From positions 1-64,000 of the forward strand of contig JASHNT010000131.1 in assembly GCA_030041495.1 (NCBI GenBank): a DNA stretch of 64,000 bases, in the 5' to 3' direction. The stretch comes from Bryobacteraceae bacterium (GTDB lineage: Bacteria; Acidobacteriota; Terriglobia; Bryobacterales; Bryobacteraceae). Both the position numbers and the translations under genes were made by a program. Of the stretch, positions 1 to 64,000 are shown in pieces (the stretch's first letter is position 1; each line of letters begins with the position of its first letter). Under the pieces are notes generated by a model. The model worked only from the letters and a program-made list of their open reading frames with translations. It made no database searches and was not told where the DNA came from.

Positions 1-178
1 GCAAGCCCCGGGCGGCTCATGACAAGGTCGTGGACGCGATTTTGACGATTTTGGCTGTCCTGAAGGCCGTCGAAGGCACTTTCACAGCCCCGCGGCCAAC
101 TCTTTATCGCAAGCTTCGATTTTCCCGCCGTTCAGATCGACCCCACTTGCATTTCTCGGCTGGCCGAAAACGCCCGGT
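1..178. other. Left-edge stretch without a recognised gene
   Basis: A plus-strand frame is open from base 3 to a TAG at 179-181, but its translation has no motif I recognise and it lacks the look of a conserved C-terminus. It may be the tail of a gene that starts outside the window, or noncoding. Nothing else is seen here. Confidence 0.3.
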
Positions 179-322
179 TTAGGCACGGGCTGCTAAAGAC
201 CGCGTCTTGGGTTTTGCCATCTTCCCTAGGAATTGCTCGCGGGTCATCCCGGCAACATAGCTGCGGATCGTTTCCACGGATCGCAGGATGTCGAGCAGGT
301 GGGCGACCTGCCTAGGCGGCAA
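179..322 (-). pseudogene. Truncated HepT-like HEPN (DUF86) toxin
   Basis: The frame starts at TTG 322 with MPPRQVAHLLDILRS, the typical beginning of HepT/DUF86 proteins, continues with SYVAGMTREQFL, and stops after only 47 residues. Full HEPN toxins of this family have about 110-120 residues and carry the RX4-6H RNase motif in the second half, which is absent here. It overlaps the 3' end of the MNT gene on the same strand, as expected for a MntA-HepT pair. In characterised pairs HepT is an RNase toxin that MntA silences by AMPylation. I infer that this copy is non-toxic because its catalytic half is lost. Confidence 0.6.
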
Positions 323-582
323 ATTTCACGCGCCGATTCGAGGATGGATTTGCGGCGAGTGGGATTTGGATCCTGGTGGACGGAACGGCGGGTAAGCAGG
401 TCTATTTTGCAGCCGAGAATGCGCTCGAGCTCTTGCTGAAGCTGGAAAAAATCCCAACCCAGGCGGGTTCCCGGTTCAAACGTAATGAGCAAGTCGACAT
501 CACTGCCGGGCTTTGCTTCCCCTCGGGCGATAGAACCGAAAACCTCCAGGCGGGCAACATGATGCCGCTGGCAAAAGGGCAC
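244..582 (-). CDS. MntA-like nucleotidyltransferase antitoxin
   Basis: This is a small protein of 112 residues with the minimal nucleotidyltransferase signature: FGSIARGEAKPGSDVDLLI at residues 15-33 holds the GSxxRG and DxD metal-binding motif. It belongs to the MNT family that pairs with HEPN toxins and AMPylates them. GTG 582 is the first usable start codon after an in-frame stop, but homologous sequence (SQLEAAVVPF) seems to extend upstream without any start codon, so the N-terminus may be damaged. The last 26 residues or so run out of frame through the downstream hepT remnant, which suggests that the original stop was lost. The pair looks like a decaying toxin-antitoxin module. Confidence 0.6.
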   Translation of the reverse strand: MPFCQRHHVARLEVFGSIARGEAKPGSDVDLLITFEPGTRLGWDFFQLQQELERILGCKIDLLTRRSVHQDPNPTRRKSILESAREICRLGRSPTCSTSCDPWKRSAAMLPG

Positions 583-697
583 AACTGCCGCTTCGAGTTG
601 GCTGAGAGAAGCGAAGTGCGTGACACGGTTGCGATGGCCACTCTGCTACCAACATAACCCACACTCGGCCACGACGCAGAGCGGCGCCACTCCAGCG

Positions 698-1633
698 CTA
701 CGGAAGATACACGCGCTCCGGAGCCGTGATTTTAACGCCCGGCAACTCGCTGCGGACTTTCACCGCTTGCAAGCCCCTGCCATGCAAGCCGGCGACCGTG
801 ATCCGGTACTGATTCGACAGGCGGGCTTGGAGATCGCCCAGGAAGGGAGCGATGGTCACCGGATCGGTGAAGTCTTCGAAGTAAGCGTAACCGCCGGTTT
901 GTTCGGCCATGATCGATAGACGGGACTGGGCAAAGTCCATCGTCCAAGCGCCCTGGCCACCGCCGCCGGCTCCGCGAAGATAGATGGCATAAACCGCAAC
1001 GCCTTGCTTCGCGGCGTCGAGGATGGCGGCGTCAACATACGGGTCATCGATCATGGAATTGTCGAAGTAGCGGTCGACGCCATCGGTCAGCATCAACACC
1101 ACGCGGCGTGGAGCGGGTTTCTTGGATGGCCAGTGCTGCACGAGCTCCGAGAGCGCAAAGTACGGGCTGCCGTTCGAGCCGGGAACGGACAGGGGTACGT
1201 GCAGGGAATTGGCTGCTGCTTCGTGATTGAGAGTAAAGGGCTGGACCAGCGGCCCCATACCGTTGCGCATGTATCCGACCGCGACCTCCGCCGTGGGCGG
1301 GAGACCTTTGAGGAATGACCGCAGGGCCGAAAAGTGAAGCGTGAGGCTGGCAGAGCGCGTCGAATCATCCAGCAAAATGACCATTTGCATGTCCGACCTG
1401 TCCCCGGTGAGCGGTTCAACCGAGGTCACCTGCGTGCGAGTATCTCCTTGAAGAACCGCGAGAGCCGACGGGGTGAGAGGCTCGACCGGGCTCTTGCCGT
1501 GAGCCGGAAGGGCCGTAATGACCATCTGAACCGGGGCCGGCGCGACGTTCAACGTGGCCGCCGCAAACTCTGGATCGATTGCGATCGGGACCAGGGCGGC
1601 CGTTCCCAAAACCAAAAGCCGATGCACATTCAT
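698..1633 (-). CDS. Secreted VWA domain protein
   Basis: A protein of 311 residues when started at ATG 1633, which has a GGAGG Shine-Dalgarno sequence 5 bases upstream; the frame is open further upstream. An N-terminal hydrophobic signal (RLLVLGTAALVPIA) is followed by a beta-rich segment and a von Willebrand A domain beginning at VILLDDSTRS. The MIDAS-like motif is not the canonical DxSxS. LMLTDGVDR and AVYAIYLRGAGGG fit later VWA strands. It resembles the acidobacterial VWFA-related family, of unknown function. It has no clear operon partner: it is divergent from the DUF6644-like pair, and three further VWA genes occur in the window. Confidence 0.75.
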   Translation of the reverse strand: MNVHRLLVLGTAALVPIAIDPEFAAATLNVAPAPVQMVITALPAHGKSPVEPLTPSALAVLQGDTRTQVTSVEPLTGDRSDMQMVILLDDSTRSASLTLHFSALRSFLKGLPPTAEVAVGYMRNGMGPLVQPFTLNHEAAANSLHVPLSVPGSNGSPYFALSELVQHWPSKKPAPRRVVLMLTDGVDRYFDNSMIDDPYVDAAILDAAKQGVAVYAIYLRGAGGGGQGAWTMDFAQSRLSIMAEQTGGYAYFEDFTDPVTIAPFLGDLQARLSNQYRITVAGLHGRGLQAVKVRSELPGVKITAPERVYLP

Positions 1634-1731
1634 ATCGGCCTCCATCTGTTTGATGCGCCGGCGAGCCGGCCGGTTGCTGGAGGGAAGCACGTGATAGACT
1701 GTCTCGTTGACCCAAAAGGGGCCTCCTGTTC

Positions 1732-2184
1732 ATGTTCATCGAAAATCCCCTCAACCAATCTCCCTGGTCCTTCCCGATTCTTGAGTGCATTCACATTGTC
1801 GGCTTCGCGTTTTCGGTTGGCACCATCGCGATTGTCGACTTCAGGCTGCTGGGCCTGGGAATGCGGCATCAGAGCCCCCCGCAGCTTCTGGAGGACACCT
1901 GGATCTGGAGCCTGGTAGGCATTGTCGTGATGATTTTCTCGGGGTTGTTGCTGTTCTCTTCCGATCCCGACATGTACGCTCCGAACCCGGCGTTCAATTT
2001 CAAAATGGTGGTTCTTGCGCTGGCAATCCTGTTCAACTACACCATCCGCCGCAAGACGGCCTCGGCCGAGGTTATGCCGCCGTATGCGAAGATCGTCGGC
2101 GGCACGTCGCTGGCGTTATGGGGCGCGGTGGTATTCGGAGGGATTTTCATCGCTTTTGTGAATGCCGCTCTGTATGTGCGGTGA
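1732..2184 (+). CDS. DUF6644-like membrane protein, A subunit (copy 1)
   Basis: 150 residues with about four transmembrane helices. Landmarks are LECIHIVGF, with a membrane-embedded histidine, GTIAIVDFRLLGL, and SSDPDMYAPNPAFNFKM. The next gene starts 12 bases after this stop and encodes a related, longer protein, so the two probably form a complex. Conserved histidines inside helices hint at heme or metal binding, but that is inference. A homologous pair lies at 15209-16150 on the opposite strand with the gene order reversed in the coordinates but the same in transcription. Confidence 0.7.
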   Translation: MFIENPLNQSPWSFPILECIHIVGFAFSVGTIAIVDFRLLGLGMRHQSPPQLLEDTWIWSLVGIVVMIFSGLLLFSSDPDMYAPNPAFNFKMVVLALAILFNYTIRRKTASAEVMPPYAKIVGGTSLALWGAVVFGGIFIAFVNAALYVR

Positions 2185-2196
2185 CGGGAGACTCGG

Positions 2197-2751
2197 ATGA
2201 TTTTAGCGCTGGCACAGTGGATTCAAGCGACGGTCTTCTTCCGCGACCTTCGCGAATCCTGGTACGTCTATCCGGTGGTGATGTCCACGCATCTGCTCGG
2301 CATCGCGCTGTTCGGTGGCATGGTGCTGCTGACCAACCTGCGGCTGCTGGGACTGGCGATGACCGGGCGCTCGGTTAGCGACGTCATCGGGCAGTTTCGC
2401 GTGGCCAAGCGCGTGGGCCTGATCCTGATCGCCACTTGCGGCATTCTGATGCTGGGGTCGAAGGCGGAGGAATACTACTACAACATCTTGGTGAAGGTGA
2501 AGCTGACGCTGCTGTTGTTGATGTTCGTGCACGGCTGGTATTTCCGGCGCAGCGTGTACTACAACACGGAGGAGATCGACCGCGCGCCGCGGATCCCGAC
2601 GCGCGCGAAGGTAGCCGCGTCGCTATCGCTGCTGATCTGGACCGGCATTGCCTGCGCGGGTCGGGGCATCGGGTATATCGACCCACCGCTCAGCAAACTG
2701 CACGCGCAGCTTTGGCCCGCCCCTGCCAACTCCACTGTCACGCCGAAGTGA
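2197..2751 (+). CDS. DUF6644-like membrane protein, B subunit (copy 1)
   Basis: 184 residues with four or five predicted helices. Conserved landmarks are YVYPVVMSTHLLGIALFGGM, TNLRLLGL, SKAEEYYYN, a helix ending in VHGWYFRRS, and GRGIGYIDPPLSKLHA. They match the 171-residue protein at 15209-15724 nearly motif for motif. It is encoded 12 bases behind its partner and is surely cotranscribed. The histidines in STHLL and VHGW are candidates for ligands. The function is unknown; the family is common in Acidobacteriota by my recollection. Confidence 0.7.
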   Translation: MILALAQWIQATVFFRDLRESWYVYPVVMSTHLLGIALFGGMVLLTNLRLLGLAMTGRSVSDVIGQFRVAKRVGLILIATCGILMLGSKAEEYYYNILVKVKLTLLLLMFVHGWYFRRSVYYNTEEIDRAPRIPTRAKVAASLSLLIWTGIACAGRGIGYIDPPLSKLHAQLWPAPANSTVTPK

Positions 2752-2829
2752 CGGGCGGCTGGCTCAAACCAGACTTTCATCCAAGCGTTATCCAACCGAA
2801 ACCGATTCGCGCGATAGTAGCTCAGAAAC

Positions 2830-3786
2830 GTGAGACGGCTCCTCCTGATGCTTTTGCCGGCCTGCGCGGTGGCGCAATCGAGTCCCGCCGAAGTGCTGAT
2901 TCAGGGCGGACATTGGAAGCGGGCGCGGGCGCTCGAGGAAGTGCGGCTCCGCGAGAATCCGAATGACCCTTTAGCGAACTACCTGCTTTCGCAAATTCGC
3001 AACGCGTTCGGAGAGCAGGAAACGCCGCTGCCTCTGGCGGAGAAGGCCGTCGCGCTGGACGGACGCACAGCCAAGTACCACCGGCAGGTAGCCGAGGTGC
3101 TGGGAGTGATGGCGCAACGCGCCAATGCGTTCCAACAACTGTTCCTGGCGCGACGTTTTCGGAAAGAGATCGATGCCGCGCTGGCACTGAATGGCCGCGA
3201 TCCCCAAGCGCTGCGGGACCTGCTCGAATTCTACCTGGTAGCTCCGGGGATTGTCGGCGGAGATTCTAACAAGGCGCCGGGCTTGGCTGGGGAGATCGCC
3301 AAGATCGAGCCGGCCCTGGGATTCCTTGCTGAGGCGCGCATTGCGGAGTTCCATAAACAGGCCGTGGAGAGGGAGAAACTGCTGCGCGAAGCCGCGGAAG
3401 CGAGGCCGCCGAGCTACGACGCTCGCATGGCGCTGGCGAAATTCTATCTGGAGCCGTCGCATTTCGATGCGGACGATGCAGAGAAGGAAGCGCGCCAGGC
3501 TCTGCAACTGGATGGCACGCGTGTAGGCGCTTACGCAGTGCTGGCGGAGACGTTGGCGCATAGCGGAGCGTGGGCTGAGCTTGACTCCACGCTGACCGCA
3601 GCAGCAGCCGCGGTGCCGGACGATCTCACGCCCTACTATCGCGCCGCGGAGAGACTCGCCGGGGATGGCCGGGAACTGGCGCGAGCGCAACGGTACTTGA
3701 AGATTTACCTGAGCCAGGAGCCGGAGGGCAATGAGCCGACCGCGGCAGACGCCGCGCGGGAACTGGAACACATTCATCAAAAATAA
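2830..3786 (+). CDS. Secreted TPR protein
   Basis: 318 residues from GTG 2830. A short hydrophobic signal ending near CAVAQS is followed by helical repeats of tetratricopeptide type (e.g. DPLANYLLSQIRNAFGEQE, TAKYHRQVAEVLGVMAQR, SYDARMALAKFYL, VGAYAVLAETLAHSGAWAE). No enzymatic motif is visible. It ends 6 bases before the glycosyltransferase gene and is probably cotranscribed with it, so a scaffold role in the envelope is possible but unproven. Confidence 0.7.
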   Translation: MRRLLLMLLPACAVAQSSPAEVLIQGGHWKRARALEEVRLRENPNDPLANYLLSQIRNAFGEQETPLPLAEKAVALDGRTAKYHRQVAEVLGVMAQRANAFQQLFLARRFRKEIDAALALNGRDPQALRDLLEFYLVAPGIVGGDSNKAPGLAGEIAKIEPALGFLAEARIAEFHKQAVEREKLLREAAEARPPSYDARMALAKFYLEPSHFDADDAEKEARQALQLDGTRVGAYAVLAETLAHSGAWAELDSTLTAAAAAVPDDLTPYYRAAERLAGDGRELARAQRYLKIYLSQEPEGNEPTAADAARELEHIHQK

Positions 3787-3792
3787 ACCAAC

Positions 3793-4968
3793 GTGAAATC
3801 GAAAATTGCTCTGATTTATGTCGATTCCGGCGGCGGGCATCGAGCCGCGGCCACCGCCTTGCGGGAAGTGATCCGGGCGCAGCAGCGCCCCTGGCAGGTG
3901 GAGATGCTCTCATTGCAGGACTTGCTCGACTCCATCGACTATGTCCGCAAATCCACCGGCATTCCGTTTCAAGACATTTACAACATCATGTTGCGGCGCG
4001 GCTGGACGCTGGGCACGGCGCAATTGATCGCGCTGATGCACCTGGCCATCCGCGTTTTTCACGGCGCGCAAGTGCGCGTGCTGGAACATCACTGGGCGCG
4101 CCTGCGGCCGGACCTGCTGGTCTCGCTGGTGCCGCACTACAACCGCGCCATAAAGGAGGCGATCGACCGGGTCCTGCCCAGCATGCCCTTTGTCACGGTG
4201 CTCACCGATATTGCCGACTATCCGCCTCACTTCTGGATCGAGAATCAGGATCAATACGTAATCTGCGGCTCAGAACACGCAGTGGGGCAGGCTCGCGAGT
4301 TGGGCATTCCTCAGCAACACGTCTTGCGCAGCTCGGGCATGATTCTGAGCCCGAAGTTTTACGAGCATCTAAATCTGGATCGCTCTGTGGAACGCGTCAA
4401 GCTGGGGCTGGACCCGGAGAGGCCGACGGGCCTGGTGCTGTTCGGAGGCGAGGGGTCGCCGGAGATGGTGAAGATCGCCGCGGCGCTCAATCGCACGGAA
4501 AGCCCGGTGCAACTGATCGCCATCTGCGGCCGGAATGAAACGGTCGCCGGGCAGTTGCGCTCGATGGACCGGCGGATTCCCATGCACGTGGAAGGCTTCA
4601 CGCGCGAGATACCGTATTACATGGAGCTGGCCGACTTTTTCATCGGCAAGCCGGGTCCGGGCAGCATCAGCGAGGCGTTAGCCAAGCGGCTTCCCGTGAT
4701 CGTGCAGCGCAACGTCTGGACCATGGCGCAAGAACGCTACAACGTGGATTGGGTGGAGGAACAGGGCGTAGGGCTGGTTGTGCGCAGCTTCCCGAATGAC
4801 ATCTATCGGGCAGTCGAGACGCTGCTTGCTCCGCAGAACTTCGAGCGCTTTCGCGCGCGCGCCGCGGGCATGCGCAACTCCGCGGTTTACGAAATCCCGG
4901 AATTCCTGGAGAAAATTCTTTCAGCCAGCCTGAGCGAGCGGCGGGCACTGGAAGGTCTGGCGGGATGA
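3793..4968 (+). CDS. MGDG synthase/UgtP-like glycosyltransferase
   Basis: 391 residues from GTG 3793. It has the two-domain GT28 layout. The N-terminal IALIYVDSGGGHRAAATAL is the GGGH acceptor/lipid side of monogalactosyldiacylglycerol synthases and processive diacylglycerol glucosyltransferases. The C-terminal half carries VLFGGEGSPEM and the nucleotide-sugar binding segment FFIGKPGPGSISEAL. It should transfer a sugar from a UDP-sugar onto diacylglycerol or a similar lipid at the inner membrane. The donor and acceptor cannot be read from sequence. The 3' end overlaps the convergent DUF2062 gene by 48 bases. Confidence 0.85.
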   Translation: MKSKIALIYVDSGGGHRAAATALREVIRAQQRPWQVEMLSLQDLLDSIDYVRKSTGIPFQDIYNIMLRRGWTLGTAQLIALMHLAIRVFHGAQVRVLEHHWARLRPDLLVSLVPHYNRAIKEAIDRVLPSMPFVTVLTDIADYPPHFWIENQDQYVICGSEHAVGQARELGIPQQHVLRSSGMILSPKFYEHLNLDRSVERVKLGLDPERPTGLVLFGGEGSPEMVKIAAALNRTESPVQLIAICGRNETVAGQLRSMDRRIPMHVEGFTREIPYYMELADFFIGKPGPGSISEALAKRLPVIVQRNVWTMAQERYNVDWVEEQGVGLVVRSFPNDIYRAVETLLAPQNFERFRARAAGMRNSAVYEIPEFLEKILSASLSERRALEGLAG

Positions 4969-5379
4969 AACCTGGCGGGATGACGCAAGGCGGGATGGCC
5001 GCCGCAGGATCCAGAGAAGCGCGAAATACAGTATCACGCCCAGCGGAACGCCGGCGCTGAACCAACCAGCGATCCCCTGAAGGGCAGAAGCGCCGAGGCC
5101 GGTGAAGAAATTCCCCGCGTGCGGCGAACCAACCAGTCGCGCGCCCAGCCGCACGAACGGCACCAGCATCGCCAGTTGTAAAGGAGTGGCGAGTTGGTTC
5201 ACCAGTTGGACCGCGGGAAAATTCACGCCCAAAATCAAGCTCGCCAAAGCGCACAGCAGGGTGGGGAGTCCGTAGATCGGAAACATGCCCAAGGTCAAGC
5301 CGAGGGCCAGGATCAAAGCAGCCGATTCGGCCGAAAGACCGGAGAGCGAAGCCGCCAGCGTTTTGATCAAGCGCTTCAT
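4921..5379 (-). CDS. DUF2062 membrane protein
   Basis: 152 residues. Landmarks LALGLTLGMFPIYGLPTLL and GVNFPAVQLVNQLATPLQL are typical of DUF2062, a small integral membrane family often found beside lipid or polysaccharide glycosyltransferases. About three hydrophobic helices are visible. Its ATG overlaps the stop of the upstream PHP-like gene (5376-5379), so the two are translationally coupled. The tail overlaps the convergent glycosyltransferase. A role in lipid handling is suggested only by context. Confidence 0.8.
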   Translation of the reverse strand: MKRLIKTLAASLSGLSAESAALILALGLTLGMFPIYGLPTLLCALASLILGVNFPAVQLVNQLATPLQLAMLVPFVRLGARLVGSPHAGNFFTGLGASALQGIAGWFSAGVPLGVILYFALLWILRRPSRLASSRQVSSRQTFQCPPLAQAG

Positions 5380-6467
5380 GGAAGCACCTCGACCTGCCGC
5401 GCGAAGAGGGAGCGGAGCGCACCGCGCACGCTGGAAGCAGCCAGAAGCTGCAAGGTGCCGGTGGCCGGCCGCAGCAAAAGAGGCTCACGATTCTTCCACA
5501 GAGCCGCCAGGGATTGAACGGTTCCGTCCAAGCCGCGATAAAAGAAGCGGTCCATCCAGCGGCGGCGCTGCGGGTATTCCGGGTACTGCCGCAGAACGTC
5601 GCAGGCGGCTTCCAGGACGCGCAGGGTCATCGAATGGCTGTAATGCGGCAGGAACACGACTGAGCTGCGGCCGCCGCGAACCTCGCAGGCGAATTCGGAG
5701 AAAGACGCCGCGTTGGTGAGATTGAGGCACGCTGAGGGCTCGCATCCGTGGCGGTCGCCTCCGGAGATCACGGGGCGAGAATGAGCCTCGGCCAATTTCA
5801 GCGCATCCCGGTTCTCGGCCCATTCGCGCGTGCCGTTCAGCTCGAAAGCGTGCAGCCAGGAGACACACTCGCGCAGGATGCGGTCGAGCGCGATGCGGTG
5901 CAGAGGCTCCTCAACGCCCTCTTCGAGCCAGAAGGGATGATTCAGCACGATCAGCACGTCGGGGATGCGCGCCAGGCTGCTGAGAATCTCCGGCAGGCGA
6001 GATTCTTGAGGCGCGGCCGTGTAGCCGGCCATCGCGGACATCCACGCGCGAGAGGAGCCAGAAGGCAGGTTGTGAACGCCGAGGTGAAAAATGGAACGCT
6101 GGTACGGCACGGTCCATTCCACGGAAACCGGAACTTCCTCATCCAGCGGGGCGGACTGAAGCTGGAGGCCGGCTTCGATATTGTCGTGATCCGTGAGGGA
6201 CACCAGCGGTCGCAACCCGAGACGGGCGATTTGTGCCCGTTCCAACCGGAAGGCGCAAGCGGGGGCGAGCGGCGGCGTAAAGAAGGCGCGCGAAAAATCG
6301 ATACCAGTGGTCAGCCGCGCCGCGCCGGGGATATGGCTCAGGTAGCGCGGCAGAAACCACAAGCATTCCTCGGAATGGAGCGTGTGGCCGTGCAGGCAGA
6401 CTCCGGTGCGTGAATCCGAGGCGCCGCCCACGCTCTGATCCAGGAACGAAACCGTACTGTTGGTCAT
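5376..6467 (-). CDS. PHP-domain-like metal-dependent hydrolase
   Basis: 363 residues from ATG 6467, chosen for the AGGTGG Shine-Dalgarno sequence; a GTG lies 9 bases further upstream. Metal-binding landmarks of the PHP fold are in order: CLHGHTLHS, SLTDHDNIEAG, VLNHPFW and ISGGDRHG. PHP proteins are phosphoesterases using two or three metal ions. The substrate is not apparent, and the protein is longer than simple PHP phosphatases. It forms an operon with the DUF2062 gene through an ATGA overlap. No signal peptide is seen, so it is likely cytoplasmic. Confidence 0.7.
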   Translation of the reverse strand: MTNSTVSFLDQSVGGASDSRTGVCLHGHTLHSEECLWFLPRYLSHIPGAARLTTGIDFSRAFFTPPLAPACAFRLERAQIARLGLRPLVSLTDHDNIEAGLQLQSAPLDEEVPVSVEWTVPYQRSIFHLGVHNLPSGSSRAWMSAMAGYTAAPQESRLPEILSSLARIPDVLIVLNHPFWLEEGVEEPLHRIALDRILRECVSWLHAFELNGTREWAENRDALKLAEAHSRPVISGGDRHGCEPSACLNLTNAASFSEFACEVRGGRSSVVFLPHYSHSMTLRVLEAACDVLRQYPEYPQRRRWMDRFFYRGLDGTVQSLAALWKNREPLLLRPATGTLQLLAASSVRGALRSLFARQVEVLP

Positions 6468-6595
6468 GAATCCCACCTACGGCAAGAATAGGCGGACAGC
6501 GGTTACAGTTCGTTCGCGGAACCATTTTTTCTCGGCTACAAATCAACTTAGGAATGTTTCAAACGTGTACGTCCGGTCGCGCGGCCCCCGGCGCG

Positions 6596-6853
6596 TCAGC
6601 CAGCGGGAGGAGTAAGCCGGAACATGACGAGGATGTCGGTGATCACTTCCACCGCTTGGCCGTGCAGATAGGTGGGACTGTAACGCCAGTGCAAGACGGC
6701 CTTGCGTGCCGCCTCGGCCCGCAGGGGGTTGCCGGAGATTATCTTTGAGCCCGGTAATTTTGCCGTCGCGATCGAGCACCGCGTTCGGATGCACGTTCCC
6801 TGTACGCGCGCTAGCTTCGCCATATCGGGACAGGCCGGCTGGATCAACCGCAC
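6596..6853 (-). pseudogene. Decayed TonB C-terminal domain
   Basis: A TonB-family C-terminal domain is readable, but only by changing frame twice. RLIQPACPDMAKLARVQG and then IISGNPLRAEAARKAVLHWRY, PTYLHGQAVEV and ILVMFRLTPPAG lie in one frame. The intervening strand, NAVLDRDGKITGLK, lies in another. The two shifts lie near 6790 and 6735 and compensate each other, so the first frame stays open. The rest of a TonB-like protein (proline-rich spacer and membrane anchor) is missing upstream. It is probably a relic of a TonB or M56-type energy-transducer gene. An assembly error would explain two nearby indels less easily. Confidence 0.65.
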
Positions 6854-6956
6854 CCACCTTGTCTGCGGCTAAGGACCCGGGAAGCCTCGTCGATAGCGCC
6901 GGACGTTTTGGGATCATGTGAAAAGAGGCTTTCGACGAGAGAGAGGATTTCCTCGG

Positions 6957-8624
6957 ATGAGTTCGAGCGCAAGCAAACTCCATGAACTGGCCGGTAAACC
7001 AGGCCCGCCGGAAGTACTAGTGAATGTCCCGCGCCTGATCGCCGCCTACTACACGGAAAGGCCGGATGCTTCGATCCGAGAACAACGGGTCAGCTTCGGG
7101 ACCTCTGGCCATCGTGGATCGTCACTCCAGTTGAGCTTCAATGAGGCGCACATTCTGGCAGTGACGGAAGCGATCTGCCGCTATCGCGCGGCGCAGGGAG
7201 TGGATGGGCCGCTGTTCATCGGTTTCGATACGCACGCTTTATCCGAGCCGGCGTTCCGCAGCGCCATGGAGGTGCTGGCCGCTCATCAAGTCGCCGTATT
7301 GACAGCCGAGCATGACGAATACACGCCCACCCCTGCCATTTCCCACGCCATCCTTACCTGCAATCGCGGGCGCAAAAGCGGGCTCGCCGACGGAATCGTC
7401 ATCACGCCTTCGCACAACCCTCCGGAGGACGGAGGCTTCAAATACAATCCTCCGCAAGGAGGGCCCGCCAGCACGGAGACGACCTCGGCCGTAGAGGCGC
7501 AAGCCAACGAATTGTTGACGGCGGGTCTCGACGGAGTGAAGCGCGTTGGCTTCGCTCAAGCGCTCCGCGTCTCCACGACGCATCGTCACAATTTTCGCGA
7601 AGCATATGTGGCGGACCTGGCGAACGTGATCGATTTCGAAGCGGTGCGCGCGGCAGGTTTGAAACTTGGCGTTGATCCGCTGGGCGGTGCAGGCGTGCAT
7701 TATTGGGGCGCGATCGCGGAACGCTACGGGCTGAACCTGACTGTCACGAGCCAGGAAGTCGACCCCACGTTCCGTTTCATGACCCTGGATTGGGACGGCC
7801 GCATTCGCATGGACCCTTCTTCGCCCTACGCAATGCGCGCGCTGATCGGACTGAAGGACCGCTTCGACGTCGCGTTGGCTTGCGATACGGATCATGACCG
7901 GCACGGAATTGTCGCTCGCAGCGTGGGCCTGCTTCCGCCGAATCATTACCTGGCGGCGTGCGTTCAGTATCTGTACACGAACCGGCCGCAATGGAGTCCG
8001 CAAGCGGCGGTCGGAAAAACTTTGGTTTCGAGCAGCATGATCGACCGCGTGGCGGCGAAGCTGGGCCGCACCTTGTACGAAGTGCCGGTCGGGTTCAAAT
8101 ATTTTGTAGACGGCTTGCTGGGCGGCGTTTTGGGATTCGGGGGCGAGGAGAGCGCGGGGGCATCTCTGCTGCGGCGGGACGGAACCGTCTGGACCACCGA
8201 TAAAGACGGCATTGCCGCGGCTCTGGTGGCTGCGGAGATGACCGCTCGCACGGGCCGCGATCCGGGCGAGGCTTACGCGGGGCTGGCACGCGAGTTCGGC
8301 GAATCCTCATACCAGAGAATCGACGCTCCCGCGACGCACTCGCAAAAAGCTGCCCTGGCGCGTCTCGCGCCGGAGGCGGTGCATGCTTCTGAGCTGGCTG
8401 GGGATCCGATTCTCCAAATCCTCACCAAGGCTCCGGGCGATGGGCAGCCGATCGGAGGGCTGAAGGTGGTGACAGCCAACGGCTGGTTTGCCGCGCGGCC
8501 GTCCGGGACCGAGGAGATCTACAAAATCTACGCCGAGAGCTTCTGTGGCGAAGCGCATTTGAAACGAATTCAGGAAGAGGCCCGCGGGATTGTCGTGCGG
8601 GCTTTGGAATCGGGCGCAGTTTAA
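6957..8624 (+). CDS. pgm: Phosphoglucomutase
   Basis: 555 residues from ATG 6957, which is preceded by GAGAGAGG; an upstream GTG at 6918 is less likely. It interconverts glucose 1-phosphate and glucose 6-phosphate in the cytoplasm. The four signature loops of the alpha-D-phosphohexomutase superfamily are present: the active-serine loop [16 protein letters not shown], the metal loop CDTDHDRHG, the sugar-specificity loop [11 protein letters not shown], and the phosphate-binding [15 protein letters not shown]. Length and the N-terminal FGTSGHRGS fit the bacterial Pgm type active on glucose. gnd follows 20 bases downstream, giving a glucose-phosphate/pentose-phosphate operon. Confidence 0.93.
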
Positions 8625-8644
8625 CGCAAAGGACGGAGGAATTC

Positions 8645-9664
8645 ATGCAATTGGGAATGATTGGATTGGGACGGATGGGCGCCAACATGGTGCGCCGATT
8701 GATGAAGAACGGGCATGAATGCGTGGTGTTCGATATGAACACGGCGAGCGTCGCGCAGATGGAGGGCGAAGGCGCGCGGGGAGCCGATTCGCTGGCGGCT
8801 TTTACCGCCAAATTGGGCGCTCCGCGGGCCGTGTGGCTGATGGTTCCGGCCGGCGCGGTGGACGCGACTCTGGAGAAGCTGACGCCGCACCTGACTGCCG
8901 GCGACATCGTGATCGACGGCGGCAACTCATATTACATCGACGATATTCGCCGCGCTAAAACACTCAAGGCATCGGGTCTGCATTACGTCGACGTCGGCAC
9001 CAGCGGGGGAGTGTGGGGATTGGAGCGCGGCTATTGCCAGATGATCGGCGGTGAGCCGGATGTCATGAAGCATCTCGATCCGATCTTCAAATCTCTGGCG
9101 CCGGGGCGGGGAAACATCGCCCGAACGCCGGGCCGTGAAAAGGCCGGAGGCACCGCTGAAGATGGATACCTTCACTGCGGGCCGAGCGGGGCAGGGCATT
9201 TCGTGAAGATGGTGCACAACGGCATCGAGTACGGCTTGATGGCGGCCTACGCCGAGGGCTTGAACGTTCTGCACAAGGCCAACGTAGGCAAGCACGTGCA
9301 AGAGACGGACGCTGAGACCACTCCGCTGCGCGATCCGGAACATTACATGTACGATTTCAACCTCGCCGATATCACGGAGGTCTGGCGGCGCGGCAGCGTA
9401 GTGGCTTCGTGGCTGCTGGATTTGACCGCGAGTTCGCTTCTGGATCAGCCGGAGTTGAAGAATTTCTCGGGACGCGTTTCCGATTCTGGCGAGGGGCGAT
9501 GGACGCTCCACGCGGCGATTGACGAATCCGCGCCCGTGCCGGTGCTGAGTGCTGCGCTGTACCAGCGCTTCAGCTCGCGCGGCGAGGCGGATTTCGCGGA
9601 CAAGCTTCTGAGCGCGATGCGCTTTCAATTCGGCGGGCACGTGGAGAAATCGAAAGGCGCGTGA
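8645..9664 (+). CDS. gnd: 6-phosphogluconate dehydrogenase, decarboxylating
   Basis: 339 residues, the shorter Gnd form rather than the ~470-residue type. It oxidises 6-phosphogluconate to ribulose 5-phosphate with release of CO2. Visible are the Rossmann dinucleotide fold [22 protein letters not shown], the substrate loop [10 protein letters not shown], and the catalytic segment [19 protein letters not shown] with its lysine. The start ATG 8645 has GGACGGAGG upstream. It is cotranscribed with pgm. Coenzyme preference cannot be decided by eye. Confidence 0.92.
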
Positions 9665-9705
9665 TCGGCGCGCCCCCCAGACGCTGAGCCCGGCGATAAT
9701 GGTGC

Positions 9706-11112
9706 GTGGCCGCCAACCCGTACGATCTCGTCCGTTATCCCACTTTTCCGCAGTTTCAAACCCATCCTGACCGCCTGGCTGCCGTGGGTAGACTCTTCGG
9801 CATGAATCCTGCCCCGGTGGAGGCCTGCCGGGTTCTCGAGATTGGCTGCGGCTCGGGCGGCAACTTGATTCCGATGGCTTATGCACTGCCCCACAGCAGC
9901 TTCATGGGGGTGGATCTGGCGGCCGAACCGGTGGCCGACGGCATGAGCACAATCCAGGACCTCGGCCTTGAGAACGTGGTTCTGCACTCCCGCGACCTGC
10001 GCGAGGTCGGACCGGAGGCAGGCCAGTTCGACTACATCGTGGCGCACGGCGTTTATTCCTGGGTTCACGAGGAAGTGCGCGAAGGCCTGTTGGCCGTCTG
10101 CCGTGCCTGTCTTGCGCCGGAGGGCATCGCTTACGTCAGTTTTAATTCGTTCCCCGGCGGGCACGTCCGGCAGATGCTGCGCGAGATGATGCTGCATCAT
10201 GTGAGGAATACGGAAGATGCTGCGGAGCGAATCCGGCAGGCGCGCGAGTTTCTGGGGACGCTGCTCGAGTCGCACCACTGGCCGAAGGCCTGGGGGGAAA
10301 TGCGGGACCACGAGGTGAAGGCGATGCTGAAGTGGAACGATGGCAGTCTGTATCACGACGAGCTGGCACCCTTCAATCAGCGTTTCTATCTCCACGAATT
10401 CGCCGCCGCCGCACAGCGTCACCAATTGCAGTACTTGGGCGAGGCTGAGCCGCACGAGATGTTCGATCCCTCCCGAGGCATGGATGGTCTCGCGGGCGAC
10501 GTCCTGGAGCGCGTGGAGCATCTCGATTTTCTGAAGGCGCGGCGGTTTCATCAGGCGCTGGTTTGCCGCGCGGAACGGTCCCTGAATCGTTCCATCGCGG
10601 CGCAACAGATGCCCGGATTCCTCTTTTCCTCCTGCGCGCGCCGCGAAGACGACGGCAAGATCGCCGGACTGCGCGGCGTGCGGATCACCGCCGCGGATGA
10701 GGTTAGCTCCGCCGTGGCGTTGGCGTTGGGCGAAGTCTACCCGCTTCCGTTGACCTTCAACGAACTGGTTCCCTACGTGGGAAACGAGGAGGCGTTGTGC
10801 GAGATCCTTTTCGCGTTGGCGATCACCGGTTTCGCGGATCTGCACGTCTATCATTTCCCTTGTGAAGAACGCGTCTCAGACCGGCCTCGCGCGAGCCGTC
10901 TGGCTCGCTACCAGGCAGCGCGATCGCCTTTCGTGACCACCGCTCGCCACGGCGCCGTAGAGCTCGATGAAATCGGACGACGCCTGGTGCAGCTCGCCGA
11001 TGGAACACGCACCCAGGCGGAGATTGCCGCAGCGCTCGGCGCGGAGATGGAGCTGGACCGCGTCGTCTCCGGCTTAAAGTGGATGGCCTCACGCGCGCTT
11101 TTAGAGGGATAG
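9706..11112 (+). CDS. SAM methyltransferase with C-terminal regulatory domain
   Basis: 468 residues from GTG 9706. The N-terminal half is a class I methyltransferase: RVLEIGCGSGGNLIPMA (motif I), FMGVDLA, and FDYIVAHGVYSWV. The middle and C-terminal parts match the layout of methyltransferase regulatory domain proteins (PF10119-like), with YHDELAPFNQRFYLHEF as a landmark. The substrate of this family is unknown to me. It follows gnd by 41 bases on the same strand but is probably a separate function. Confidence 0.8.
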   Translation: MAANPYDLVRYPTFPQFQTHPDRLAAVGRLFGMNPAPVEACRVLEIGCGSGGNLIPMAYALPHSSFMGVDLAAEPVADGMSTIQDLGLENVVLHSRDLREVGPEAGQFDYIVAHGVYSWVHEEVREGLLAVCRACLAPEGIAYVSFNSFPGGHVRQMLREMMLHHVRNTEDAAERIRQAREFLGTLLESHHWPKAWGEMRDHEVKAMLKWNDGSLYHDELAPFNQRFYLHEFAAAAQRHQLQYLGEAEPHEMFDPSRGMDGLAGDVLERVEHLDFLKARRFHQALVCRAERSLNRSIAAQQMPGFLFSSCARREDDGKIAGLRGVRITAADEVSSAVALALGEVYPLPLTFNELVPYVGNEEALCEILFALAITGFADLHVYHFPCEERVSDRPRASRLARYQAARSPFVTTARHGAVELDEIGRRLVQLADGTRTQAEIAAALGAEMELDRVVSGLKWMASRALLEG

Positions 11113-11263
11113 CTTCGGCCGGCACCGTCCGGCGGCGCCACTCCTTCGCGGAACAATGATGCACGGGGCCATCGGCCCTGGCATGCTTATAGCATCTACC
11201 GGCGGTGCGAGAGCGGGGACTCTGGCGCCGCCCTTGCGCCGCATCATCGGAGGAGGAAGAAAC

Positions 11264-13063
11264 GTGAAGCCGCAGGGCCGCTTTCAAAGGGTGAGAAAGA
11301 ACTTGTGGCAAGGGATGTCTCTCGCCTGGTCAGCCTCGCCCAGTTCCCTTATCCGCTACTCGCTTTTGGGTATCTTGATTTCGGCCATGCCTCCTATTGC
11401 GGTCTATCTGGGAGCAAGGTTAACCAACCAGATCGCCCAAACCCAGGCACATTCGCTTCACCTGACGGACATGCTCCCCATTGTGATCGGACTATGGGTG
11501 GTCACGGGCGTGCAGCGAGCGGTCGGCGCTTACATGGGATACGGGCGAAACCTATTTGTTCGCCGCGTGCAATTGGAAGCCGAACGGCGCTTGCTGGCGC
11601 AGGCCTCCAAGCTCGACCTCGGCCATTTCGACAACTCGGATTGGCACGACCGCCTGGCGCGCGCCAAGCGCGACGTTTCCTGGCGGCCCGGGGATCTGAC
11701 CTGGTCAGTTCTGGGGCTCTCCGGAAATATTGTCACGATCCTGCTGATGGCCTCACTGCTCGCCAGCCTTCACTGGGTGCTGGTGGTTCTTGCTTTGGGC
11801 GCCGCAATCCTTTCCTTGATTCTGGAGCGCCGCGTGACCGCGCGGCTATACGAGTTCTTTTACAAGGAGACTCCTGAAGAGCGGGAGCGCGAATACCTTG
11901 GGGATCTGCTAGTCCAGCCGCGCAACACGAAGGAAATCCGCGCCTACGTGCTGGCTGATTATCTGCTCGGCAGGCATACGCAGCGATCAGAGGAGCTTTT
12001 CCGCCAACGAGCAAGCATGTATCGCGAAGGCACGCGGATATCACTGATGACGGGCTTGGTCACGGGGACGGCGCTCGCTCTCGCGTATCTATTCGTGGCG
12101 ATCCAGGGCGCGGCGGGAGCGATCTCGCCCGGCGGAGTGGTTCTGGTGATCGGAGCGTTTGGGTCCGTGTCCGGAACGCTGGGGCAGATCTCCAGCACAT
12201 TCGTCGCGGTCGACCAGCACACCACGTTCCTTGACGACTACTTTTCATTCCTGGGCATCGAGCCGCTTCTGCCGGTGCTGGCGCGGCCCCTTCCCATGCC
12301 GCCGCCGCCATTGGACGGTATCGAATTCGACAACGTGACCTTCACTTACCCGGGCGGAACGGAGTTGGCCGCGAACCAACTCAGTTTGCAGGTGCGCAAA
12401 GGCGAATTGGTTGCGTTGGTGGGCGAAAATGGCGCCGGCAAAAGCACTCTGGTCAAGCTGCTGCTTCGGTTTTATGACGTCGACAGCGGGGCCGTCCGGG
12501 TGGGTGGAGTGAACGTCAAGGACGTAGATCCGGAGGGCCTGCGAGGACGCATCGGCGTGCTGTTCCAGGACTACACCAGCTACGAATTGACGGTCCGCGA
12601 AAATGTCGCGATGGGCCGGCCCGGCGGCGACGTTGACGATGAACGTGTGATGAAGGCCCTGCGCGACTCACGCAGTGAGTGGCTGGTCAAGAAAATGCCC
12701 CACGGATTGGACTCGAAAGTGGGGAGACTGTTTGAAGGCGGCCACGACCTTTCCGGCGGTGAGTGGCAGCGCCTAGCCTTGGCTCGAATCATGTTCCGGG
12801 ATGCCGACATCTGGATTCTGGATGAGCCGACGGCGTCGCTCGACCCCGAGGCCGAAGCCGCGATCTTCGCCGAATTGAAGGAGAACCTGAAAGGACGGAT
12901 CGGGATCGTGATCTCGCACCGGTTCTCGACTGTTCGCATCGCCGACAGGATCGCGGTGATTGCCGATGGACGGGTCACGGAGTTGGGAAGTCACGAGGAA
13001 CTACTGAGAGCGAAGGGCCGTTACGCGGAGCTGTTCGAATTACAGGCCGCCGGGTACCGGTGA
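11264..13063 (+). CDS. ABC exporter, fused permease/ATPase
   Basis: 599 residues from GTG 11264, which follows a strong GGAGGAGG site; the frame is open to 11156 but lacks such a site there. Residues 1-330 or so hold six membrane helices. The rest is a nucleotide-binding domain with Walker A GENGAGKST, signature DLSGGEWQRLALAR, Walker B IWILDEPTASLD and switch ISHRFSTVRIADR. The full architecture is that of a homodimeric half-transporter such as MsbA or lantibiotic/peptide exporters. The substrate is unknown. The end overlaps an antitoxin remnant on the other strand. Confidence 0.88.
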   Translation: MKPQGRFQRVRKNLWQGMSLAWSASPSSLIRYSLLGILISAMPPIAVYLGARLTNQIAQTQAHSLHLTDMLPIVIGLWVVTGVQRAVGAYMGYGRNLFVRRVQLEAERRLLAQASKLDLGHFDNSDWHDRLARAKRDVSWRPGDLTWSVLGLSGNIVTILLMASLLASLHWVLVVLALGAAILSLILERRVTARLYEFFYKETPEEREREYLGDLLVQPRNTKEIRAYVLADYLLGRHTQRSEELFRQRASMYREGTRISLMTGLVTGTALALAYLFVAIQGAAGAISPGGVVLVIGAFGSVSGTLGQISSTFVAVDQHTTFLDDYFSFLGIEPLLPVLARPLPMPPPPLDGIEFDNVTFTYPGGTELAANQLSLQVRKGELVALVGENGAGKSTLVKLLLRFYDVDSGAVRVGGVNVKDVDPEGLRGRIGVLFQDYTSYELTVRENVAMGRPGGDVDDERVMKALRDSRSEWLVKKMPHGLDSKVGRLFEGGHDLSGGEWQRLALARIMFRDADIWILDEPTASLDPEAEAAIFAELKENLKGRIGIVISHRFSTVRIADRIAVIADGRVTELGSHEELLRAKGRYAELFELQAAGYR

Positions 13064-13302
13064 ATCTCCCCCGCTAGGCCCTCAACTTCCACGGCACGCG
13101 GCTCGACAGATCGGCGGTCATGCCTTGGGAACACTTTGCGTTTCACTTCGCCCCATTCGAGCCCGGAGTCGGGATTCTGGACAAGGCTTGCCTTCCGGCG
13201 GGCAAGCTCCTCCTGCTGCCAATTGTGGGAACGGACCGGGTGCCGAAGCGGGATTGCCCAAAGATCTTCCATAAATGGAGCTTTTCGGCCGGCGTAGTTC
13301 AA
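13021..13302 (-). pseudogene. Remnant of addiction-module antitoxin
   Basis: The segment MEDLWAIP...NWQQEELARRK...NPDSGLEWGEVKRKV resembles the C-terminal half of the putative addiction-module component family (TIGR02574-like antitoxins of RelE/ParE toxins), which reads xxDLWDSL...W..EL.RR......G...W.EVK. The usual first 20 residues are degenerate, and the frame runs past the normal end into the ABC transporter tail. No toxin gene is visible next to it. I regard it as a decayed antitoxin; a short functional protein is possible but less likely. Apart from this and the promoter at 13413, the gap 13064-13427 shows nothing else. Confidence 0.4.
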
Positions 13303-13412
13303 AGGATCGACTTCTTGTTAAGGTGCATCCGGGTGCTTTATTCTCTCATCCCGGACGGGGCGACCGCTAGAGACGCCGCGAAACCCGTAGCGTGTTGCCC
13401 GCGTCTCATTGA

Positions 13413-13421
13413 TGCTATATT
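13413..13421 (+). promoter_or_regulatory. Extended -10 promoter, leaderless
   Basis: TGCTATATT is an extended -10 (TGn plus TATATT). Only 6 bases separate it from the ATG at 13428, so transcription should start at or very near the start codon and no ribosome-binding site is present. Confidence 0.55.
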
Positions 13422-13427
13422 GCGAGC

Positions 13428-14633
13428 ATGAAGACCCTACGAGTTCTCGCTGTTGTTTCCGCCTGCTCGGTCGGGCTCGTGATGTTTTCCCGCGCTCAGG
13501 GTCCGATTACCGGCGGCGATACTCAATCCGTTTCGCGCCCGCGGCCGCAGGCACAACCACAACCGGATTCATCCACGAATCCGCCAACCGACGCCGGCGC
13601 TACGGCCGCTCCCGCACCGGCTCCACCGCCCACATCCAACGGCGAAGCCGACCTGCCTAAGATCCCGTCACAGTACGGCAAGAACAAAAACGCGCCAAAT
13701 CCGGTAGCGACCTTTTCCACGGATGCCACCAGCGTGACGGTGGACGTGGCGGTCGAGGATTCCAAAGGCCACTTCATTCCCAAGTTGGACAAATCCTACT
13801 TCCGGATCATGGAAGACAACGTGCCTCAGCAGATCAGCACATTTTCCACGACTGAGGCGCCCATGACGCTGGCGATGGTGGTGGAGTTCTCCAATCGCTT
13901 CCAAAGTTTCTATTCCTACACCTGGTTCCAAACCTTGCAGGCCGCCTACGGCTTCACACAGATGCTGCGGCCGGACGACTACCTGGCCATCGTCGCCTAC
14001 GACCTGAGGCCGGAGATGCTCACCGATTTCACGACGGACCGCGGCCAAATTCAAGAGGCGTTATCGCGGCTGCGGTTCCCCGGTTTCTCCGAATCCAATC
14101 TCTATGACGCCTTGACGGACACGATCTCGCGGATGCAGGGCATCGAAGGCCGCAAAGCGATTCTGCTGCTTTCCTCCGGCGTCGACACCTTCAGCAAGCA
14201 AACCTTCGACGAGGCTCGCCATGCCATTCAACTTGGCGGCGTACCGATCTATGCTGTCGGGCTGATGCAGTCCATCCGTGATATCGCGGAAGCGCAGGGT
14301 GCTTTGCGTGGTACACAGGAACTCACGTTCCTCCAGGCCGACAGCCAGATGAGAACATTCGCCACCGAGAGCGGTGGGATGGCTTTCTTCCCGCATTTTG
14401 TAACTGAGCTTCCAGAGATCTTCCGTAATATGTCCACCGCCCTGCGCAGCCGTTACACCCTTACCTACACGCCCACCAACCAGGCGCGTGATGGCAAATA
14501 TCGCAGGATCAAGGTGGAATTGGTGGATCCCGCTACCAATCTTCCGTGGAAGATGGTGGACCAGAAGAATAAACCCGTGAAGTACACCATCTACGCGAAA
14601 TCCGGCTACACAGCTCCGCATGCAGTCGATTGA
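13428..14633 (+). CDS. Secreted VWFA-related protein
   Basis: 401 residues with signal peptide VLAVVSACSVGLVMFSRAQG, then a proline/alanine/threonine-rich linker (residues 30-75) and the VWFA-related layout: SVTVDVAVEDSKGHFIPKL, a strand-turn SYFRIMEDNVPQQISTF, and a VWA-like domain starting at LAMVVEFSNR. The MIDAS aspartate is replaced by glutamate (EFSNR), so metal binding as in integrins is doubtful. ILLLSSGVDTF and YTLTYTPTNQARDGKYRRIKVEL are further family hallmarks. The protein probably sits in the periplasm or on the surface. Its leaderless promoter is at 13413. Confidence 0.8.
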   Translation: MKTLRVLAVVSACSVGLVMFSRAQGPITGGDTQSVSRPRPQAQPQPDSSTNPPTDAGATAAPAPAPPPTSNGEADLPKIPSQYGKNKNAPNPVATFSTDATSVTVDVAVEDSKGHFIPKLDKSYFRIMEDNVPQQISTFSTTEAPMTLAMVVEFSNRFQSFYSYTWFQTLQAAYGFTQMLRPDDYLAIVAYDLRPEMLTDFTTDRGQIQEALSRLRFPGFSESNLYDALTDTISRMQGIEGRKAILLLSSGVDTFSKQTFDEARHAIQLGGVPIYAVGLMQSIRDIAEAQGALRGTQELTFLQADSQMRTFATESGGMAFFPHFVTELPEIFRNMSTALRSRYTLTYTPTNQARDGKYRRIKVELVDPATNLPWKMVDQKNKPVKYTIYAKSGYTAPHAVD

Positions 14634-14685
14634 AGCCTAAAGTCAAGCACTCAATCTTCCTGCTTTTGAGATTCTTACGAAGTGT

Positions 14686-14715
14686 TTGACATTTAGGTTG
14701 CGGACCTGTTAACTT
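14686..14715 (+). promoter_or_regulatory. Sigma-70-type promoter of the receiver gene
   Basis: A perfect TTGACA at 14686-14691 is followed after 18 bases by TAACTT at 14710-14715, with an extended TGt just before it. The expected start of transcription is near 14722, giving a leader of about 14 bases to ATG 14736. Confidence 0.55.
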
Positions 14716-14735
14716 CACTTGCCGGTCGGGAAAAC

Positions 14736-15194
14736 ATGCGAGCGAAAAATTCTGATGCAGCCCCTCAATCTATCCTTTTGGTCGACGACAATGCGCACGG
14801 TTTGAGGGCGCGCAAGATGGTCCTGGAAGAACTCGGTTACAAGATTGTGACAGCTTCCAACGGACGCGATGCCCTGGAGCAGTTCACGCCCCGCACCTTC
14901 AAGTTAGTGGTGACGGACTACAAGATGCCGCACATGGATGGCTTGGAGCTGATCTCCAACCTGCGCAAGCGTGAGCCTGACCTGCCGATCGTGTTGATCT
15001 CCGGATTTGCCGACACGCTCGGCTTGAACGAGGATAACACCAACGCCGACGTAGTGATCCAGAAGAGCGCCAACGAGGTTTCGCACCTGGTGCGGGCCGT
15101 GTGCCGGCTCGTGCGCGCCAAGCCTGCCCGCAAGCCCGCACGGGGCTCCCCCGGTCACTCGCCTCGTCCCAAGGCCAAGGGTAAGGCGGTTTAG
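14736..15194 (+). CDS. Orphan response-regulator receiver protein
   Basis: 152 residues. Residues 12-125 form a CheY-like receiver domain: SILLVDDN with the acidic pair, VVTDYKMPHMDG with the phosphorylated aspartate, VLISGFAD with the switch serine, and the lysine in VIQKSANE. There is no output domain. Instead the last 27 residues are basic and rich in Lys, Arg, Pro and Ala (RAKPARKPARGSPG...), like histone-H1-type tails. No histidine kinase is nearby. It may act by protein contact or bind nucleic acid through the tail, which is inference. Confidence 0.85.
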   Translation: MRAKNSDAAPQSILLVDDNAHGLRARKMVLEELGYKIVTASNGRDALEQFTPRTFKLVVTDYKMPHMDGLELISNLRKREPDLPIVLISGFADTLGLNEDNTNADVVIQKSANEVSHLVRAVCRLVRAKPARKPARGSPGHSPRPKAKGKAV

Positions 15195-15208
15195 CCCTCG
15201 CCCGTTCC

Positions 15209-15724
15209 TTATCGCAGCAGCAGCGCGTGTAGTTTATCGAGTGGGGGCTCGACGTAGCCAATTCCCCGGCCTGCGATCATCACGCCCGTCCAAAGAATCA
15301 GACTCAGCGACGCGGCGAGCTTGGCTTGCGGCGGCACGCCGTCACCCGGGCTGCGGTATACGCTTCTTCCAAACACCAGCCCATGGATGCCGATCAGCGC
15401 CAGCAGCGACATCTTGGTCCAGAAAATCCAGTTGTAGTAGTATTCCTCGGCCTTGGAAGAAGCCATGAGCAGGCCGCACGTCGCGACGATCGCGAAGCCG
15501 ATTTGCTTCGGGATTCGCAAGGACTGAATCACCTTTGAAGCCGGAAGCTTGCGAAGCGTCACTCCCAGCAGGCGCAGATTCGTGATGAAGATCATGCCGC
15601 CGAAGAAGGCGATTCCGATCAGGTGCGTCGTAAGGACGATGGGATAGACGTAAGTGGACATTCTCAAGGCGGTGGGAATGTCCGTGCACTGGAGCCACTG
15701 GGCAAATTCGAGCAGCGGGTTCAT
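15209..15724 (-). CDS. DUF6644-like membrane protein, B subunit (copy 2)
   Basis: 171 residues and homologous to the protein at 2197-2751. Shared motifs are STYVYPIVLTTHLIGIAFFGG, TNLRLLGV, SKAEEYYYN, GRSVYRS and GRGIGYVEPPLDKLHALL. Membrane-embedded histidines are kept (TTHL, IHGLVF). It starts directly after the stop of its partner gene at 15725, so the two are coupled. The two copies have diverged well beyond simple recent duplication, as judged by eye. Confidence 0.7.
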   Translation of the reverse strand: MNPLLEFAQWLQCTDIPTALRMSTYVYPIVLTTHLIGIAFFGGMIFITNLRLLGVTLRKLPASKVIQSLRIPKQIGFAIVATCGLLMASSKAEEYYYNWIFWTKMSLLALIGIHGLVFGRSVYRSPGDGVPPQAKLAASLSLILWTGVMIAGRGIGYVEPPLDKLHALLLR

Positions 15725-16150
15725 CTATTCCGGCCCCGTCACAAACCCGATGAAGATGCCTCCGCCGATCACCAGCATCCACAAGGCCAGTGAAATGCAC
15801 GGCACCAGCTTGCCTGAGCCGGAGCGCAGAGCCCGCTTGTGAATGGTATGGTCGAAGCCCAGCGCGATCAGCAGAACCGCCATCTTGATCTGAAAAGCGC
15901 GGTTCAAGTAGTAGTGATCCGGATCGGAAGCGAACAGCAGCGAGCCCGAGGTGAGCGCAAGACCGAGGCCGGCCAGGTTCCATGGCAGCATGTCCTCGGC
16001 GAGCTCGACTGGGGATTCGCCGGGCAGCAATGCGAACAAGACGCGGAAATCGATCAGGGCGACGGTTCCGGCGAGAAGAATGAACCCGAAGATGTGGATG
16101 CACTCCAGGACCGGGAAGACCATCGGCGAGGAATTGAGCAGTTCTGCCAT
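15725..16150 (-). CDS. DUF6644-like membrane protein, A subunit (copy 2)
   Basis: 141 residues and homologous to the protein at 1732-2184. Shared landmarks are FPVLECIHIFGF, GTVALIDFRVL, SDPDHYYLNRAFQIKM and GGGIFIGFV. It is the first gene of a two-gene unit, with no gap to the B-subunit gene. About four transmembrane helices are predicted. The function is unknown. Confidence 0.7.
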   Translation of the reverse strand: MAELLNSSPMVFPVLECIHIFGFILLAGTVALIDFRVLFALLPGESPVELAEDMLPWNLAGLGLALTSGSLLFASDPDHYYLNRAFQIKMAVLLIALGFDHTIHKRALRSGSGKLVPCISLALWMLVIGGGIFIGFVTGPE

Positions 16151-16323
16151 GATCGGTTGCCGCAGGCGCGGGGGCGATTCACCATTCTACTTCGTTTCCG
16201 GTGCCGCGCACGTTCCGCAGACCGGTTTTCAAGCCGGGCGAAGTGGGGCTATCTTTTCAGGTTTTGTAGGACTATACTGCCTGCAAGCTCGTGTGTGACT
16301 CGAATGTCAGGGAGGTTAAATCA

Positions 16324-16470
16324 ATGTTTGATAGCCTGGACGAGCAAATGAAGATGGATGAAAAGCGCATGGTATCCACCAAAGAGAGGATGATGCGCTG
16401 GGCCATCGTCGCCATCGCGGCGCTGGCCGTTTTCGGGTGCCTTGTAGTCGGCGTGCACCTGATGAGCTGA
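16324..16470 (+). CDS. Small single-pass membrane protein, 48 residues
   Basis: An ATG at 16324 follows AGGGAGG at a good distance and opens a 48-codon frame. The first 25 residues are charged (MFDSLDEQMKMDEKRM, with several Lys, Arg and Glu), followed by a hydrophobic helix WAIVAIAALAVFGCLVVGV and a short tail. This amphiphilic-then-hydrophobic layout indicates a tail-anchored or single-pass inner-membrane peptide. A possible -10 box, TATACT, lies at 16273-16278, and no other gene explains this stretch. I do not recognise a named family. Confidence 0.65.
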   Translation: MFDSLDEQMKMDEKRMVSTKERMMRWAIVAIAALAVFGCLVVGVHLMS

Positions 16471-16544
16471 GAAGGGCCGTAGAGAAAATAGAGCACTCAC
16501 TTCCGGGCCCTCGCGGCCCGGCGAAGCAGTGTTGCCTCCGCGTG

Positions 16545-18737
16545 TTACTGGTTGGGCTGCGCGGGAGCGGTCGGCTCAGCCGCTGCCGCGGTCTCTTCCG
16601 GAAGCACGTAAATTGCGTTGCGCGGAGTCGCGAATTTCTTGCCCGTGGTGTCGAAAATGTTCACCTGCGTGGTGTATTGGCCCGCGGGGAACTTCGCCAT
16701 CGGGATCTGGAACAAGAAGCGCGCGACGCCTGGCCGCCCACCATCGAGCTTGGTCACATCCTCGGGAGTCGAAGCGTAGACTTTGCGCGCGCCGCGCATC
16801 AGCTCCACGTCCGCGGTGACGTTCGGCGTCTTCTGCTCATCCGGAGTGGGATCGTAGACCTCGAAGTAGACGTACATGGTCTGGTCTTTGCGGAAAGCGC
16901 GTGTGATGCTGGGGGCCATTTTCTGGCCGCTTTCGATCAACGGATCGTTCGCCAAGGCCCGCCGGTCGCTATTGGCCGCGCCCACCGTGGCGGTAGCCGG
17001 CTTCCGGTCACTACTGTAAATGATGGAGCTCACGCGCAGCGATTTTTCGGTGTTCAGGTCGGGAACGGTCAGTGAGGTCTCGAAGGTTCCCATTTTTCCG
17101 GTTTGGTTTTCGCGAGCCAGGAACCGGACGTCGTACTTACCGGGGGGCAGGGTAAGTCCGGTGTCGTATTGGAAGTTATGTTTCTCCAGTTGCGCCGCCT
17201 CGTTATCCTTCAGCGAGACCGTGATCTCGTCGCGCACGCCCAGGGTCGCCCAATTCGGCATGTTGTTGATGGTCTTTCCCTCCATGTCCCGCACCATACC
17301 GACAAAATCGAAGTCCAGGGTCTGGAGCGCGCCTTTCTTCACCAGAGTCACGTCCGAGCCGGGAATCTTCACCGAGATCGGCACGAAATAGCGGCCCGGG
17401 GCGACGCGGAAATAGTCAGCCTCCAACACCAGGGGAAGGTCGTTCAAAGGATCGCCCAGCGTGAGCGCTTCCTGAAGCTGCTGTTCCTTATCGGCCGCCG
17501 TGAACTTCTGGAACACCTTGGAGGCGTAATAGCCCTCCTTGTATTCGAGCGCCTTGGTGTTGGAAGCGAGTTGCGCGTTGGTCAACCGCACTTTAATGTG
17601 GCGGTACTTGCCGTCCTCGGCTGAATTGTTGCTGTAGTAGCCGAGGATGTAGTAGCTGCTGAGGTCGTTTTGGGCATCCTTCATGCCCAACGTCAGGTCG
17701 TTGTTGTCGAGCAGAGCCTTGCCGCCGGTGTCCGCCGCCAGCGTGGTGATGGTCTCCTGCGTATCGTTCATGCTGCTGATGCGGCCGGATTGAAGCGAGC
17801 CGCTCTGCGCTCCCGTGCCTTTGGGAGAAGCGCTGGTGGCGTCTCCGCCGGGAGCGCTGGCGACCAGTCCGCGAGCGTCCACCGGATAGATGGCGACGTT
17901 GGCCCGCGTGGCCGCTGCTGTGGCGGCGCGAAGCTGGCTCTGGTTATCGATGCCGTTCTTGGGGATGCCGCTGGAGAAATAAATCATCGCTTTCTTTTCC
18001 GGGAACGCAGCCAGCATCTTCACCGCGTCGGTGATCGCGGCCAGTTGGCGGTCGGTGTTGAAGATGTTGAACTCGGTGTCGTCCTGGGTGAAGGTGCCGG
18101 TGTCGTCGTTTTCGGCTCCGGTGGTCGCGGCCGCCCCGGCCAGCTCCGCGCCCTCGCCGATGACCATATGGTCCAGGGTATTCAACAGAAGCTCGCGGTC
18201 ATCCGTGAATTCCTGCAGCACATTCAGCTTGGTGCCGTAGTTCATGATCTGAATCAGGTCCGAGGAGGTCATCTGCTCCTTGATGAACTTGGTGGCCTGC
18301 TCGACCGCGCGGAGTTGATCGAACTGCGGCATGGTGGTCATGTCGAAGAACATGGCCAGCAGGCGCCGGTCCTTCCGCTTGGACGTTTCCAGGCTTCCGG
18401 TGACCGAAGCGGGAGCGGCAGGCGCCGCAGGAGCCACGGGCTTGGGCGCCGGGGTCACGCGCTCCTCGAGCTGCTTGGGGGCGTTTTGGTCCGCCACGGC
18501 CGGCAGCAAGTCGTTGGACAACTTCTCGAACTCGAAGACATCGACGGCTTGCTTTTTGCCGTCTTCGGTGACCTCGAAGTCCTCTTTTTTGAGATTGGGA
18601 ACCGGATTTCCGGATTTGTCCTTGACGCTGACGTTGACGATGACCAGTTTGGTTTCGCTGGTGAAGGTCACCTGCGCGGGGACCCGCTCAAACGCGGCGA
18701 ACACAATAGCGAGTGCGATGAGTTTATATCTGCTCAT
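16545..18737 (-). CDS. Large secreted VWFA-related protein
   Basis: 730 residues from ATG 18737, which has GTGAGG upstream; a GTG at 18749 overlaps the stop of the receptor gene. A signal peptide ends near FERVPAQ. Then come ETKLVIVNVSVKDKSGNPV and KKEDFEVTEDGKKQ, the beta-rich entry typical of the family. A VWA-like domain begins at LLAMFFDMTTMPQFDQ, where the canonical DxSxS is DMTTM. A long C-terminal half of beta-sandwich character follows. It is transcribed behind the TonB-dependent receptor and so probably works with it at the envelope. The function is unknown. Confidence 0.8.
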   Translation of the reverse strand: MSRYKLIALAIVFAAFERVPAQVTFTSETKLVIVNVSVKDKSGNPVPNLKKEDFEVTEDGKKQAVDVFEFEKLSNDLLPAVADQNAPKQLEERVTPAPKPVAPAAPAAPASVTGSLETSKRKDRRLLAMFFDMTTMPQFDQLRAVEQATKFIKEQMTSSDLIQIMNYGTKLNVLQEFTDDRELLLNTLDHMVIGEGAELAGAAATTGAENDDTGTFTQDDTEFNIFNTDRQLAAITDAVKMLAAFPEKKAMIYFSSGIPKNGIDNQSQLRAATAAATRANVAIYPVDARGLVASAPGGDATSASPKGTGAQSGSLQSGRISSMNDTQETITTLAADTGGKALLDNNDLTLGMKDAQNDLSSYYILGYYSNNSAEDGKYRHIKVRLTNAQLASNTKALEYKEGYYASKVFQKFTAADKEQQLQEALTLGDPLNDLPLVLEADYFRVAPGRYFVPISVKIPGSDVTLVKKGALQTLDFDFVGMVRDMEGKTINNMPNWATLGVRDEITVSLKDNEAAQLEKHNFQYDTGLTLPPGKYDVRFLARENQTGKMGTFETSLTVPDLNTEKSLRVSSIIYSSDRKPATATVGAANSDRRALANDPLIESGQKMAPSITRAFRKDQTMYVYFEVYDPTPDEQKTPNVTADVELMRGARKVYASTPEDVTKLDGGRPGVARFLFQIPMAKFPAGQYTTQVNIFDTTGKKFATPRNAIYVLPEETAAAAEPTAPAQPNQ

Positions 18738-18745
18738 GGAAAACC

Positions 18746-21700
18746 TCACATCCGGAAACGAATGGTTCCGCTAATCACGCGCATGCCGTTGACGGCCTGA
18801 ACCACGCCGTACGTATTCAATTCATTCACCGCGGTGCCGAAGCTCGTCGGAACCGGATGGTTGAGAATGTTGGTCGAATTGATCTGAATCTCCAGGTTCT
18901 TGCGTTCTTTGATCTGGAACACCCTCGACATATTCATATTGAAAGAGAAGATGTCCGGACCGGGGATGGTGTTCCGCCCCGCGTTGCCGAAGGTTCCCGG
19001 CGCCGGTGTGGTGAAAGCGCCGAGGTTGAAAAAGCCGGTGCCGTTGGTGATGGGCTCTCCCGTAGCTTGGGCGCGCTCGGTCGCTGTAGTTCCGATGCCG
19101 GCGACATCGCCAAATACGGTCGCCGTAAACGGCAGCCCGCTACCCCAGCTCACCGGAGTCTGGAAGGTCCAATCTTTGAGCGCCTTGGTCAGAAATCCGT
19201 GATTGGCCATGAATCCGCGCCGTTGATCGACGGGCGATTCCAGAATCATCGTGTAGCTGATCTGGTTGCGCCGCACCGTCGAGGTGTTCGCATACTCCGC
19301 TCGAATGTCGGCTGGATTCTGCGCCGTGGTGATGTCGTCGATCGATTTCGCAAGCTGGTATTGGAACTGGAACGACACGTTGTCGCGCATGCGGCGGATT
19401 ACGGAAACGCTCCCCGTGTTGCTGTACATATTTGCGCCGGGTTCGGTGTACGTCAGCAGGCCCGCGTAGGAAATCGGGATGCGGCTGGTATATGTCGACA
19501 CCGGTCCGGGTGTAGCCTGGTTGGGATCGAACGACAATCCCCAGTGGTGTCCTTCAACTCCAATGTAGTTGATTTGCAGCACCAGGTTACCCGGCATGTT
19601 GCGCTGGAGCTGGAAGTTCCAGGTCTCAGAATAGGGCAGCTTAGTGTTGGGAGCGTAGGCGTAAGTGTTGCTGATGACGGTGGTGGGAGCGATCTGGGTC
19701 AGGGCGTTGGCGAAGTTCAGCAGGTTGCTGCCGCTGGATTCCAACGTTCCGGAGGAGTAGACGAACTGCGGTTGCTCACCCAGCCGTTGGCTGATCTGGT
19801 TGTAAATGCCCTCGTTATAATACGTGCCGAATCCAGCGCGGATCAGCAGGTTACCGCGCCGCATTGCCTGCCACGCCAAACCGATGCGCGGCTCGATCGC
19901 GCCGTGCTGCGCATCCAGCAGCGGATCGGAAAGGCCGCTGGCTACGCACGGGATCCCGGCGCTCAACGCCGTGCACGTGGTGGCCGGCGCGGCGGTCAAA
20001 ACCGCCGGAATGCCGGAGAAGCCTTCCGCGAAGGCCAGGTTTGCCAGCCGCCCGTATTTTTCGTCGGTGGGCGAAGTGTATTCGTAACGGGCGCCCAAAC
20101 TTAAAGACAGATTGCTGCGAAGACGGTAGTCGTCGTTGACCCACGCGCTATAGCCGAGTTGGCGGTAGTAACGGGTGTCGCCCCAGGTCACTGAAGCCGT
20201 CTGCGGAAGGCCCAGCAGAAAATCGGCGAATCCATTGCCGGTCCCGTTCACGGCGAGACCGCTGGGCAGCATCTCCTGCGTCTCCGCACCGGTGAAGCTG
20301 AAGCTGCCGCGGCCGGAGGAATCGAACAGGTAATTCTGGTCGAGCCTGGTCAACAGGCCGCCGAATTGAAGATTGTGCTTACCCTTACGCCAGGACAAAG
20401 CGTTCTGCAGATTCATGGTTTGCACCACGCTGTGCGAGGGAGTGCCGTCACTCAGACCGGTGTAGCCGTTTCCGAGGCTGATTGAGGGTGGGCCGTAGTT
20501 AGTGGGATTGTCCCAGTAGCCCAGAATGCCCACATTCCCTTCGACGTTTTGACCCAGACTCTCGAAATAGGGAGTTCCCGTATTAGCGTTGCGGTTCAAC
20601 CCGACTTGAAACGTATTGAATACGCGCTGCGTGAAGTTGTGGGTCCACTGCACGCTTTGGTTTTGTCCGAATCCCGCGGTTTTGTCGATGAACGGCGCGA
20701 AGTTCTGGGGGCTCTGCTTGTGCGTGTCGTTGGTTTGGGATTGAATCGACAGCCGGTCCTTGGGATCGACGGTATATTGCAGGCGGACGCTGACCTGCTG
20801 CAAATTCGTGGGCGGCGCCGTGACGAATTGATAATTGTTGATGGTTCCCGCGACGTTCTGGTTGGGCAGCGGGATATATTGTTCCAGGCCGAGGGCGACC
20901 GCGTTCAGCCGCGTCGGCGGGATGATGTTATTCGGGAAAGGCTCCGTGCCGCCGGAGAGCGGATCGTAGATGACCGCGCCGGCGCCGGCGAAGTTGCCTT
21001 GCTGCTCGGCCTGCGTGGGCACGTTCGAAAAGTTGTTGTTCGCCGAGGTCTGGATGGTGCCTTGATAGTTGACCGTGAAGTTGAACTTCTGGCTGAGATC
21101 GAACAAGTGAGGAATCACGAGCGGGCCACCGATATTGATTCCGTAACGATTGGATTCGGTCTGCGGCTTGGCAGTCGAGATGCCGTTGATGGCGTAGTTG
21201 CGGGCATCAAACGCCGAATCGCTCACGTTGTCGAAGGCGTTAATGCGGATCTGGTTTGCACCCTGCCGGCTGCGGTTACCGATTAATCCGCGAGCCCGTC
21301 CGCGACCGCCGCGACCGCCGCGTCCGCCGCCGCCGAAGCCCCCGCCCCCAAAGCCACCGCCGCCGCGTCCGCCTCCGCCAAAACCGCCTCCTCCGCCGCC
21401 GCCGCGCCCACCTCCACCACCGCCCTGAAAATTCCCGCCGCCTCCGGGGCCACCTTGGCCGCCCGGACCGCCGGGACCATTGAAGTCGCCTCCCGGCCCG
21501 CCGGGACCGCCCGGTCCGAAGTCAAAGCCGCGATCCTGCCGGAAATCATTGCCGTTTGTTTCGAGGCCGTTGCTCACAGTGCCGGCGATATTGAAAGAGT
21601 CGTTGGCGGTGCTGCTATTCACCTGGGAAGGGATCTCAGAAGGCTCGGCGGGGATCTCGGCGAGCAAGTCCGGCTGAGGGGTTGCCGCTTGTTGTCCGCC

Positions 21701-22186
21701 TTGCCCGCCACCCGGGCCTTGCCCGCCACCCGGGCCTTGCCCGCCTCCTGGGCCGCCTCCTCCTGGACCTCCCCGGCTTCGTCCGAATTGTCCGCCCGGT
21801 CCGCCTTGCCCGCCGCCGGGTCCTCCCTGACCTCTTCCACCACGGCCGCCGGGACCGCCTTGTTGCTGCGTCAACTGCTGCCGGCCTTGGAGCGTCAGCC
21901 CGATGTCGATCTTGATGGGCGTCTCGGCGATGGTCACATCCTTCCGGTAATGCTCGAAGCCGAACAGATCCGCTTCGATCGTCCACATCCCCGGCATCAT
22001 CCCGGAAAACTGGAATGCGCCGTTATCGTCGCTAATCGTGGTCAAGGCTCTTTCGCCTTGCGTAGCCCGTACCACGACGCCGGGAATCGGCTGTCCGCCG
22101 GAAGTCACCGTCCCCGATTGTGCGCACGCAAACGGCAGGCACACACCCAACGCTGCCAGAACTCTCAGCATTTTGTATCCGATCAC
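18746..22186 (-). CDS. Oar-like TonB-dependent receptor with Gly-rich linkers
   Basis: 1146 residues; GTG 22186 follows GAGGG, and ATG 22171 is the alternative. After the signal peptide comes a carboxypeptidase-regulatory-like beta domain (residues 22-95: SGGQPIPGVVVRATQGE, ISDDNGAFQFSGM). Two glycine-rich blocks follow, about residues 108-168 (GGPGG, GPGGGQ units) and 222-302 (GGGG, RGG, FGGGG units). An outer-membrane barrel makes up the remainder, with aromatic strands such as FTVNYQGTIQT and ending in GTIRFRM. The protein matches the huge acidobacterial TonB-dependent receptor/Oar family, which probably binds large polymers or peptides. The VWA gene overlaps its stop. Confidence 0.85.
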   Translation of the reverse strand: MIGYKMLRVLAALGVCLPFACAQSGTVTSGGQPIPGVVVRATQGERALTTISDDNGAFQFSGMMPGMWTIEADLFGFEHYRKDVTIAETPIKIDIGLTLQGRQQLTQQQGGPGGRGGRGQGGPGGGQGGPGGQFGRSRGGPGGGGPGGGQGPGGGQGPGGGQGGQQAATPQPDLLAEIPAEPSEIPSQVNSSTANDSFNIAGTVSNGLETNGNDFRQDRGFDFGPGGPGGPGGDFNGPGGPGGQGGPGGGGNFQGGGGGGRGGGGGGGFGGGGRGGGGFGGGGFGGGGRGGRGGRGRARGLIGNRSRQGANQIRINAFDNVSDSAFDARNYAINGISTAKPQTESNRYGINIGGPLVIPHLFDLSQKFNFTVNYQGTIQTSANNNFSNVPTQAEQQGNFAGAGAVIYDPLSGGTEPFPNNIIPPTRLNAVALGLEQYIPLPNQNVAGTINNYQFVTAPPTNLQQVSVRLQYTVDPKDRLSIQSQTNDTHKQSPQNFAPFIDKTAGFGQNQSVQWTHNFTQRVFNTFQVGLNRNANTGTPYFESLGQNVEGNVGILGYWDNPTNYGPPSISLGNGYTGLSDGTPSHSVVQTMNLQNALSWRKGKHNLQFGGLLTRLDQNYLFDSSGRGSFSFTGAETQEMLPSGLAVNGTGNGFADFLLGLPQTASVTWGDTRYYRQLGYSAWVNDDYRLRSNLSLSLGARYEYTSPTDEKYGRLANLAFAEGFSGIPAVLTAAPATTCTALSAGIPCVASGLSDPLLDAQHGAIEPRIGLAWQAMRRGNLLIRAGFGTYYNEGIYNQISQRLGEQPQFVYSSGTLESSGSNLLNFANALTQIAPTTVISNTYAYAPNTKLPYSETWNFQLQRNMPGNLVLQINYIGVEGHHWGLSFDPNQATPGPVSTYTSRIPISYAGLLTYTEPGANMYSNTGSVSVIRRMRDNVSFQFQYQLAKSIDDITTAQNPADIRAEYANTSTVRRNQISYTMILESPVDQRRGFMANHGFLTKALKDWTFQTPVSWGSGLPFTATVFGDVAGIGTTATERAQATGEPITNGTGFFNLGAFTTPAPGTFGNAGRNTIPGPDIFSFNMNMSRVFQIKERKNLEIQINSTNILNHPVPTSFGTAVNELNTYGVVQAVNGMRVISGTIRFRM
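21701..21754. repeat. 18-bp tandem repeat inside receptor gene
   Basis: Three head-to-tail units of 18 bases (21701-21718, 21719-21736, 21737-21754). The first two are identical and the third has two substitutions. On the minus strand each unit encodes GPGGGQ (last unit GPGGGQ/GPGGG-like). The in-frame period suggests expansion by slippage within the Gly-rich linker. Confidence 0.85.
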
Positions 22187-22243
22187 TTCATCCCTCGCTT
22201 TGCAGCAGTTGAGCGTGTGCCGCTGTTTGTCTCTTGTATGTCC

Positions 22244-22627
22244 CTACTTCGCGCGCTTGAAGTCGAGTTGCTGAGGTCCGCGGCCACCACCACCGCCGCC
22301 CTCGCGCATCGGGGTCAGCTTCAAGTCGTCCCCGTCCAGCTTGCCGGTGTAAGTAGTGGTGACTTCACCGTTACGTCCCATGGTGGTTACCTTGAACGTG
22401 ACGTCGGAATCGTGAATCATACCTTCCTTGATCTCGACCGGCATGCCGCGCCCATTATCGAGCGTTCCGGTCAGATTCATGCCACTCGACATGAGTGTGA
22501 GCGTCTGGGTTACCGTCCCATTCCGCCCTTGTGTTTCGGCGGTCCACTTGCCATCGATGTCTGCCGCGAACACCAGCACAGCAGCCGATGCCACGACCGC
22601 GCTTAACCAAATCACCCGGTTTTTCAT
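22244..22627 (-). CDS. Small secreted beta-rich protein
   Basis: 127 residues with signal peptide VVASAAVLVFAADIDG followed by alternating beta strands (GKWTAETQGRNGTVTQTLTL, GMNLTGTLDN, DVTFKVTT) and a Gly-rich tail (EGGGGGGRG). It is clearly related to the 121-residue protein at 46446-46811 (ADVSGTWTASFD, GKLTGTAKSN, DIAFTENL). The fold looks like a small beta-barrel or sandwich. It lies 57 bases upstream of the receptor gene on the same strand and may be cotranscribed. The function is unknown. Confidence 0.7.
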   Translation of the reverse strand: MKNRVIWLSAVVASAAVLVFAADIDGKWTAETQGRNGTVTQTLTLMSSGMNLTGTLDNGRGMPVEIKEGMIHDSDVTFKVTTMGRNGEVTTTYTGKLDGDDLKLTPMREGGGGGGRGPQQLDFKRAK

Positions 22628-22653
22628 TTGCCTCCTACCTTTTCCTTTGGAAT

Positions 22654-22667
22654 AGCGGATATCCGCT
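22654..22667. promoter_or_regulatory. 14-bp palindrome, possible operator
   Basis: AGCGGATATCCGCT is a perfect 14-base palindrome, 27 bases upstream of the ATG of the small secreted protein and between it and divergent recJ. A second, imperfect dyad (GTAATCTC/GAGGTTAC) lies at 22686-22703. Both are candidates for repressor sites. Confidence 0.4.
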
Positions 22668-22896
22668 TCGGTGTAAAGATGTTCTGTAATCTCGTGAGGT
22701 TACCCGCCGCTGGCCGGGTTTGTAACACGCCAAAAGCACGAAAAGGTTTACACCACCACAAGATTTCCGCATGTGCTAGTGTATACGAAAGGCCGCGCTT
22801 GTCGAAGCGCAAGCTGGACAGCCGGACCGGCTCCCTCCCTCGGTTGCAAACAAAGGGTGTTCTGCGGGAAAGCGTGTTCCGAATTAAGCTCTGGCG

Positions 22897-24615
22897 ATGC
22901 GATGGAACCTTAGCCCCTCTGACCCAGCGCAAGTGGCGCGGCTCGCGCAGGGCCTGGACATCGCCGTGCCGGCCGCCCGTGTGCTCTGGGCCCGGGGCTA
23001 TCGCGAAATCGGGGACGCCCGGCGCTTCCTCGATCCCGGGTTGAAGGATCTGCACGATCCCTGGGGGCTCCGGGACATGTCCGCCGCGGTCGAGAGGCTC
23101 TGCCGGGCGATCGAACAAAACGAGCGCATTCTGCTTTATGGCGACTACGACGCCGACGGCACTAGCGCCGTGGTGATCCTGATGAAGGGGCTGGAGCTGG
23201 CCGGATGCAAGGCGTCGTTTCACGTCCCGCACCGGATACGCGACGGCTACGGCATGCGCGGTGACGTGGTGGAGCAAGCCGCGGCCTCCGGCGTCAAGCT
23301 GATTGTGAGCGTGGACACAGGTATTCGCGCCAATGAAGTGGTCCGCCACGCCTCGACCCTGGGCATCGACGTGATTGTCACCGATCATCACCTTCCCGAG
23401 GCCGAGTTGCCGCCTGCTGTCGCGGTGCTGAATCCCAACCGGGGTGATTGCTCCTATCCGGAAAAAAATCTGTGCGGCGCAGGCGTGGCGTTCAAGCTGA
23501 TCGACGCGCTGACTTCGAAGCTCGGCTGGGAGCAAGCGCGGCGTGAGCGGCTGCTCGATTCGTTATTGAAGCTGGTGGCGATCGCCACGGTTGCCGACGT
23601 AGTGCCGCTGACCGGTGAGAACCGGATCATCGTCAAGCGCGGCTTGGAGGGTCTCAAGAACGTGCGTAATCCGGGACTGCGGGCGCTGCTGGACGTGTCC
23701 GGATTTAAAGCCGGCCTTGCGCCCAGTGCGGGGCAGGTGGCGTTCCGCGTCGCCCCGCGCATCAACGCCGCCGGCCGGATGGCCAGCGCCATGGAAGTGA
23801 TCGAGATGTTCCTGACCGCGGACACGTCCCGCGCGCGCGAGCTGGCCGCGAAGCTGCATGAGCTGAATCAGGATCGCCAGCAGACCGAAGCCGAGATCGC
23901 GCGTTCGATCTTCGAACGGTGCGCTTCGCAGCCGGTGACCGACACCGACGCCGCGCTAGTGTTTGCCGCGGAAGGCTGGCATCGCGGAGTGGTGGGCATC
24001 GTCGCCAGCCGGGTGGTGGAGCGGTTTCACCGGCCGGTGTTCGTGCTGGGGATCGAGAACGGCGTGGCGCAAGGCTCGGGCCGCAGCATTCCGGCGTTCC
24101 ACTTGTTAGAGGCTCTGGAGACCATGCCCGACCTGTTCACGAAATTTGGCGGACATCGCCAGGCCGCGGGCTTGAGCATGGCCTCGGAACTAGTCGAAGT
24201 GTTTCGCGAGCGCTTCCGCGCCTATGCCAGCGAACGCCTCACGCCCGCCGATTTTGAGCCCGAGCTCGTGATCGACGCGGAAATCGACTTTGCGGATTTG
24301 ACCGACGCTAGCGCGGCCGACGTGCTGCGCCTGGCTCCGTTCGGGTTCGGAAATCCTGTGCCGCTATTTGTCGCGCGCAACCTGGAAGTGGCCGCTCCGC
24401 CGGAGGTTCGCAATGAGCGGCACCTGTTCCTCCGCTTGCGCTCGAACGGGCGGATGGTGCGCATGAAGGCTTGGGACTTCGCCGAGAGAGCGGACGAGGT
24501 GGAAGCCGGCGCGCGGATCGACGTCGCGTTTCAGATCGAAGAGGACCAATACTCCGCTTCGCGCGGTTACGCACCCTGGCAAGCGGTCTTGAAGGATTTC
24601 TGTGCGGCGTCTTGA
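22897..24615 (+). CDS. recJ: Single-stranded-DNA-specific exonuclease RecJ
   Basis: 572 residues. RecJ degrades single-stranded DNA 5' to 3' in recombination and mismatch repair. The DHH-family motifs are in order: LLYGDYDADGTSA (motif with DxDxxG), IVSVDTGI, VIVTDHHLPEAELPPA (DHH), and NLCGAGVAFKL. DHHA1 motifs follow: FAAEGWHRGVVGIVASR, GSGRSIPAFHL and FGGHRQAAGLSM. An OB-fold domain closes the protein (APFGFGNPVPLFVARN). The length is typical. It is divergent from the secreted-protein gene and convergent with the phosphatase gene, leaving 4 bases between the stops. Confidence 0.95.
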   Translation: MRWNLSPSDPAQVARLAQGLDIAVPAARVLWARGYREIGDARRFLDPGLKDLHDPWGLRDMSAAVERLCRAIEQNERILLYGDYDADGTSAVVILMKGLELAGCKASFHVPHRIRDGYGMRGDVVEQAAASGVKLIVSVDTGIRANEVVRHASTLGIDVIVTDHHLPEAELPPAVAVLNPNRGDCSYPEKNLCGAGVAFKLIDALTSKLGWEQARRERLLDSLLKLVAIATVADVVPLTGENRIIVKRGLEGLKNVRNPGLRALLDVSGFKAGLAPSAGQVAFRVAPRINAAGRMASAMEVIEMFLTADTSRARELAAKLHELNQDRQQTEAEIARSIFERCASQPVTDTDAALVFAAEGWHRGVVGIVASRVVERFHRPVFVLGIENGVAQGSGRSIPAFHLLEALETMPDLFTKFGGHRQAAGLSMASELVEVFRERFRAYASERLTPADFEPELVIDAEIDFADLTDASAADVLRLAPFGFGNPVPLFVARNLEVAAPPEVRNERHLFLRLRSNGRMVRMKAWDFAERADEVEAGARIDVAFQIEEDQYSASRGYAPWQAVLKDFCAAS

Positions 24616-24619
24616 GCCG

Positions 24620-25783
24620 CTATTCGACCGCCAACACCAACAGCGTCATATCGTCGTCGGCGCGCCCTCCGCAAAAGTTCGAGACCGATTCGAGAATCCG
24701 GTCGCGCATTTCCGCCGCTGGGCGATGACGCAGCGCGCCCGTGAGCTCGATCAGGCGCTCTTCGCCAAACTGCTCCGCGCTGGCGTTGGTAGCCTCGGTG
24801 ATTCCGTCGGTGAAGAACAGCAGGCGATCGCCAGGGGCGAGTTCCACGCTCCCTTGCTCATACTGCCAATCCTTGAAGACTCCCAGCACGGCGCCGCCGG
24901 CTTCCAGGCGTTCGGCTTGGCCGCGGGCGCGAATCAGGATGGGCGGGCAATGGCCGGCGTTGGTATAAGACATGCGCCGCGAAACGGTATCCAGAAGGCA
25001 GCAGAAAAACGTGACGAATCTTCCGGCCGTGGTGGTGCGCTTCACGCTGCGATTCAGCCTGCCGGCAAGCTCCGCCGGATCGAACGTCCCGCCGGTTAGC
25101 GCGCGCACGCTAGCTTGCACGTTGGACATGAGCAGAGCCGCGGGAACACCCTTGCCGACCACATCCGCGATGGCCAGCGCGAGCTTTCCTTCGGCCGGCT
25201 CCAACACGTCGAAATAGTCGCCGCTCAATGTGCGCAGCGGCTGCACGGTCGCGGCGATGTCGATGCCCGCGACATGCGGCAGCGATTGCGGCAACAGAGC
25301 CCGGCCCGCCGCACGCTCCGCTTCCGCCTCCTCGCGTTGACGGCGAAGCTGCTCGCGTTTGCGCCGGCCGCGTTCGATTTGGTTCCACAAAGTGCGCGTC
25401 AGCCGCGAATTCTCCCACGGTTTCAGCACGAAGTCGCACACGCCGCGCTTCATGGCTTCGACCGCGAGCTCCACGGAGCCCCAAGCCGTCATCGCGACCA
25501 CCGGTAAGGCGTCGTCGATAGCGCGCACCTGCTCCACCAACCGCAATCCTTCTTCACCCGAAGTTGTGTCGCGCGTGTAATTCAGGTCCACTAACAAGAC
25601 GTCATAGGCGCGCGATTTTACCCGATCCAGCACTGCCGCGGGCGATTGCGCTGCGTCCGAAGAGATGCCCTCATTTTTGAGAAGGAGCCGGAGCGCCTCC
25701 ACCACGTGCGGCTGATCGTCCGCGATCAGGGTGCGCGGCTGCGCAAGAGGGGTCTGCGCAGCCGCTGTGTCGATCGCGATCAT
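24620..25783 (-). CDS. Response-regulator PP2C phosphatase, RsbU/SpoIIE type
   Basis: 387 residues. Residues 15-130 are a receiver domain (RTLIADDQPHVVEALR, DVLLVDLNYTRD with the phospho-acceptor aspartate, VVAMTAWGS, FVLKPWEN). A coiled coil of about 30 residues rich in Arg/Glu (GRRKREQLRRQREEAEAE) follows, then a PP2C/SpoIIE phosphatase domain with GDYFDVLE, LAIADVVGKGVPAALLM, TNAGHCPPIL and DDDMTLLVL. Proteins of this layout control anti-anti-sigma factors in partner-switching. No such partner or kinase lies in the window. Confidence 0.88.
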   Translation of the reverse strand: MIAIDTAAAQTPLAQPRTLIADDQPHVVEALRLLLKNEGISSDAAQSPAAVLDRVKSRAYDVLLVDLNYTRDTTSGEEGLRLVEQVRAIDDALPVVAMTAWGSVELAVEAMKRGVCDFVLKPWENSRLTRTLWNQIERGRRKREQLRRQREEAEAERAAGRALLPQSLPHVAGIDIAATVQPLRTLSGDYFDVLEPAEGKLALAIADVVGKGVPAALLMSNVQASVRALTGGTFDPAELAGRLNRSVKRTTTAGRFVTFFCCLLDTVSRRMSYTNAGHCPPILIRARGQAERLEAGGAVLGVFKDWQYEQGSVELAPGDRLLFFTDGITEATNASAEQFGEERLIELTGALRHRPAAEMRDRILESVSNFCGGRADDDMTLLVLAVE

Positions 25784-25989
25784 ACCAACTAATACGCACG
25801 AGGTGGGCCATTCGTTCGCATTTTTCTAACTGTCTGATAAATCGAAGAAGGAGCGAGCGTTCGTGTTGCGATTGTGTGTGCGACCGGTTCACTTGTGAGA
25901 TGCGCAGTCCCACAAGCGGACAGAGCGACTCTATTTGTAACCATTCGCCATGCGTGACTGTACTTACAGAGTCCGCCGAAGTGGGCGCG

Positions 25990-25998
25990 TGTTAGAAT
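25990..25998 (+). promoter_or_regulatory. Extended -10 promoter of the ProRS-like gene
   Basis: TGTTAGAAT is an extended -10 (TGn plus TAGAAT). Nine bases separate it from ATG 26008, so the mRNA would have almost no leader and no Shine-Dalgarno sequence. Confidence 0.5.
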
Positions 25999-26007
25999 CG
26001 CGAAGGC

Positions 26008-27483
26008 ATGCGCTGGAGCCGCCTGTTCATTCCCACTTTGCGCGAGGCTCCGGGCGGAATCGCGACCATCGGCGGACGTTTGCTGACGCGCGCCGGTTAC
26101 ATTCGCGGCGCTACACATTTGCCGTTAGGCAAGCGGTCTCTTGACAGAATCGCAGGCGTGATTCGTGGGGAGCTCGACGGGCAGGAATTCTCTTCGGTAA
26201 GCACGCCGATAGCTTTGATTGCACGCGAGCTGCGCAGCTACAGGCAACTTCCGCAGATCTGGTATCAGTCACCATGGAGCGGACACGCCGCCGCTTCATA
26301 TCACTTGCGCAATGGCCTGGAGGCCTGGTCGTTCGGCTTGACGCCCGCGGACTTTCTGGAAAGGGCCCGATCCATTCTCCGGCGCTGCGGCATCGAGTGT
26401 CTGGAAGCGGAATGGATCGGCGGCAAGACATTCGTGGTTCCCTGCGCCACGGGCGAGGATGTTGTGGCTCACGCTGGATTTTATGCAGCCGAGCTTTCGA
26501 GCGCCGTGAGCACGCCGAAGCCCCCTGTGGTTCCCGACCCGGAAGGCGGTTTCGCTCCCGAGCTCCTGCACACGCCGAATTGCAAGACCATCGCCGAACT
26601 GGCCGTGTTCACCGGCCTTCCGGAGACCTCGCTGATTAAGAGCCTGGTCATGGCTCACGGGGAGACGCTTTTCCTGGCCCTGTTGCGCGGCGACCACCAG
26701 TTGAGCGAACTGAAGTTGGAGACCGCCCTTGGTATCTTCGGCCTGACACCCGCGAGTTCCGCGCAGATTTGCAATTATTTCGGAGCCAGTGCCGGATCGC
26801 TCGGTCCCGCCGGAGTCAAGGGTATCCGCATTCTCGCCGACGAGGCTCTGCGTGGGCGGCGCAACATGATCTCGGGAGCCAATCGCGACGACTACCATCT
26901 GCGGAATGTCACTCCCGGGAAAGACTTCTTGGCGGAATTTTTCGATTTGCGGCAGGCCGAAGAAGGTGACATTCACGACGGCCAGCCCTTGCGCGTCGAA
27001 AGAGCCGCCCGGATCGGGTCCGTTTCACGAGACGTGCCAGGCGGCGACCTTCATGTTACGGACGAGTTTGGCAAAGAGGTGGGCGTTCAAGTCAAGTGCT
27101 GCGCGATTTCCATCGAGGGAATGCTCTGGGCGGCGGCCGAGCAGCATCATGACGCGGACGGTCTGGTGTTGCCTCCCGCAATCGCGCCCTTCGACCTGAT
27201 TGTTACTCCTGTGGAGTACTCGAATCAAGCGCAGCAGCGCGCGGCCGGCGAGATCCTTGATACTGCCTCCGCAGCCGGCCTTGAAACGCTGCTGGACGAT
27301 CGCGAAGAGCGGCCGGGAGTCAAATTTAAAGACGCCGATTTGATCGGCGCGCCGTGGCGCGTGACCATCGGCAAAAAACTGGAGCAGGGAATCGTGGAAG
27401 TGGTCGAGCGGCGATCCAAACAGAGAGTTGACGTGCCGCTAAGCGAAGCAGTCGAGTTCATTCGTACTCGACTCCGATCATAA
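26008..27483 (+). CDS. ProRS-derived protein with degenerate synthetase core
   Basis: 491 residues; bacterial ProRS of the INS-containing type has about 570. The start (MRWSRLFIPTLREAPGG) and TRAGYIRGATHLPLG align with the ProRS N-terminus. However, about 65 residues holding motif 1 and the TxE loop are deleted between ELDGQE (60) and ALIARELRSYRQLPQIWYQ (69-87). Motif 2 (FRDE...) is absent, the EVGHIF..GTKYS strand is missing, and motif 3 has become AISIEGMLWA without its arginine. In contrast, the INS/YbaK editing domain (about 188-308) keeps lysine K211, the GSLGP loop (263-267) and H297 of GANRDDYH. The anticodon-binding domain (395-491) is intact (LLDDREERPGVKFKDADLIG). Proline activation should be impossible. 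Editing of mischarged tRNA-Pro in trans is my preferred inference. The long intact frame argues against a pseudogene. Confidence 0.8.
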   Translation: MRWSRLFIPTLREAPGGIATIGGRLLTRAGYIRGATHLPLGKRSLDRIAGVIRGELDGQEFSSVSTPIALIARELRSYRQLPQIWYQSPWSGHAAASYHLRNGLEAWSFGLTPADFLERARSILRRCGIECLEAEWIGGKTFVVPCATGEDVVAHAGFYAAELSSAVSTPKPPVVPDPEGGFAPELLHTPNCKTIAELAVFTGLPETSLIKSLVMAHGETLFLALLRGDHQLSELKLETALGIFGLTPASSAQICNYFGASAGSLGPAGVKGIRILADEALRGRRNMISGANRDDYHLRNVTPGKDFLAEFFDLRQAEEGDIHDGQPLRVERAARIGSVSRDVPGGDLHVTDEFGKEVGVQVKCCAISIEGMLWAAAEQHHDADGLVLPPAIAPFDLIVTPVEYSNQAQQRAAGEILDTASAAGLETLLDDREERPGVKFKDADLIGAPWRVTIGKKLEQGIVEVVERRSKQRVDVPLSEAVEFIRTRLRS

Positions 27484-28204
27484 AGAGGCCTCGCGCGGGG
27501 GCGGATGGTCCGGGCGGAATCCCGCAGCCCGGTTTCAAGCGAGCCTCCAGATCCGCTCGCGTGAAATTTCCTTTACCGGCCTCGAGCAGGACGCCCACGA
27601 TGTTGCGCACCATGTGCTTCAGGAAACCCGTGCCGCGGACGCGATAAATCAAGCGGTCCTGCTCGCGGGCGAGGCGCGAAGAAAAAATCGTCCGCACCTT
27701 CGATCGGCCCAGCTCATCGGTGTCATCGGAGGCCGCGAACGCGGAGAAATCGTGCTCACCCTCCGCCAGTGGCGCAAACTCGATCATTTTTTTCTCATCG
27801 AGCGGGTAGGGATGATGATAGACGTAAAGGCGCTCAAAGGGCGAGCAAAGCTCCGAACGGAGGATGCGATACTCGTAGGTTTTCGCGCGCGCCGCGAAGC
27901 GCGGATGGAAATCTGCAGCGGCTTCCTCCACGGCGAGCACGCGAATATCGCGCGGCAGAAGACGGTTCACGGCTTTGCGCAGATTTTCAACGGGGATCGG
28001 ATTCTCCAGGTCGAACGCCGCGACTTGCGCTAATCCGTGCACGCCAGCATCCGTCCGTCCGGAGCCTTCGACGTGCACCGTTGCTCCTTCAATCTGCGCG
28101 ATGACGGATTCAAGAGTTCCCTGGACGGTGGACAGCTCCGGTTGCACCTGCCAGCCGTGATAGTTGGTTCCGTCGTAGCTGAGCGTGATTTTGAATCGCC
28201 GCAT
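27458..28204 (-). CDS. truA: tRNA pseudouridine(38-40) synthase TruA
   Basis: 248 residues. It isomerises uridines 38-40 in the tRNA anticodon arm. Hallmarks are the start FKITLSYDGTNYHGWQVQP, the catalytic aspartate in GSGRTDAGVHGLAQ, FHPRFAARAKTYEYRI, and GTGFLKHMVRNIVG. The length is standard. It follows pyrE without any gap (stop at 28205, start at 28204) and its 3' end overlaps the ProRS-like gene on the other strand by 26 bases. The convergence with another tRNA-related gene may be coincidence. Confidence 0.95.
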   Translation of the reverse strand: MRRFKITLSYDGTNYHGWQVQPELSTVQGTLESVIAQIEGATVHVEGSGRTDAGVHGLAQVAAFDLENPIPVENLRKAVNRLLPRDIRVLAVEEAAADFHPRFAARAKTYEYRILRSELCSPFERLYVYHHPYPLDEKKMIEFAPLAEGEHDFSAFAASDDTDELGRSKVRTIFSSRLAREQDRLIYRVRGTGFLKHMVRNIVGVLLEAGKGNFTRADLEARLKPGCGIPPGPSAPARGLFMIGVEYE

Positions 28205-28792
28205 TCACGCTGCCGGCCGCGAGCCGGGTTTTTCCACCGGAATTCCTTGCTTGCACAGAGGGCAAGTCTCCGGATCCCAACTGGTGACCTCGAGCGTGGC
28301 CAGGGCGACTCTGGGCACGCCGAGATCGACGCTGCCTCCGCTGCGATCGATGATGGAGCCGGCGGCGGCCACCCGCGCGCCCATTCCTTCCAGCACCTGG
28401 ATCACTTCGCGCGTGCTGCCTCCGGTGGTGACGACGTCCTCGATGACCACGGCGATCTGCCCCGGACGCACGGAGAATCCGCGGCGCAGGGTCATTTTGC
28501 CGGCGTCGCGCTCGGTGAACAGGAACGGCACGCTTTTGGCGCGCGCGACCTCGTGTCCGATGATCAGTCCGCCCAGCGCCGGAGCTGCGATGAAATCGCA
28601 CTCCGGGAGTGCCGAGGCCAACTCGCGCCCGAGCTTTTCGGCGATCGCCGGATGCTGGAGCACCAGCGCGCATTGCAGATATTCGTTCGAGTGCAATCCA
28701 CTGGTGAGACGGAAGTGGCCCTTGAGGTAGGCCCCGGTCTGGCGGAACGCGTTCATGACCGCGCTGGATGTTTTGGGATTCGCTGCCGACAC
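28205..28792 (-). CDS. pyrE: Orotate phosphoribosyltransferase
   Basis: 195 residues from GTG 28792. It makes orotidine 5'-phosphate from orotate and PRPP in pyrimidine synthesis. Type I phosphoribosyltransferase motifs are clear: the PRPP loop VVIEDVVTTGGST, FIAAPALGGLIIGHEVA, and FRLTSGLHSNEYLQC near the N-terminus. The start codon lies 8 bases after a -10 hexamer (TATAGT, 28801-28806), and no ribosome-binding site is seen, so leaderless translation from GTG is likely. truA follows directly. Confidence 0.93.
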   Translation of the reverse strand: MSAANPKTSSAVMNAFRQTGAYLKGHFRLTSGLHSNEYLQCALVLQHPAIAEKLGRELASALPECDFIAAPALGGLIIGHEVARAKSVPFLFTERDAGKMTLRRGFSVRPGQIAVVIEDVVTTGGSTREVIQVLEGMGARVAAAGSIIDRSGGSVDLGVPRVALATLEVTSWDPETCPLCKQGIPVEKPGSRPAA

Positions 28793-28800
28793 TGGGAGCC

Positions 28801-28806
28801 ACTATA
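28801..28806 (-). promoter_or_regulatory. -10 box of the pyrE-truA operon
   Basis: TATAGT on the minus strand differs from the consensus in one base and ends 8 bases before GTG 28792. No clear -35 box is visible. It implies a leaderless pyrE transcript. Confidence 0.5.
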
Positions 28807-28834
28807 CAACAGGAGGAGCCGAGATCGGGTGGGG

Positions 28835-28843
28835 TGTTAGCAT
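28835..28843 (+). promoter_or_regulatory. Possible extended -10 for the TolC-like gene
   Basis: TGTTAGCAT (TGn plus TAGCAT) lies about 50 bases before ATG 28895, leaving a normal leader that includes GAGGG. This is a weak call. Confidence 0.3.
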
Positions 28844-28894
28844 GGAGATTTCGCCCCAAGAATTCCTTTGTACAGCGCGAGGGTCTCAAACAAT

Positions 28895-30904
28895 ATGAAA
28901 CAGATTCGTTCTCAGATAGCGTGGATGTGTGCGTTGCTGCTGGCGGGCTCGCCGTGGATGGCCGTGGCGCAAGAAAATGCTCAGGACCATGCCCCAGAAA
29001 ATGCCCAGCAGAACGCCGTGCATGTCCCTTCATCCGGGAACGGAGACTCGCCCGCCGGACTCGAGTCCGCACCACCCTCGCACTGGTATACGAGATTAAG
29101 TGAGCCGTACCAATGGCGCAACGTCGCGCCCATCGATCTTTCCAACTCCAGCCGGCTGGGGCGGTTGATGCGAGCGGGGAATTTGTATCTTTCGCTCCAG
29201 GACGCCATCGCGCTGGCGCTCGAAAACAACATCGACATCGAAATCCAGCGCTACGGGTTCGACCTGGCGGATACGGACTTGTTCCGCGCCAAGGCCACCG
29301 GAAACATCGACGGCATCGCCGGCCTTCCAGGGACGGTCAACGGGTTTGCGGCTTCGCCCACCTCGCTCACCAGTTCCATCGGGACCACCAACGAGCTCAC
29401 CGACTTGAGCGCACTGAGCACGGCCAACACTGTTCCAGCCCTGACGCTGCTGAACAACGCTCCGCTGGGCTACGACCCGGTGTTCCAAAGCAATGTTTTG
29501 TTCGGCCATCAGACCACGCCGGAGCAGAACATCATTACCACCGGAACCAGCTCTCTGATTTCGAACAACAAGACTGCGAACTTCAGCATTTCGCAATCGT
29601 TTCTGAGCGGCACCAGCGGAACCTTCACTTACAGCAATCTCAGCCAGGATCAGAATTCGTTGCTCAATCTGCTGAATCCTTTCACCACCTCCAGCTTCGA
29701 TCTGCAGATCACCCAGCACCTGTTGCAGGGCAGATCTCTGGCCGTCAACGACCGTCCCATCCGCATCGCCAAAATTAACCAGAAAGTGAACGACCTGGTG
29801 TTCCAGCAGCAGGTGATCAACACCGTCGCCAACGTCGAGCAACTGTATTGGAATTTGGTGAGCGCGATCGAAAGCGCGGAAGTCGCGCAAGAGGCGGTCA
29901 ACTATTCGCAGAAGCTGCTGGATGACAACCAGAAGCAGGTCGACGTGGGAACGCTGGCTCCGGTGGAGGTGACGCGAGCGCGGGCCGAGCTCGCCAGCGA
30001 TCAGGGCAACCTGATTACGGCGCAGACCGTGGTGTTGCAACAGGAGACGGTGCTAAAGACGGTTCTGAGCCGCACCGGTGCGTCCTCGCCGGAACTGGCC
30101 AGCGCGCACATTATTCCCACCGACCGGATGGTGATTCCTCCCACGGAGCCCAAGCGCGTGGCTGAAGACTTGGTTCAGCAGGCCTTTGCACAACGGCCCG
30201 AATTGCAGGAGGCCGCGCTTCAGATCGAGAGCTTCAAGATCAACCTGGAGGGCACCCGAGCTAACATGCAGCCCCAAGTCGACGCGGTCGCGAGCCTTAG
30301 CAACAACGCGTTGAGCGGCGCGGTCAATTCGCTCTCGTCCACGGCTGCGCCGCCCATCCTGGTGGGCGGGTATTCCAACGTTTTGAGCCAGCTTTTCTAT
30401 CGCGATTTTCCGAACTATGCCGTCGGGGTGAACGTGACGATTCCCTTGCGCAATCGCGCCGCCGAGGCCAATATGGCGACGGCGCAAGTCAATCTACGCA
30501 TGACCGAACAGTCGGTGCAGCGGCTCCGCAATTTGATCCGCCTGGACGTGCAGAACGCGATTATCGCCCTGGATCAGGTGCGCATTCGCTATGAAGCGGC
30601 CGTGGAGCAGGTGGGGTTAGAAACGGAGCTACTGGACGACGAGAAGAAGAAGCTAAGCATCGGCACGTCAACTCCCCTAGCTGTGATCCTGGTGCAGAGG
30701 GATCTTTCCAATTCCCAACTTTCCGAGGTGCAGGCAGTGACGGCATATGCCTTGGCTAAGGTGCAGCTCGATCAGGCAGTGGGATCGGTGCTCGAAGTCA
30801 ATCACGTGGAGATAGCCGAGGCGCGCAGCGGCCAGGTTTCCCGTCCGCCCAGCCCGATTCCGCCTGCGGTTCCCAGTGACGCAACCTCGACAGCGCCGCG
30901 CTAG
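28895..30904 (+). CDS. TolC-family outer membrane efflux protein
   Basis: 669 residues from ATG 28895, which follows GAGGG; the frame is open upstream to a TTG. After a signal peptide (WMCALLLAGSPWMAVAQEN) comes LYLSLQDAIALALENNIDIEIQRY, the classic entry of the outer membrane efflux repeat. The two repeats of coiled-coil hairpins follow (NVEQLYWNLVSAIESAEVAQE; DEKKKLSIGTSTPLAVILVQRDL). The protein is about 200 residues longer than TolC, the extra being Ser/Thr/Asn-rich segments around residues 110-250. No membrane-fusion or pump gene is adjacent. It probably serves a transporter encoded elsewhere. Confidence 0.85.
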   Translation: MKQIRSQIAWMCALLLAGSPWMAVAQENAQDHAPENAQQNAVHVPSSGNGDSPAGLESAPPSHWYTRLSEPYQWRNVAPIDLSNSSRLGRLMRAGNLYLSLQDAIALALENNIDIEIQRYGFDLADTDLFRAKATGNIDGIAGLPGTVNGFAASPTSLTSSIGTTNELTDLSALSTANTVPALTLLNNAPLGYDPVFQSNVLFGHQTTPEQNIITTGTSSLISNNKTANFSISQSFLSGTSGTFTYSNLSQDQNSLLNLLNPFTTSSFDLQITQHLLQGRSLAVNDRPIRIAKINQKVNDLVFQQQVINTVANVEQLYWNLVSAIESAEVAQEAVNYSQKLLDDNQKQVDVGTLAPVEVTRARAELASDQGNLITAQTVVLQQETVLKTVLSRTGASSPELASAHIIPTDRMVIPPTEPKRVAEDLVQQAFAQRPELQEAALQIESFKINLEGTRANMQPQVDAVASLSNNALSGAVNSLSSTAAPPILVGGYSNVLSQLFYRDFPNYAVGVNVTIPLRNRAAEANMATAQVNLRMTEQSVQRLRNLIRLDVQNAIIALDQVRIRYEAAVEQVGLETELLDDEKKKLSIGTSTPLAVILVQRDLSNSQLSEVQAVTAYALAKVQLDQAVGSVLEVNHVEIAEARSGQVSRPPSPIPPAVPSDATSTAPR

Positions 30905-31042
30905 TTTCCGGTAAGTCTTTCCGTTTCGACATTCCAATCCGGCCTGCGTCGCTCTGCGGTGGCGTGTTTTCAAAGACTTGCGTGGCCCAGAGCTTTGGTC
31001 CGCCAATTGCTGCCTTAACGAGCGTATGACGATGATGTCGAG

Positions 31043-31156
31043 GGCTCAAGGAATCCTGGTTGCCCATCCCCTCAAAACCCTCACTTTAGTGACCACCTAA
31101 CCCAACACCCCCTCAGCAGTCCACTTCGCCCGCTACACAACCGGATTCCTTGAGCC
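31043..31156. repeat. Perfect 14-bp inverted repeat, 86-base loop
   Basis: GGCTCAAGGAATCC at 31043-31056 is mirrored exactly by GGATTCCTTGAGCC at 31143-31156. With one bulged base the pairing extends over the flanking GGTTG/CAACC. The enclosed stretch is rich in C (runs of CCCC, CCCCC). It could be a structured RNA, the ends of a tiny mobile element, or a terminator for tolC without a T tract. Confidence 0.6.
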
Positions 31157-31196
31157 TTCCCCTACCGGGGAGCTTCTCAGCGCCCGTAGGAACGGG

Positions 31197-31202
31197 TATA
31201 AT
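31197..31202 (+). promoter_or_regulatory. Consensus -10 box, leaderless VWA gene
   Basis: A perfect TATAAT ends 8 bases before ATG 31211. No TGn extension and no convincing -35 box are seen. The start of transcription is expected around 31209. Confidence 0.55.
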
Positions 31203-31210
31203 CCAGTGAG

Positions 31211-32230
31211 ATGAGGCAGTGCTTGGTGCGCCGTTTCGGCTATGCGGCCGTGCTGGTTGCAATTTTTGCATCAGCGCAGGAGCCTTTTCGAACTTCCGTC
31301 ACGGAAGTCGAAGTTCCGGTGACTGTTACGACTCCTAAAGGGCAGTTCGTGACGGATCTGGACAAAAACGACTTCAGAATTTTCGACAACGACCAGCAGC
31401 AGACCATCACCTACTTTTCGCGCAATCGCGATCAACCGATCGTGGTCGGTTTCCTGATGGACCTGAGTAATAACACCAAGAGCCAGTGGAAGGACTATCA
31501 GCAAGCCGAGATCGATCTGGTCGACACTTTGTTGCCGGGCGACAAAAAATACTCGGGTTTTTTGATCGGTTATACCACGCAGCCGGACTTGATGGTGGAC
31601 ACTACCAGCGATCCCGAGAAAATTGTCGCGGCCATCAGGCATGCCAGGCCGGGCGGAGGGGCGGCGCTTTACGACGCCATGTGGATGGCGTTTACCGGCC
31701 GCACCGGGGTCACGGGCGAGCCAATTGAGCCGCGGCGCGTGCTGGTGATCATGGGAGACGGTCACGATAACGCCAGCAACAAGACTCTGGACGAGGTTCT
31801 CGAAAAGGCGCAGCGCGATTTGGTCACCATCTACGGGGTCAGCACGACTTCGTACGGATTCGGCAACGATGCCGACGATGACGTGCTGGTGAAATTGGCC
31901 GTGGCGACTGGTGGAAAAGTGGAGTACCCCTTGCAGGGTGTGTATAAGGATGTTTCTGGATACTTGGAAGTGCCCAGGGACGGCGGGAACTACCAGTACG
32001 ACTTGGGAACGGGTGGATACGCTGCCGCCAAGGCCAACCAGATCGCTCGAGCGATCGCCAACATTACCGGTGAAATCACCACGCAATATATCTTGCGCTA
32101 CGCCCCCGACATCCCGCCCAATTCAAAGACGCGCCGTGATATCAAAGTGACGGTAGATCTACCGGATCTCCAGGTCAGGGCGCGCCAGGAGTATTACCCG
32201 TTCGCTCCGGACACCCCTAGTCCCCATTGA
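31211..32230 (+). CDS. Secreted VWFA-related protein
   Basis: 339 residues with signal peptide YAAVLVAIFASAQEP. Then come the family entry SVTEVEVPVTVTTPKGQFV, DKNDFRIFDNDQQQTITYF and the VWA-like domain at VVGFLMDLSNNTKSQ. The MIDAS aspartate is kept (DLSNN), but the last serine is Asn. VLVIMGDGHDN and TIYGVSTTSYG are later VWA strands. TTQYILRYAPDIPPNSKTRRD resembles the C-terminal segment of the family. Likely exported; the function is unknown. The gene stands alone with its own promoter. Confidence 0.8.
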   Translation: MRQCLVRRFGYAAVLVAIFASAQEPFRTSVTEVEVPVTVTTPKGQFVTDLDKNDFRIFDNDQQQTITYFSRNRDQPIVVGFLMDLSNNTKSQWKDYQQAEIDLVDTLLPGDKKYSGFLIGYTTQPDLMVDTTSDPEKIVAAIRHARPGGGAALYDAMWMAFTGRTGVTGEPIEPRRVLVIMGDGHDNASNKTLDEVLEKAQRDLVTIYGVSTTSYGFGNDADDDVLVKLAVATGGKVEYPLQGVYKDVSGYLEVPRDGGNYQYDLGTGGYAAAKANQIARAIANITGEITTQYILRYAPDIPPNSKTRRDIKVTVDLPDLQVRARQEYYPFAPDTPSPH

Positions 32231-32279
32231 GCCTTGTGGTATGTCATCATTCGTGGAGCCGATAAGCTGCACGAGGACC

Positions 32280-33068
32280 ATGCCTTTGGTGAGTTCTTAC
32301 TCTGCCACCTATTCCATTCTGGAACTGGCTTTGCCCGGGCGCGATCCCGTACCTGCGGGAGTGTTGCTACACGACCCCGTGGGGGACCGTTTGTATTTGC
32401 GCTTGCGCCGGGATTGGCAGGATATTGCCCCGGAGGAAGCTGAGGTGCTGTCCCTGTTGGAGACCGATCTTAAAACGAAAGCCGCGGAGCTCGGCGCTGA
32501 AGGCCTGCTGGCCTACCTGGAAGGCACGCTGTCGAACCTGCTCACCATCGGCGTGCGCCGCTCTGCAATGGTCGAGGATTTTCCGCGCGCGATCGAGCGT
32601 CTGTATCGGGAAAACGTACACGCCACGGTGCGCGAGTTTGTCACGCATCTCCCGCGCTATTCCCTCGCGGTCGCTGCCGGAAGATTTCTGGAAAACGACG
32701 AGGTCTCGGGCGAGGGATGGGATGAGGCGCCGCGCGGGCTCAAGCTCACGCGCGACATGTTCACCGCTCGCATCGTCGGGCGTTCCATGGAGCCGGTGAT
32801 TCCGGACGGCAGCATATGCGTCTTTCGCGCCGGAGTCACGGGGTCGAGGCAGGGAAGGCTGGTGCTGGTGGAGGCGCTGGGGCGCGGCTCCAACGACCGC
32901 TACACCGTGAAGCGCTATCGCAGCGAGAAGGCTCGCGCGGGTGAGGAGTGGACGCATGCGCGTATCCGTCTGGAGCCGCTGAATCCCGAATTCGAGGCGT
33001 GGGACCTGGATGCGCGCGAAGCGGAGAACCTGCGGGTGATCGCGGAATTCGTGCAGGTGCTGGACTAG
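32280..33068 (+). CDS. S24 (LexA/signal-peptidase-like) peptidase domain protein
   Basis: 262 residues from ATG 32280, chosen for the GAGG site 6 bases upstream. The C-terminal third is an S24 domain: FTARIVGRSMEPVIPDGSI with the catalytic serine, and RYTVKRYRSEK with the lysine of the Ser-Lys dyad. There is no helix-turn-helix. The N-terminal 100 residues (SYSATYSILELALPG, GVLLHDPVGDRLYLRLR) form a separate domain that faintly recalls DUF3037, which I cannot confirm. It could be a self-cleaving regulator or a peptidase of stress response. It is not a normal LexA. Confidence 0.7.
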   Translation: MPLVSSYSATYSILELALPGRDPVPAGVLLHDPVGDRLYLRLRRDWQDIAPEEAEVLSLLETDLKTKAAELGAEGLLAYLEGTLSNLLTIGVRRSAMVEDFPRAIERLYRENVHATVREFVTHLPRYSLAVAAGRFLENDEVSGEGWDEAPRGLKLTRDMFTARIVGRSMEPVIPDGSICVFRAGVTGSRQGRLVLVEALGRGSNDRYTVKRYRSEKARAGEEWTHARIRLEPLNPEFEAWDLDAREAENLRVIAEFVQVLD

Positions 33069-33087
33069 CTTCGCTTCAATCAGGCGG

Positions 33088-34164
33088 CTACTTCGCCGCC
33101 CTGGTCAACACCAGCACCAGAGGATCCTGCGGCGGAACTCCGCAGCCGGGGGCGCGTGCTTGCCAGAGCTCTTCCGCGAGATCGAGGTCGGCTTCAGCCC
33201 TGGCATCCCGGCGGGCCGAGGTTACTTTGGCGTCGAGCGCCTTCCGCGCCTGGTCGACGAGTTCGGACGAGGAGCAGGGTTGAACCGCGTTGAGGGTCAT
33301 CTCCAGCAAAGCATGGCTGCGCCGGAAGCGTTCGGCGGGATCGAGGCCGCGGCGCGTCGGGTCGAGAGCGAGAACGCGTTCGCACAGGTCCAGCCGCGCG
33401 GCGGCATGATCCTGCGGATTCAATCTCAGCACCAAGGAAAAATCGTTCGCGGCCGCTCGATAGTCCGCCTGCGCGAATTCGGATTCACCAAGTCCCGAAT
33501 AGGCGGCCGCGTTCTCGGGATGTTCCTTCAGAATCTGCTGAAACACTACCGCGGCGCGTGAAGCCGAGCCGGCCTGGAGAAACAACTGTCCCATCCGCAG
33601 ACGCGTGGGAAGGTCGTGGGGGAACTGGTCTTCCACTGCCAGCAGCTCGCCCAGGAGCTCCTCCTTGGAGTTTTGTTGCGCCAGCAAGTCGATCAGCTCG
33701 AAACGCGTGTTCAAGCGGCTGCCGGTGGCATCGTCCGGCCATGAGCCATAGACGGCGCGATGGTAATACGAAATCGCCTGACTGGTTTTGCCCTGCTTTA
33801 CCAGCACGCGCGCCATATTCAGGTTCGCCGGACCGTTGGTGGAGTCGGCCGTGAGTAGACGATCCAGCGTCGCGGCGGCATCCGCGAGTTGTCCCTGACC
33901 GAGCTGGGCTTGCGCCAGCGCAAGCTCATAGTCGCGGTTGTTGCGTTGAATAGTGAGGGCGTCCTGAAGGCTGTCGGCGGCCTCAGCGTAACGGCCTTGC
34001 GCCAGCAACTGCCGGCCCTGCGCGTACAGGCGAGCGGCTTCGACGCGGGTTTCCGACTGCTCCATTTTGGCGAGAAACGTGTCCACGGCGAACGTGACGG
34101 CGATGGCCAATGCCACCAGGCTCAAGGTGCGCAAGAATTGACCGCCGGTCGCCGAAGGCAGCAC
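33088..34164 (-). CDS. Membrane-anchored TPR protein
   Basis: 358 residues. A single N-terminal helix (LRTLSLVALAIAVTFAVDTF) anchors it. A run of TPR units follows: EAARLYAQGRQLLAQGRYAEA, NRDYELALAQAQLGQGQLADA, PANLNMARVLVKQGKTSQAI, and AAAYSGLGESEFAQADY. No catalytic motif is visible. It lies 4 bases after the ClC gene on the same strand, so the two are probably cotranscribed. The partner proteins are unknown. Confidence 0.75.
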   Translation of the reverse strand: MLPSATGGQFLRTLSLVALAIAVTFAVDTFLAKMEQSETRVEAARLYAQGRQLLAQGRYAEAADSLQDALTIQRNNRDYELALAQAQLGQGQLADAAATLDRLLTADSTNGPANLNMARVLVKQGKTSQAISYYHRAVYGSWPDDATGSRLNTRFELIDLLAQQNSKEELLGELLAVEDQFPHDLPTRLRMGQLFLQAGSASRAAVVFQQILKEHPENAAAYSGLGESEFAQADYRAAANDFSLVLRLNPQDHAAARLDLCERVLALDPTRRGLDPAERFRRSHALLEMTLNAVQPCSSSELVDQARKALDAKVTSARRDARAEADLDLAEELWQARAPGCGVPPQDPLVLVLTRAAK

Positions 34165-34168
34165 GGCG

Positions 34169-35935
34169 CTACTCCTTGTCCACTTCTTCAGCGTCTATCT
34201 TGCCTGTTCCCGGCTTGCCGAGACCGTACGCGCCCAGGATATCGCCGAGCAGCACGATCCCCATCAGCTCGCGCACATTGCCGCGGCTGACGACGGGCAG
34301 AGCGTTGAGTCCGGTCGCGCCCATGCGCTCGAGCGCGAGGCTCAGGCTGTGATCGGGATGGACGTGGGGGAGTTGTTCGGCGTCCGGCGGCGCACCAGGG
34401 TCCTGGCTACCGAGCATCTTCGCCAGGGTCTCATGAGGAACCGTTGCGGCCGCGCGCTCCAGATCGGCGCTCTTGACCATGCCCCACAGTCCTTCCTTGC
34501 CCGCGACCGGCCAGGCGTCGAAGAGGCCGTCGCGAACCTGATTCAAGGCCATGCCGATCTCTTCATCCGGATGCAGCACGGGCGGAGCGGCGCGCATGGC
34601 TTGGCGAACCTGAATCCGCTCGTCGCCGGCCCGGGATTGAGCAGTGGGCAGGTGCACGCCGTCCTGATGCGCGAGGGCTTCATAAATCGGCTCATGCTGC
34701 AAGCGGTAGGAGATGAAGAAGGCGATCAGGTTCGAGATCATCAGCGGCACGATGATGTTGTAATCGCGCGTGACTTCGAAAATCATGATCACGGAAGTCA
34801 GCGGCGTCCGCACAATGCCGGCGAAGGCGGTGCCCATGCCGACCAGGGCGTAGGCTCCGGGTCCGGCGGTGTAGTGCGGGAACAGGGTGTGCGCGACGCT
34901 GCCCACCGATGCGCCCATCATGGCGCCAATGAACAGAGCCGGTCCGAAGATGCCGCCCGCGTTGCCGGAGGCGTAGCACACCGCCGTCGCGATGATCTTC
35001 AGCACGGCGAAGATAACCACCATCTTGAGCACTGCGTTGCCGTTCAGGACCTTATCGACGTTGTTGTAGCCGACGCCCATGACCTCAGGCACGAAGAAAC
35101 CCATGATGCCCACTGCCGCTCCGCCGGCAATCGGCTGGGCCCAGACTGTCGATTTGGCTTGCCGCAGGAACCAGGCACGCAGGCCCAGCAACAGCTTGAC
35201 GAACGCCACCGATCCGAGTCCTCCGATGATTCCGAGAACCGCGTACACGCCGAATTCGGCGGGATGCACAAGCTGATAGCCGGGGACGTGAAACAAAGGA
35301 TCGTCGCCCAGAACCAGGTGCAGGACCATCCAGGATGTGGCGGAGCTGAGCACCACCGAGCCCAGCACGGAGGCGTGCAAGTCGCCCATGATTTCTTCGA
35401 GGGAGAACAGCACGGCGGCGATGGGCGTGTTGAACGCCGCGGCGAGTGCGGCCGCGCAGCCAACCGGTACCAGCGCCTTCACCTGCCGTGCGTTGAGCCC
35501 CAGATTGCGCGCGACCACCGATGCGATGCCCGCGCCCACTTGCACCGAGGGTCCTTCGCGGCCCAGAGCGATACCGGTGGCCAGCGACGCCGAGCAACAG
35601 AAGAATTTTCCGAAAACGGTGCGAATGGAGATGCGGCCGTCGTTGACGAACAGGGCGAACTTGGTCTGTGGAATGCCGCTGCCGCGCGCAAAGGGGAAAT
35701 AGCGCCACAACAGATATCCGGTGGAGAGCGATCCGAGCACCGGAACCAGGACTCTGCGCCACCCCGACCCTCCCGCCGGATACATCCGCGCGGCCAGACG
35801 CCCGGTGAGCAGGATGAAGGCGACTACAACCAGGCCGACCAGGGCTCCGATGACCAGGCTCAGAACCAGCAGCAGTTGATCGCTACCCCGGAGCTCCTCC
35901 AGCCTCTCTCTGATTTTTGCCGCCCAGCGGCGCAT
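34169..35935 (-). CDS. ClC-type chloride channel/antiporter with CBS pair
   Basis: 588 residues. The ClC membrane core carries GSGIPQTKFALF (selectivity loop 1), GREGPSVQVGAG with the gating glutamate, and GNAGGIFGPALFIGAMMG. After about residue 430 follow two CBS domains, usually nucleotide-sensing, in a C-terminal part of about 150 residues (VRQAMRAAPPVLHPDEEIGMA; VHPDHSLSLALERMGATGLNALPVV). The gating glutamate suggests H+/Cl- antiport or fluoride handling rather than a pure channel. It forms a minus-strand run with the TPR gene. Confidence 0.9.
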   Translation of the reverse strand: MRRWAAKIRERLEELRGSDQLLLVLSLVIGALVGLVVVAFILLTGRLAARMYPAGGSGWRRVLVPVLGSLSTGYLLWRYFPFARGSGIPQTKFALFVNDGRISIRTVFGKFFCCSASLATGIALGREGPSVQVGAGIASVVARNLGLNARQVKALVPVGCAAALAAAFNTPIAAVLFSLEEIMGDLHASVLGSVVLSSATSWMVLHLVLGDDPLFHVPGYQLVHPAEFGVYAVLGIIGGLGSVAFVKLLLGLRAWFLRQAKSTVWAQPIAGGAAVGIMGFFVPEVMGVGYNNVDKVLNGNAVLKMVVIFAVLKIIATAVCYASGNAGGIFGPALFIGAMMGASVGSVAHTLFPHYTAGPGAYALVGMGTAFAGIVRTPLTSVIMIFEVTRDYNIIVPLMISNLIAFFISYRLQHEPIYEALAHQDGVHLPTAQSRAGDERIQVRQAMRAAPPVLHPDEEIGMALNQVRDGLFDAWPVAGKEGLWGMVKSADLERAAATVPHETLAKMLGSQDPGAPPDAEQLPHVHPDHSLSLALERMGATGLNALPVVSRGNVRELMGIVLLGDILGAYGLGKPGTGKIDAEEVDKE

Positions 35936-35960
35936 TCGCTACCCGGTTTCCTCGCGTTCC

Positions 35961-37040
35961 TCAGGCTATCTTCAGCACCGCCGCGGCGTTGCCGCCCAGA
36001 ATCGCGTCCTTGTCTTTCGCCGAAAGTCCCTTGAGCCTCTCGACTACTTCGACAGGACGATCTAACCCCATGTTAAACGGATAGTCGTCCCCCAGTACAA
36101 CCCGGTCGGCCCCGACCATGTGGATCAGGTTCAACAGAATCTGATCGTTGTGCGCGATGATATCGAACAGGAATCGCCGCAGATAGGTGCTGGCGGGCTT
36201 CTTGAAGTCCTTCAACTCCGGCCGGACTTCGACGCCGCGATCCCAACGCCCAATCACGGCAGGCACGGTTCCTCCGGCGTGCGGCAGCATCACGGTGAGT
36301 TCGGGGAACGCGTCGAGGACTCCTCCAAAAATCAGATGCGCCGTTGCGATGCCCGTGTCGTAAGGATTGCCGGCCAGATTATCGAGCCCCCAAGCGCGCG
36401 AAGTGCGCTCCCTGCCGATGGTCTCGGAGGGGTGCAGGAGCACCGGCCAGCCGTGCTGTTCGCATTGGGCGTAGATCGGCCAGAGGGATTTATCGTCGAT
36501 CTCTTTTCCGCCGTAGGAAGTCGGGAAGTAAACCGCGCGCATGCCGGGAAGCTGGGCGGCGCGGACGAGTTCCTGGATAGCCAGATCCGGGGCCTGCACC
36601 GGCAACGCTGCGGCGAACAAAAATCGCTGGGGATACGCACGGCAGCCGGCCGAGGCCGCGTCGTTGAAGGCCTGCGATAATCGCGCGCCCAGATCGGGCG
36701 AGGCCCAGTTGACCATCGGCGAGGTGAGCGAAAGGACCTGGATATCGACGCCGCGCCGATCCATCGCGCGAATGCGCGATTCTAATGTGGCCGCGATCTC
36801 CGGAGGCGAAGCCAGCGAAAGTTTGTCGGAAGTGAACTGGAGCCCTCCGCCTTGCGTGCGGGTCAGCTTCATGCCGTCGTGCTGGCCTTCGGCCTCGACC
36901 AACTTGAGCCAGGCTTCTGGGAAATAGTGCGCGTGGAGGTCGATCACGGGACCGCCGTCGTGTCTTCGCGATGTGGAAGCGCTTCGCGGGAAGACCAGCG
37001 GTGCGGTGCAAAGAGCCGCGATGAACTCGCGCCGGCGCAT
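35961..37040 (-). CDS. Secreted amidohydrolase, ACMSD-like
   Basis: 359 residues. The N-terminus MRRREFIAALCTAPLVF looks like a Tat signal. The metal-dependent hydrolase fold is shown by VIDLHAHYFPEAW (HxH), VLLHPSET, VMLPHAGGTVPA and VLGDDYPFNMG. This order fits the amidohydrolase-2 family, whose best-known members are aminocarboxymuconate-semialdehyde decarboxylase and related decarboxylases. The substrate is unknown. The tagatose-bisphosphate aldolase gene ends 4 bases before its start, so the two probably share a transcript. Confidence 0.8.
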   Translation of the reverse strand: MRRREFIAALCTAPLVFPRSASTSRRHDGGPVIDLHAHYFPEAWLKLVEAEGQHDGMKLTRTQGGGLQFTSDKLSLASPPEIAATLESRIRAMDRRGVDIQVLSLTSPMVNWASPDLGARLSQAFNDAASAGCRAYPQRFLFAAALPVQAPDLAIQELVRAAQLPGMRAVYFPTSYGGKEIDDKSLWPIYAQCEQHGWPVLLHPSETIGRERTSRAWGLDNLAGNPYDTGIATAHLIFGGVLDAFPELTVMLPHAGGTVPAVIGRWDRGVEVRPELKDFKKPASTYLRRFLFDIIAHNDQILLNLIHMVGADRVVLGDDYPFNMGLDRPVEVVERLKGLSAKDKDAILGGNAAAVLKIA

Positions 37041-37043
37041 GGC

Positions 37044-38048
37044 TCAGGCCGCGATGCCGAGCTTCTTGGCCCACGGCGTGGCTTGCTTCAGCGCCGTGTT
37101 GACTGCTTCGATGTTCTTCACGCCTTGATCGGAGAGCCAGTCTTCGAGAGCCTTGGGGCCCTTGGTGGCGTAGATCGGCATGCCGTCTTTCCAGGTGGCA
37201 CGGCCGCACAGCACGCCCGAAAAATCCGTGCCGGCTTCGGCAGCCATGCTGAGATTTTCGACAAATTCGGCATTGCCGACTCCGGCGCTGAGATAGATGA
37301 ACGGCTTGGCGGCGACGGATGCCGCTTCGCGGTAGTAATTCAAAGCTTCGGCGTGCGAGTACGCTTTTTCGCCCTTGTAAACGGAGCTTCCCTCGACAAA
37401 GACTGCGTTGATGGGCACCTCTACCTTGAGCACGTCGACATGATATTGCGGTTTGGAGAACTCCTTCATCGCCCCAATCACCACTTTCGGCTTGATCTTC
37501 GCGTATTCGAGGCCTTTTTCGTTGCCGCCTTTGGGATCGTAACCAACGAATTCGAGGAAGAACGGGATCTGGTAGAACTCGCACTCCGCGCCTACCCGCT
37601 CGATGAAGGCGTGCTTGATGTCGTTGACCTGCGGATCGTCGAAAGGCGTGTAGTAAATGAGGATCTTCACCGCATCCGCGCCCCAATCCACCAGCCGCTT
37701 TACGGAAACGTGCGGCAGAAGATCGGGCAAGCGGCCGGGCTTGGCGTTGTCGTAGCCGCTCTCTTCATAGGCGAGCAACAGGCCGGCGTTGGACGAGCGA
37801 GCCTTGGCTGCGGGCAGGCCATATTCGGGGTCCAGCAGAATGGCCGAAGCGTGCGGAGTCAGCACCCGCGACACGATGGTCTTGAACTCCTGCATCATTT
37901 CCGGCGCGATCGACTTGGAATCGATGCCCTTGGCCGAAGCCAGCGCTTTCTGCAAGCTGCCTCTTTGATCCATCGCGGCGGCGGCGATGATGCCGTTCTT
38001 GTTGGACAGCGCCTTCAGATGACTCAGTTTCCCGGTGGAGGGGGTCAT
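37044..38048 (-). CDS. lacD: Tagatose 1,6-bisphosphate aldolase-like protein
   Basis: 334 residues from ATG 38048. The sequence follows LacD throughout: AAAAMDQRGSLQKAL, ILLDPEYGLPAAKAR, and the Schiff-base region VDWGADAVKILIYYTPFD. FLEFVGYDPKGG, KVEVPINAVFVEG and LSAGVGNAEFVENL line the barrel. A class I aldolase cleaving tagatose 1,6-bisphosphate to dihydroxyacetone phosphate and glyceraldehyde 3-phosphate is expected. No tagatose pathway genes are nearby, so a different ketose-bisphosphate is possible. A TACCAT hexamer (38056-38061) lies 7 bases before the ATG, which also lies just after the ribF stop. Confidence 0.85.
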   Translation of the reverse strand: MTPSTGKLSHLKALSNKNGIIAAAAMDQRGSLQKALASAKGIDSKSIAPEMMQEFKTIVSRVLTPHASAILLDPEYGLPAAKARSSNAGLLLAYEESGYDNAKPGRLPDLLPHVSVKRLVDWGADAVKILIYYTPFDDPQVNDIKHAFIERVGAECEFYQIPFFLEFVGYDPKGGNEKGLEYAKIKPKVVIGAMKEFSKPQYHVDVLKVEVPINAVFVEGSSVYKGEKAYSHAEALNYYREAASVAAKPFIYLSAGVGNAEFVENLSMAAEAGTDFSGVLCGRATWKDGMPIYATKGPKALEDWLSDQGVKNIEAVNTALKQATPWAKKLGIAA

Positions 38049-38053
38049 AGCGA

Positions 38054-38986
38054 CTATGGTAGTTCGGGGCGCGGTTGGTGCGCTACCCACCGCCGGCCGC
38101 GCCGGAAATATGCGCTGGCGCGAGCCACGTCGCGCAGGATTTGGGCCTTTAGGGCTTCGGGCGATTCGAATTTGCGTTCCTCGCGGACGTGCCGCAAGAA
38201 TTCCAGGCGCATGCGCGTGGGACCCGCGCCTGTGAGAGGATCCAGCAAGAAGGTCTCGATGGTGCGGGCATGGCCGTCGAACGTCGGTCGCAGGCCGATA
38301 TTGGTGATCGAATTCCAGCGGCGGCCGCCGTCGAGGGCATGCGTGCGGGTGATATAGACTCCGTCGCGCGGCAGCACTTCGGCGGTGGTTCGTAAATTGA
38401 GCGTCGGCACCGTTTGCCGCGAGCCGACTCCGTGGCCAGACACGACGTTGCCCTCGATCGAGTACGGACGGCCCAGCAGCCGCCCGGCGAGCGACACTCC
38501 GCCTTCGCGGATGCGCTTACGGATCTCGCTGGTCGACACGATCAATCCGCGCAGCTTCACCGCGTCGACCAGCCGCGTCTCGAATCCATAGCGCAACCCA
38601 AGCTCCGTGAGCACCTTGGGGTCGCCGGCCTGCTGGTTGCCGAAACGGAAATTCGCGCCGACGATGACTACGCGCGCGTGCAGTTCATCGCAGACAAATT
38701 GCGCGATAAATTGTTCGGGTGTGAGTTGGGCGATTTCAGCAGTGAATTTGAGCACGTAGACTTGCTCAATGCCCAGTTCGCGAATTCTGGCGATGCGCTC
38801 TTCGAGCGGCATGAGCGGCAAAGGAGCGCGCGAAGGCGCGACCACGCAAGCCGGATGCGGATCGAACGTCATGGCCGCAGGCATCAAGCCGCGTTCCTTC
38901 GCCAAGGCGACGACCTGCCTGAGTAGATAAGCGTGGCCCGCGTGCACGCCGTCGAACTTGCCGATGGTGAGGACAGACCCGGTCAT
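38054..38986 (-). CDS. ribF: Bifunctional riboflavin kinase/FAD synthetase
   Basis: 310 residues. It phosphorylates riboflavin to FMN and adenylates FMN to FAD. The N-terminal nucleotidyltransferase domain has TIGKFDGVHAGHAYLL and VVIVGANFRFGNQQAG. VSTSEIRKRIREG leads into the kinase domain with GRPYSIEGNVVSGHGVGS, TVPTLNLR, GVYIT and NIGLRPTFDG. The length is standard. The ATG overlaps the stop of the MBL hydrolase gene (38983-38986), making a tight operon with the MBL and DUF1844 genes. Confidence 0.94.
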   Translation of the reverse strand: MTGSVLTIGKFDGVHAGHAYLLRQVVALAKERGLMPAAMTFDPHPACVVAPSRAPLPLMPLEERIARIRELGIEQVYVLKFTAEIAQLTPEQFIAQFVCDELHARVVIVGANFRFGNQQAGDPKVLTELGLRYGFETRLVDAVKLRGLIVSTSEIRKRIREGGVSLAGRLLGRPYSIEGNVVSGHGVGSRQTVPTLNLRTTAEVLPRDGVYITRTHALDGGRRWNSITNIGLRPTFDGHARTIETFLLDPLTGAGPTRMRLEFLRHVREERKFESPEALKAQILRDVARASAYFRRGRRWVAHQPRPELP

Positions 38987-39774
38987 GCGGGCTCGCCGTC
39001 CACCTCGATTTCGAGGCCGTCGTAAGCTAGGCGGACATGTGCGGGAAGCGCGGCCTCGGTCTTCTCATGTCCCAGGTCGTGGCACATGTGCGTGAAAAAA
39101 GCGCGCCGCGGTTGAAACTTTTCCACCCATTTGAGCGCCTGCTCGACGGTGGTGTGCGTGGGATGCGGACGATGTCGCAAGGCGTCCAAGAACAGAACGT
39201 CGAGCCCGTGCAGCAGCGCTTGCGACTCTTCAGGAATTTCGCTGTGGTCAGTCAGGTAAGCGACGCGTCCGAAGCGGAAGCCGAGAACCGTGCCGGCGCC
39301 GTGGCACAAGCGAACGGGTGTGAAAATCAATCCGAAGACCTCGAATGGAGTTCCGTCCAGCGTTCGCAAGTCGAGCTTGGGGACCGAAGACTGAGCCTGT
39401 TCGGCAAAGGCATAGGCGAAGACGCGTTGGATCACCTCCAGCGTTTCCGGAGTCCCGTAGAGCGGGGTCGGCGATTTCTGGCGGTAGTTGAACGGCCGGA
39501 TATCATCGAGGCCGAGGATATGATCGGCGTGCGCGTGGGTGTAGATGATAGCGTCCAGCCGGTCAAGCCTGGCGCGCAACACCTGGGCCCGGAAATCGGG
39601 CGAGGTGTCGACGATCACGTTGTGGCCGCCGTAGCGCAGCAGGATAGAAGGGCGCAGGCGTTTGTCGCGAGGGTTCGTCGATTGGCAGACTTCGCAGGTG
39701 CAGCCAATGGTCGGCACGCCGGAGCTGGTGCCGGACCCCAACACCGTGATGCGGATTGGTGGCGCGGGGCTCAC
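38983..39774 (-). CDS. MBL-fold phosphodiesterase, PhnP-like
   Basis: 263 residues. A metallo-beta-lactamase fold starts with ITVLGSGTSSGVPTIGC, followed by the cysteine pair in CTCEVCQST that binds structural zinc in PhnP-type enzymes. The metal site is THAHADHILGLDDI, with RLCHGAGTVLGFR, YLTDHSEIP and FFTHMCHDLGHE completing it. It probably hydrolyses a cyclic phosphodiester. It is coupled by overlap to both ribF and the DUF1844 gene. Confidence 0.88.
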   Translation of the reverse strand: MSPAPPIRITVLGSGTSSGVPTIGCTCEVCQSTNPRDKRLRPSILLRYGGHNVIVDTSPDFRAQVLRARLDRLDAIIYTHAHADHILGLDDIRPFNYRQKSPTPLYGTPETLEVIQRVFAYAFAEQAQSSVPKLDLRTLDGTPFEVFGLIFTPVRLCHGAGTVLGFRFGRVAYLTDHSEIPEESQALLHGLDVLFLDALRHRPHPTHTTVEQALKWVEKFQPRRAFFTHMCHDLGHEKTEAALPAHVRLAYDGLEIEVDGEPA

Positions 39775-40112
39775 GCCTCCTCAGTCGTCGCCGGGGGGTC
39801 TTCGGAAGTGGAGTCCGCCGCGGCAGCGCTTTGCTTGCTCGCGGACTCGCTGACTTGCACATAGCGGAAGCGCAGCTCGGTCAAGGAGTTTTCAATCAGC
39901 CGCTGCTCTTCCAGGCTCAGGTTGCCGCGCGTCTTTTCAGACAGCATGCCCAGCAGGTCGATGGCGTGGCGAGCGGAGGGCAGGTCAATGGGATCCTCGT
40001 CGGCCTCTGCGCCAAAGCGCAGCAGCCCTAGCCGAATCTCGGCCTGGGTCTTCAGCGAAAACACGAGGAATTCGAAGGTGGGCGGCGGAAGGGGGAATCC
40101 GGAATCGCTCAT
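39771..40112 (-). CDS. DUF1844 protein
   Basis: 113 residues. FEFLVFSLKTQAEIRLGLL and SARHAIDLLGMLSEKTRGNL match the DUF1844 family, usually a short helical protein encoded near core genes. The tail after residue 90 is acidic and low complexity (SAAAADSTSEDPPATTEEA). It is the first gene of the run ending with ribF/lacD. A TAAAAT -10-like box at 40128-40133 on the minus strand precedes its ATG by 15 bases. The function is unknown. Confidence 0.85.
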   Translation of the reverse strand: MSDSGFPLPPPTFEFLVFSLKTQAEIRLGLLRFGAEADEDPIDLPSARHAIDLLGMLSEKTRGNLSLEEQRLIENSLTELRFRYVQVSESASKQSAAAADSTSEDPPATTEEA

Positions 40113-40154
40113 AATATCTGTAGTTCTATTTTAGTGCGTGGGACACTGTTTTAG

Positions 40155-40619
40155 ATGCCTCGTTACTTTACGGTTGCTCAAGCCGAGCGGATTCTGCCGG
40201 AAGTGGAGCGCGCGTTGCGCGACGCTCTGTTTCACAAGGCGGAAGCCACAAATGCGCACCGCGAACTGGAGCGCACCTCGGAGCGCATCCGCACCATGGG
40301 CGGCATGCGCGTGAATCCGGCGGAGCTGATGGCGGCGCGGGCGCGGCTCGAGACGAGTGCTGCCGCGCTCAAGGACGCGATCGAACAAGTGGAAGAGCTG
40401 GGGGCGCAAATCAAGGATCTGGATATTGGACTGATCGATTTTCTGGCCCGCTTTCGGGATCGCGACGTGTGGCTGTGCTGGAAGCTCGGCGAATCTCGCA
40501 TCGGCTTCTGGCACGGTCTGGAGGAAGGTTTTCGCGGGCGCAAGCCGATCGATCAGGAATTTCTGGAAGGTCATGAAAGCGAAGACGGACGCGCGGACGC
40601 ATCCGGGCGGTTGAATTGA
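40155..40619 (+). CDS. DUF2203 protein
   Basis: 154 residues. The first residues PRYFTVAQAERILPEVERAL, the helical middle, and DIGLIDFLARFRDRDVWLCWKLGESRIGFWHGLEEGF are the hallmarks of DUF2203, a family of unknown function seen in Acidobacteriota, Deinococci and cyanobacteria. It is probably cytoplasmic. It is divergent from the DUF1844 gene, with only 42 bases between the starts. Confidence 0.85.
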   Translation: MPRYFTVAQAERILPEVERALRDALFHKAEATNAHRELERTSERIRTMGGMRVNPAELMAARARLETSAAALKDAIEQVEELGAQIKDLDIGLIDFLARFRDRDVWLCWKLGESRIGFWHGLEEGFRGRKPIDQEFLEGHESEDGRADASGRLN

Positions 40620-40628
40620 AGCGTCGAA

Positions 40629-40658
40629 TTGACACATTTCTCTCATGGCCGATAGACT
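40629..40658 (+). promoter_or_regulatory. Promoter of the DUF507 gene
   Basis: TTGACA (40629-40634), 18 bases, TAGACT (40653-40658), then 11 bases to ATG 40670. A leader of about 5 bases is expected and no ribosome-binding site is present. Confidence 0.55.
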
Positions 40659-40669
40659 GAAAGTATAGG

Positions 40670-41260
40670 ATGCTGCTCGCCAGAGAGTTTGTCGCCTACA
40701 TTTCGCGCCAGATCGTCAAAGAGTTAAGTCCGCAGTGGATCGAGACCACGGATCCTCACGTGGCCGCCACGTTTATTGCGGGGGTTATCGAAGAAGATCT
40801 GGCGGTCGAGGACCATTTGAATGAAGAGGTCCGGGAGCTGCTCAGCCAGTACGGCGACTACATGCGCCGGGAAGGCGTCAGTTATCAGGAGATGTTCCGC
40901 CGCGTGAAGAACAACCTGATCCAGCAGCGCAAGGTTATCCGCGCATCGGGCCGCGATTCGGGCGACTCCATGAAGCTCTCGCGCGACAAGATCAACGATA
41001 TTTCCCATAAAGTGGTGGCCGCGCTGCGCAAGAGCCGCGACTTCCGCCTCAAGCGTGATCCCAATGACGTCCGCCTGCAAATGGTCAAGGTGATGACCGA
41101 GGTGCTGCACACCGAGGACAAAGTTGACCGCGCCGCGCGCACCAAGATCCGCACTCAGAAGCGCGACATTCCCGAGGGCACCGAAGAGTGGGATCTGCTG
41201 CACAAGCGCTATTACGCGGAAGAGCTGAAGAAGCTCGGCATTGACCTGGCGCACGGCTAG
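40670..41260 (+). CDS. DUF507 protein, two-domain form
   Basis: 196 residues made of two similar halves of about 95 residues. The first starts MLLAREFVAYISRQIVKELS and has VIEEDLAVEDHLNEEVRELL. The second starts MKLSRDKINDISHKVVAALR and ends with KRYYAEELKKLGI. This internal duplication is the known DUF507 architecture. The function is unknown; the mainly helical charged sequence suggests a soluble protein. It is expressed from its own promoter (40629). Confidence 0.85.
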   Translation: MLLAREFVAYISRQIVKELSPQWIETTDPHVAATFIAGVIEEDLAVEDHLNEEVRELLSQYGDYMRREGVSYQEMFRRVKNNLIQQRKVIRASGRDSGDSMKLSRDKINDISHKVVAALRKSRDFRLKRDPNDVRLQMVKVMTEVLHTEDKVDRAARTKIRTQKRDIPEGTEEWDLLHKRYYAEELKKLGIDLAHG

Positions 41261-41349
41261 CCGAGTCAGAAGCCGTACAGCCGGGTGGCGGCGGGGCCCG
41301 AAACGCAAGAGAAGCCGCTCCCGCCACCAGGCGCTGTGCGGCTAGCTCT

Positions 41350-41760
41350 TCATGAATTCAAGGCCGCCAAACCCGCCGCGGCGACCTGGCCGTCCTGCGG
41401 ACTGGAAGCGCCGCTTACGCCTATCGCGCCGATGAGATCGGAGCCGGAAGTGATCGGAACTCCGCCCTCCACTGGAATCGCGCCGGTCAGCTTCATGATC
41501 ACGGTCCGCCCTCCGGCGACCGCTTCTTCCAGGGCTTTGCTGGGGCGCTTGAACAAAGCAGCCGTGCGAGCCTTGTCCTGGGCAATCTGGACGCTGGCGA
41601 GCTGCGCTCCGTCCATACGCTCGAGGTATATGGGATGGCCGCCGTCGTCGACGACGCAGATGACCATCCTCCAGCCGTTCTTGTGCGCCTCCGCGCGGGC
41701 CGCTTGGGCGATGCGTTGCGCCGCTTCCAGTGTCAAGACTTTCTTGGTAGGGAGTTCCAT
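41350..41760 (-). CDS. GlcG/HbpS-like heme-binding protein
   Basis: 136 residues. LTLEAAQRIAQAARAEAHKN, ICVVDDGGHPIYLERMDGA and VPITSGSDLIGAIGVSGAS are diagnostic of the GlcG/HbpS family. Members bind heme or sense redox state, or degrade cobalamin-like ligands. The protein lacks a signal peptide. It lies 15 bases downstream of the O-methyltransferase gene on the same strand and may belong to the aromatic/quinone cluster. Confidence 0.85.
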   Translation of the reverse strand: MELPTKKVLTLEAAQRIAQAARAEAHKNGWRMVICVVDDGGHPIYLERMDGAQLASVQIAQDKARTAALFKRPSKALEEAVAGGRTVIMKLTGAIPVEGGVPITSGSDLIGAIGVSGASSPQDGQVAAAGLAALNS

Positions 41761-41775
41761 TTTCCTTCCGTGTTA

Positions 41776-42795
41776 CTACTTCGTGAGCAGCAAAGTTTGC
41801 ATACCCGGCTCCAGATGCTGCATGGTGGTCTCGCTGAAACCGGCTCCGCGGAACATGGCCTCGAGCTCGCGGAAAGTATAGGCGTCGCCGCCCGGGGTGC
41901 TGCACAGCATCATCATGCTGAAAACGGCGATGGGCGGGGAGACGCGATCTTCATTCGGGACTTCCTCCACCGTCGCCACCAGGCCGCCGGGCATCATCGC
42001 TGCTCGGATTTTCTTGATGAGTTTCACATTGGTGGGCGGATCGAAGTGATGCAGGAAATTGGGCAGCAGAACCAGGTCGTAGCCGGAGCCGAAATCCACG
42101 TCGAACGCGCTGCCGGGGATGGTGCGGTATTGGCTCGCGACGCCGGCTTTTTGGGCGTTGGCGGAAGCGACCTGCAAGACGTTCGTCCAGTCGGTCGCGA
42201 CCACTTCGGCGTCCGGATTCAGTAGCGCGACTTCAATACCGAAGAATCCGTGGCCCGCGGCGATGTCGAGCACCTTTTTCGGATGGACCAGCTTGGTGAC
42301 AACGGGTGCGACCAGCTTGCTGATGCCGCCGACCATTTCGCCCATGGATTCGGCAAATTCCACCCACACCGGATCGTCCGGGCCCATGTTGCCGGAATCG
42401 AGCGAGCCGCCCTTACGCACGGTGGCCGCGACGTCCTGGAAATGCGCCAGGTGGTGAGGGTGCGCAAGAAATTTCGCCGCTCTGCCGAGGTAGGCGGGCG
42501 AATGGCGGTTAAGAAAAGCAGCCGCGTCCTGACTCAGGCCGTATTTGAAATCGGACTTGGTCAGTAAGCCGTGAATGGTCAGGAAATCGCACAGGATGCG
42601 CACGCCGCGCTCGGTTGCCTGGCACCGTTTTGCGATTTCCGCGGCGGTCATCGCGCCATCGGCGATGTGGGTGAAGATGTCGAGCTCTACCGCGCCCTTC
42701 AGCGCCATGGTCTGCTGGTAGGCGTTCAACGCGTCAAAAATGCCCATCGGATTGGGCCCGGGAGCGCTCTGTGCAGCGGGGCCTTGCGTAGCCAT
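41776..42795 (-). CDS. O-methyltransferase with dimerisation domain
   Basis: 339 residues from ATG 42795; the frame is open further upstream, but AAAGGAC lies before this ATG. The N-terminal winged-helix dimerisation domain (AYQQTMALKGAVELDIFTHI, ERGVRILCDFLTIHGLL) precedes the methyltransferase domain with VLDIAAGHGFFGIEVA, VVATDWTNVL, YDLVLLPNFLHHF and MMPGGLVATVEE. This is the acetylserotonin/hydroxyneurosporene O-methyltransferase type, acting on phenolic or quinol hydroxyls. The substrate is unknown. Neighbours suggest aromatic detoxification. Confidence 0.83.
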   Translation of the reverse strand: MATQGPAAQSAPGPNPMGIFDALNAYQQTMALKGAVELDIFTHIADGAMTAAEIAKRCQATERGVRILCDFLTIHGLLTKSDFKYGLSQDAAAFLNRHSPAYLGRAAKFLAHPHHLAHFQDVAATVRKGGSLDSGNMGPDDPVWVEFAESMGEMVGGISKLVAPVVTKLVHPKKVLDIAAGHGFFGIEVALLNPDAEVVATDWTNVLQVASANAQKAGVASQYRTIPGSAFDVDFGSGYDLVLLPNFLHHFDPPTNVKLIKKIRAAMMPGGLVATVEEVPNEDRVSPPIAVFSMMMLCSTPGGDAYTFRELEAMFRGAGFSETTMQHLEPGMQTLLLTK

Positions 42796-42827
42796 GTCAG
42801 GTTCTGTCCTTTCTTCGAGTACCGTCC

Positions 42828-43463
42828 TTACAAGTGTTCCAGAATCGAGCGGGCTTCCGCCAGTTCCTCTTCGCTGACCACATGCGGCCGGCCGTGATAC
42901 ACGCGGAGAGTGACTTCCACGCCTAACTTCCGGAGAACGTCGGCGGTTTCGCGCGTGGAGGCTTCGGGAATCCAATCGTCGCTGTCGCTGCCGGTCAGCA
43001 GCACGCGCGTTCCGGCGAGCGACGCGGTGGCTGGCTTAGTTCCCGGCGGCCCCATGAGGCCGCCAGTAAACACGACGAGAGTGCGCACGCGTCCGGGATG
43101 ACGTAAGGCGTATTCGAGCGCGATGCACGCGCCTTGGGAAAATCCGATGATCGCGAGCTGCTCCGGAAGAAGCCGGCCGTCTTCGGACGCTTCGCTGACG
43201 GCCTCATCGCAGCGGGCGATGGCGTCGGACAGAAAAGGCTCATTGCTCGAAACCGGGTCCCAAAAACGATACGGATACCAGCTTCCGAGATCGGCTCCGG
43301 GCGCGACCCAGCGCATTCCATCAAGGATGCCGAGCCGCGCGGCGAGATCGACCTTTTCGTCCGGTGTGTGCCCGCGCCCATGCAACAACACTCCGGCGCG
43401 GCGAGCCCGGCCTCGCGCAGCCCCGGCCTCCCGCAAGCGCCGAGGCGTTTCCAAAACTCCCAC
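42828..43463 (-). CDS. Carboxylesterase/phospholipase, MhqD-like
   Basis: 211 residues. An alpha/beta hydrolase of the small carboxylesterase type: VLLHGRGHTPDE, nucleophile elbow IIGFSQGACIALE, VVFTGGLMGPPG, LTGSDSDDWIPEA and the catalytic histidine in RPHVVSEEE. It directly follows the ring-cleaving dioxygenase gene with no gap, as mhqD-type hydrolases accompany mhqO-type dioxygenases in quinone-response operons of Firmicutes. The same pairing suggests the same role here, which is inference. Confidence 0.8.
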   Translation of the reverse strand: MGVLETPRRLREAGAARGRARRAGVLLHGRGHTPDEKVDLAARLGILDGMRWVAPGADLGSWYPYRFWDPVSSNEPFLSDAIARCDEAVSEASEDGRLLPEQLAIIGFSQGACIALEYALRHPGRVRTLVVFTGGLMGPPGTKPATASLAGTRVLLTGSDSDDWIPEASTRETADVLRKLGVEVTLRVYHGRPHVVSEEELAEARSILEHL

Positions 43464-44534
43464 TCAGTTCTTGCTGCCCTCGCCGCTGACAAAGAGGGCT
43501 TTACGGCGGGAAGGACCGTCCGAGCTTTCGGTCATTCCGGGGACGGGAGCCGCGATCACTTCCGGCGAGCCCGCAAGCCGGTTGTTCTCCGGAACCTGGA
43601 TGGGCTCCAACATCGCGATGATTTCGGCGCGCTTCTCTTCGAACCACGGCGGCAATAGGAGGTGTGTGCCCAGCTCGCTGGGCGCTTCGTCGCGCGCGAA
43701 GGCTCCGGGCGCGGTCGCCGCGCACTCCACCAGGATTCCGCCGGGGCAGCGGCAGTAGATCGAATGGAAATAATTGCGATCCTTGATTTCGGAACAAGCG
43801 GTGTAGCCGAGCTCGTCGTAGATTCCCTTTTGCTCGGCCAGCTTCTCGTCGCTCTCCAGGTCCATAGCGACGTGATGCGCCGTGCCCGCGCCGAAGGTCC
43901 AGCTTCCCGCCGCGCGATCCGGTTCATGCACCAGCGTCACGGTCTTGGCGGCTCCGCCGGAGCCGACTTCAAAACGGTGGTACGCGCCGTCCGTGCCGGT
44001 TTTCTTGAAACCCAGCGCGTCGACAAAGAAGCGCTCCGTTTCAGCAACTTCGCGCACGCTCAGCACCGGACCGTGGAAACCGCGGGTGGTTACGTCCTTG
44101 CTGATCTGGTCCGTGGTCCAGCCGTTGCGTTGATCGTCGGAATCCTCGATCACTTCCAGTTGCAGACCGGAAGGATGGCTCAGGCGGAGGAAGGATTGCC
44201 CGAAGCGCTCCTGCGCTCCACTGTGCGGGACCTTGTGGCGGTCCAGATGCTCCTTCCAGAACTTCACCGATCCCTTCGGGACCGAGTAAGCGGTGGAGGA
44301 AATCTGCCCCGAGCCTACGCGTCCCGGGACACGCTTGTAAGGAAAGGTGGTGTACACCGATCCGGGCTGGCAATCCGCGTTAGCGTAATACAGGTGATAG
44401 TGAGCGTAACGGCCGTCAAACAGAATCGTCTGCTTGATCAGTCTCTGGCCGAACACCTGCGTGAGAAAATCGACATCTTCCTGGGCTCCGGAGGCACATA
44501 CCGTGATGTGATGGAGACCTTGTACGAGCGACAT
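43464..44534 (-). CDS. VOC-family ring-cleaving dioxygenase, MhqO-like
   Basis: 356 residues with two tandem vicinal-oxygen-chelate modules. The first is GLHHITVCASGAQEDVDFL, followed by a metal ligand in HYHLYYAN. The second is GFHGPVLSVREVAETERFF, with AHHVAMDLES and ILVECAATAPGA. This matches the MhqO/MhqA dioxygenases that break methylhydroquinone or catechol derivatives. It is first in a run with the esterase and probably the O-methyltransferase gene. A promoter could not be located with confidence. Confidence 0.82.
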   Translation of the reverse strand: MSLVQGLHHITVCASGAQEDVDFLTQVFGQRLIKQTILFDGRYAHYHLYYANADCQPGSVYTTFPYKRVPGRVGSGQISSTAYSVPKGSVKFWKEHLDRHKVPHSGAQERFGQSFLRLSHPSGLQLEVIEDSDDQRNGWTTDQISKDVTTRGFHGPVLSVREVAETERFFVDALGFKKTGTDGAYHRFEVGSGGAAKTVTLVHEPDRAAGSWTFGAGTAHHVAMDLESDEKLAEQKGIYDELGYTACSEIKDRNYFHSIYCRCPGGILVECAATAPGAFARDEAPSELGTHLLLPPWFEEKRAEIIAMLEPIQVPENNRLAGSPEVIAAPVPGMTESSDGPSRRKALFVSGEGSKN

Positions 44535-44595
44535 GAATCGTCACCTCCGCGGAAGATTATAACAGAGACCCGGCAACCTCCGACCAGTCCTGAGA

Positions 44596-44601
44596 TACTA
44601 T
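44596..44601 (+). promoter_or_regulatory. -10 box of the AAA ATPase operon
   Basis: TACTAT, 10 bases before ATG 44612, with no ribosome-binding site between, suggesting a very short leader. Confidence 0.4.
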
Positions 44602-44611
44602 CGAGACATAC

Positions 44612-45808
44612 ATGGCCAAGGAACCGGCAATCCGCTCCCTGACGATCCAGAATCTGTTGTCATTCGGCCCTGAGCCGACCACGGTCGAGTTACGCAATTT
44701 GAATGTCTTGATCGGGCCGAATGGGTCGGGGAAGACGAACTTGATCGAGGTTCTGGGATTATTGCGGAGTGTCCCCGACGATCTGGCAAGGGCGATCAGC
44801 AAAGGCGGACCGATTGATGAGTGGCTCTGGAAGGGCGGAGCCAAGCCCAAGACCGCTCCCACGGCGTCGATAGAGGCCGTTGTAGACCCGCAGACGAATC
44901 GCTCCGCCCTCCGCTACCGCATGGCCTTCACGAGAGGGACCAACCATCGCCTCGAAATCACCGACGAGCTCCTTACGGACGAGATCTCAATTTACTACCG
45001 GCTGGAAAACGGCCGCCCGAACCTCAGGTCCTCACTTGACGCCCTCAGGTTAGACGATCTTAAGCTGTCCCTTGCCCGCCCAGCCGGGGATTTCAACCCG
45101 CAGCTCTCGATCCTCGCACAGCGAAGGGACCCGCTGCTCTACCCTCAGCTCACGCACGTTGGTGACGTCTTTGCGAAACTTCGCCTCTACCGTAATTGGG
45201 AGTTCGGAACGGCCGCAGGCGTTCGCGTGCCGTGCGACGCGAGCCTGCCGAACCAACATTTGGACGAGGACTACTCGAATCTTGGCGTTGTGCTGAGCCG
45301 TCTCTTCAAATTTCCCGAGGTCAAGGATCAGATTCTCGCCTCCCTTCGCACTTTTTACGAGGACACGAAGGATCTCCTCACTGATGTAGAGGGGGGAAAA
45401 GTGCAGATGCGCCTTCGGGAGAAGCACCTCAACGCGACGGTTCCACTCATCCGGATGTCAGACGGCACGCTACGGTGGCTAACCTTGTTGACCATATTGC
45501 TGAATCCTGACCCGCCGCCGCTGGTCTGCATCGAAGAACCCGAGCTGGGCCTTCACCCCGACATGATCCATGAGTTATCAAAGCTTCTCGTCGACGCCTC
45601 AACTCGCATGCAACTGATCATCACCACCCACTCGGATCGGCTGGTCGAGGAGTTTACAGACACCCCTGAAGCGGTCGTTGTCTGCGAAAAGGAGAACGGG
45701 GCGTCGATGCTCCGCAGGCTCGATAAGGAAAAGCTTTCAGTGTGGCTAGAGGACTACAGCCTTGGGCAGTTGTGGACGAAGGGGCAGCTAGGGGGCACGC
45801 GCTGGTGA
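44612..45808 (+). CDS. AAA family ATPase, ABC/SMC-type (AAA_21)
   Basis: 398 residues. Walker A (NVLIGPNGSGKTNLIEVL) lies near residue 32. The signature-like RMSDGTLRWLTLL, Walker B LVCIEEPELGLHPDM and switch histidine IITTHSDRLVEEF follow. This is the architecture of overcoming-lysogenisation-defect-like and RloA-type ATPases without a fused nuclease. The GTG of the DUF4276 gene overlaps its stop, so the two are coupled. In known defence systems such ATPases activate a TOPRIM-fold effector. I infer a defence role for this pair. Confidence 0.85.
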   Translation: MAKEPAIRSLTIQNLLSFGPEPTTVELRNLNVLIGPNGSGKTNLIEVLGLLRSVPDDLARAISKGGPIDEWLWKGGAKPKTAPTASIEAVVDPQTNRSALRYRMAFTRGTNHRLEITDELLTDEISIYYRLENGRPNLRSSLDALRLDDLKLSLARPAGDFNPQLSILAQRRDPLLYPQLTHVGDVFAKLRLYRNWEFGTAAGVRVPCDASLPNQHLDEDYSNLGVVLSRLFKFPEVKDQILASLRTFYEDTKDLLTDVEGGKVQMRLREKHLNATVPLIRMSDGTLRWLTLLTILLNPDPPPLVCIEEPELGLHPDMIHELSKLLVDASTRMQLIITTHSDRLVEEFTDTPEAVVVCEKENGASMLRRLDKEKLSVWLEDYSLGQLWTKGQLGGTRW

Positions 45809-46412
45809 AGGTCAGCGTCTTTGTCGAGGGAGGCGGCCCAAGCGCCAGTAGCAATACTGCGACTGCATGCCGCAAAGCCTTCCACGCGTTCTTTGAGGAA
45901 GCCCTCGGCGACGGACCAAAGCCAAAGGTCGTCGCATCCGGAAGCCGCGACCAGGCTTATCACGACTTCCAGAAATCGCTGAAGAGCGATTCCGACATAT
46001 TCGCGCTTTTGTTGGTCGACGCGGAGGACCCTGTACCCGGCAGCAAGACCGCGTCGGCGCACCTGCGGGATCGGGAAAGCCACTGGAAACCGATTCCCGA
46101 TGGGCAAGCCCACCTCATGGTCCAATGCATGGAGTCGTGGTTTCTCGCGGATAAAAGGTTCTCGTGGGTTACTATCGCGAGGGATTCAAGGAACAAGCGC
46201 TTCCGAAGAACCCAAACATCGAAGAGATCGCGAAGAGCGACGTCATGAACGGACTGGAAGCCGCCACAAACACAAAGGGGACGGCTAAGGGAAAATACCA
46301 CAAAACTAGACACGGGTTCGACATCCTCGGGCTGATCAATCCCAGCAAGGTAGCGAGCGCCTCGCGCTTTGCGGACGACCTGATCAAGACCCTCCGCGAA
46401 AAGCTCGCGTAA
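45805..46412 (+). pseudogene. DUF4276 TOPRIM-like partner, frameshifted
   Basis: From GTG 45805 the frame encodes KVSVFVEGGGPSASSNT, with a TOPRIM-type glutamate, and FALLLVDAEDPVP with the acidic DxxD/DxD segment. It continues to VQCMESWFLADK at about 46157. The family sequence then resumes in another frame (VLVGYYREGFKEQALPKNPN, KGKYHKTRHGFDILGLINPSK) to the TAA at 46410. One added A in the AAAA run near 46155-46158 would restore one protein of about 203 residues. It could be a genuine mutation, slippage-controlled expression or an assembly error. Confidence 0.75.
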
Positions 46413-46445
46413 TAGCGATAGAGTATTGGGAAGGAGAGTGAGCCT

Positions 46446-46811
46446 ATGCGTAACTTTGCTCGGGGAGCGCTGCTGGCGCTGCTGTTATCGGCAGTGGCGT
46501 TTGCGGCGGATGTGAGCGGGACCTGGACGGCTTCTTTCGATACCCAGGTCGGGCAACAGAATTACACGTACACATTCAAGGTGGACGGCGGGAAGCTGAC
46601 GGGGACGGCAAAATCGAATTTGGGTGAGGGCACCATCACCGACGGCACGGTTAACGGCGACGACATCGCCTTCACCGAGAATCTCACCTACCAGGGGATG
46701 CAGCTCATGATCGTATACAAGGGCAGAATCTCGGGCGACGAAATCAAGTTCACGCGCGTCGTGGCCGAGGGCTTCGACCCCGAAAACCTAGTCGCCAAAC
46801 GGGTGAAATAG
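46446..46811 (+). CDS. Small secreted beta-rich protein
   Basis: 121 residues. The signal peptide LLALLLSAVAFAADVSG is followed by beta strands (TWTASFDTQVGQQNYTYTFKV, GKLTGTAKSNL, DDIAFTENLTYQG). It is related to the 127-residue protein at 22244-22627. ATG 46446 follows GGAGAG. The next gene starts 4 bases after its stop. The function is unknown; the fold appears to be a small beta barrel. Confidence 0.7.
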   Translation: MRNFARGALLALLLSAVAFAADVSGTWTASFDTQVGQQNYTYTFKVDGGKLTGTAKSNLGEGTITDGTVNGDDIAFTENLTYQGMQLMIVYKGRISGDEIKFTRVVAEGFDPENLVAKRVK

Positions 46812-46815
46812 AAGC

Positions 46816-47544
46816 TTGCGAACGGTTCTAGCGGTGCTGTTGTTCTGCGCGGTCGCGCGCGCGGATTTCAGCTACCAGAGCCGGGTGCAGATCAACGGCA
46901 GCGAACCCGTGACCGTCACGCGCGCCATCAAGGGACTGCGCATGGCGATCCTCACGCACAAGCACACGGAGGTGATCGATCTGGACTCTCAGACGATCAC
47001 CGACATCGATTACAGCAAGAAGACCTACGCTGTGATTCCGTTCGCAACGTGGAAAAAGGCTTTGGATGACGCCGCCGCGCATGCGCCTCGCGAAACCGGC
47101 TTCCGGGTTTCCACGCGCCCCGGCGGAGGCTCCGCCTCCAAGCCGATCGGCATTCTGAACGCGGCCGAATCCGTGATCGATATGGCGGGCGCGAGTGGCG
47201 CGCTCAACATTAACATCGACACCTGGCTCGAAACGATTCCGGGCTACGAACAGATGCACGATTTTATTGACCGGCTAGCCGCTAAGCTAGGCTACCCGTT
47301 CGCGGCGGGCTTAGGCCAGCAGGCGCTGCGCGTGCCGGATTCGCTCCCCGGTCTGGATGCGGCAATCAAACAGTGGAATCAATCGGTCGGTGCGCCCATC
47401 GACACCACCATCAGGATCGCCAGCCCGCAGAAATCCATCATGGAGGTATCGATTCACCTGGGAAAGTTCGGCGGCGGTGCGCAACAGGCCGCGCTGTTCA
47501 ATGTTCCCGACGGATTCAAGAAAGTAGACGGGAGCGTGCCCTAG
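46816..47544 (+). CDS. Secreted protein of unknown function
   Basis: 242 residues from TTG 46816. A signal peptide (TVLAVLLFCAVARADF) precedes SYQSRVQINGSEPVTVTRAIKG and DLDSQTITDIDYSKKTYAVIPF, which resemble DUF4412-like periplasmic proteins. A helical C-terminal half (ETIPGYEQMHDFIDRLAAKLG) follows. It is cotranscribed with the small secreted protein upstream. Its end overlaps the SPOR gene on the other strand by 4 bases. I cannot assign a function. Confidence 0.65.
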   Translation: MRTVLAVLLFCAVARADFSYQSRVQINGSEPVTVTRAIKGLRMAILTHKHTEVIDLDSQTITDIDYSKKTYAVIPFATWKKALDDAAAHAPRETGFRVSTRPGGGSASKPIGILNAAESVIDMAGASGALNINIDTWLETIPGYEQMHDFIDRLAAKLGYPFAAGLGQQALRVPDSLPGLDAAIKQWNQSVGAPIDTTIRIASPQKSIMEVSIHLGKFGGGAQQAALFNVPDGFKKVDGSVP

Positions 47545-48251
47545 TGCTGCGGCGATGTCGGAACTGAGGGAGCTGCCGGAGCCTCCGTGTACTTGCGCCC
47601 GAAGGTGGCGATGCCAAGCTGGTCGAGTATGCTCTTGGCCTGCTCATAAGATTTCGGCTCGGGCAGAGGGCCGACAAGCACACGCCATATCTTGTCGCTG
47701 GGGCCAGGGGCGACGAATCCCGGCAGACCGTGCGTCCGTAAGCCCTCCGCCCAGACTCCCGCTAAGCCTTTGTCGATCGCACCGACCTGGATATAAACCT
47801 GGCCGACGACCGCTTCGGCGAACAACGGACCCTGGATTTTCGAGAATTCCGTCGTTTTATCGAGCGCCGGAAGAGCCGGAGCCGTCTTGACCTGCGCGGG
47901 CTGCGCGTGCGCCGGAGTTGTTACTGGAGCCGGCGGGACTGTCGCGGAATTCAAAACCCCAACCGTGGCGGAAGCCTTGGCAGCGGTTGACTTCCCGATC
48001 AGATAAGAAACCCCCGAGACGCAAGCCAGCACGACCATCAGCACCAAGCCGGTACTGGCCACCTGGCGGCGGCCGAACACGATTTCGAAATCGACCGCGC
48101 GGTCTTGGTAGGTCTCCGGCGGCGTGGGCGCAGGGGCGGGGGCCGGAGCCGCCGAGGCGGCGGCATTTACCGGAGCGCGGCCAAGCGGGGAGGCTGCCTG
48201 CTCCACAACAGGGTCGAGATTCAGAAGGCTCGTCCTCATCCCCCGTTCCAT
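47541..48251 (-). CDS. SPOR-domain membrane protein
   Basis: 236 residues from ATG 48251; ATG 48239 is an alternative. The cytoplasmic N-terminus has an alanine/proline-rich stretch (NAAASAAPAPAPAPTPPE). One helix (VLMVVLACVSGVSYLIG) spans the inner membrane. A linker leads to a SPOR domain (GQVYIQVGAIDKGLAGVWAE, IWRVLVGPLPEPKSYEQAK), which binds glycan strands lacking side chains at the division septum. The topology fits proteins of the FtsN/DedD kind. Confidence 0.8.
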   Translation of the reverse strand: MERGMRTSLLNLDPVVEQAASPLGRAPVNAAASAAPAPAPAPTPPETYQDRAVDFEIVFGRRQVASTGLVLMVVLACVSGVSYLIGKSTAAKASATVGVLNSATVPPAPVTTPAHAQPAQVKTAPALPALDKTTEFSKIQGPLFAEAVVGQVYIQVGAIDKGLAGVWAEGLRTHGLPGFVAPGPSDKIWRVLVGPLPEPKSYEQAKSILDQLGIATFGRKYTEAPAAPSVPTSPQH

Positions 48252-48298
48252 CGGCAGATTTTCCCCGCCGGAGTAGGGTATATCCCTCAAACCAAAGT

Positions 48299-49345
48299 CT
48301 AAAGGTTGCGTTTCAGGAACTTGCAGATGTGATACCCGTCCAGAAACTTGAACGGAGTCTCGCCTAGGGTGTAGTGTCCGCACGGCAGAACCACAGCCTT
48401 GTGGTCCAAGCCCAGCTCGCGAGCCTTGCGGATCACCTGTTCGGAAAGGCGCGTCGGGAAGGTAGTGTCGTAACGAGCGTAGATGAACAGTGGCTTCTTG
48501 CCTAAGCGTGCGTAACGCTCGATGTACAGCGGCGGACTGATCGCCAGCCAGGCTTCGCGCAATTGCTCCAGCGTCAACTCCGACTCGATGCTCTGGCGGA
48601 TATGCTGGGTCGACAATCCTTCCCAGACTACGTCTGCGAAGTAAGTGGAGCAGTGGTTGAAGACGTTCACCTTCAGCCGGTGGTCATGCACGCTGGCCAG
48701 GAACGCGTAGCAGGAGCCTAGGCTGGTGCCGACGATGCCGATGCTTTCGAAGCCCTCGCGCTCCAGCCAATCCGCGCAACTGCGCGTGTCGATGACGGCC
48801 TGGCGGGTTGCGTCGATGGTGCGGGCGACGTTGGAGGAGACGGCGTAATCGGCGCGCTCCAGTTCCGGCGGCATGCGGTAATCGTGATAGGGGAGACTTA
48901 AGCGCAGCGCCCCGATGCCGAGCTTCGCCATACCCCCGCACAGCGCGTTGTGCTGCGTGGCCGATGCGTTCCAGTGCGGCAAAACGATGGCCGCCACGCG
49001 CCGCCGCCGGGGTTTTTGCTCGGCGGGAAACCACTGCGCCTTGACCAGATTGTTCTGCGGATAAGGCGTTTCCACCGCGCTAGTGAAGGTTAGTATCCGG
49101 TCGCGCAGAACAAAATCGGTGGGCGGCGTGTAGCCGTAGAACTCATGGCTGTCGGCAAGGGCATGCTGGTTGAGGACCTTAAGGTACCCGTGCGGATCGT
49201 GCCCGTTTTGCGGCATCCTTTGGGCTACGGGCCAGCCGCGCGTCCATTCCAGACCCCACTCAAACGGGCGTGTTACGCGATTCGTCGCCCGGGAACACAG
49301 CCGGTTCTCCCATCGTTCCATCCATTGCCCGTAAATCTTACGCAT
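48299..49345 (-). CDS. Alpha/beta hydrolase, ABHD18-like
   Basis: 348 residues. The nucleophile elbow is GIVGTSLGSCYAFLASVH, with the serine in GTSLGS. Other landmarks are VLPHWNASATQHNALC, ALRLSLPYHDYRMP, FNHCSTYFADVVWEGLST, FIYARYDTTFPTRLS (acid) and LPCGHYTLGETPF (histidine). This arrangement recalls the ABHD18/DUF2048 group rather than common esterases. No signal peptide is seen. The substrate is unknown. Confidence 0.8.
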   Translation of the reverse strand: MRKIYGQWMERWENRLCSRATNRVTRPFEWGLEWTRGWPVAQRMPQNGHDPHGYLKVLNQHALADSHEFYGYTPPTDFVLRDRILTFTSAVETPYPQNNLVKAQWFPAEQKPRRRRVAAIVLPHWNASATQHNALCGGMAKLGIGALRLSLPYHDYRMPPELERADYAVSSNVARTIDATRQAVIDTRSCADWLEREGFESIGIVGTSLGSCYAFLASVHDHRLKVNVFNHCSTYFADVVWEGLSTQHIRQSIESELTLEQLREAWLAISPPLYIERYARLGKKPLFIYARYDTTFPTRLSEQVIRKARELGLDHKAVVLPCGHYTLGETPFKFLDGYHICKFLKRNL

Positions 49346-49390
49346 GCGCCACCTACTAAGCTAACAAGGCCGCGCGGGGAATCGCTACAA

Positions 49391-49426
49391 GCAAAAAAGC
49401 GCGCCGGGAACTGAACCCGGCGCGCT
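49391..49426 (-). terminator. Intrinsic terminator of the PilZ gene
   Basis: On the minus strand an 11-base perfect stem (AGCGCGCCGGG / CCCGGCGCGCT, 49398-49408 with 49416-49426) encloses a 7-base loop and is followed by six T residues. It lies 29 bases downstream of the PilZ stop codon. A textbook rho-independent terminator. Confidence 0.9.
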
Positions 49427-49454
49427 ACCAAAGAAGAGAAGTAAAGGAGAGAAT

Positions 49455-49817
49455 CTAAGTGACCATCTGCGGACCCGGCCCAGCCGCCTGCGACGACTGC
49501 GTCCGGAATTCGTATTGTTGAATCTCCATCGCGGTGCGTCCGTCCTCGAACCGCACCACTCGCCCGCGAGCCACCAGCTTCAGGGCGCATTTGTTGTTGA
49601 GCTGAGCCGGCCAGCTTATCGATAGCTCAAGCCGTCGTCCCGGCAACAGCACGTGCTCCGTGGTGAACAGCACACCTGAGCTCGAAATATTCACTGTCTT
49701 GCCGTCACCCGACTCGTCGCCGGTCCGCTTGCTCAAAACACGGTAGCGAACATCGCGCTCAATCGGAAAGCGATCCGAATGGCGCCGGTCAGCGTTGCTG
49801 GATTGTTCTTGCGTCAA
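49455..49817 (-). CDS. PilZ domain protein
   Basis: 120 residues from TTG 49817, which follows AGAGGTG; ATG 49925 in the same frame is an alternative giving 36 more residues. The c-di-GMP-binding motif is split as expected: RRHSDRFPIERDVRYRV (RxxxR-like) and TVNISSSGVLFTTE ([DN]xSxxG). The beta-barrel strands RRLELSISWPAQL and KLVARGRVVRFEDG complete the domain. It probably responds to cyclic di-GMP. It is followed by a strong terminator, so it is a single-gene unit. Confidence 0.82.
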   Translation of the reverse strand: MTQEQSSNADRRHSDRFPIERDVRYRVLSKRTGDESGDGKTVNISSSGVLFTTEHVLLPGRRLELSISWPAQLNNKCALKLVARGRVVRFEDGRTAMEIQQYEFRTQSSQAAGPGPQMVT

Positions 49818-50080
49818 TTCGAACACCTCTTCTTTAGTCGCTTGTGGGCCGCGGTAGCCCTCCTGCAACTCCCTGAAAGAGTTTCTCTTGAAAAGAGATA
49901 TGCGGCAATAGGGTACTCGGTCCATTCGCTCACAGTACCCACGTACTTGCGGGGTTGGGACCGATCGACTGGAACTCGGAGGGCGTCGTAGGCGCCCGGT
50001 GCGACCTGCGGTTGACCACGGCTGCAGGAGACGATAGGATGCTCCCAAACCGTCTTCCGTGGATGGTTTTGGGGAGCGCT

Positions 50081-51124
50081 ATGGAAGGAAGAATCAGCAT
50101 TGGCGTCAGTGTCATTGCGGCGCTGTGGCTCTCACCGGCATTTGGCCAGGCGCCCGCGCCGGCTTCGGCCGTGAACGCGGCTGCTGCGCCGCGAGCGCCC
50201 GAAAAAGCCTGGGTGCAGCCCAAAACATCGTGGGGCGATCCTGATTTGCAAGGGCTGTGGCCGGCCACGGACATGATCAACGTTCCGCTGCAAAGGCGGC
50301 CGGAGTTCGGTACTCGCGCGGTGCTGAACGACGAAGAATACCAGCAGCAGGTGGCTCGAGCCAAGCAAACCGAGGAGCGCGACAGTGAGGAATATGTCCG
50401 CGAAGGCACGCAGCCGGGGATCAATCCGCCCGCCTATTGGCTGGAGCACGGCAAGCCGAGTTATCAGGCATCGCTGGTGGTGGACCCTCCCGACGGAAGA
50501 ATCCCGGCGCTGACCGCGGAAGCGCAGCGGCTCGCCGAGGAGCGCGCCGACGCCCGCCGGGGCCAGAACAATGATACCTGGGAAGACCAGAGCTTCTACG
50601 ACCGGTGCATTTCGCGGGGCGTCATGGGCTCGATTCTGCCGGTGATCTACAACAATGGGAACGAAATTTTGCAAGCGCCGGGGATGGTCATCATCCGCTA
50701 TGAGATGATCCACGAAACGCGCATCATACCTCTCGATGGGCGTCCGCACGTGGAAGCGGGAGTTCGTTCCTACATGGGCGATCCGCGCGGGCACTGGGAG
50801 GGCAACACACTGGTGGTGGAAACGACGAATCTTATCGGCAACACCAACGGGATCGGGTTGAACGGCGGAGGGACTCCACACAGCTCAGAGTTGAGGCTAA
50901 CCGAGCGCTTCACGCGCGTATCCAAGGACGTCATCAATTACCAGGCCACCATTGACGATCCGAAGACGTGGGTCCGACCGTGGAAGGTCGCGTTCCCGCT
51001 GCGGCGCGATCCCAGCTTCAGGATTTACGAGTACGCCTGCCATGAAGGCAACATCGGTCTGCTGGATATTCTGAGTGGAGCCCGCGCGGACGAAGCGGCC
51101 GCAGCCGCGAAGGCGAAGAAGTAG
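50081..51124 (+). CDS. Secreted W-E-G-[DN]-T-L family protein (copy 1)
   Basis: 347 residues from ATG 50081, which follows GGGGAG; ATG 50039 is an alternative. A signal peptide (ISIGVSVIAALWLSPAFGQ) precedes the family core: WGDPDLQGLWPATDM, a cysteine-containing middle (YDRCISRGVMGSIL), GHWEGNTLVVETTNLIG, LRLTERFTRVSKDVI and TIDDPKTWVRPWKVAFPL. This protein family, unnamed to me, recurs three times at 57.8-61.5 kb. The conserved aromatic and acidic residues suggest a beta-propeller- or lipocalin-like binding fold, but this is not established. Confidence 0.7.
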   Translation: MEGRISIGVSVIAALWLSPAFGQAPAPASAVNAAAAPRAPEKAWVQPKTSWGDPDLQGLWPATDMINVPLQRRPEFGTRAVLNDEEYQQQVARAKQTEERDSEEYVREGTQPGINPPAYWLEHGKPSYQASLVVDPPDGRIPALTAEAQRLAEERADARRGQNNDTWEDQSFYDRCISRGVMGSILPVIYNNGNEILQAPGMVIIRYEMIHETRIIPLDGRPHVEAGVRSYMGDPRGHWEGNTLVVETTNLIGNTNGIGLNGGGTPHSSELRLTERFTRVSKDVINYQATIDDPKTWVRPWKVAFPLRRDPSFRIYEYACHEGNIGLLDILSGARADEAAAAAKAKK

Positions 51125-51181
51125 GGGGGCGCCCGTGCAAGGATCCGTTAGGTCTTCGATGCGCAGGGAATTGATCCACAG

Positions 51182-51201
51182 CTTCACGTGGTAGCGTGAA
51201 G
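51182..51201 (+). promoter_or_regulatory. Stem-loop overlapping the HAD start region
   Basis: CTTCACG (51182-51188) pairs with CGTGAAG (51195-51201) around TGGTAG. The 3' arm contains most of the GAAGG ribosome-binding site for ATG 51206. It could modulate translation. Confidence 0.4.
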
Positions 51202-51205
51202 GCTC

Positions 51206-51847
51206 ATGACTCCCCGCGCGATCATCTTCGACGCTTACGGCACGCTACTCGACGTTTACTCGGTTGTTCCCGACCAGGCGCTTGCGGCGCTGTGGCGGCA
51301 GAAGCAGCTCGAATATACGTGGCTGCGGGCGCTGATGGAGCGGTATGAGGACTTCGCGAAGGTCACTGAAGATGCACTGGGCGCGGCGGCCGCGCAGCTT
51401 GGAATCGAATTAACGGACTGGCGCATCGCGGAAGTGCTCGATGCGTACGGGCGGCCGTCGGCATTTGAAGATGCTCGAAGGGCACTGGAGGTTCTGAAAG
51501 GCCGCCGGCTGGCGATTCTTTCCAACGGCACGATGGAAATGCTCGAGGCCGCTCTGCGCCACAACCGGCTCGAAACATATTTTGAAGCGGTTGTTTCAGT
51601 GGACCGGGTGAAGACCTACAAGCCGTCGCCGAAAGTGTACGCGCTGGGACCAGAGGGGCTGAGGCTGCCCGCGAACGAGATTCTCTTCGTGTCGTCAAAT
51701 TCCTGGGACGCAGCCGGGGCGAAGACGTTCGGCTATCAAGTCTGCTGGTGCAACCGCGCTGGCGCGCCAATGGAGCGCCTCGGTTTCGAGCCTGATATGA
51801 CCGTGACGCGGCTGGACGAAATCGCCGGTTTACTAGGTGAGCGATGA
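51206..51847 (+). CDS. HAD-superfamily haloacid dehalogenase, type II
   Basis: 213 residues. Type II 2-haloacid dehalogenase features: nucleophile loop IIFDAYGTLLDV, LAILSNGTMEML (motif 2), VVSVDRVKTYKPSPKVY with the lysine, and ILFVSSNSWDAAGAKTFGY (motif 4). It may hydrolyse 2-haloacids or phosphates. The pirin-like gene starts 8 bases downstream and the flavodoxin gene follows, suggesting an operon. Confidence 0.88.
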   Translation: MTPRAIIFDAYGTLLDVYSVVPDQALAALWRQKQLEYTWLRALMERYEDFAKVTEDALGAAAAQLGIELTDWRIAEVLDAYGRPSAFEDARRALEVLKGRRLAILSNGTMEMLEAALRHNRLETYFEAVVSVDRVKTYKPSPKVYALGPEGLRLPANEILFVSSNSWDAAGAKTFGYQVCWCNRAGAPMERLGFEPDMTVTRLDEIAGLLGER

Positions 51848-51854
51848 TAGAGGC

Positions 51855-52565
51855 ATGATCACCATCCGCAAGGCGGAAGACCGCGGCCACTTCGATCACG
51901 GCTGGCTGCACACGTATCATACGTTTTCCTTCGGAGGCTACAAAGACTCCGCCCACATGGGCTTTCGCGCGCTGCGGGTGATCAATGACGATCGCGTCGC
52001 CCCAGGCCGCGGTTTCGGTGCGCACGGCCATCGCGACATGGAGATTTTCACGTACGTGATGGAAGGAGGGCTGGCGCACAACGACAGCACCGGCGAGAAT
52101 CACGTTCTCCGGCCGAACGAGATTCAGGCGATGTCCGCCGGCAACGGCGTGATTCACAGCGAGTTCAACGCTTCGAAAACTGAGCCGGTACACCTGTTGC
52201 AGATCTGGATCCTGCCGGACGTGGAAGACGTCGAGCCGCGGTATGAGCAGTTCGCCTACGATGCTTCGGAAAAGCGAAACCGGCTGCGATTGTTGGTCGG
52301 CCCGGACCCGCATTCGGCCGAGCGTGCGGCGTTCATTCATCAAGACGCCCGTGCCTACGCCTCGGTGCTGGAGAAAGACAAGACGATTGAACACCCGATC
52401 GCGCCGGGGCGCCATGCGTGGGTGCAGGTGGCGCAAGGCAATATCGTGATGAACGGGATCGAAATGAAGGAGGGCGATGGTGCGGCAGTTTCGGACGAGA
52501 AGGAGCTGCGGATTGAAGGCGCTGGAGCAAACGGCGGGGAGTTCCTGGTGATCGATCTTGCGTGA
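51855..52565 (+). CDS. Pirin-family bicupin
   Basis: 236 residues from ATG 51855. The iron-binding N-terminal cupin reads GWLHTYHTFSFGGYKD, GFGAHGHRDMEIFTYVMEG and AGNGVIHSEFN, with the histidine/glutamate ligands in order. A second cupin follows (HAWVQVAQGNIVMNGIEM). Bacterial pirins such as YhhW have quercetinase activity, so quinone or flavonoid substrates are plausible. It is encoded between the HAD and flavodoxin genes. Confidence 0.9.
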   Translation: MITIRKAEDRGHFDHGWLHTYHTFSFGGYKDSAHMGFRALRVINDDRVAPGRGFGAHGHRDMEIFTYVMEGGLAHNDSTGENHVLRPNEIQAMSAGNGVIHSEFNASKTEPVHLLQIWILPDVEDVEPRYEQFAYDASEKRNRLRLLVGPDPHSAERAAFIHQDARAYASVLEKDKTIEHPIAPGRHAWVQVAQGNIVMNGIEMKEGDGAAVSDEKELRIEGAGANGGEFLVIDLA

Positions 52566-52571
52566 AGGCAC

Positions 52572-53015
52572 ATGAGCAACGTTCTGGTGGTGTTTTATTC
52601 GCGGCGTGGTAAGACAGAGAAGCTGGCCCTGGCGGCTGGCGTGGGAGCGATTCAGGCTCGCGCGAATATTCGTCTGCGGAGGCTTCCGGATCTGGCGAGC
52701 GCAGAGACCATCCTGCGCGACGCCGAGTGGAACGAAAATCTCGAGCGCATGACAAAGGATTACATCGCGCCCCGCGAAATCGACGCAGAGTGGGCGCAGG
52801 TGGTCATCCTGGCTGCGCCGCACGATTGCACCGCGGAGATGGAGCGGTATCTCGAATCGGCTCGCCTGGAAGGCAAGACCGGCGCGGTGCTGGGAGTATT
52901 TGGCGGCGCGGCTGAGAAGGCGGGACTGAAGATCGTAGCGGGTAAGCACACGACCGGAGATCCTGCGATCGCATGTGCGTATGGCAGGCAAGCGGCGGGT
53001 GGTATGCTCTCGTGA
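52572..53015 (+). CDS. Short flavodoxin-like NAD(P)H:quinone oxidoreductase
   Basis: 147 residues. VLVVFYSRRGKTEKLALAAG is the FMN phosphate loop of WrbA-like flavodoxins. The central strand VVILAAPHDCTAEMERYL and GAVLGVFGGAAEKAG complete the fold. It is shorter than WrbA (about 200 residues). A quinone-reducing role would fit the neighbouring pirin gene, as inference only. Confidence 0.72.
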   Translation: MSNVLVVFYSRRGKTEKLALAAGVGAIQARANIRLRRLPDLASAETILRDAEWNENLERMTKDYIAPREIDAEWAQVVILAAPHDCTAEMERYLESARLEGKTGAVLGVFGGAAEKAGLKIVAGKHTTGDPAIACAYGRQAAGGMLS

Positions 53016-53025
53016 TGGAGGTTGA

Positions 53026-53892
53026 TTGAAACGGGCGGTTAAAAAAGCCGCGTGGCTTGGGGCGGGCGGTCTCGCCTTCGCCACGGCTCTTGCCGCGTTT
53101 CAGATGCCCTTCCGCGTCTACACCAGCATGGAGCCTTACGACGACATCCCTTTGCCTCCCGATTATCAACAGAAGACCGACTGGGTTTTCGCGCGGTTGA
53201 TGTATCCCAACAATCCAGTGGGACGCGGCGGCGGATTCCGCAGGTTTGGATTCAGCGATTGGCGTCAGGGCGGCACGAGCTGGACTCAAGATTATCCGCG
53301 GGCCGATCGCCACTTCGCGCTGGCTCTGCGGCGCTTGAGCCGGATTCAAGTCCGGAGCGTGGAGCAGCCGGTGAATCTCGATGACGGCGACGATGTCTTC
53401 AACTGGCCCTGGCTCGCCGTGGGCGAGATGGGGGATTGGCTGCTGACTCCGCAACAAGCGGCCAAGTTGCGCGATTATTTGCTGCGCGGCGGCTTTCTCT
53501 ACATGGACGATTTTTGGGGCCCCGAGGAATGGGACCGGTTCATGGTCAGTATGACCGCGGTGTTTCCGGACCGGCCGATCGTGGAGATCGGCAACGCCGA
53601 CGCGATTTTCCATACAGTCTACGATTTGAGCGACCGCTATCAAATTTTGGGACAGTGGGCGCTGGGACGCGGAGGCCGGGGTGGGGGAATGTACAACCGC
53701 CGCGTGGCCGGAACCAAGGCCGAGTGGAAAGGGATTTACGACGATCATCACCGGCTGATGGTGGCAATGACGTTCAATTCCGATGTGGGCGATTCCTGGG
53801 AATTCGCCGACGATCCGGATTATCCGGACAAGTATTCCGAGCTCGGAATCAGAATTGGCGTCAATTACGTGATGTATTCGTTGACGCATTGA
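53026..53892 (+). CDS. DUF4159 protein
   Basis: 288 residues from TTG 53026, which follows GGAGG. A hydrophobic N-terminus (AAWLGAGGLAFATALAAF) suggests export. DWVFARLMYPNNPV, DWRQGGTSWTQDYPRADRHFA, GGFLYMDDFWGPEEWDRF and LGIRIGVNYVMYSLTH are DUF4159 landmarks. The domain is related to the glutamine-amidotransferase-like fold but lacks an obvious cysteine nucleophile. The next gene starts 5 bases after its stop, so the two probably work together in the envelope. Confidence 0.82.
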   Translation: MKRAVKKAAWLGAGGLAFATALAAFQMPFRVYTSMEPYDDIPLPPDYQQKTDWVFARLMYPNNPVGRGGGFRRFGFSDWRQGGTSWTQDYPRADRHFALALRRLSRIQVRSVEQPVNLDDGDDVFNWPWLAVGEMGDWLLTPQQAAKLRDYLLRGGFLYMDDFWGPEEWDRFMVSMTAVFPDRPIVEIGNADAIFHTVYDLSDRYQILGQWALGRGGRGGGMYNRRVAGTKAEWKGIYDDHHRLMVAMTFNSDVGDSWEFADDPDYPDKYSELGIRIGVNYVMYSLTH

Positions 53893-53896
53893 AGCA

Positions 53897-55471
53897 TTGA
53901 TCGCAGCAGCTCCATCTCAGCCGGCTGTCAGAACCTCACCCTGGCTGCCGCTGGTATTTATCGGCGGGCTGGCGGCGCTGGCGGTTCTTCCTCCGATCCG
54001 CAACAATGCGCGCGCGTTGGCTTCATTCTTGGGGGCGATCGGTTTGCTGGCAGCCTGGAACGCGGCGCTACTCGCAAAAGCCCGCAAGGCCGGACGTCTG
54101 CTTCGCCTCGAGGTGTTTCCCAAGCGGCAGCATTATATACAAGCCTGTGCGCAAGGCGCCGTGCTGCTGTATTGGGGATGGTATTGGAAGGCGGCTCATG
54201 CCTACGCGGTATACATCGTTGCGCAACTGGTGTTCGCTTACGCATTCGACATATTACTGGGGTGGTCGCGCCGTGACGAATATACGCTGGGCTTCGCGCA
54301 ATTCCCGGTGGTTTTCAGCACGAATCTATTCCTGTGGTTCAAGCCGGACTGGTTCTATCTGCAGTTCCTGATGATCGCCGTTGGGCTGGCCGCGAAGGAG
54401 TTGATCCGTTGGAACAAGGACGGGCGGCGAGTGCACATCTTCAATCCGTCCTCGTTTCCGCTGGCCGTGTTCTCGCTTGCATTGCTGCTTACGGGTAAAC
54501 AGGGCATCAGTTGGGGACAGGAGATCGCGACGACGCAGTTCCTTCCGCCACAAATGTACCTGATGCTGTTTCTGATCGGGCTGCCGGGGCAGTACTTTTT
54601 CGGCGTGACCACCATGACCATGTCCGCCGCCCTGACCACGTTCGCCTTCAGCCGGATCTATTTCGCCGTTACGGGAATTTATTTCTTTTACGATTCCTAT
54701 ATTCCGATCGCGATCTTTCTGGGGATGCACCTGTTATTCAATGACCCTTCGACCTCGCCGTGTACGGAGCTGGGGCGGGTCATTTATGGCGTGATGTACG
54801 GGTTAAGCGTGGTGGCGTTGTACGAGATTTTCGGGAGCCTTGGAATGCCGACCTTCTACGACAAGCTGCTTCAAGTTCCGCTGTTGAATTTATCGATCAA
54901 GGCCATCGATGCGGCCGCGCGGTCGAAATATCTGCGCTGGCTCGACCCGGGGCAAATTGGCCGGGTGCTGGTTCCGCCACGGCGTAACATGGCGTACATG
55001 TCTCTGTGGACTGTAGCCTTCGCGGGGATGAGCTACGCCGGCTTGAACGATCATCATCCGGGCCAGTATCTGCCGTTTTGGAAACAAGCCTGCAGCGACG
55101 GCCGTGCCTACGCGTGTCCTTATCTGGCGGATATGGAATCGCTGTTCTGCGAGCAAGGGTCGGGGTGGGCGTGCAATGAAGAAGGGTTAATGAACGTGGC
55201 TCTGGCGCGCTCGGGCGAAGACGCGCGAAGGACGAACGCGGCGCAAGCGGTAGCTCCTTTCATGCAAGGCTGCGAGCTCGGGTATCGGCTTGCCTGTGGG
55301 AACGAAATCGTGATGCGCAGCCGGAGAGGGGAATTAGCGAGCGGTCCGCCCGGAGTTTCGGACCTCCCCATCATCCTGCGTGGCAGCAAGGGCGAGATCA
55401 CAGAGCGCGATCCGGAGAAGCTGTACGCGGTGGGCTGCAAAGAAGGATGGTCGGAGATGTGCGGCGGATGA
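53897..55471 (+). CDS. RnfD/NqrB-like membrane protein fused to CX7C repeats
   Basis: 524 residues from TTG 53897. Residues 1-365 or so are integral membrane (about nine helices) with VHIFNPSSFPLAVFSLALL and LFNDPSTSPCTELGRVIYGVMYGL, the landmarks of the NQR2/RnfD/RnfE family, which covalently binds FMN and moves ions. The SGAT flavin motif is not clear. The C-terminal 130 residues hold four CX7C units (CSDGRAYAC, CEQGSGWAC, CELGYRLAC, CKEGWSEMC), each with Gly at the third position. This is the pattern of Sel1-like/Helicobacter cysteine-rich repeats, normally disulfide-linked and periplasmic. I know of no such fusion. Confidence 0.75.
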   Translation: MIAAAPSQPAVRTSPWLPLVFIGGLAALAVLPPIRNNARALASFLGAIGLLAAWNAALLAKARKAGRLLRLEVFPKRQHYIQACAQGAVLLYWGWYWKAAHAYAVYIVAQLVFAYAFDILLGWSRRDEYTLGFAQFPVVFSTNLFLWFKPDWFYLQFLMIAVGLAAKELIRWNKDGRRVHIFNPSSFPLAVFSLALLLTGKQGISWGQEIATTQFLPPQMYLMLFLIGLPGQYFFGVTTMTMSAALTTFAFSRIYFAVTGIYFFYDSYIPIAIFLGMHLLFNDPSTSPCTELGRVIYGVMYGLSVVALYEIFGSLGMPTFYDKLLQVPLLNLSIKAIDAAARSKYLRWLDPGQIGRVLVPPRRNMAYMSLWTVAFAGMSYAGLNDHHPGQYLPFWKQACSDGRAYACPYLADMESLFCEQGSGWACNEEGLMNVALARSGEDARRTNAAQAVAPFMQGCELGYRLACGNEIVMRSRRGELASGPPGVSDLPIILRGSKGEITERDPEKLYAVGCKEGWSEMCGG

Positions 55472-55478
55472 ACGCCCA

Positions 55479-57719
55479 CTACGGCGCACCGCGCAATATG
55501 GCGGACCGCAGGGAATCCACCCGTCCCTCGGTGCCGCTGAAGATATCGGAAGGGAAGCGGCGGTAACGCAGGATTTCGGAGTAGATGGTCGCCGCCTCGT
55601 CGAAGTTCAATCCCAGGCCGGCGAGGTATTCCATGCGCAGGTTGCGATCGCGATTGACAGCCGCGCCGGCGAGCCAGGGCGCGAGATCGTACTTGCGGCC
55701 GGCGTAAGTCGCAAAGAGATCCTCGGGAGAATTCATGCCGACCTCGGAAAGCGACCGCGGGATCTGGTTGGCGGGATCGCGGTAGCCAAAACGCTGCTCC
55801 ATCTCATCCAGGTCGATGTGCAAAGGTTCAACCTGACCCAGGAGCACCATGTCGTGCCCCTGGCCTTGGTACGGGTTGCACCACAAAGTCCCGTTGGGAA
55901 AAACTTCGAGGAAGGTCGCAACAGCGCTTTTCACTGCCTCTGGTGTGGTTTCGAAAAGCTGGATGTACATGGTGACGGAGCCGCCGGGGTTGAGATGCGC
56001 CTTCATCGCCTCAAAGAATTCCAGCGTATAGAGATTGGCCGCGCCTTTGACCCAGGGGTCGAGCGGATCGATGGTGATGCCGTCGAATCGCTCCTTGGTC
56101 GTCAACAAAAAGTGGCGGCCGTCGGCAATCTCGACTTGCACTTTCGGATTGTGGAGCACATCGAAATTCGGCCCGGTGAAGTACTCTGCGGCAGCGCGGG
56201 GAACCAAAGGCTCGATTTCAGCGATGGTTTCGCGCTCCACGCGAGGGTCGATGGATACCGCGCCCGCGGTGATGCCTGCGCCGCAGCCGATCACCAGCAC
56301 GGAGCGAGGCTCTGCAACCGTCAGAGTCGTCAAGTGTCCCAGCATGCGCTGGAGCCGCATATCGCGCGGGACGTTGGAGGCTTGCACCTTGCCGGCGACG
56401 TGAAAGGTGACAGCGCCGCTTGAAAACTTGGCGACGGCGACCGAAGAATTGCGGCCTTCGGCGGCGTAGACAATGTCGCTTTTGCCTACCCACGTGGCCG
56501 CGTAGCGCCCGTAGGCGATCAGCAGTTCGGACATCGGCGGAACGGTATAAATCAGCAGCGCGCACAGCGCTGCGGCGGCCGCGACGAGAGCCAGGCGTGT
56601 CCAGCGGACCGTGTTCACGATCAGCAACAAGCCCGCCGCGGTCGACGCCGCGACGAGCAACTGCCCGGCGTGCCGGGAGCCGACACGCGGGATGAGGAGC
56701 AGGCTGGTGAGGAGTGCTCCGGCGATCGCGCCGAGGGTGTTGGCGGAGTAGACGCGCGCCATCAGCTCGCTGGAGTCCCGCTGCCCTGGCGATGCCGCTG
56801 CGAGCGCCAGGGGAAAGCTCACGCCCCACAACAGTGTCGGGGGGAACACGGCCCAGAATGCGCGCGCGAGGTCGAGCTCGAAAGTGAAGCGGATGCTCGA
56901 AGCCAGTGACGGATCGATGGGCCAGTAGGGTAAGGAGGCGGAAAGATTATAGGAGGTCCAGGCGATGGCGAAGGCCAACACAAGCTGGCTCCAACCGAGA
57001 GCGGTGCGTGGCGACGAAGATGTCTGGCACAGCGCGGAACCGAGGGCGCTGCCGAGGCCCAGGCCCGCAAGGAACACGGCCAGGATAATCGCGAGCGCGT
57101 AGACGGAGGCTCCGAACAACAGGCCGAGGGCGCGGGTCCAGAGCGCCTCGGAAGCTAGGGCCGTGAATCCGGAGAGCGCGATGGTGACGTAAACGAGCGA
57201 GCTGCCGGAGGCTTGCGTGGAACGTGCGTGCGGTTCAGTTTGGTTCGGTGGCGCAGCCGGCCGCGGCAGCAAAGCTAGCGCAGCCATGGCCATGTTGGTC
57301 GCGACCGCGGCGTAGGTAGCAAAGGATACGTCGTGCACGCGCAGAAGGTAAAAGCCGGCGGCCAGCGATCCGAGTACCGCTCCGGCGATGTTGGCTGCAT
57401 ACAAGGCCCCAAGATGCGCGGGTTCCTCAAGGCAACGCGACAGAGCCGGAAGGGTCGCGCCCATCAGCAGAGTGGGAGGAACAAGCACCGCTACGGCGAT
57501 TCCGGTGCTATGCACGATCGGCATCAACAGCAGGACCAACAATCCCAGAATGCCGATGCTCAGCTCGATGGAAGCGTAGACGCTGAGAGCAGGAAAGCGA
57601 GGCGGAAGGCTCGGCACCAGCAGACTGCCCAGGCACATTCCGCCCATGAAGGTGGCCAGCAGGATGCCGAGCGAAACCGCGGTTGAGCCGATCACCAGCT
57701 CCAGAAGCTGGAACCACAC
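55479..57719 (-). CDS. Membrane-fused spermidine synthase-like protein
   Basis: At least 746 residues. The N-terminal part has about 12 helices of the fused MFS/spermidine synthase type (VIGSTAVSLGILLATFMGGMCLGS; ALWTRALGLLFGASVYAL). The C-terminal aminopropyltransferase-like domain has VLVIGCGAGITAGAV, AEIEPLVPRAA, VEIADGRHFLLT and GITIDPLDPWVKGAANLYT. The first standard start codon, GTG 57719, cuts off a conserved segment: in-frame upstream codons give RLAFLLPLACGSGIAALIYE, the usual start of this family. The nearest open codons are ATA 57798-57800 and CTG 57768-57770 before a TAA at 57810-57812. The true start is unresolved. Confidence 0.8.
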   Translation of the reverse strand: MWFQLLELVIGSTAVSLGILLATFMGGMCLGSLLVPSLPPRFPALSVYASIELSIGILGLLVLLLMPIVHSTGIAVAVLVPPTLLMGATLPALSRCLEEPAHLGALYAANIAGAVLGSLAAGFYLLRVHDVSFATYAAVATNMAMAALALLPRPAAPPNQTEPHARSTQASGSSLVYVTIALSGFTALASEALWTRALGLLFGASVYALAIILAVFLAGLGLGSALGSALCQTSSSPRTALGWSQLVLAFAIAWTSYNLSASLPYWPIDPSLASSIRFTFELDLARAFWAVFPPTLLWGVSFPLALAAASPGQRDSSELMARVYSANTLGAIAGALLTSLLLIPRVGSRHAGQLLVAASTAAGLLLIVNTVRWTRLALVAAAAALCALLIYTVPPMSELLIAYGRYAATWVGKSDIVYAAEGRNSSVAVAKFSSGAVTFHVAGKVQASNVPRDMRLQRMLGHLTTLTVAEPRSVLVIGCGAGITAGAVSIDPRVERETIAEIEPLVPRAAAEYFTGPNFDVLHNPKVQVEIADGRHFLLTTKERFDGITIDPLDPWVKGAANLYTLEFFEAMKAHLNPGGSVTMYIQLFETTPEAVKSAVATFLEVFPNGTLWCNPYQGQGHDMVLLGQVEPLHIDLDEMEQRFGYRDPANQIPRSLSEVGMNSPEDLFATYAGRKYDLAPWLAGAAVNRDRNLRMEYLAGLGLNFDEAATIYSEILRYRRFPSDIFSGTEGRVDSLRSAILRGAP

Positions 57720-57809
57720 CAGCTCATAGATGAGTGCGGCGATGCCGCTTCCGCAGGCAAGCGGAAGCAGGAAGGCAAGTCTACTGGTTCGCGGTCTTAT
57801 TTCGTCGTC

Positions 57810-58937
57810 TTACTTCTTCTGCTGGGCGGCTTTCTGTTCCTCGCGGCGCGCGCCCACCAGCATGCCGGTCATGGCGTAGTTGCCTTCGTGGCAAGCGGAG
57901 TCGAAGATCTGGTGGCGGTCGGAGGGAGCGCGGCCATATTCGATCCGTGCCGTCCAGGGGCGAGTCCAGGTCTTGGGATCGTCGAAGGTCACATCCCGGC
58001 GCAGAGTGTGCGCGTCGATGCGAGTGAAGCGCTCGGTCATCTTAAAAGAATCCGGGTCGGCGCCGCGGTAGCCCTGCTCAAAATTGGTGGTCTCAACGAC
58101 CAGGGTGTTGCCTTCCCAGTGACCGGTCGAATCGCCCAGGTACAGCTTGATGTTCGCCGGCAGGTGCGGGCGGTTATCGATGTAGACCACTCGATTGCCT
58201 CCGCCGGCGTGATCGTCTTCCATGTAAATACCCACGGTCCTGGGCGACTGCACGATCTGGAACACGGTGCCTTGCGCGAACAGAGTATTGTCAGGCATGA
58301 AGGTCGCTTGCACGCCGAGGCAGCGCGGATTCTGCGCTAGCGTCTCGGGATTGTCGTTAGCGTCGGGTCCGAGGCCCGGAACTGCGCCGCGTCCGCGGCC
58401 ACCTCCGGCTCCGCGCCCGCCTCCGCCTCCACCAAAGAAGCCACGTCCGCCACGAGCTCCCGGAACCAGCGGTGGGAGCCTGCCATCCGGCGGATCGATG
58501 ATGAGTGAGGTGCGCCGGCCGGTCTTCAGCACCGAATTGAAGACGGCATTATAGGCTCCGTTGACGTCCTGCTCCGCATTCCCGGAGCGGGCGTTGCGGC
58601 CGGGATCGACGGACTTGGCTTTATCCGCGGCGGCGATTTCTTCATCGGTCAGGAATTCCTTGTTGGCGTTGGCAGCGGAGCGTTCCAGAGGAATGTTCGC
58701 TTCCAACTCCCAGGTACCTTGCAAATCGGGTTCGCCCCAGGGCGTGCGCGGCGCGGGGCCCGGCTTGGCTTCTTCAGCCTTTTTCGTGGAAGTAGCAGCC
58801 GGAGTTTTGGGAGTCGACGATTTCGATGCGGGCGCCTGTCCGGACATGCTGAGGGCCGCAGCCAGCACCAGCGCTACCACGCCTGCGGCTACACTCATGG
58901 AAACAATTGCCTGGTGGGGCGACTCTGGTTTGCGCAT
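57810..58937 (-). CDS. Secreted W-E-G-[DN]-T-L family protein (copy 2)
   Basis: 375 residues. The signal peptide VAAGVVALVLAAALSMSGQ is followed by WGEPDLQGTWELEANI and a Gly-rich block (GFFGGGGGGRGAGGGRGRG). Then comes the family core: RVVYIDNRPHLP, GHWEGNTLVVETTNFEQ, FKMTERFTRIDAHTL, and TFDDPKTWTRPWTARIE. The gene has its own TTGACG/TATCCT promoter at 58965-58993 and is divergent from copy 3. The function is unknown. Confidence 0.75.
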   Translation of the reverse strand: MRKPESPHQAIVSMSVAAGVVALVLAAALSMSGQAPASKSSTPKTPAATSTKKAEEAKPGPAPRTPWGEPDLQGTWELEANIPLERSAANANKEFLTDEEIAAADKAKSVDPGRNARSGNAEQDVNGAYNAVFNSVLKTGRRTSLIIDPPDGRLPPLVPGARGGRGFFGGGGGGRGAGGGRGRGAVPGLGPDANDNPETLAQNPRCLGVQATFMPDNTLFAQGTVFQIVQSPRTVGIYMEDDHAGGGNRVVYIDNRPHLPANIKLYLGDSTGHWEGNTLVVETTNFEQGYRGADPDSFKMTERFTRIDAHTLRRDVTFDDPKTWTRPWTARIEYGRAPSDRHQIFDSACHEGNYAMTGMLVGARREEQKAAQQKK

Positions 58938-58964
58938 GCTACACCTTTCCCGATTCCAGCGAAG

Positions 58965-58993
58965 AGGATACCACTGCGCGATACATTCGTCAA
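58965..58993 (-). promoter_or_regulatory. Promoter of the copy 2 gene
   Basis: On the minus strand TTGACG (58988-58993), 17 bases, TATCCT (58965-58970); transcription should start near 58958. It sits back to back with the promoter of copy 3, the two -35 boxes being only 4 bases apart. Confidence 0.6.
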
Positions 58994-58997
58994 ACGA

Positions 58998-59027
58998 TTG
59001 ACATTCCCGCCAGCGCGTGTGTAAATA
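58998..59027 (+). promoter_or_regulatory. Promoter of the copy 3/DUF6152 unit
   Basis: TTGACA (58998-59003), 18 bases, TAAATA (59022-59027); expected transcript start near 59034. The shared centre with the divergent promoter suggests joint control of the two units. Confidence 0.55.
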
Positions 59028-59039
59028 ATTGTTTGCTCC

Positions 59040-59071
59040 CGCGCTTAGGCCCTTGAGGGGGCCTTCGCGCG
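59040..59071 (+). promoter_or_regulatory. Leader hairpin before copy 3
   Basis: AGGCCC (59047-59052) pairs with GGGCCT (59059-59064), and outer CGCG arms (59040-59043 and 59068-59071) extend the stem across an internal loop. It lies in the transcribed leader between the promoter and AAGAGG, and there is no T tract. Confidence 0.45.
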
Positions 59072-59090
59072 AACAAGAAGAGGTTCGAAC

Positions 59091-60122
59091 ATGCGTTCAT
59101 GGCGTAAGGGCTGGCGGAGAGGATGGTTGGTCGCTGCCGCTACGATTACTCTGACAGCGGGACTGGTGACATGGGCCGTGGCGCAGAGTCCGGGGCGTGC
59201 TCCCGCGGCGAAGGCCGCCGTGGTGAGTACGGGCGTCGCGAGAATCGCGGGCAAGCCGGATTTCAGCGGAATCTGGGAAGCCAACAACACGGCGAATTGG
59301 GATCTGCTGACGCATGAATCGCGACCCATGGTAGGGCAGCCGGGAATTACTCCAGGCACACAGGTGCTGGCCGCGCCGGTGGTGGCGCTGGGATCGATCG
59401 GCTGGGTTCCTCCAGGATTGGGAGTCGTCGATGGCAACGACATTCCGTATCTGCCGTGGGCCGCGGCTCGCAAGAAAGAGAATCAGGAGCACTGGCTGGA
59501 TCGCGATCCGGAAACCAAGTGCTTCCAGCCCGGCATTCCCCGCGGCATGTACATGCCGTTTCCGTTCCAGATCATCGAGAGCAATACCAAGGTGCAGATG
59601 ATCTACGAATACGCCGACGCGCAGCGCACCATCCATCTGAACAAGATGGAAGATTATCCGAACACCGCCTGGATGGGTTACTCGGTGGGTCATTGGGAAG
59701 GCGACACGCTGGTGACCGAGGTGACCGACTTCAACGACGCCACCTGGTTCGATCGCGCGGGCGATTTTCATAGCGATGCGATGACCGTGTCGGAGCGCTT
59801 CACTCCGGATGGTCCCAACGTGATCCGCTACACCGCGACCATCACCGATCCGCAGGTTTTTTCGCGGCCCTGGACCATCCGCATGCCGCTGTACCGGCAC
59901 CTGGAGCAAAACGCGCAGCTTATGGAGTTCCGCTGCGTGCCGATGGTGGAAGAGACCATGTACGGCCATTTGCGCAAGAACCAGTTGGTGAAGCACTGGG
60001 AAGGCGCCACGATGAATGTCGATATCACGCGCAAAATTCCGCCCGGTGATTCGGTGTTTGAGCGCTACGTTTCGGGCAATCCGCCCGCTGGCGCGACAGG
60101 CGGGGGCGCGACAAAACAGTAG
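59091..60122 (+). CDS. Secreted W-E-G-[DN]-T-L family protein (copy 3)
   Basis: 343 residues. An arginine-rich start and a helix (LVAAATITLTAGLVTWAVAQ) form the signal. The core has KPDFSGIWEANNTANW, GVVDGNDIPYLPWA, CFQPGIPRGMYMPF, VGHWEGDTLVTEVTDFND, VSERFTPDGPNVIRYTATI and FSRPWTIRMPL. The DUF6152 gene follows 15 bases after its stop and has a GGAGGG site. In Acidobacteriota such pairs are common by my recollection. No enzymatic activity can be named. Confidence 0.75.
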   Translation: MRSWRKGWRRGWLVAAATITLTAGLVTWAVAQSPGRAPAAKAAVVSTGVARIAGKPDFSGIWEANNTANWDLLTHESRPMVGQPGITPGTQVLAAPVVALGSIGWVPPGLGVVDGNDIPYLPWAAARKKENQEHWLDRDPETKCFQPGIPRGMYMPFPFQIIESNTKVQMIYEYADAQRTIHLNKMEDYPNTAWMGYSVGHWEGDTLVTEVTDFNDATWFDRAGDFHSDAMTVSERFTPDGPNVIRYTATITDPQVFSRPWTIRMPLYRHLEQNAQLMEFRCVPMVEETMYGHLRKNQLVKHWEGATMNVDITRKIPPGDSVFERYVSGNPPAGATGGGATKQ

Positions 60123-60137
60123 CTTGGAGGGTGTGAG

Positions 60138-60614
60138 ATGATGAGGTTTCGGGAGGTCAGTATCGTGAGAGCCAAGTTCACATTGGGAGCCATTCTTGTT
60201 GCAGGGATCACGGTGCTCTTATCGCCCACATTGCTCAAGGCGCATCACGCCTTCGCGGCGGAGTTCGACGCCAACAAACCGATCACCTTCAAGGATGCCG
60301 TGGTCACCAAAGTGGAATTGATCAATCCGCACAGTTGGATTCACGTGGACGTGAAGATGCCCGACGGCAGCGTCGAGAATTGGGCCATCGAAGCGGGCAG
60401 CCCGAACATCCTGCTGCGCCGCGGCATCACAAAGAATACCCTGAAGGTCGGACAGAAGATTGAGGTGGAAGGGTACCAGTCCAAGGACGGTTCCCATCGC
60501 GCCAACGGCCGCGACCTCAAGCTGCCTAACGGGCAGCAACTGTTCCTCGGCTCCTCGGGCCCGGACGCCGATCCTTACGAGGTTGCCCGCCCAGGCGTCG
60601 ACACAAAGAAGTAG
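60138..60614 (+). CDS. DUF6152 secreted protein
   Basis: 158 residues; ATG 60138 and 60141 follow GGAGGG. A signal helix (GAILVAGITVLLSPTLL) leads to KAHHAFAAEFDANKPITFK and VTKVELINPHSWIHVDVKM, the defining DUF6152 motifs with HH and NPH. The fold is probably a small beta barrel of the OB type. Histidines in AHHAF and NPHSW could hold a metal. It is cotranscribed with the upstream W-E-G-[DN]-T-L gene. The function is unknown. Confidence 0.85.
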   Translation: MMRFREVSIVRAKFTLGAILVAGITVLLSPTLLKAHHAFAAEFDANKPITFKDAVVTKVELINPHSWIHVDVKMPDGSVENWAIEAGSPNILLRRGITKNTLKVGQKIEVEGYQSKDGSHRANGRDLKLPNGQQLFLGSSGPDADPYEVARPGVDTKK

Positions 60615-60646
60615 CCCGCGAAACTGAGCCTTTACTTCCCAACGCT

Positions 60647-61498
60647 TCACTTCCCAACGAGGTGGGCGTCGGACTTTTCGTTCTCGTTGCAGATGAACTC
60701 GATCAGATCCGTATCCGGCATCAGCCGGTGATTCACGCGCACTGTAAAAGGCTTGGTATAGGTTTTGGGATCGTCGATAGTGACGTCGGTTTCGAGAGTG
60801 CCGTAATTTAGCCGGCGCACGCGCTCGATCATTTTGCCTGCGTTCGTCATAGGACTGCCGTCGATGTCCAACCAGACATCGTCTCGGAAGCCGGTGGTTT
60901 CCACCACCAAAGTATCGCCATCCCAGTGTCCCACTGAGTAACCGTACCACCACGGCTCGACGTCGGCGGGAGGCAGGGCGCGGCCGTCCATGAAGATCTG
61001 CCGCACTCCGCCTTGCGCTTCGTAAAGCATCACGATCAGCTTGGAGGTCTGGATGATCTTTCGCGGCTGCGGATGCATGTGGAGCTGCATCAGGCCCAGC
61101 GGAAGGCAATGTGCGTCGGGATTATCCTTGCTGTTTTGGTCCTTCCGCGCCTTCAACAAATCCGCGGCCCAAGGGCGCAGAGGCAAGCCGTCTGGAAAGC
61201 CACGGCCGATGTTCTGAAACGTCGCCAGCGGCGGACCGTCCGAAGGCGGAGGGGGTGGCGCGGGCGCGTCCGCGCCTCTTCCTGGTCCGCCGCGTCCTCC
61301 CGGTGGACGCACTAGCTCCCAGGTCCCGGAAAGATCCGGATGGCCGTCGGCGGCGCGCGGAGCCGGAGCCGTGAGGTCCGGCTTGCCATCGGGAGTTTTG
61401 GGAACTCCCGTCGGATAAGAGGGCCACTGCGCGAATAACATTGCGCTGCCTGCGGCCAGGGTGCCGGCGGTCAAGATTACACTGAACCAGATTCTCAT
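60647..61498 (-). CDS. Secreted W-E-G-[DN]-T-L family protein (copy 4)
   Basis: 283 residues. A signal peptide (VILTAGTLAAGSAMLFAQ) precedes GHPDLSGTWELVRPPGGRGG. The core has HCLPLGLMQLHMHPQPRKI, VGHWDGDTLVVETTGFRDD, MIERVRRLNYGTLETDVTI and PKTYTKPFTVRVNHRL. It is the fourth member in the window and converges with the copy 3/DUF6152 unit. Minus-strand genes flank it without operon spacing. Confidence 0.75.
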   Translation of the reverse strand: MRIWFSVILTAGTLAAGSAMLFAQWPSYPTGVPKTPDGKPDLTAPAPRAADGHPDLSGTWELVRPPGGRGGPGRGADAPAPPPPPSDGPPLATFQNIGRGFPDGLPLRPWAADLLKARKDQNSKDNPDAHCLPLGLMQLHMHPQPRKIIQTSKLIVMLYEAQGGVRQIFMDGRALPPADVEPWWYGYSVGHWDGDTLVVETTGFRDDVWLDIDGSPMTNAGKMIERVRRLNYGTLETDVTIDDPKTYTKPFTVRVNHRLMPDTDLIEFICNENEKSDAHLVGK

Positions 61499-61575
61499 TC
61501 TGTCTATGCGTCCTAATCCGTAAACAAATTTCTACCAGCTTACCTCGACTCCTGACAGCGGGTGAAGTCTGTCCC

Positions 61576-63381
61576 TTACCGCGACCCCAGCCGGTCCAAT
61601 ATCTCGCGGGCAGCATCCAGGTCCGGACGAAGGCGGAGGGCCGATTGATATTCCGCAATCGCGTTGGGGAGTTCGCCGGGCAGTTGCAACAGGACGTTCC
61701 CGAGATTGAAGTGCGCCTCGGCGGCGGAGGGATCAAGGCGCAGCGCGGTGCGGTATTCGGCGGCAGCGTCGGCGAAGCGGCCCGCGGTTGCGAGCGCGTT
61801 GCCTAATCCCAGGTGGGCCTGCACCATGTCGGGCTGTACGCGGAGCGCAGCCCGGAATTCAGTTTCCGCATCCGCCCGGCGATCCGGCATGTGGAGCAGA
61901 GCATTGCCCAGGTTGCTATGGGCTTGCGCGTAGCCGGGCTTGAGGCGCAGCGCGGTTTCGTATTCCGAGATGGCTCGCGGCGCCAGCGACGGGTCGTGCG
62001 CCGACATGAGCGCCGCGCCCAGGTTGAAGTGAGCCTCCGGGTAGCCGGGCTCGATGCGAATGGCGTCCTCGTATTCCGCGACTGCGTCGTCCAGCCGGCC
62101 GGGCATACCGACGAGAATCGAACCCAGGTTATTGTGAGCGAGCCAGCTTTCGGGGTTGCGCGCGAGCGTGGCGCGGTAGAGCGTCTCTGAATCGGCGTAG
62201 TTAGCGGATTGGCGAAACGTCATCAAACCCAGACTCGCGGCCAAAACCACCGGTGCAATCGTGCGGAGCTGCGGAGCATGGATTTTCTGGATTCCCAAAG
62301 TCAACACGGAAACAAGAGGGACGATAATTCCGAGCGTCGCCAGATATTGAAAATGGTCGGCGACGTAGGAGTAACGGAAAGGGTAGACGTTGAGAAAGCC
62401 CAGGGCGGGGAACAGCGTGCCGGAGAAGATCAAGAAAGCAGCCAAAGGTCCACGCCTCTTGCGGGCTAGAATCGCGAGTGCGGTAGCAACGGCCAACACA
62501 GAGGCGGGGAACAGCCACTGCCATGCTTGTGCGGGATCGAGCCTCCATCGCGGATAGGAAAAAGTCAGACCGGCGGGCCACACGATCTTGCCGGCATAAA
62601 ACCAGAGAGCCCGGCCGGCCAGAAGAATGCGCTGCTCCACGCTCAGCGCGAATTCGACGCCTTGTGCTCCGATGTATCGCCGCTCAACCCACGCCGTGAG
62701 AAGGCCTGCAGGAATGGAGACGGCGAAGAAAGGCGCCAGCGGAAGGACATCCTGTTTGAAGCGAAGGAGCCCTCGCTTCCACCACAGGATCACCAGCAGC
62801 ACGGCGGGGAGGGTTGCTGCCGTGGTCTTCGACAGAAGTGCGAGGACGAAGAGCGCGAAAGCTTGCCACCTGGTTCGCCGGCCGTGCGTCTCGTCATAGC
62901 GCAGATACAAAAGCGCGGAGCCCAGCACGAAAACAGCGGAAAGAGTGCTTTTTTGTTCCGAAATCCACGCCACGGCTTCGACGCAAACAGGGTGCAGAGC
63001 GAAGACGAAGCCCGACAGAGTCGCGCCAGGCAGTTTGAGCTCGCGCGCAATCAAGACCACCAGGAAAGCCGAGCCCGCGTGCAGCGTGACGTTGAGCAGA
63101 TGATAGGGCAGAACGGCGCTGCCCCACAGTTGATGCTCCAGCCAGAAAGCGCTGTGCAGGAGCGGGTAGTATTGCGCCGTAGCGCCGAGATCGAACCAAA
63201 TGCGCCATAGGCCGTGCAGCGACTGCATCGCCGGCGGAGTCACGTGTTGATCGTCGTCCCAGAGAAGAGTGCCTTGAAGAGCCGGTAAGTAGGCCGCTAA
63301 AGCTGTAAGGAAAAGGAAGGCGGCGAGCGCCGCATCGCTCAGCCCGGATGTTGGGTTTTTCGGCGGCTGCTTTTTCGCCAT
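61576..63381 (-). CDS. TMTC-like multi-pass protein with TPR repeats
   Basis: 601 residues from ATG 63381; the frame is open further upstream, but -10 box TATGAT lies just 6 bases before this ATG. The N-terminal half is membrane-bound with a glycosyltransferase-C-like loop GTLLWDDDQHVTPP (acidic pair), HPVCVEAVAWISEQKSTLSA and LSKTTAATLPAVLLV. The C-terminal half has about five TPR units (SWLAHNNLGSILVGM, PEAHFNLGAALMS, AQAHSNLGNALLHM, VQAHLGLGNALATAG, AEAHFNLGNVLLQL). The order matches TMTC/DUF1736 O-mannosyltransferase-like proteins, so protein glycosylation in the periplasm is a fair guess. Confidence 0.78.
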   Translation of the reverse strand: MAKKQPPKNPTSGLSDAALAAFLFLTALAAYLPALQGTLLWDDDQHVTPPAMQSLHGLWRIWFDLGATAQYYPLLHSAFWLEHQLWGSAVLPYHLLNVTLHAGSAFLVVLIARELKLPGATLSGFVFALHPVCVEAVAWISEQKSTLSAVFVLGSALLYLRYDETHGRRTRWQAFALFVLALLSKTTAATLPAVLLVILWWKRGLLRFKQDVLPLAPFFAVSIPAGLLTAWVERRYIGAQGVEFALSVEQRILLAGRALWFYAGKIVWPAGLTFSYPRWRLDPAQAWQWLFPASVLAVATALAILARKRRGPLAAFLIFSGTLFPALGFLNVYPFRYSYVADHFQYLATLGIIVPLVSVLTLGIQKIHAPQLRTIAPVVLAASLGLMTFRQSANYADSETLYRATLARNPESWLAHNNLGSILVGMPGRLDDAVAEYEDAIRIEPGYPEAHFNLGAALMSAHDPSLAPRAISEYETALRLKPGYAQAHSNLGNALLHMPDRRADAETEFRAALRVQPDMVQAHLGLGNALATAGRFADAAAEYRTALRLDPSAAEAHFNLGNVLLQLPGELPNAIAEYQSALRLRPDLDAAREILDRLGSR

Positions 63382-63387
63382 AGAGCA

Positions 63388-63395
63388 ATCATACT
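63388..63395. promoter_or_regulatory. Overlapping divergent -10 boxes
   Basis: TATGAT on the minus strand (63388-63393) lies 6 bases before ATG 63381. CATACT on the plus strand (63390-63395) lies 7 bases before GTG 63403. Both transcripts would be leaderless, and the two promoters would exclude each other. Confidence 0.45.
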
Positions 63396-63402
63396 GGTTA
63401 CA

Positions 63403-64000
63403 GTGCCGCAGTTTTTCCAATTTTTGCAGCCAGTGATCCCGAAGCTCACGGTTACCGCGGTAATCGACATTCTGGCGGTCGCTGTGTTGATTTACAACTT
63501 CTTCCTGATGGTAAGGGGCCGCCGCGCGGCGCACGTGTTGAGTGGAATCTGGGTGTTGGTCTTCGCCTATCTGGTGGCCGTGTGGGCGCACCTGGAACTA
63601 TTGCGCTCCGTACTGGCGGCCATGGCGCCGTACACCGCGATCGCGCTGATCGTCATGTTTCAGGCCGAAATCCGGCGCATGCTGGCGCGCATCGGACGCG
63701 TCCGCTGGCTCGGACTCGGCGGCCAACTCGAGCGCCGCGAAGTGGTCGATGACATCTTACTCGCCGTGCGGCAAATGGCAGAGGAAAAAAGAGGCGCGCT
63801 GATCGTGATCGAGCGCGACATCGGGCTTAGAACGTTTATCGAAAGTGGCGTGGCGCTCGATGCACGGGTCTCGCGCGACCTGCTGTGCTCCATCTTCCAT
63901 CCCGGCGGCGAGATGCATGACGGCGCGGTCATCGTACAGGGAGACCGCGTGGCGGCAGCGGCCTGCTTCCTGCCGCTGACCACCAACCCGCAGCTTTCGC
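63403..64000 (+). CDS. cdaA: Diadenylate cyclase CdaA (partial)
   Basis: The frame from GTG 63403 is open to the window edge, giving 199 residues. Three N-terminal helices (VIDILAVAVLIYNFFLMV, IWVLVFAYLVAVWAHL, MAPYTAIALIVMF) precede the DisA_N cyclase domain. It shows ALIVIERDIGLRTFIESGV and the DGA motif in MHDGAVIVQGD; the RHR motif must lie beyond the end. CdaA makes cyclic di-AMP from two ATP at the membrane, controlling potassium and turgor. It is divergent from the TMTC-like gene by 21 bases. Confidence 0.93.
   Translation, partial: MPQFFQFLQPVIPKLTVTAVIDILAVAVLIYNFFLMVRGRRAAHVLSGIWVLVFAYLVAVWAHLELLRSVLAAMAPYTAIALIVMFQAEIRRMLARIGRVRWLGLGGQLERREVVDDILLAVRQMAEEKRGALIVIERDIGLRTFIESGVALDARVSRDLLCSIFHPGGEMHDGAVIVQGDRVAAAACFLPLTTNPQLS

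Follow-up and report, generated by a model that had tools for sequence, protein, structure and literature searches.

The closest described counterpart of the protein analysed here is the archaeal (crenarchaeal) ThrRS-ed, which in the passages of PMC9976931, PMC11295145 and PMC7916415 devoted to it appears as a truncated synthetase without catalytic site that possesses editing and anticodon domains and that, in some archaea, sits beside a separate synthesis-only ThrRS-cat. For proline, ProXp-ala is depicted in the pertinent sections of PMC3973320 as a free-standing INS-fold enzyme that targets Ala-tRNA-Pro and occurs in many species with an INS-less prolyl-tRNA synthetase (ProRS). It is a single domain that reads acceptor stem positions 72/73 and has no anticodon-binding domain (ABD); YbaK and the other ProXp proteins are likewise single-domain deacylases of the INS superfamily. 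Members of this superfamily are in fact described as single-domain, save the INS of ProRS itself, in the relevant part of a 2024 review (PMC11295145). Furthermore, the INS of E. coli ProRS picks its tRNA via the ABD and G35/G36, with the acceptor stem being dispensable, as stated in the portion of Das et al. (PMC3973320) concerned with tRNA choice. In the open-licence literature searched, no paper came up that describes a ProRS lacking the synthetase core while retaining INS and ABD.

Within a window of 64,000 nucleotides from a Bryobacteraceae genome, an ORF at 26008–27483 (+) starts with ATG and runs through 491 codons without interruption, as the initial annotation had stated, and ORF, Pfam, NCBIfam and solved-structure comparisons identify its product (P0001, 491 aa) as a dead type II ProRS. 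Like ThrRS-ed, the window protein has lost the core, has kept editing and anticodon domains, and is accompanied by a synthesis-only partner enzyme. ThrRS-ed, however, concerns threonine, archaea and another editing domain, whereas the window protein concerns proline, bacteria and the INS fold, derives from ProRS, has a partner of a different ProRS type and had more than one origin. By analogy, it would work like ThrRS-ed without being a member of that group, as its ProRS counterpart. The “third design” proposed by the initial annotation beside ProXp-ala and YbaK can thus be upheld for proline but not in general, as ThrRS-ed follows the same idea for threonine. Unlike ProXp and YbaK, the window protein carries an ABD and an N-terminal ProRS segment.

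Pfam recovered only PF04073 (residues 189–303, 78 bits) and PF03129 (residues 398–487, 65.8 bits) in the window protein; class II core domains did not appear at E-values of 0.1 or less. The best NCBIfam models were those of type II ProRS, both remaining under their cut-offs (PRK09194, 287.2 versus 558 bits; TIGR00409, 192.1 versus 306.7 bits), and the top solved-structure match by sequence was 2j3l, the type II ProRS of E. faecalis (E 2e-63), a direct homologue in which INS and ABD are intact as well. The type II layout, with INS within the core and a C-terminal ABD, is also that of the window protein, although type II ProRS has ~570 residues instead of 491 and the window protein is devoid of TxE loop and motif 2, with motif 3 replaced. 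Judged by its sequence, the window gene is derived from a bacterial-type (type II) ProRS, and its close relatives, among the best 80 of 590, belong to Bryobacterales and other Acidobacteriota. A convergent ORF at 27458–28204 (−), which by eye we take to be truA, overlaps the 3′ end of the gene by 26 bases; farther upstream, a 1146-aa ORF at 18746–22186 (−) contains long glycine/proline-rich (GGPGGG) runs.

Loss of the synthetase core can be followed motif by motif. The N-terminal segment (residues 1–62; 26008–26193, +), aligned to the ProRS N-terminus, still contains the long helix of motif 1, which commonly serves dimerisation and is confidently predicted at residues 39–56, and by alignment also the motif 1 proline, which is kept in 12 of 23 aligned dead forms. 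The initial annotation had regarded everything from motif 1 through the TxE loop as missing or replaced; this holds for the loop, which is deleted, while motif 1 partly remains. The eroded first core part (residues 63–171; 26194–26520, +) exhibits deletions of the TxE loop and of motif 2 FRxE. The second core part (residues 311–366; 26938–27105, +) has ARIGSV where intact enzymes have EVGHIF, and the motif 3 remnant VKCCAISIEGML (27091–27126, +) has KCCAISIEG where they have GSYGIGVER, three glycines and the arginine being replaced. The annotated loss of the motif 2 arginine and glutamate, of EVGHIF and of the motif 3 arginine is therefore borne out, and since the key motifs are deleted in the alignments, they did not merely diverge. 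Overall, the window protein kept one of 13 catalytic landmarks and 10/10 INS/ABD landmarks. With landmarks picked after inspection of the alignment, the 23 aligned dead forms (three more, G106, G127 and G154, are known only in pieces) kept 0–6 of the 13, and intact rows 12–13, except those cut by contig ends (G153 and both pieces of G004); the INS/ABD score was 10/10 in each of the 23. Among these 23, the TxE threonine, the motif 2 glutamate, the K of MKD and the third motif 3 glycine are found in none, the TxE glutamate and the motif 2 arginine in one each, and the motif 3 arginine in 11; the tabulated core sites are present in 44–53 of the 53 intact rows. By these motifs, the synthetase function of the window protein is dead.

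The two other domains remained intact, as had been predicted for both. The INS or aminoacyl-tRNA editing domain (PF04073, residues 189–303; 26572–26916, +) retains lysine K211 (26638–26640, +), the glycine loop GSLGP (residues 263–267; 26794–26808, +) and histidine H297 within GANRDDYH (26896–26898, +), with K211, G263, G266, N292 and H297 invariant across the 45 rows of alignment A1; all ten INS landmarks are kept in 23/23 aligned dead forms. Thus, the window protein possesses the INS fold, conserved lysine and glycine loop typical of INS-superfamily trans-editing proteins. In the ABD (PF03129, residues 398–487; 27199–27468, +), which includes DDREERPGVKFKDADLIG, 13 of 15 landmarks occur in all 23 dead forms and the remaining two in 22. 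An AlphaFold2 model of the window protein is confident (pLDDT 87.2, pTM 0.80) apart from residues 66–75 and 77–103 (pLDDT <50), coinciding with the eroded core, and Foldseek ranked 2j3l first (E 2.6e-48, TM 0.77, rmsd 7.5 over 584 columns), a likeness to ProRS that is partly built in because the input alignment consisted mostly of intact synthetases.

A search of the source genome (6.1 Mb, 98% complete) for a second, complete proS revealed one type I ProRS of 480 aa with a full TIGR00408 match (506.8 bits, cut-off 437) and without INS, and no type II ProRS above its cut-off; the window gene is therefore not the only proS of this genome. Neither is it a duplicate of the working gene, as the initial annotation's term “paralogue” would imply, since it is type II whereas the working enzyme belongs to the type I family. 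This type I enzyme shares the ABD fold with the window protein, but it is a complete, INS-less synthetase and not its parent. Proline charging in the source cell is done by the type I ProRS. A tRNA pattern search of the genome gave four matches, three of them tRNA-Pro genes, and the two that were read (L358 1480–1570 and L360 1480–1570) have C1:G72, A73 and anticodons ending in GG. As these are bacterial C1:G72/A73 tRNAs with type I charging, this type I ProRS must accept a bacterial acceptor stem.

Dead forms of the gene are recurrent. Among 150 genomes of the order Bryobacterales, searched with the window protein and for type I ProRS, 129 contain a relative of the former and 51 a complete or almost complete match to the latter (in G086 without the first 78 residues, in G140 in two pieces), the long type I matches across the order being 69–81% identical to the type I ProRS of the source genome. 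Of these 51 genomes, 20 carry a dead and 12 an intact type II gene (two of the latter being split over contigs), one carries a fragment (G132) and 18 have none. Conversely, in the 99 genomes without type I, which include G109 and G134 with type I pieces of only 56–57 residues, the type II gene is intact in 95, dead in one and absent from three; dead and intact were sorted from alignments, and some intact calls concern contig-cut or frame-broken genes (G004, G118, G126, G139, G144). The sole dead form without type I, G127, is a split gene in a fragmented MAG of ~1360 contigs, and is close kin of G056, a genome with type I ProRS. In two genera, comprising 23 and 19 genomes, further searching brought up the dead forms G151, G152 and G161, the partial G154 and a short piece in G150. 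The 80 best of 590 confirmed relatives from a contig scan include at least three dead genes: L117 is new, and L124 and L159 were taken as G095 and G079, already counted. The association between type I and dead forms refers to the 150 genomes, with G151, G152, G154, G161 and the genome of L117 lying outside the type I search. One genome, G103, has two type II ProRS genes (L080, L081), one just 36% identical to the window protein, which may result from contamination or a second transfer.

Beyond the order, 194 of 396 Acidobacteriota genomes (≥80% complete) matched type I ProRS at E 1e-40, and 80 of these, all outside Bryobacterales, were searched with the window protein. Two of the 12 resulting matches are type II genes (G170, intact; G418, dead by substitution), and the other ten are short ABD hits, six of them within the listed type I gene. 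The gene of G418 (L227), from another acidobacterial family and accompanied by type I, is full-length and retains 10/10 INS/ABD landmarks, with the T of TxE, the R of motif 2, the K of MKD, the H of EIGHIF and one motif 3 glycine replaced. From its sequence, it possibly represents a separate conversion by substitution or an early stage of the same conversion; its contig could be foreign because the MAG (88% complete) has a contamination of 5. In a further acidobacterial MAG, a type II ProRS (L160 868–2552) carries a frame break (continued translation in the first frame meets 17 stops), which may be due to assembly error or decay.

The dead state arose more than once, a recurrent condition rather than a lone oddity, as trees including the window gene and its relatives reveal. 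A 76-row quick tree from INS and ABD columns, comprising all 23 dead and 53 intact rows, involves 8 changes between dead and intact, at least 4 of which are forced by well-supported branches. A careful 55-row tree involves 9 (8–9 over bootstraps), at least 5 of them forced, and shows a single origin in 0% of bootstrap trees, the bootstrap being not fully settled. For the latter tree and the AU test, the long-branch dead rows G148 and G095 were taken out, and the intact rows were 32 of the 53 plus G170, chosen by hand; to the tree, G418 was added as dead. All trees were built without the contig-split G106, G122, G127 and G129, the frame-broken G139 and G144, the fragmentary G132, and additional or short copies in G103 and G137. 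The AU test rejected 21 dead rows as one clade (p=0.0021), and thereby one ancestral event for all dead forms; within genus g9, a single clade for the seven dead rows gave p=0.449, and these may stem from one event. Most changes between dead and intact should be losses, because deleted motifs are unlikely to return, and gene transfer may account for part of the pattern. In four places, dead rows nest by intact rows of type I-bearing genomes (G072 with G028; G056 with G114/G133; g9 with G045/G053; G092/G121/L117 with G047/G086), suggesting an order of events in which type I was gained, both enzymes coexisted, and synthesis was then lost. This nesting is not uniform, as no type I match was obtained for the intact neighbours G111, G126, G118 and G024.

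How selection acts on the four parts of the gene was compared in greedy disjoint pairs with an INS dN of 0.01–0.35, nine dead and 51 intact; three of the nine dead pairs join different dead lineages and therefore include time before the loss. Median INS omega was 0.102 in dead and 0.105 in intact pairs, and the dN ratio of ABD to INS was 1.31 and 1.66, respectively; thus, the INS is under constraint equal to that of intact enzymes, and the ABD in like proportion. In the first core part, omega reached 0.316 in dead versus 0.088 in intact pairs, and its dN relative to INS was 2.3–5.0 (median 3.1) versus 0–2.1 (median 0.62), with no overlap (Mann-Whitney p ~1e-6). For the second core part, the corresponding ratios were 1.7–4.9 (median 2.9) and 0–3.4 (median 0.9), with overlapping ranges. 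Alignment is less sure in the eroded core and may inflate core dN, but the INS figures are independent of that. The catalytic remnant is relaxed, short of omega 1, and both domains that the initial annotation had named as retained are under purifying selection.

We consider it probable that this former type II ProRS, no longer charging, proofreads tRNA-Pro in trans. Charging of proline by the type I ProRS, which has no editing domain, would yield mischarged tRNA-Pro; the ABD of the relic would bind tRNA-Pro by reading G35/G36, and its INS would hydrolyse wrong amino acids, most likely alanine, off the tRNA-Pro coming from the type I enzyme. Alanine mischarging by the type I ProRS of these bacteria is here assumed by analogy, and we infer that the relic is hydrolytically active, which amino acid it prefers, and that INS and ABD cooperate in spite of the broken core. 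If tRNA choice by the INS goes via the ABD, as the part of PMC3973320 on E. coli ProRS has it, INS plus ABD without synthesis is what proofreading of tRNA-Pro in trans needs, and loss of the core would leave a complete, tRNA-Pro-specific proofreader. The suggestion of the initial annotation that a dead synthetase was reused as a tRNA-Pro deacylase or regulator thus gains support, with deacylase activity as the likelier half.

A purely regulatory role, in which the relic would bind tRNA-Pro as a regulator or chaperone of translation or gene expression and leave INS hydrolysis unused, is unlikely. Synthetase-like folds do act as regulators in HisZ and GCN2, the ABD is fully kept, and the ORFs around two other dead genes, compared by eye, showed no common operon partner; but every tabulated INS landmark persists in 23/23 dead forms, and in 9/9 dead pairs dN is lower in the INS than in any other of the four parts, which would be needless for a pure binder. 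Slightly less likely still is a slowly dying gene, that is, a displaced ProRS in decay whose editing and anticodon parts are by chance the last ones left. Complete loss of the type II gene from 18 of the 51 type I genomes and the lineage-dependent degree of erosion would fit such a decay. However, the frame is open in the window and in 23/23 aligned dead forms, by which a pseudogene or frameshift artefact is rejected and the frame disruptions that would have spoken against the initial annotation are lacking from these homologues; INS omega matches the low value of intact enzymes, in contrast to the relaxed first core part; and separate lineages, for which the AU test rejects a single clade, keep the same two domains. 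Moreover, neutral simulation, restricted to substitutions in stop-to-stop frames and run at divergences of our choice, produced on average 6.5–13 stops, and stop-free frames in just 1 of 2000 runs. Least likely is a subunit that would associate with the type I ProRS, or with a second copy of itself, as an editing-competent complex: YbaK is reported to work as part of a ternary complex that also comprises ProRS and tRNA (in a passage of PMC11295145) and the motif 1 helix is retained, but the most eroded lineages drop much of the remaining core, and the type I enzyme comes from another ProRS family.

In addition to the dead ProRS, many of the genomes encode YbaK or other ProXp proteins in separate genes. 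PF04073 was searched (E 0.001) in the 51 type I genomes and five others; 60 stretches with free-standing members were fetched, leaving out five further matches (in G045, G053, G092 and two in G104). Of the 60, 58 gave a protein, and these fell into clusters of 24, 24 and 9 plus one singleton. By solved-structure search, four proteins of the first cluster (G000, G032, G092, G120) are nearest 3op6, one of the second is nearest YbaK, whose cut-off it also passes, one of the third is nearest 2cx5 and 3op6 with a weaker match to 1vki, an uncharacterised protein and possible ProXp-ala relative, and the singleton is nearest YbaK. The source genome has one further PF04073 gene, nearest 3op6 and then 2cx5. 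ProXp-ala (5vxb) was absent from the matches of the seven free-standing INS relatives searched against solved structures; it may be found among the other free-standing members. Given a type I enzyme without INS and the absence of ProXp-ala from these matches, the dead ProRS is the best candidate for editing Ala-tRNA-Pro. The editing function is dispensable, as the type II gene is missing in either form from 18 of the 51 type I genomes, and eight of these 18 also show no PF04073 match (E 0.001). These eight MAGs, 83–99% complete (G003, G050, G058, G075, G099, G140 (genus g1), G090, G131), apparently have no INS-type tRNA-Pro proofreading.

If proofreading by the relic is true, it would constitute an INS-superfamily trans-editing family with its own anticodon-reading domain. 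How anticodon recognition reaches an editing site ~70 Å away is an open question according to the section of PMC3973320 that raises it; the dead forms offer natural, graded core deletions in which both domains are kept, which makes it possible to ask what share of the core is required. In annotation, genes of this kind fall below ProRS cut-offs and risk being misnamed as proline--tRNA ligase. In soil acidobacteria with a type I ProRS, several have kept the type II enzyme as a non-charging remnant with both domains under selection. On balance, we lean towards the view that the proline job was split in Acidobacteriota repeatedly and independently between a synthesis-only type I enzyme and an editing-only former type II enzyme. 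This would be a predictable and repeatable route, and a repeated, directional fate of the displaced synthetase, by which synthesis is lost and proofreading kept.
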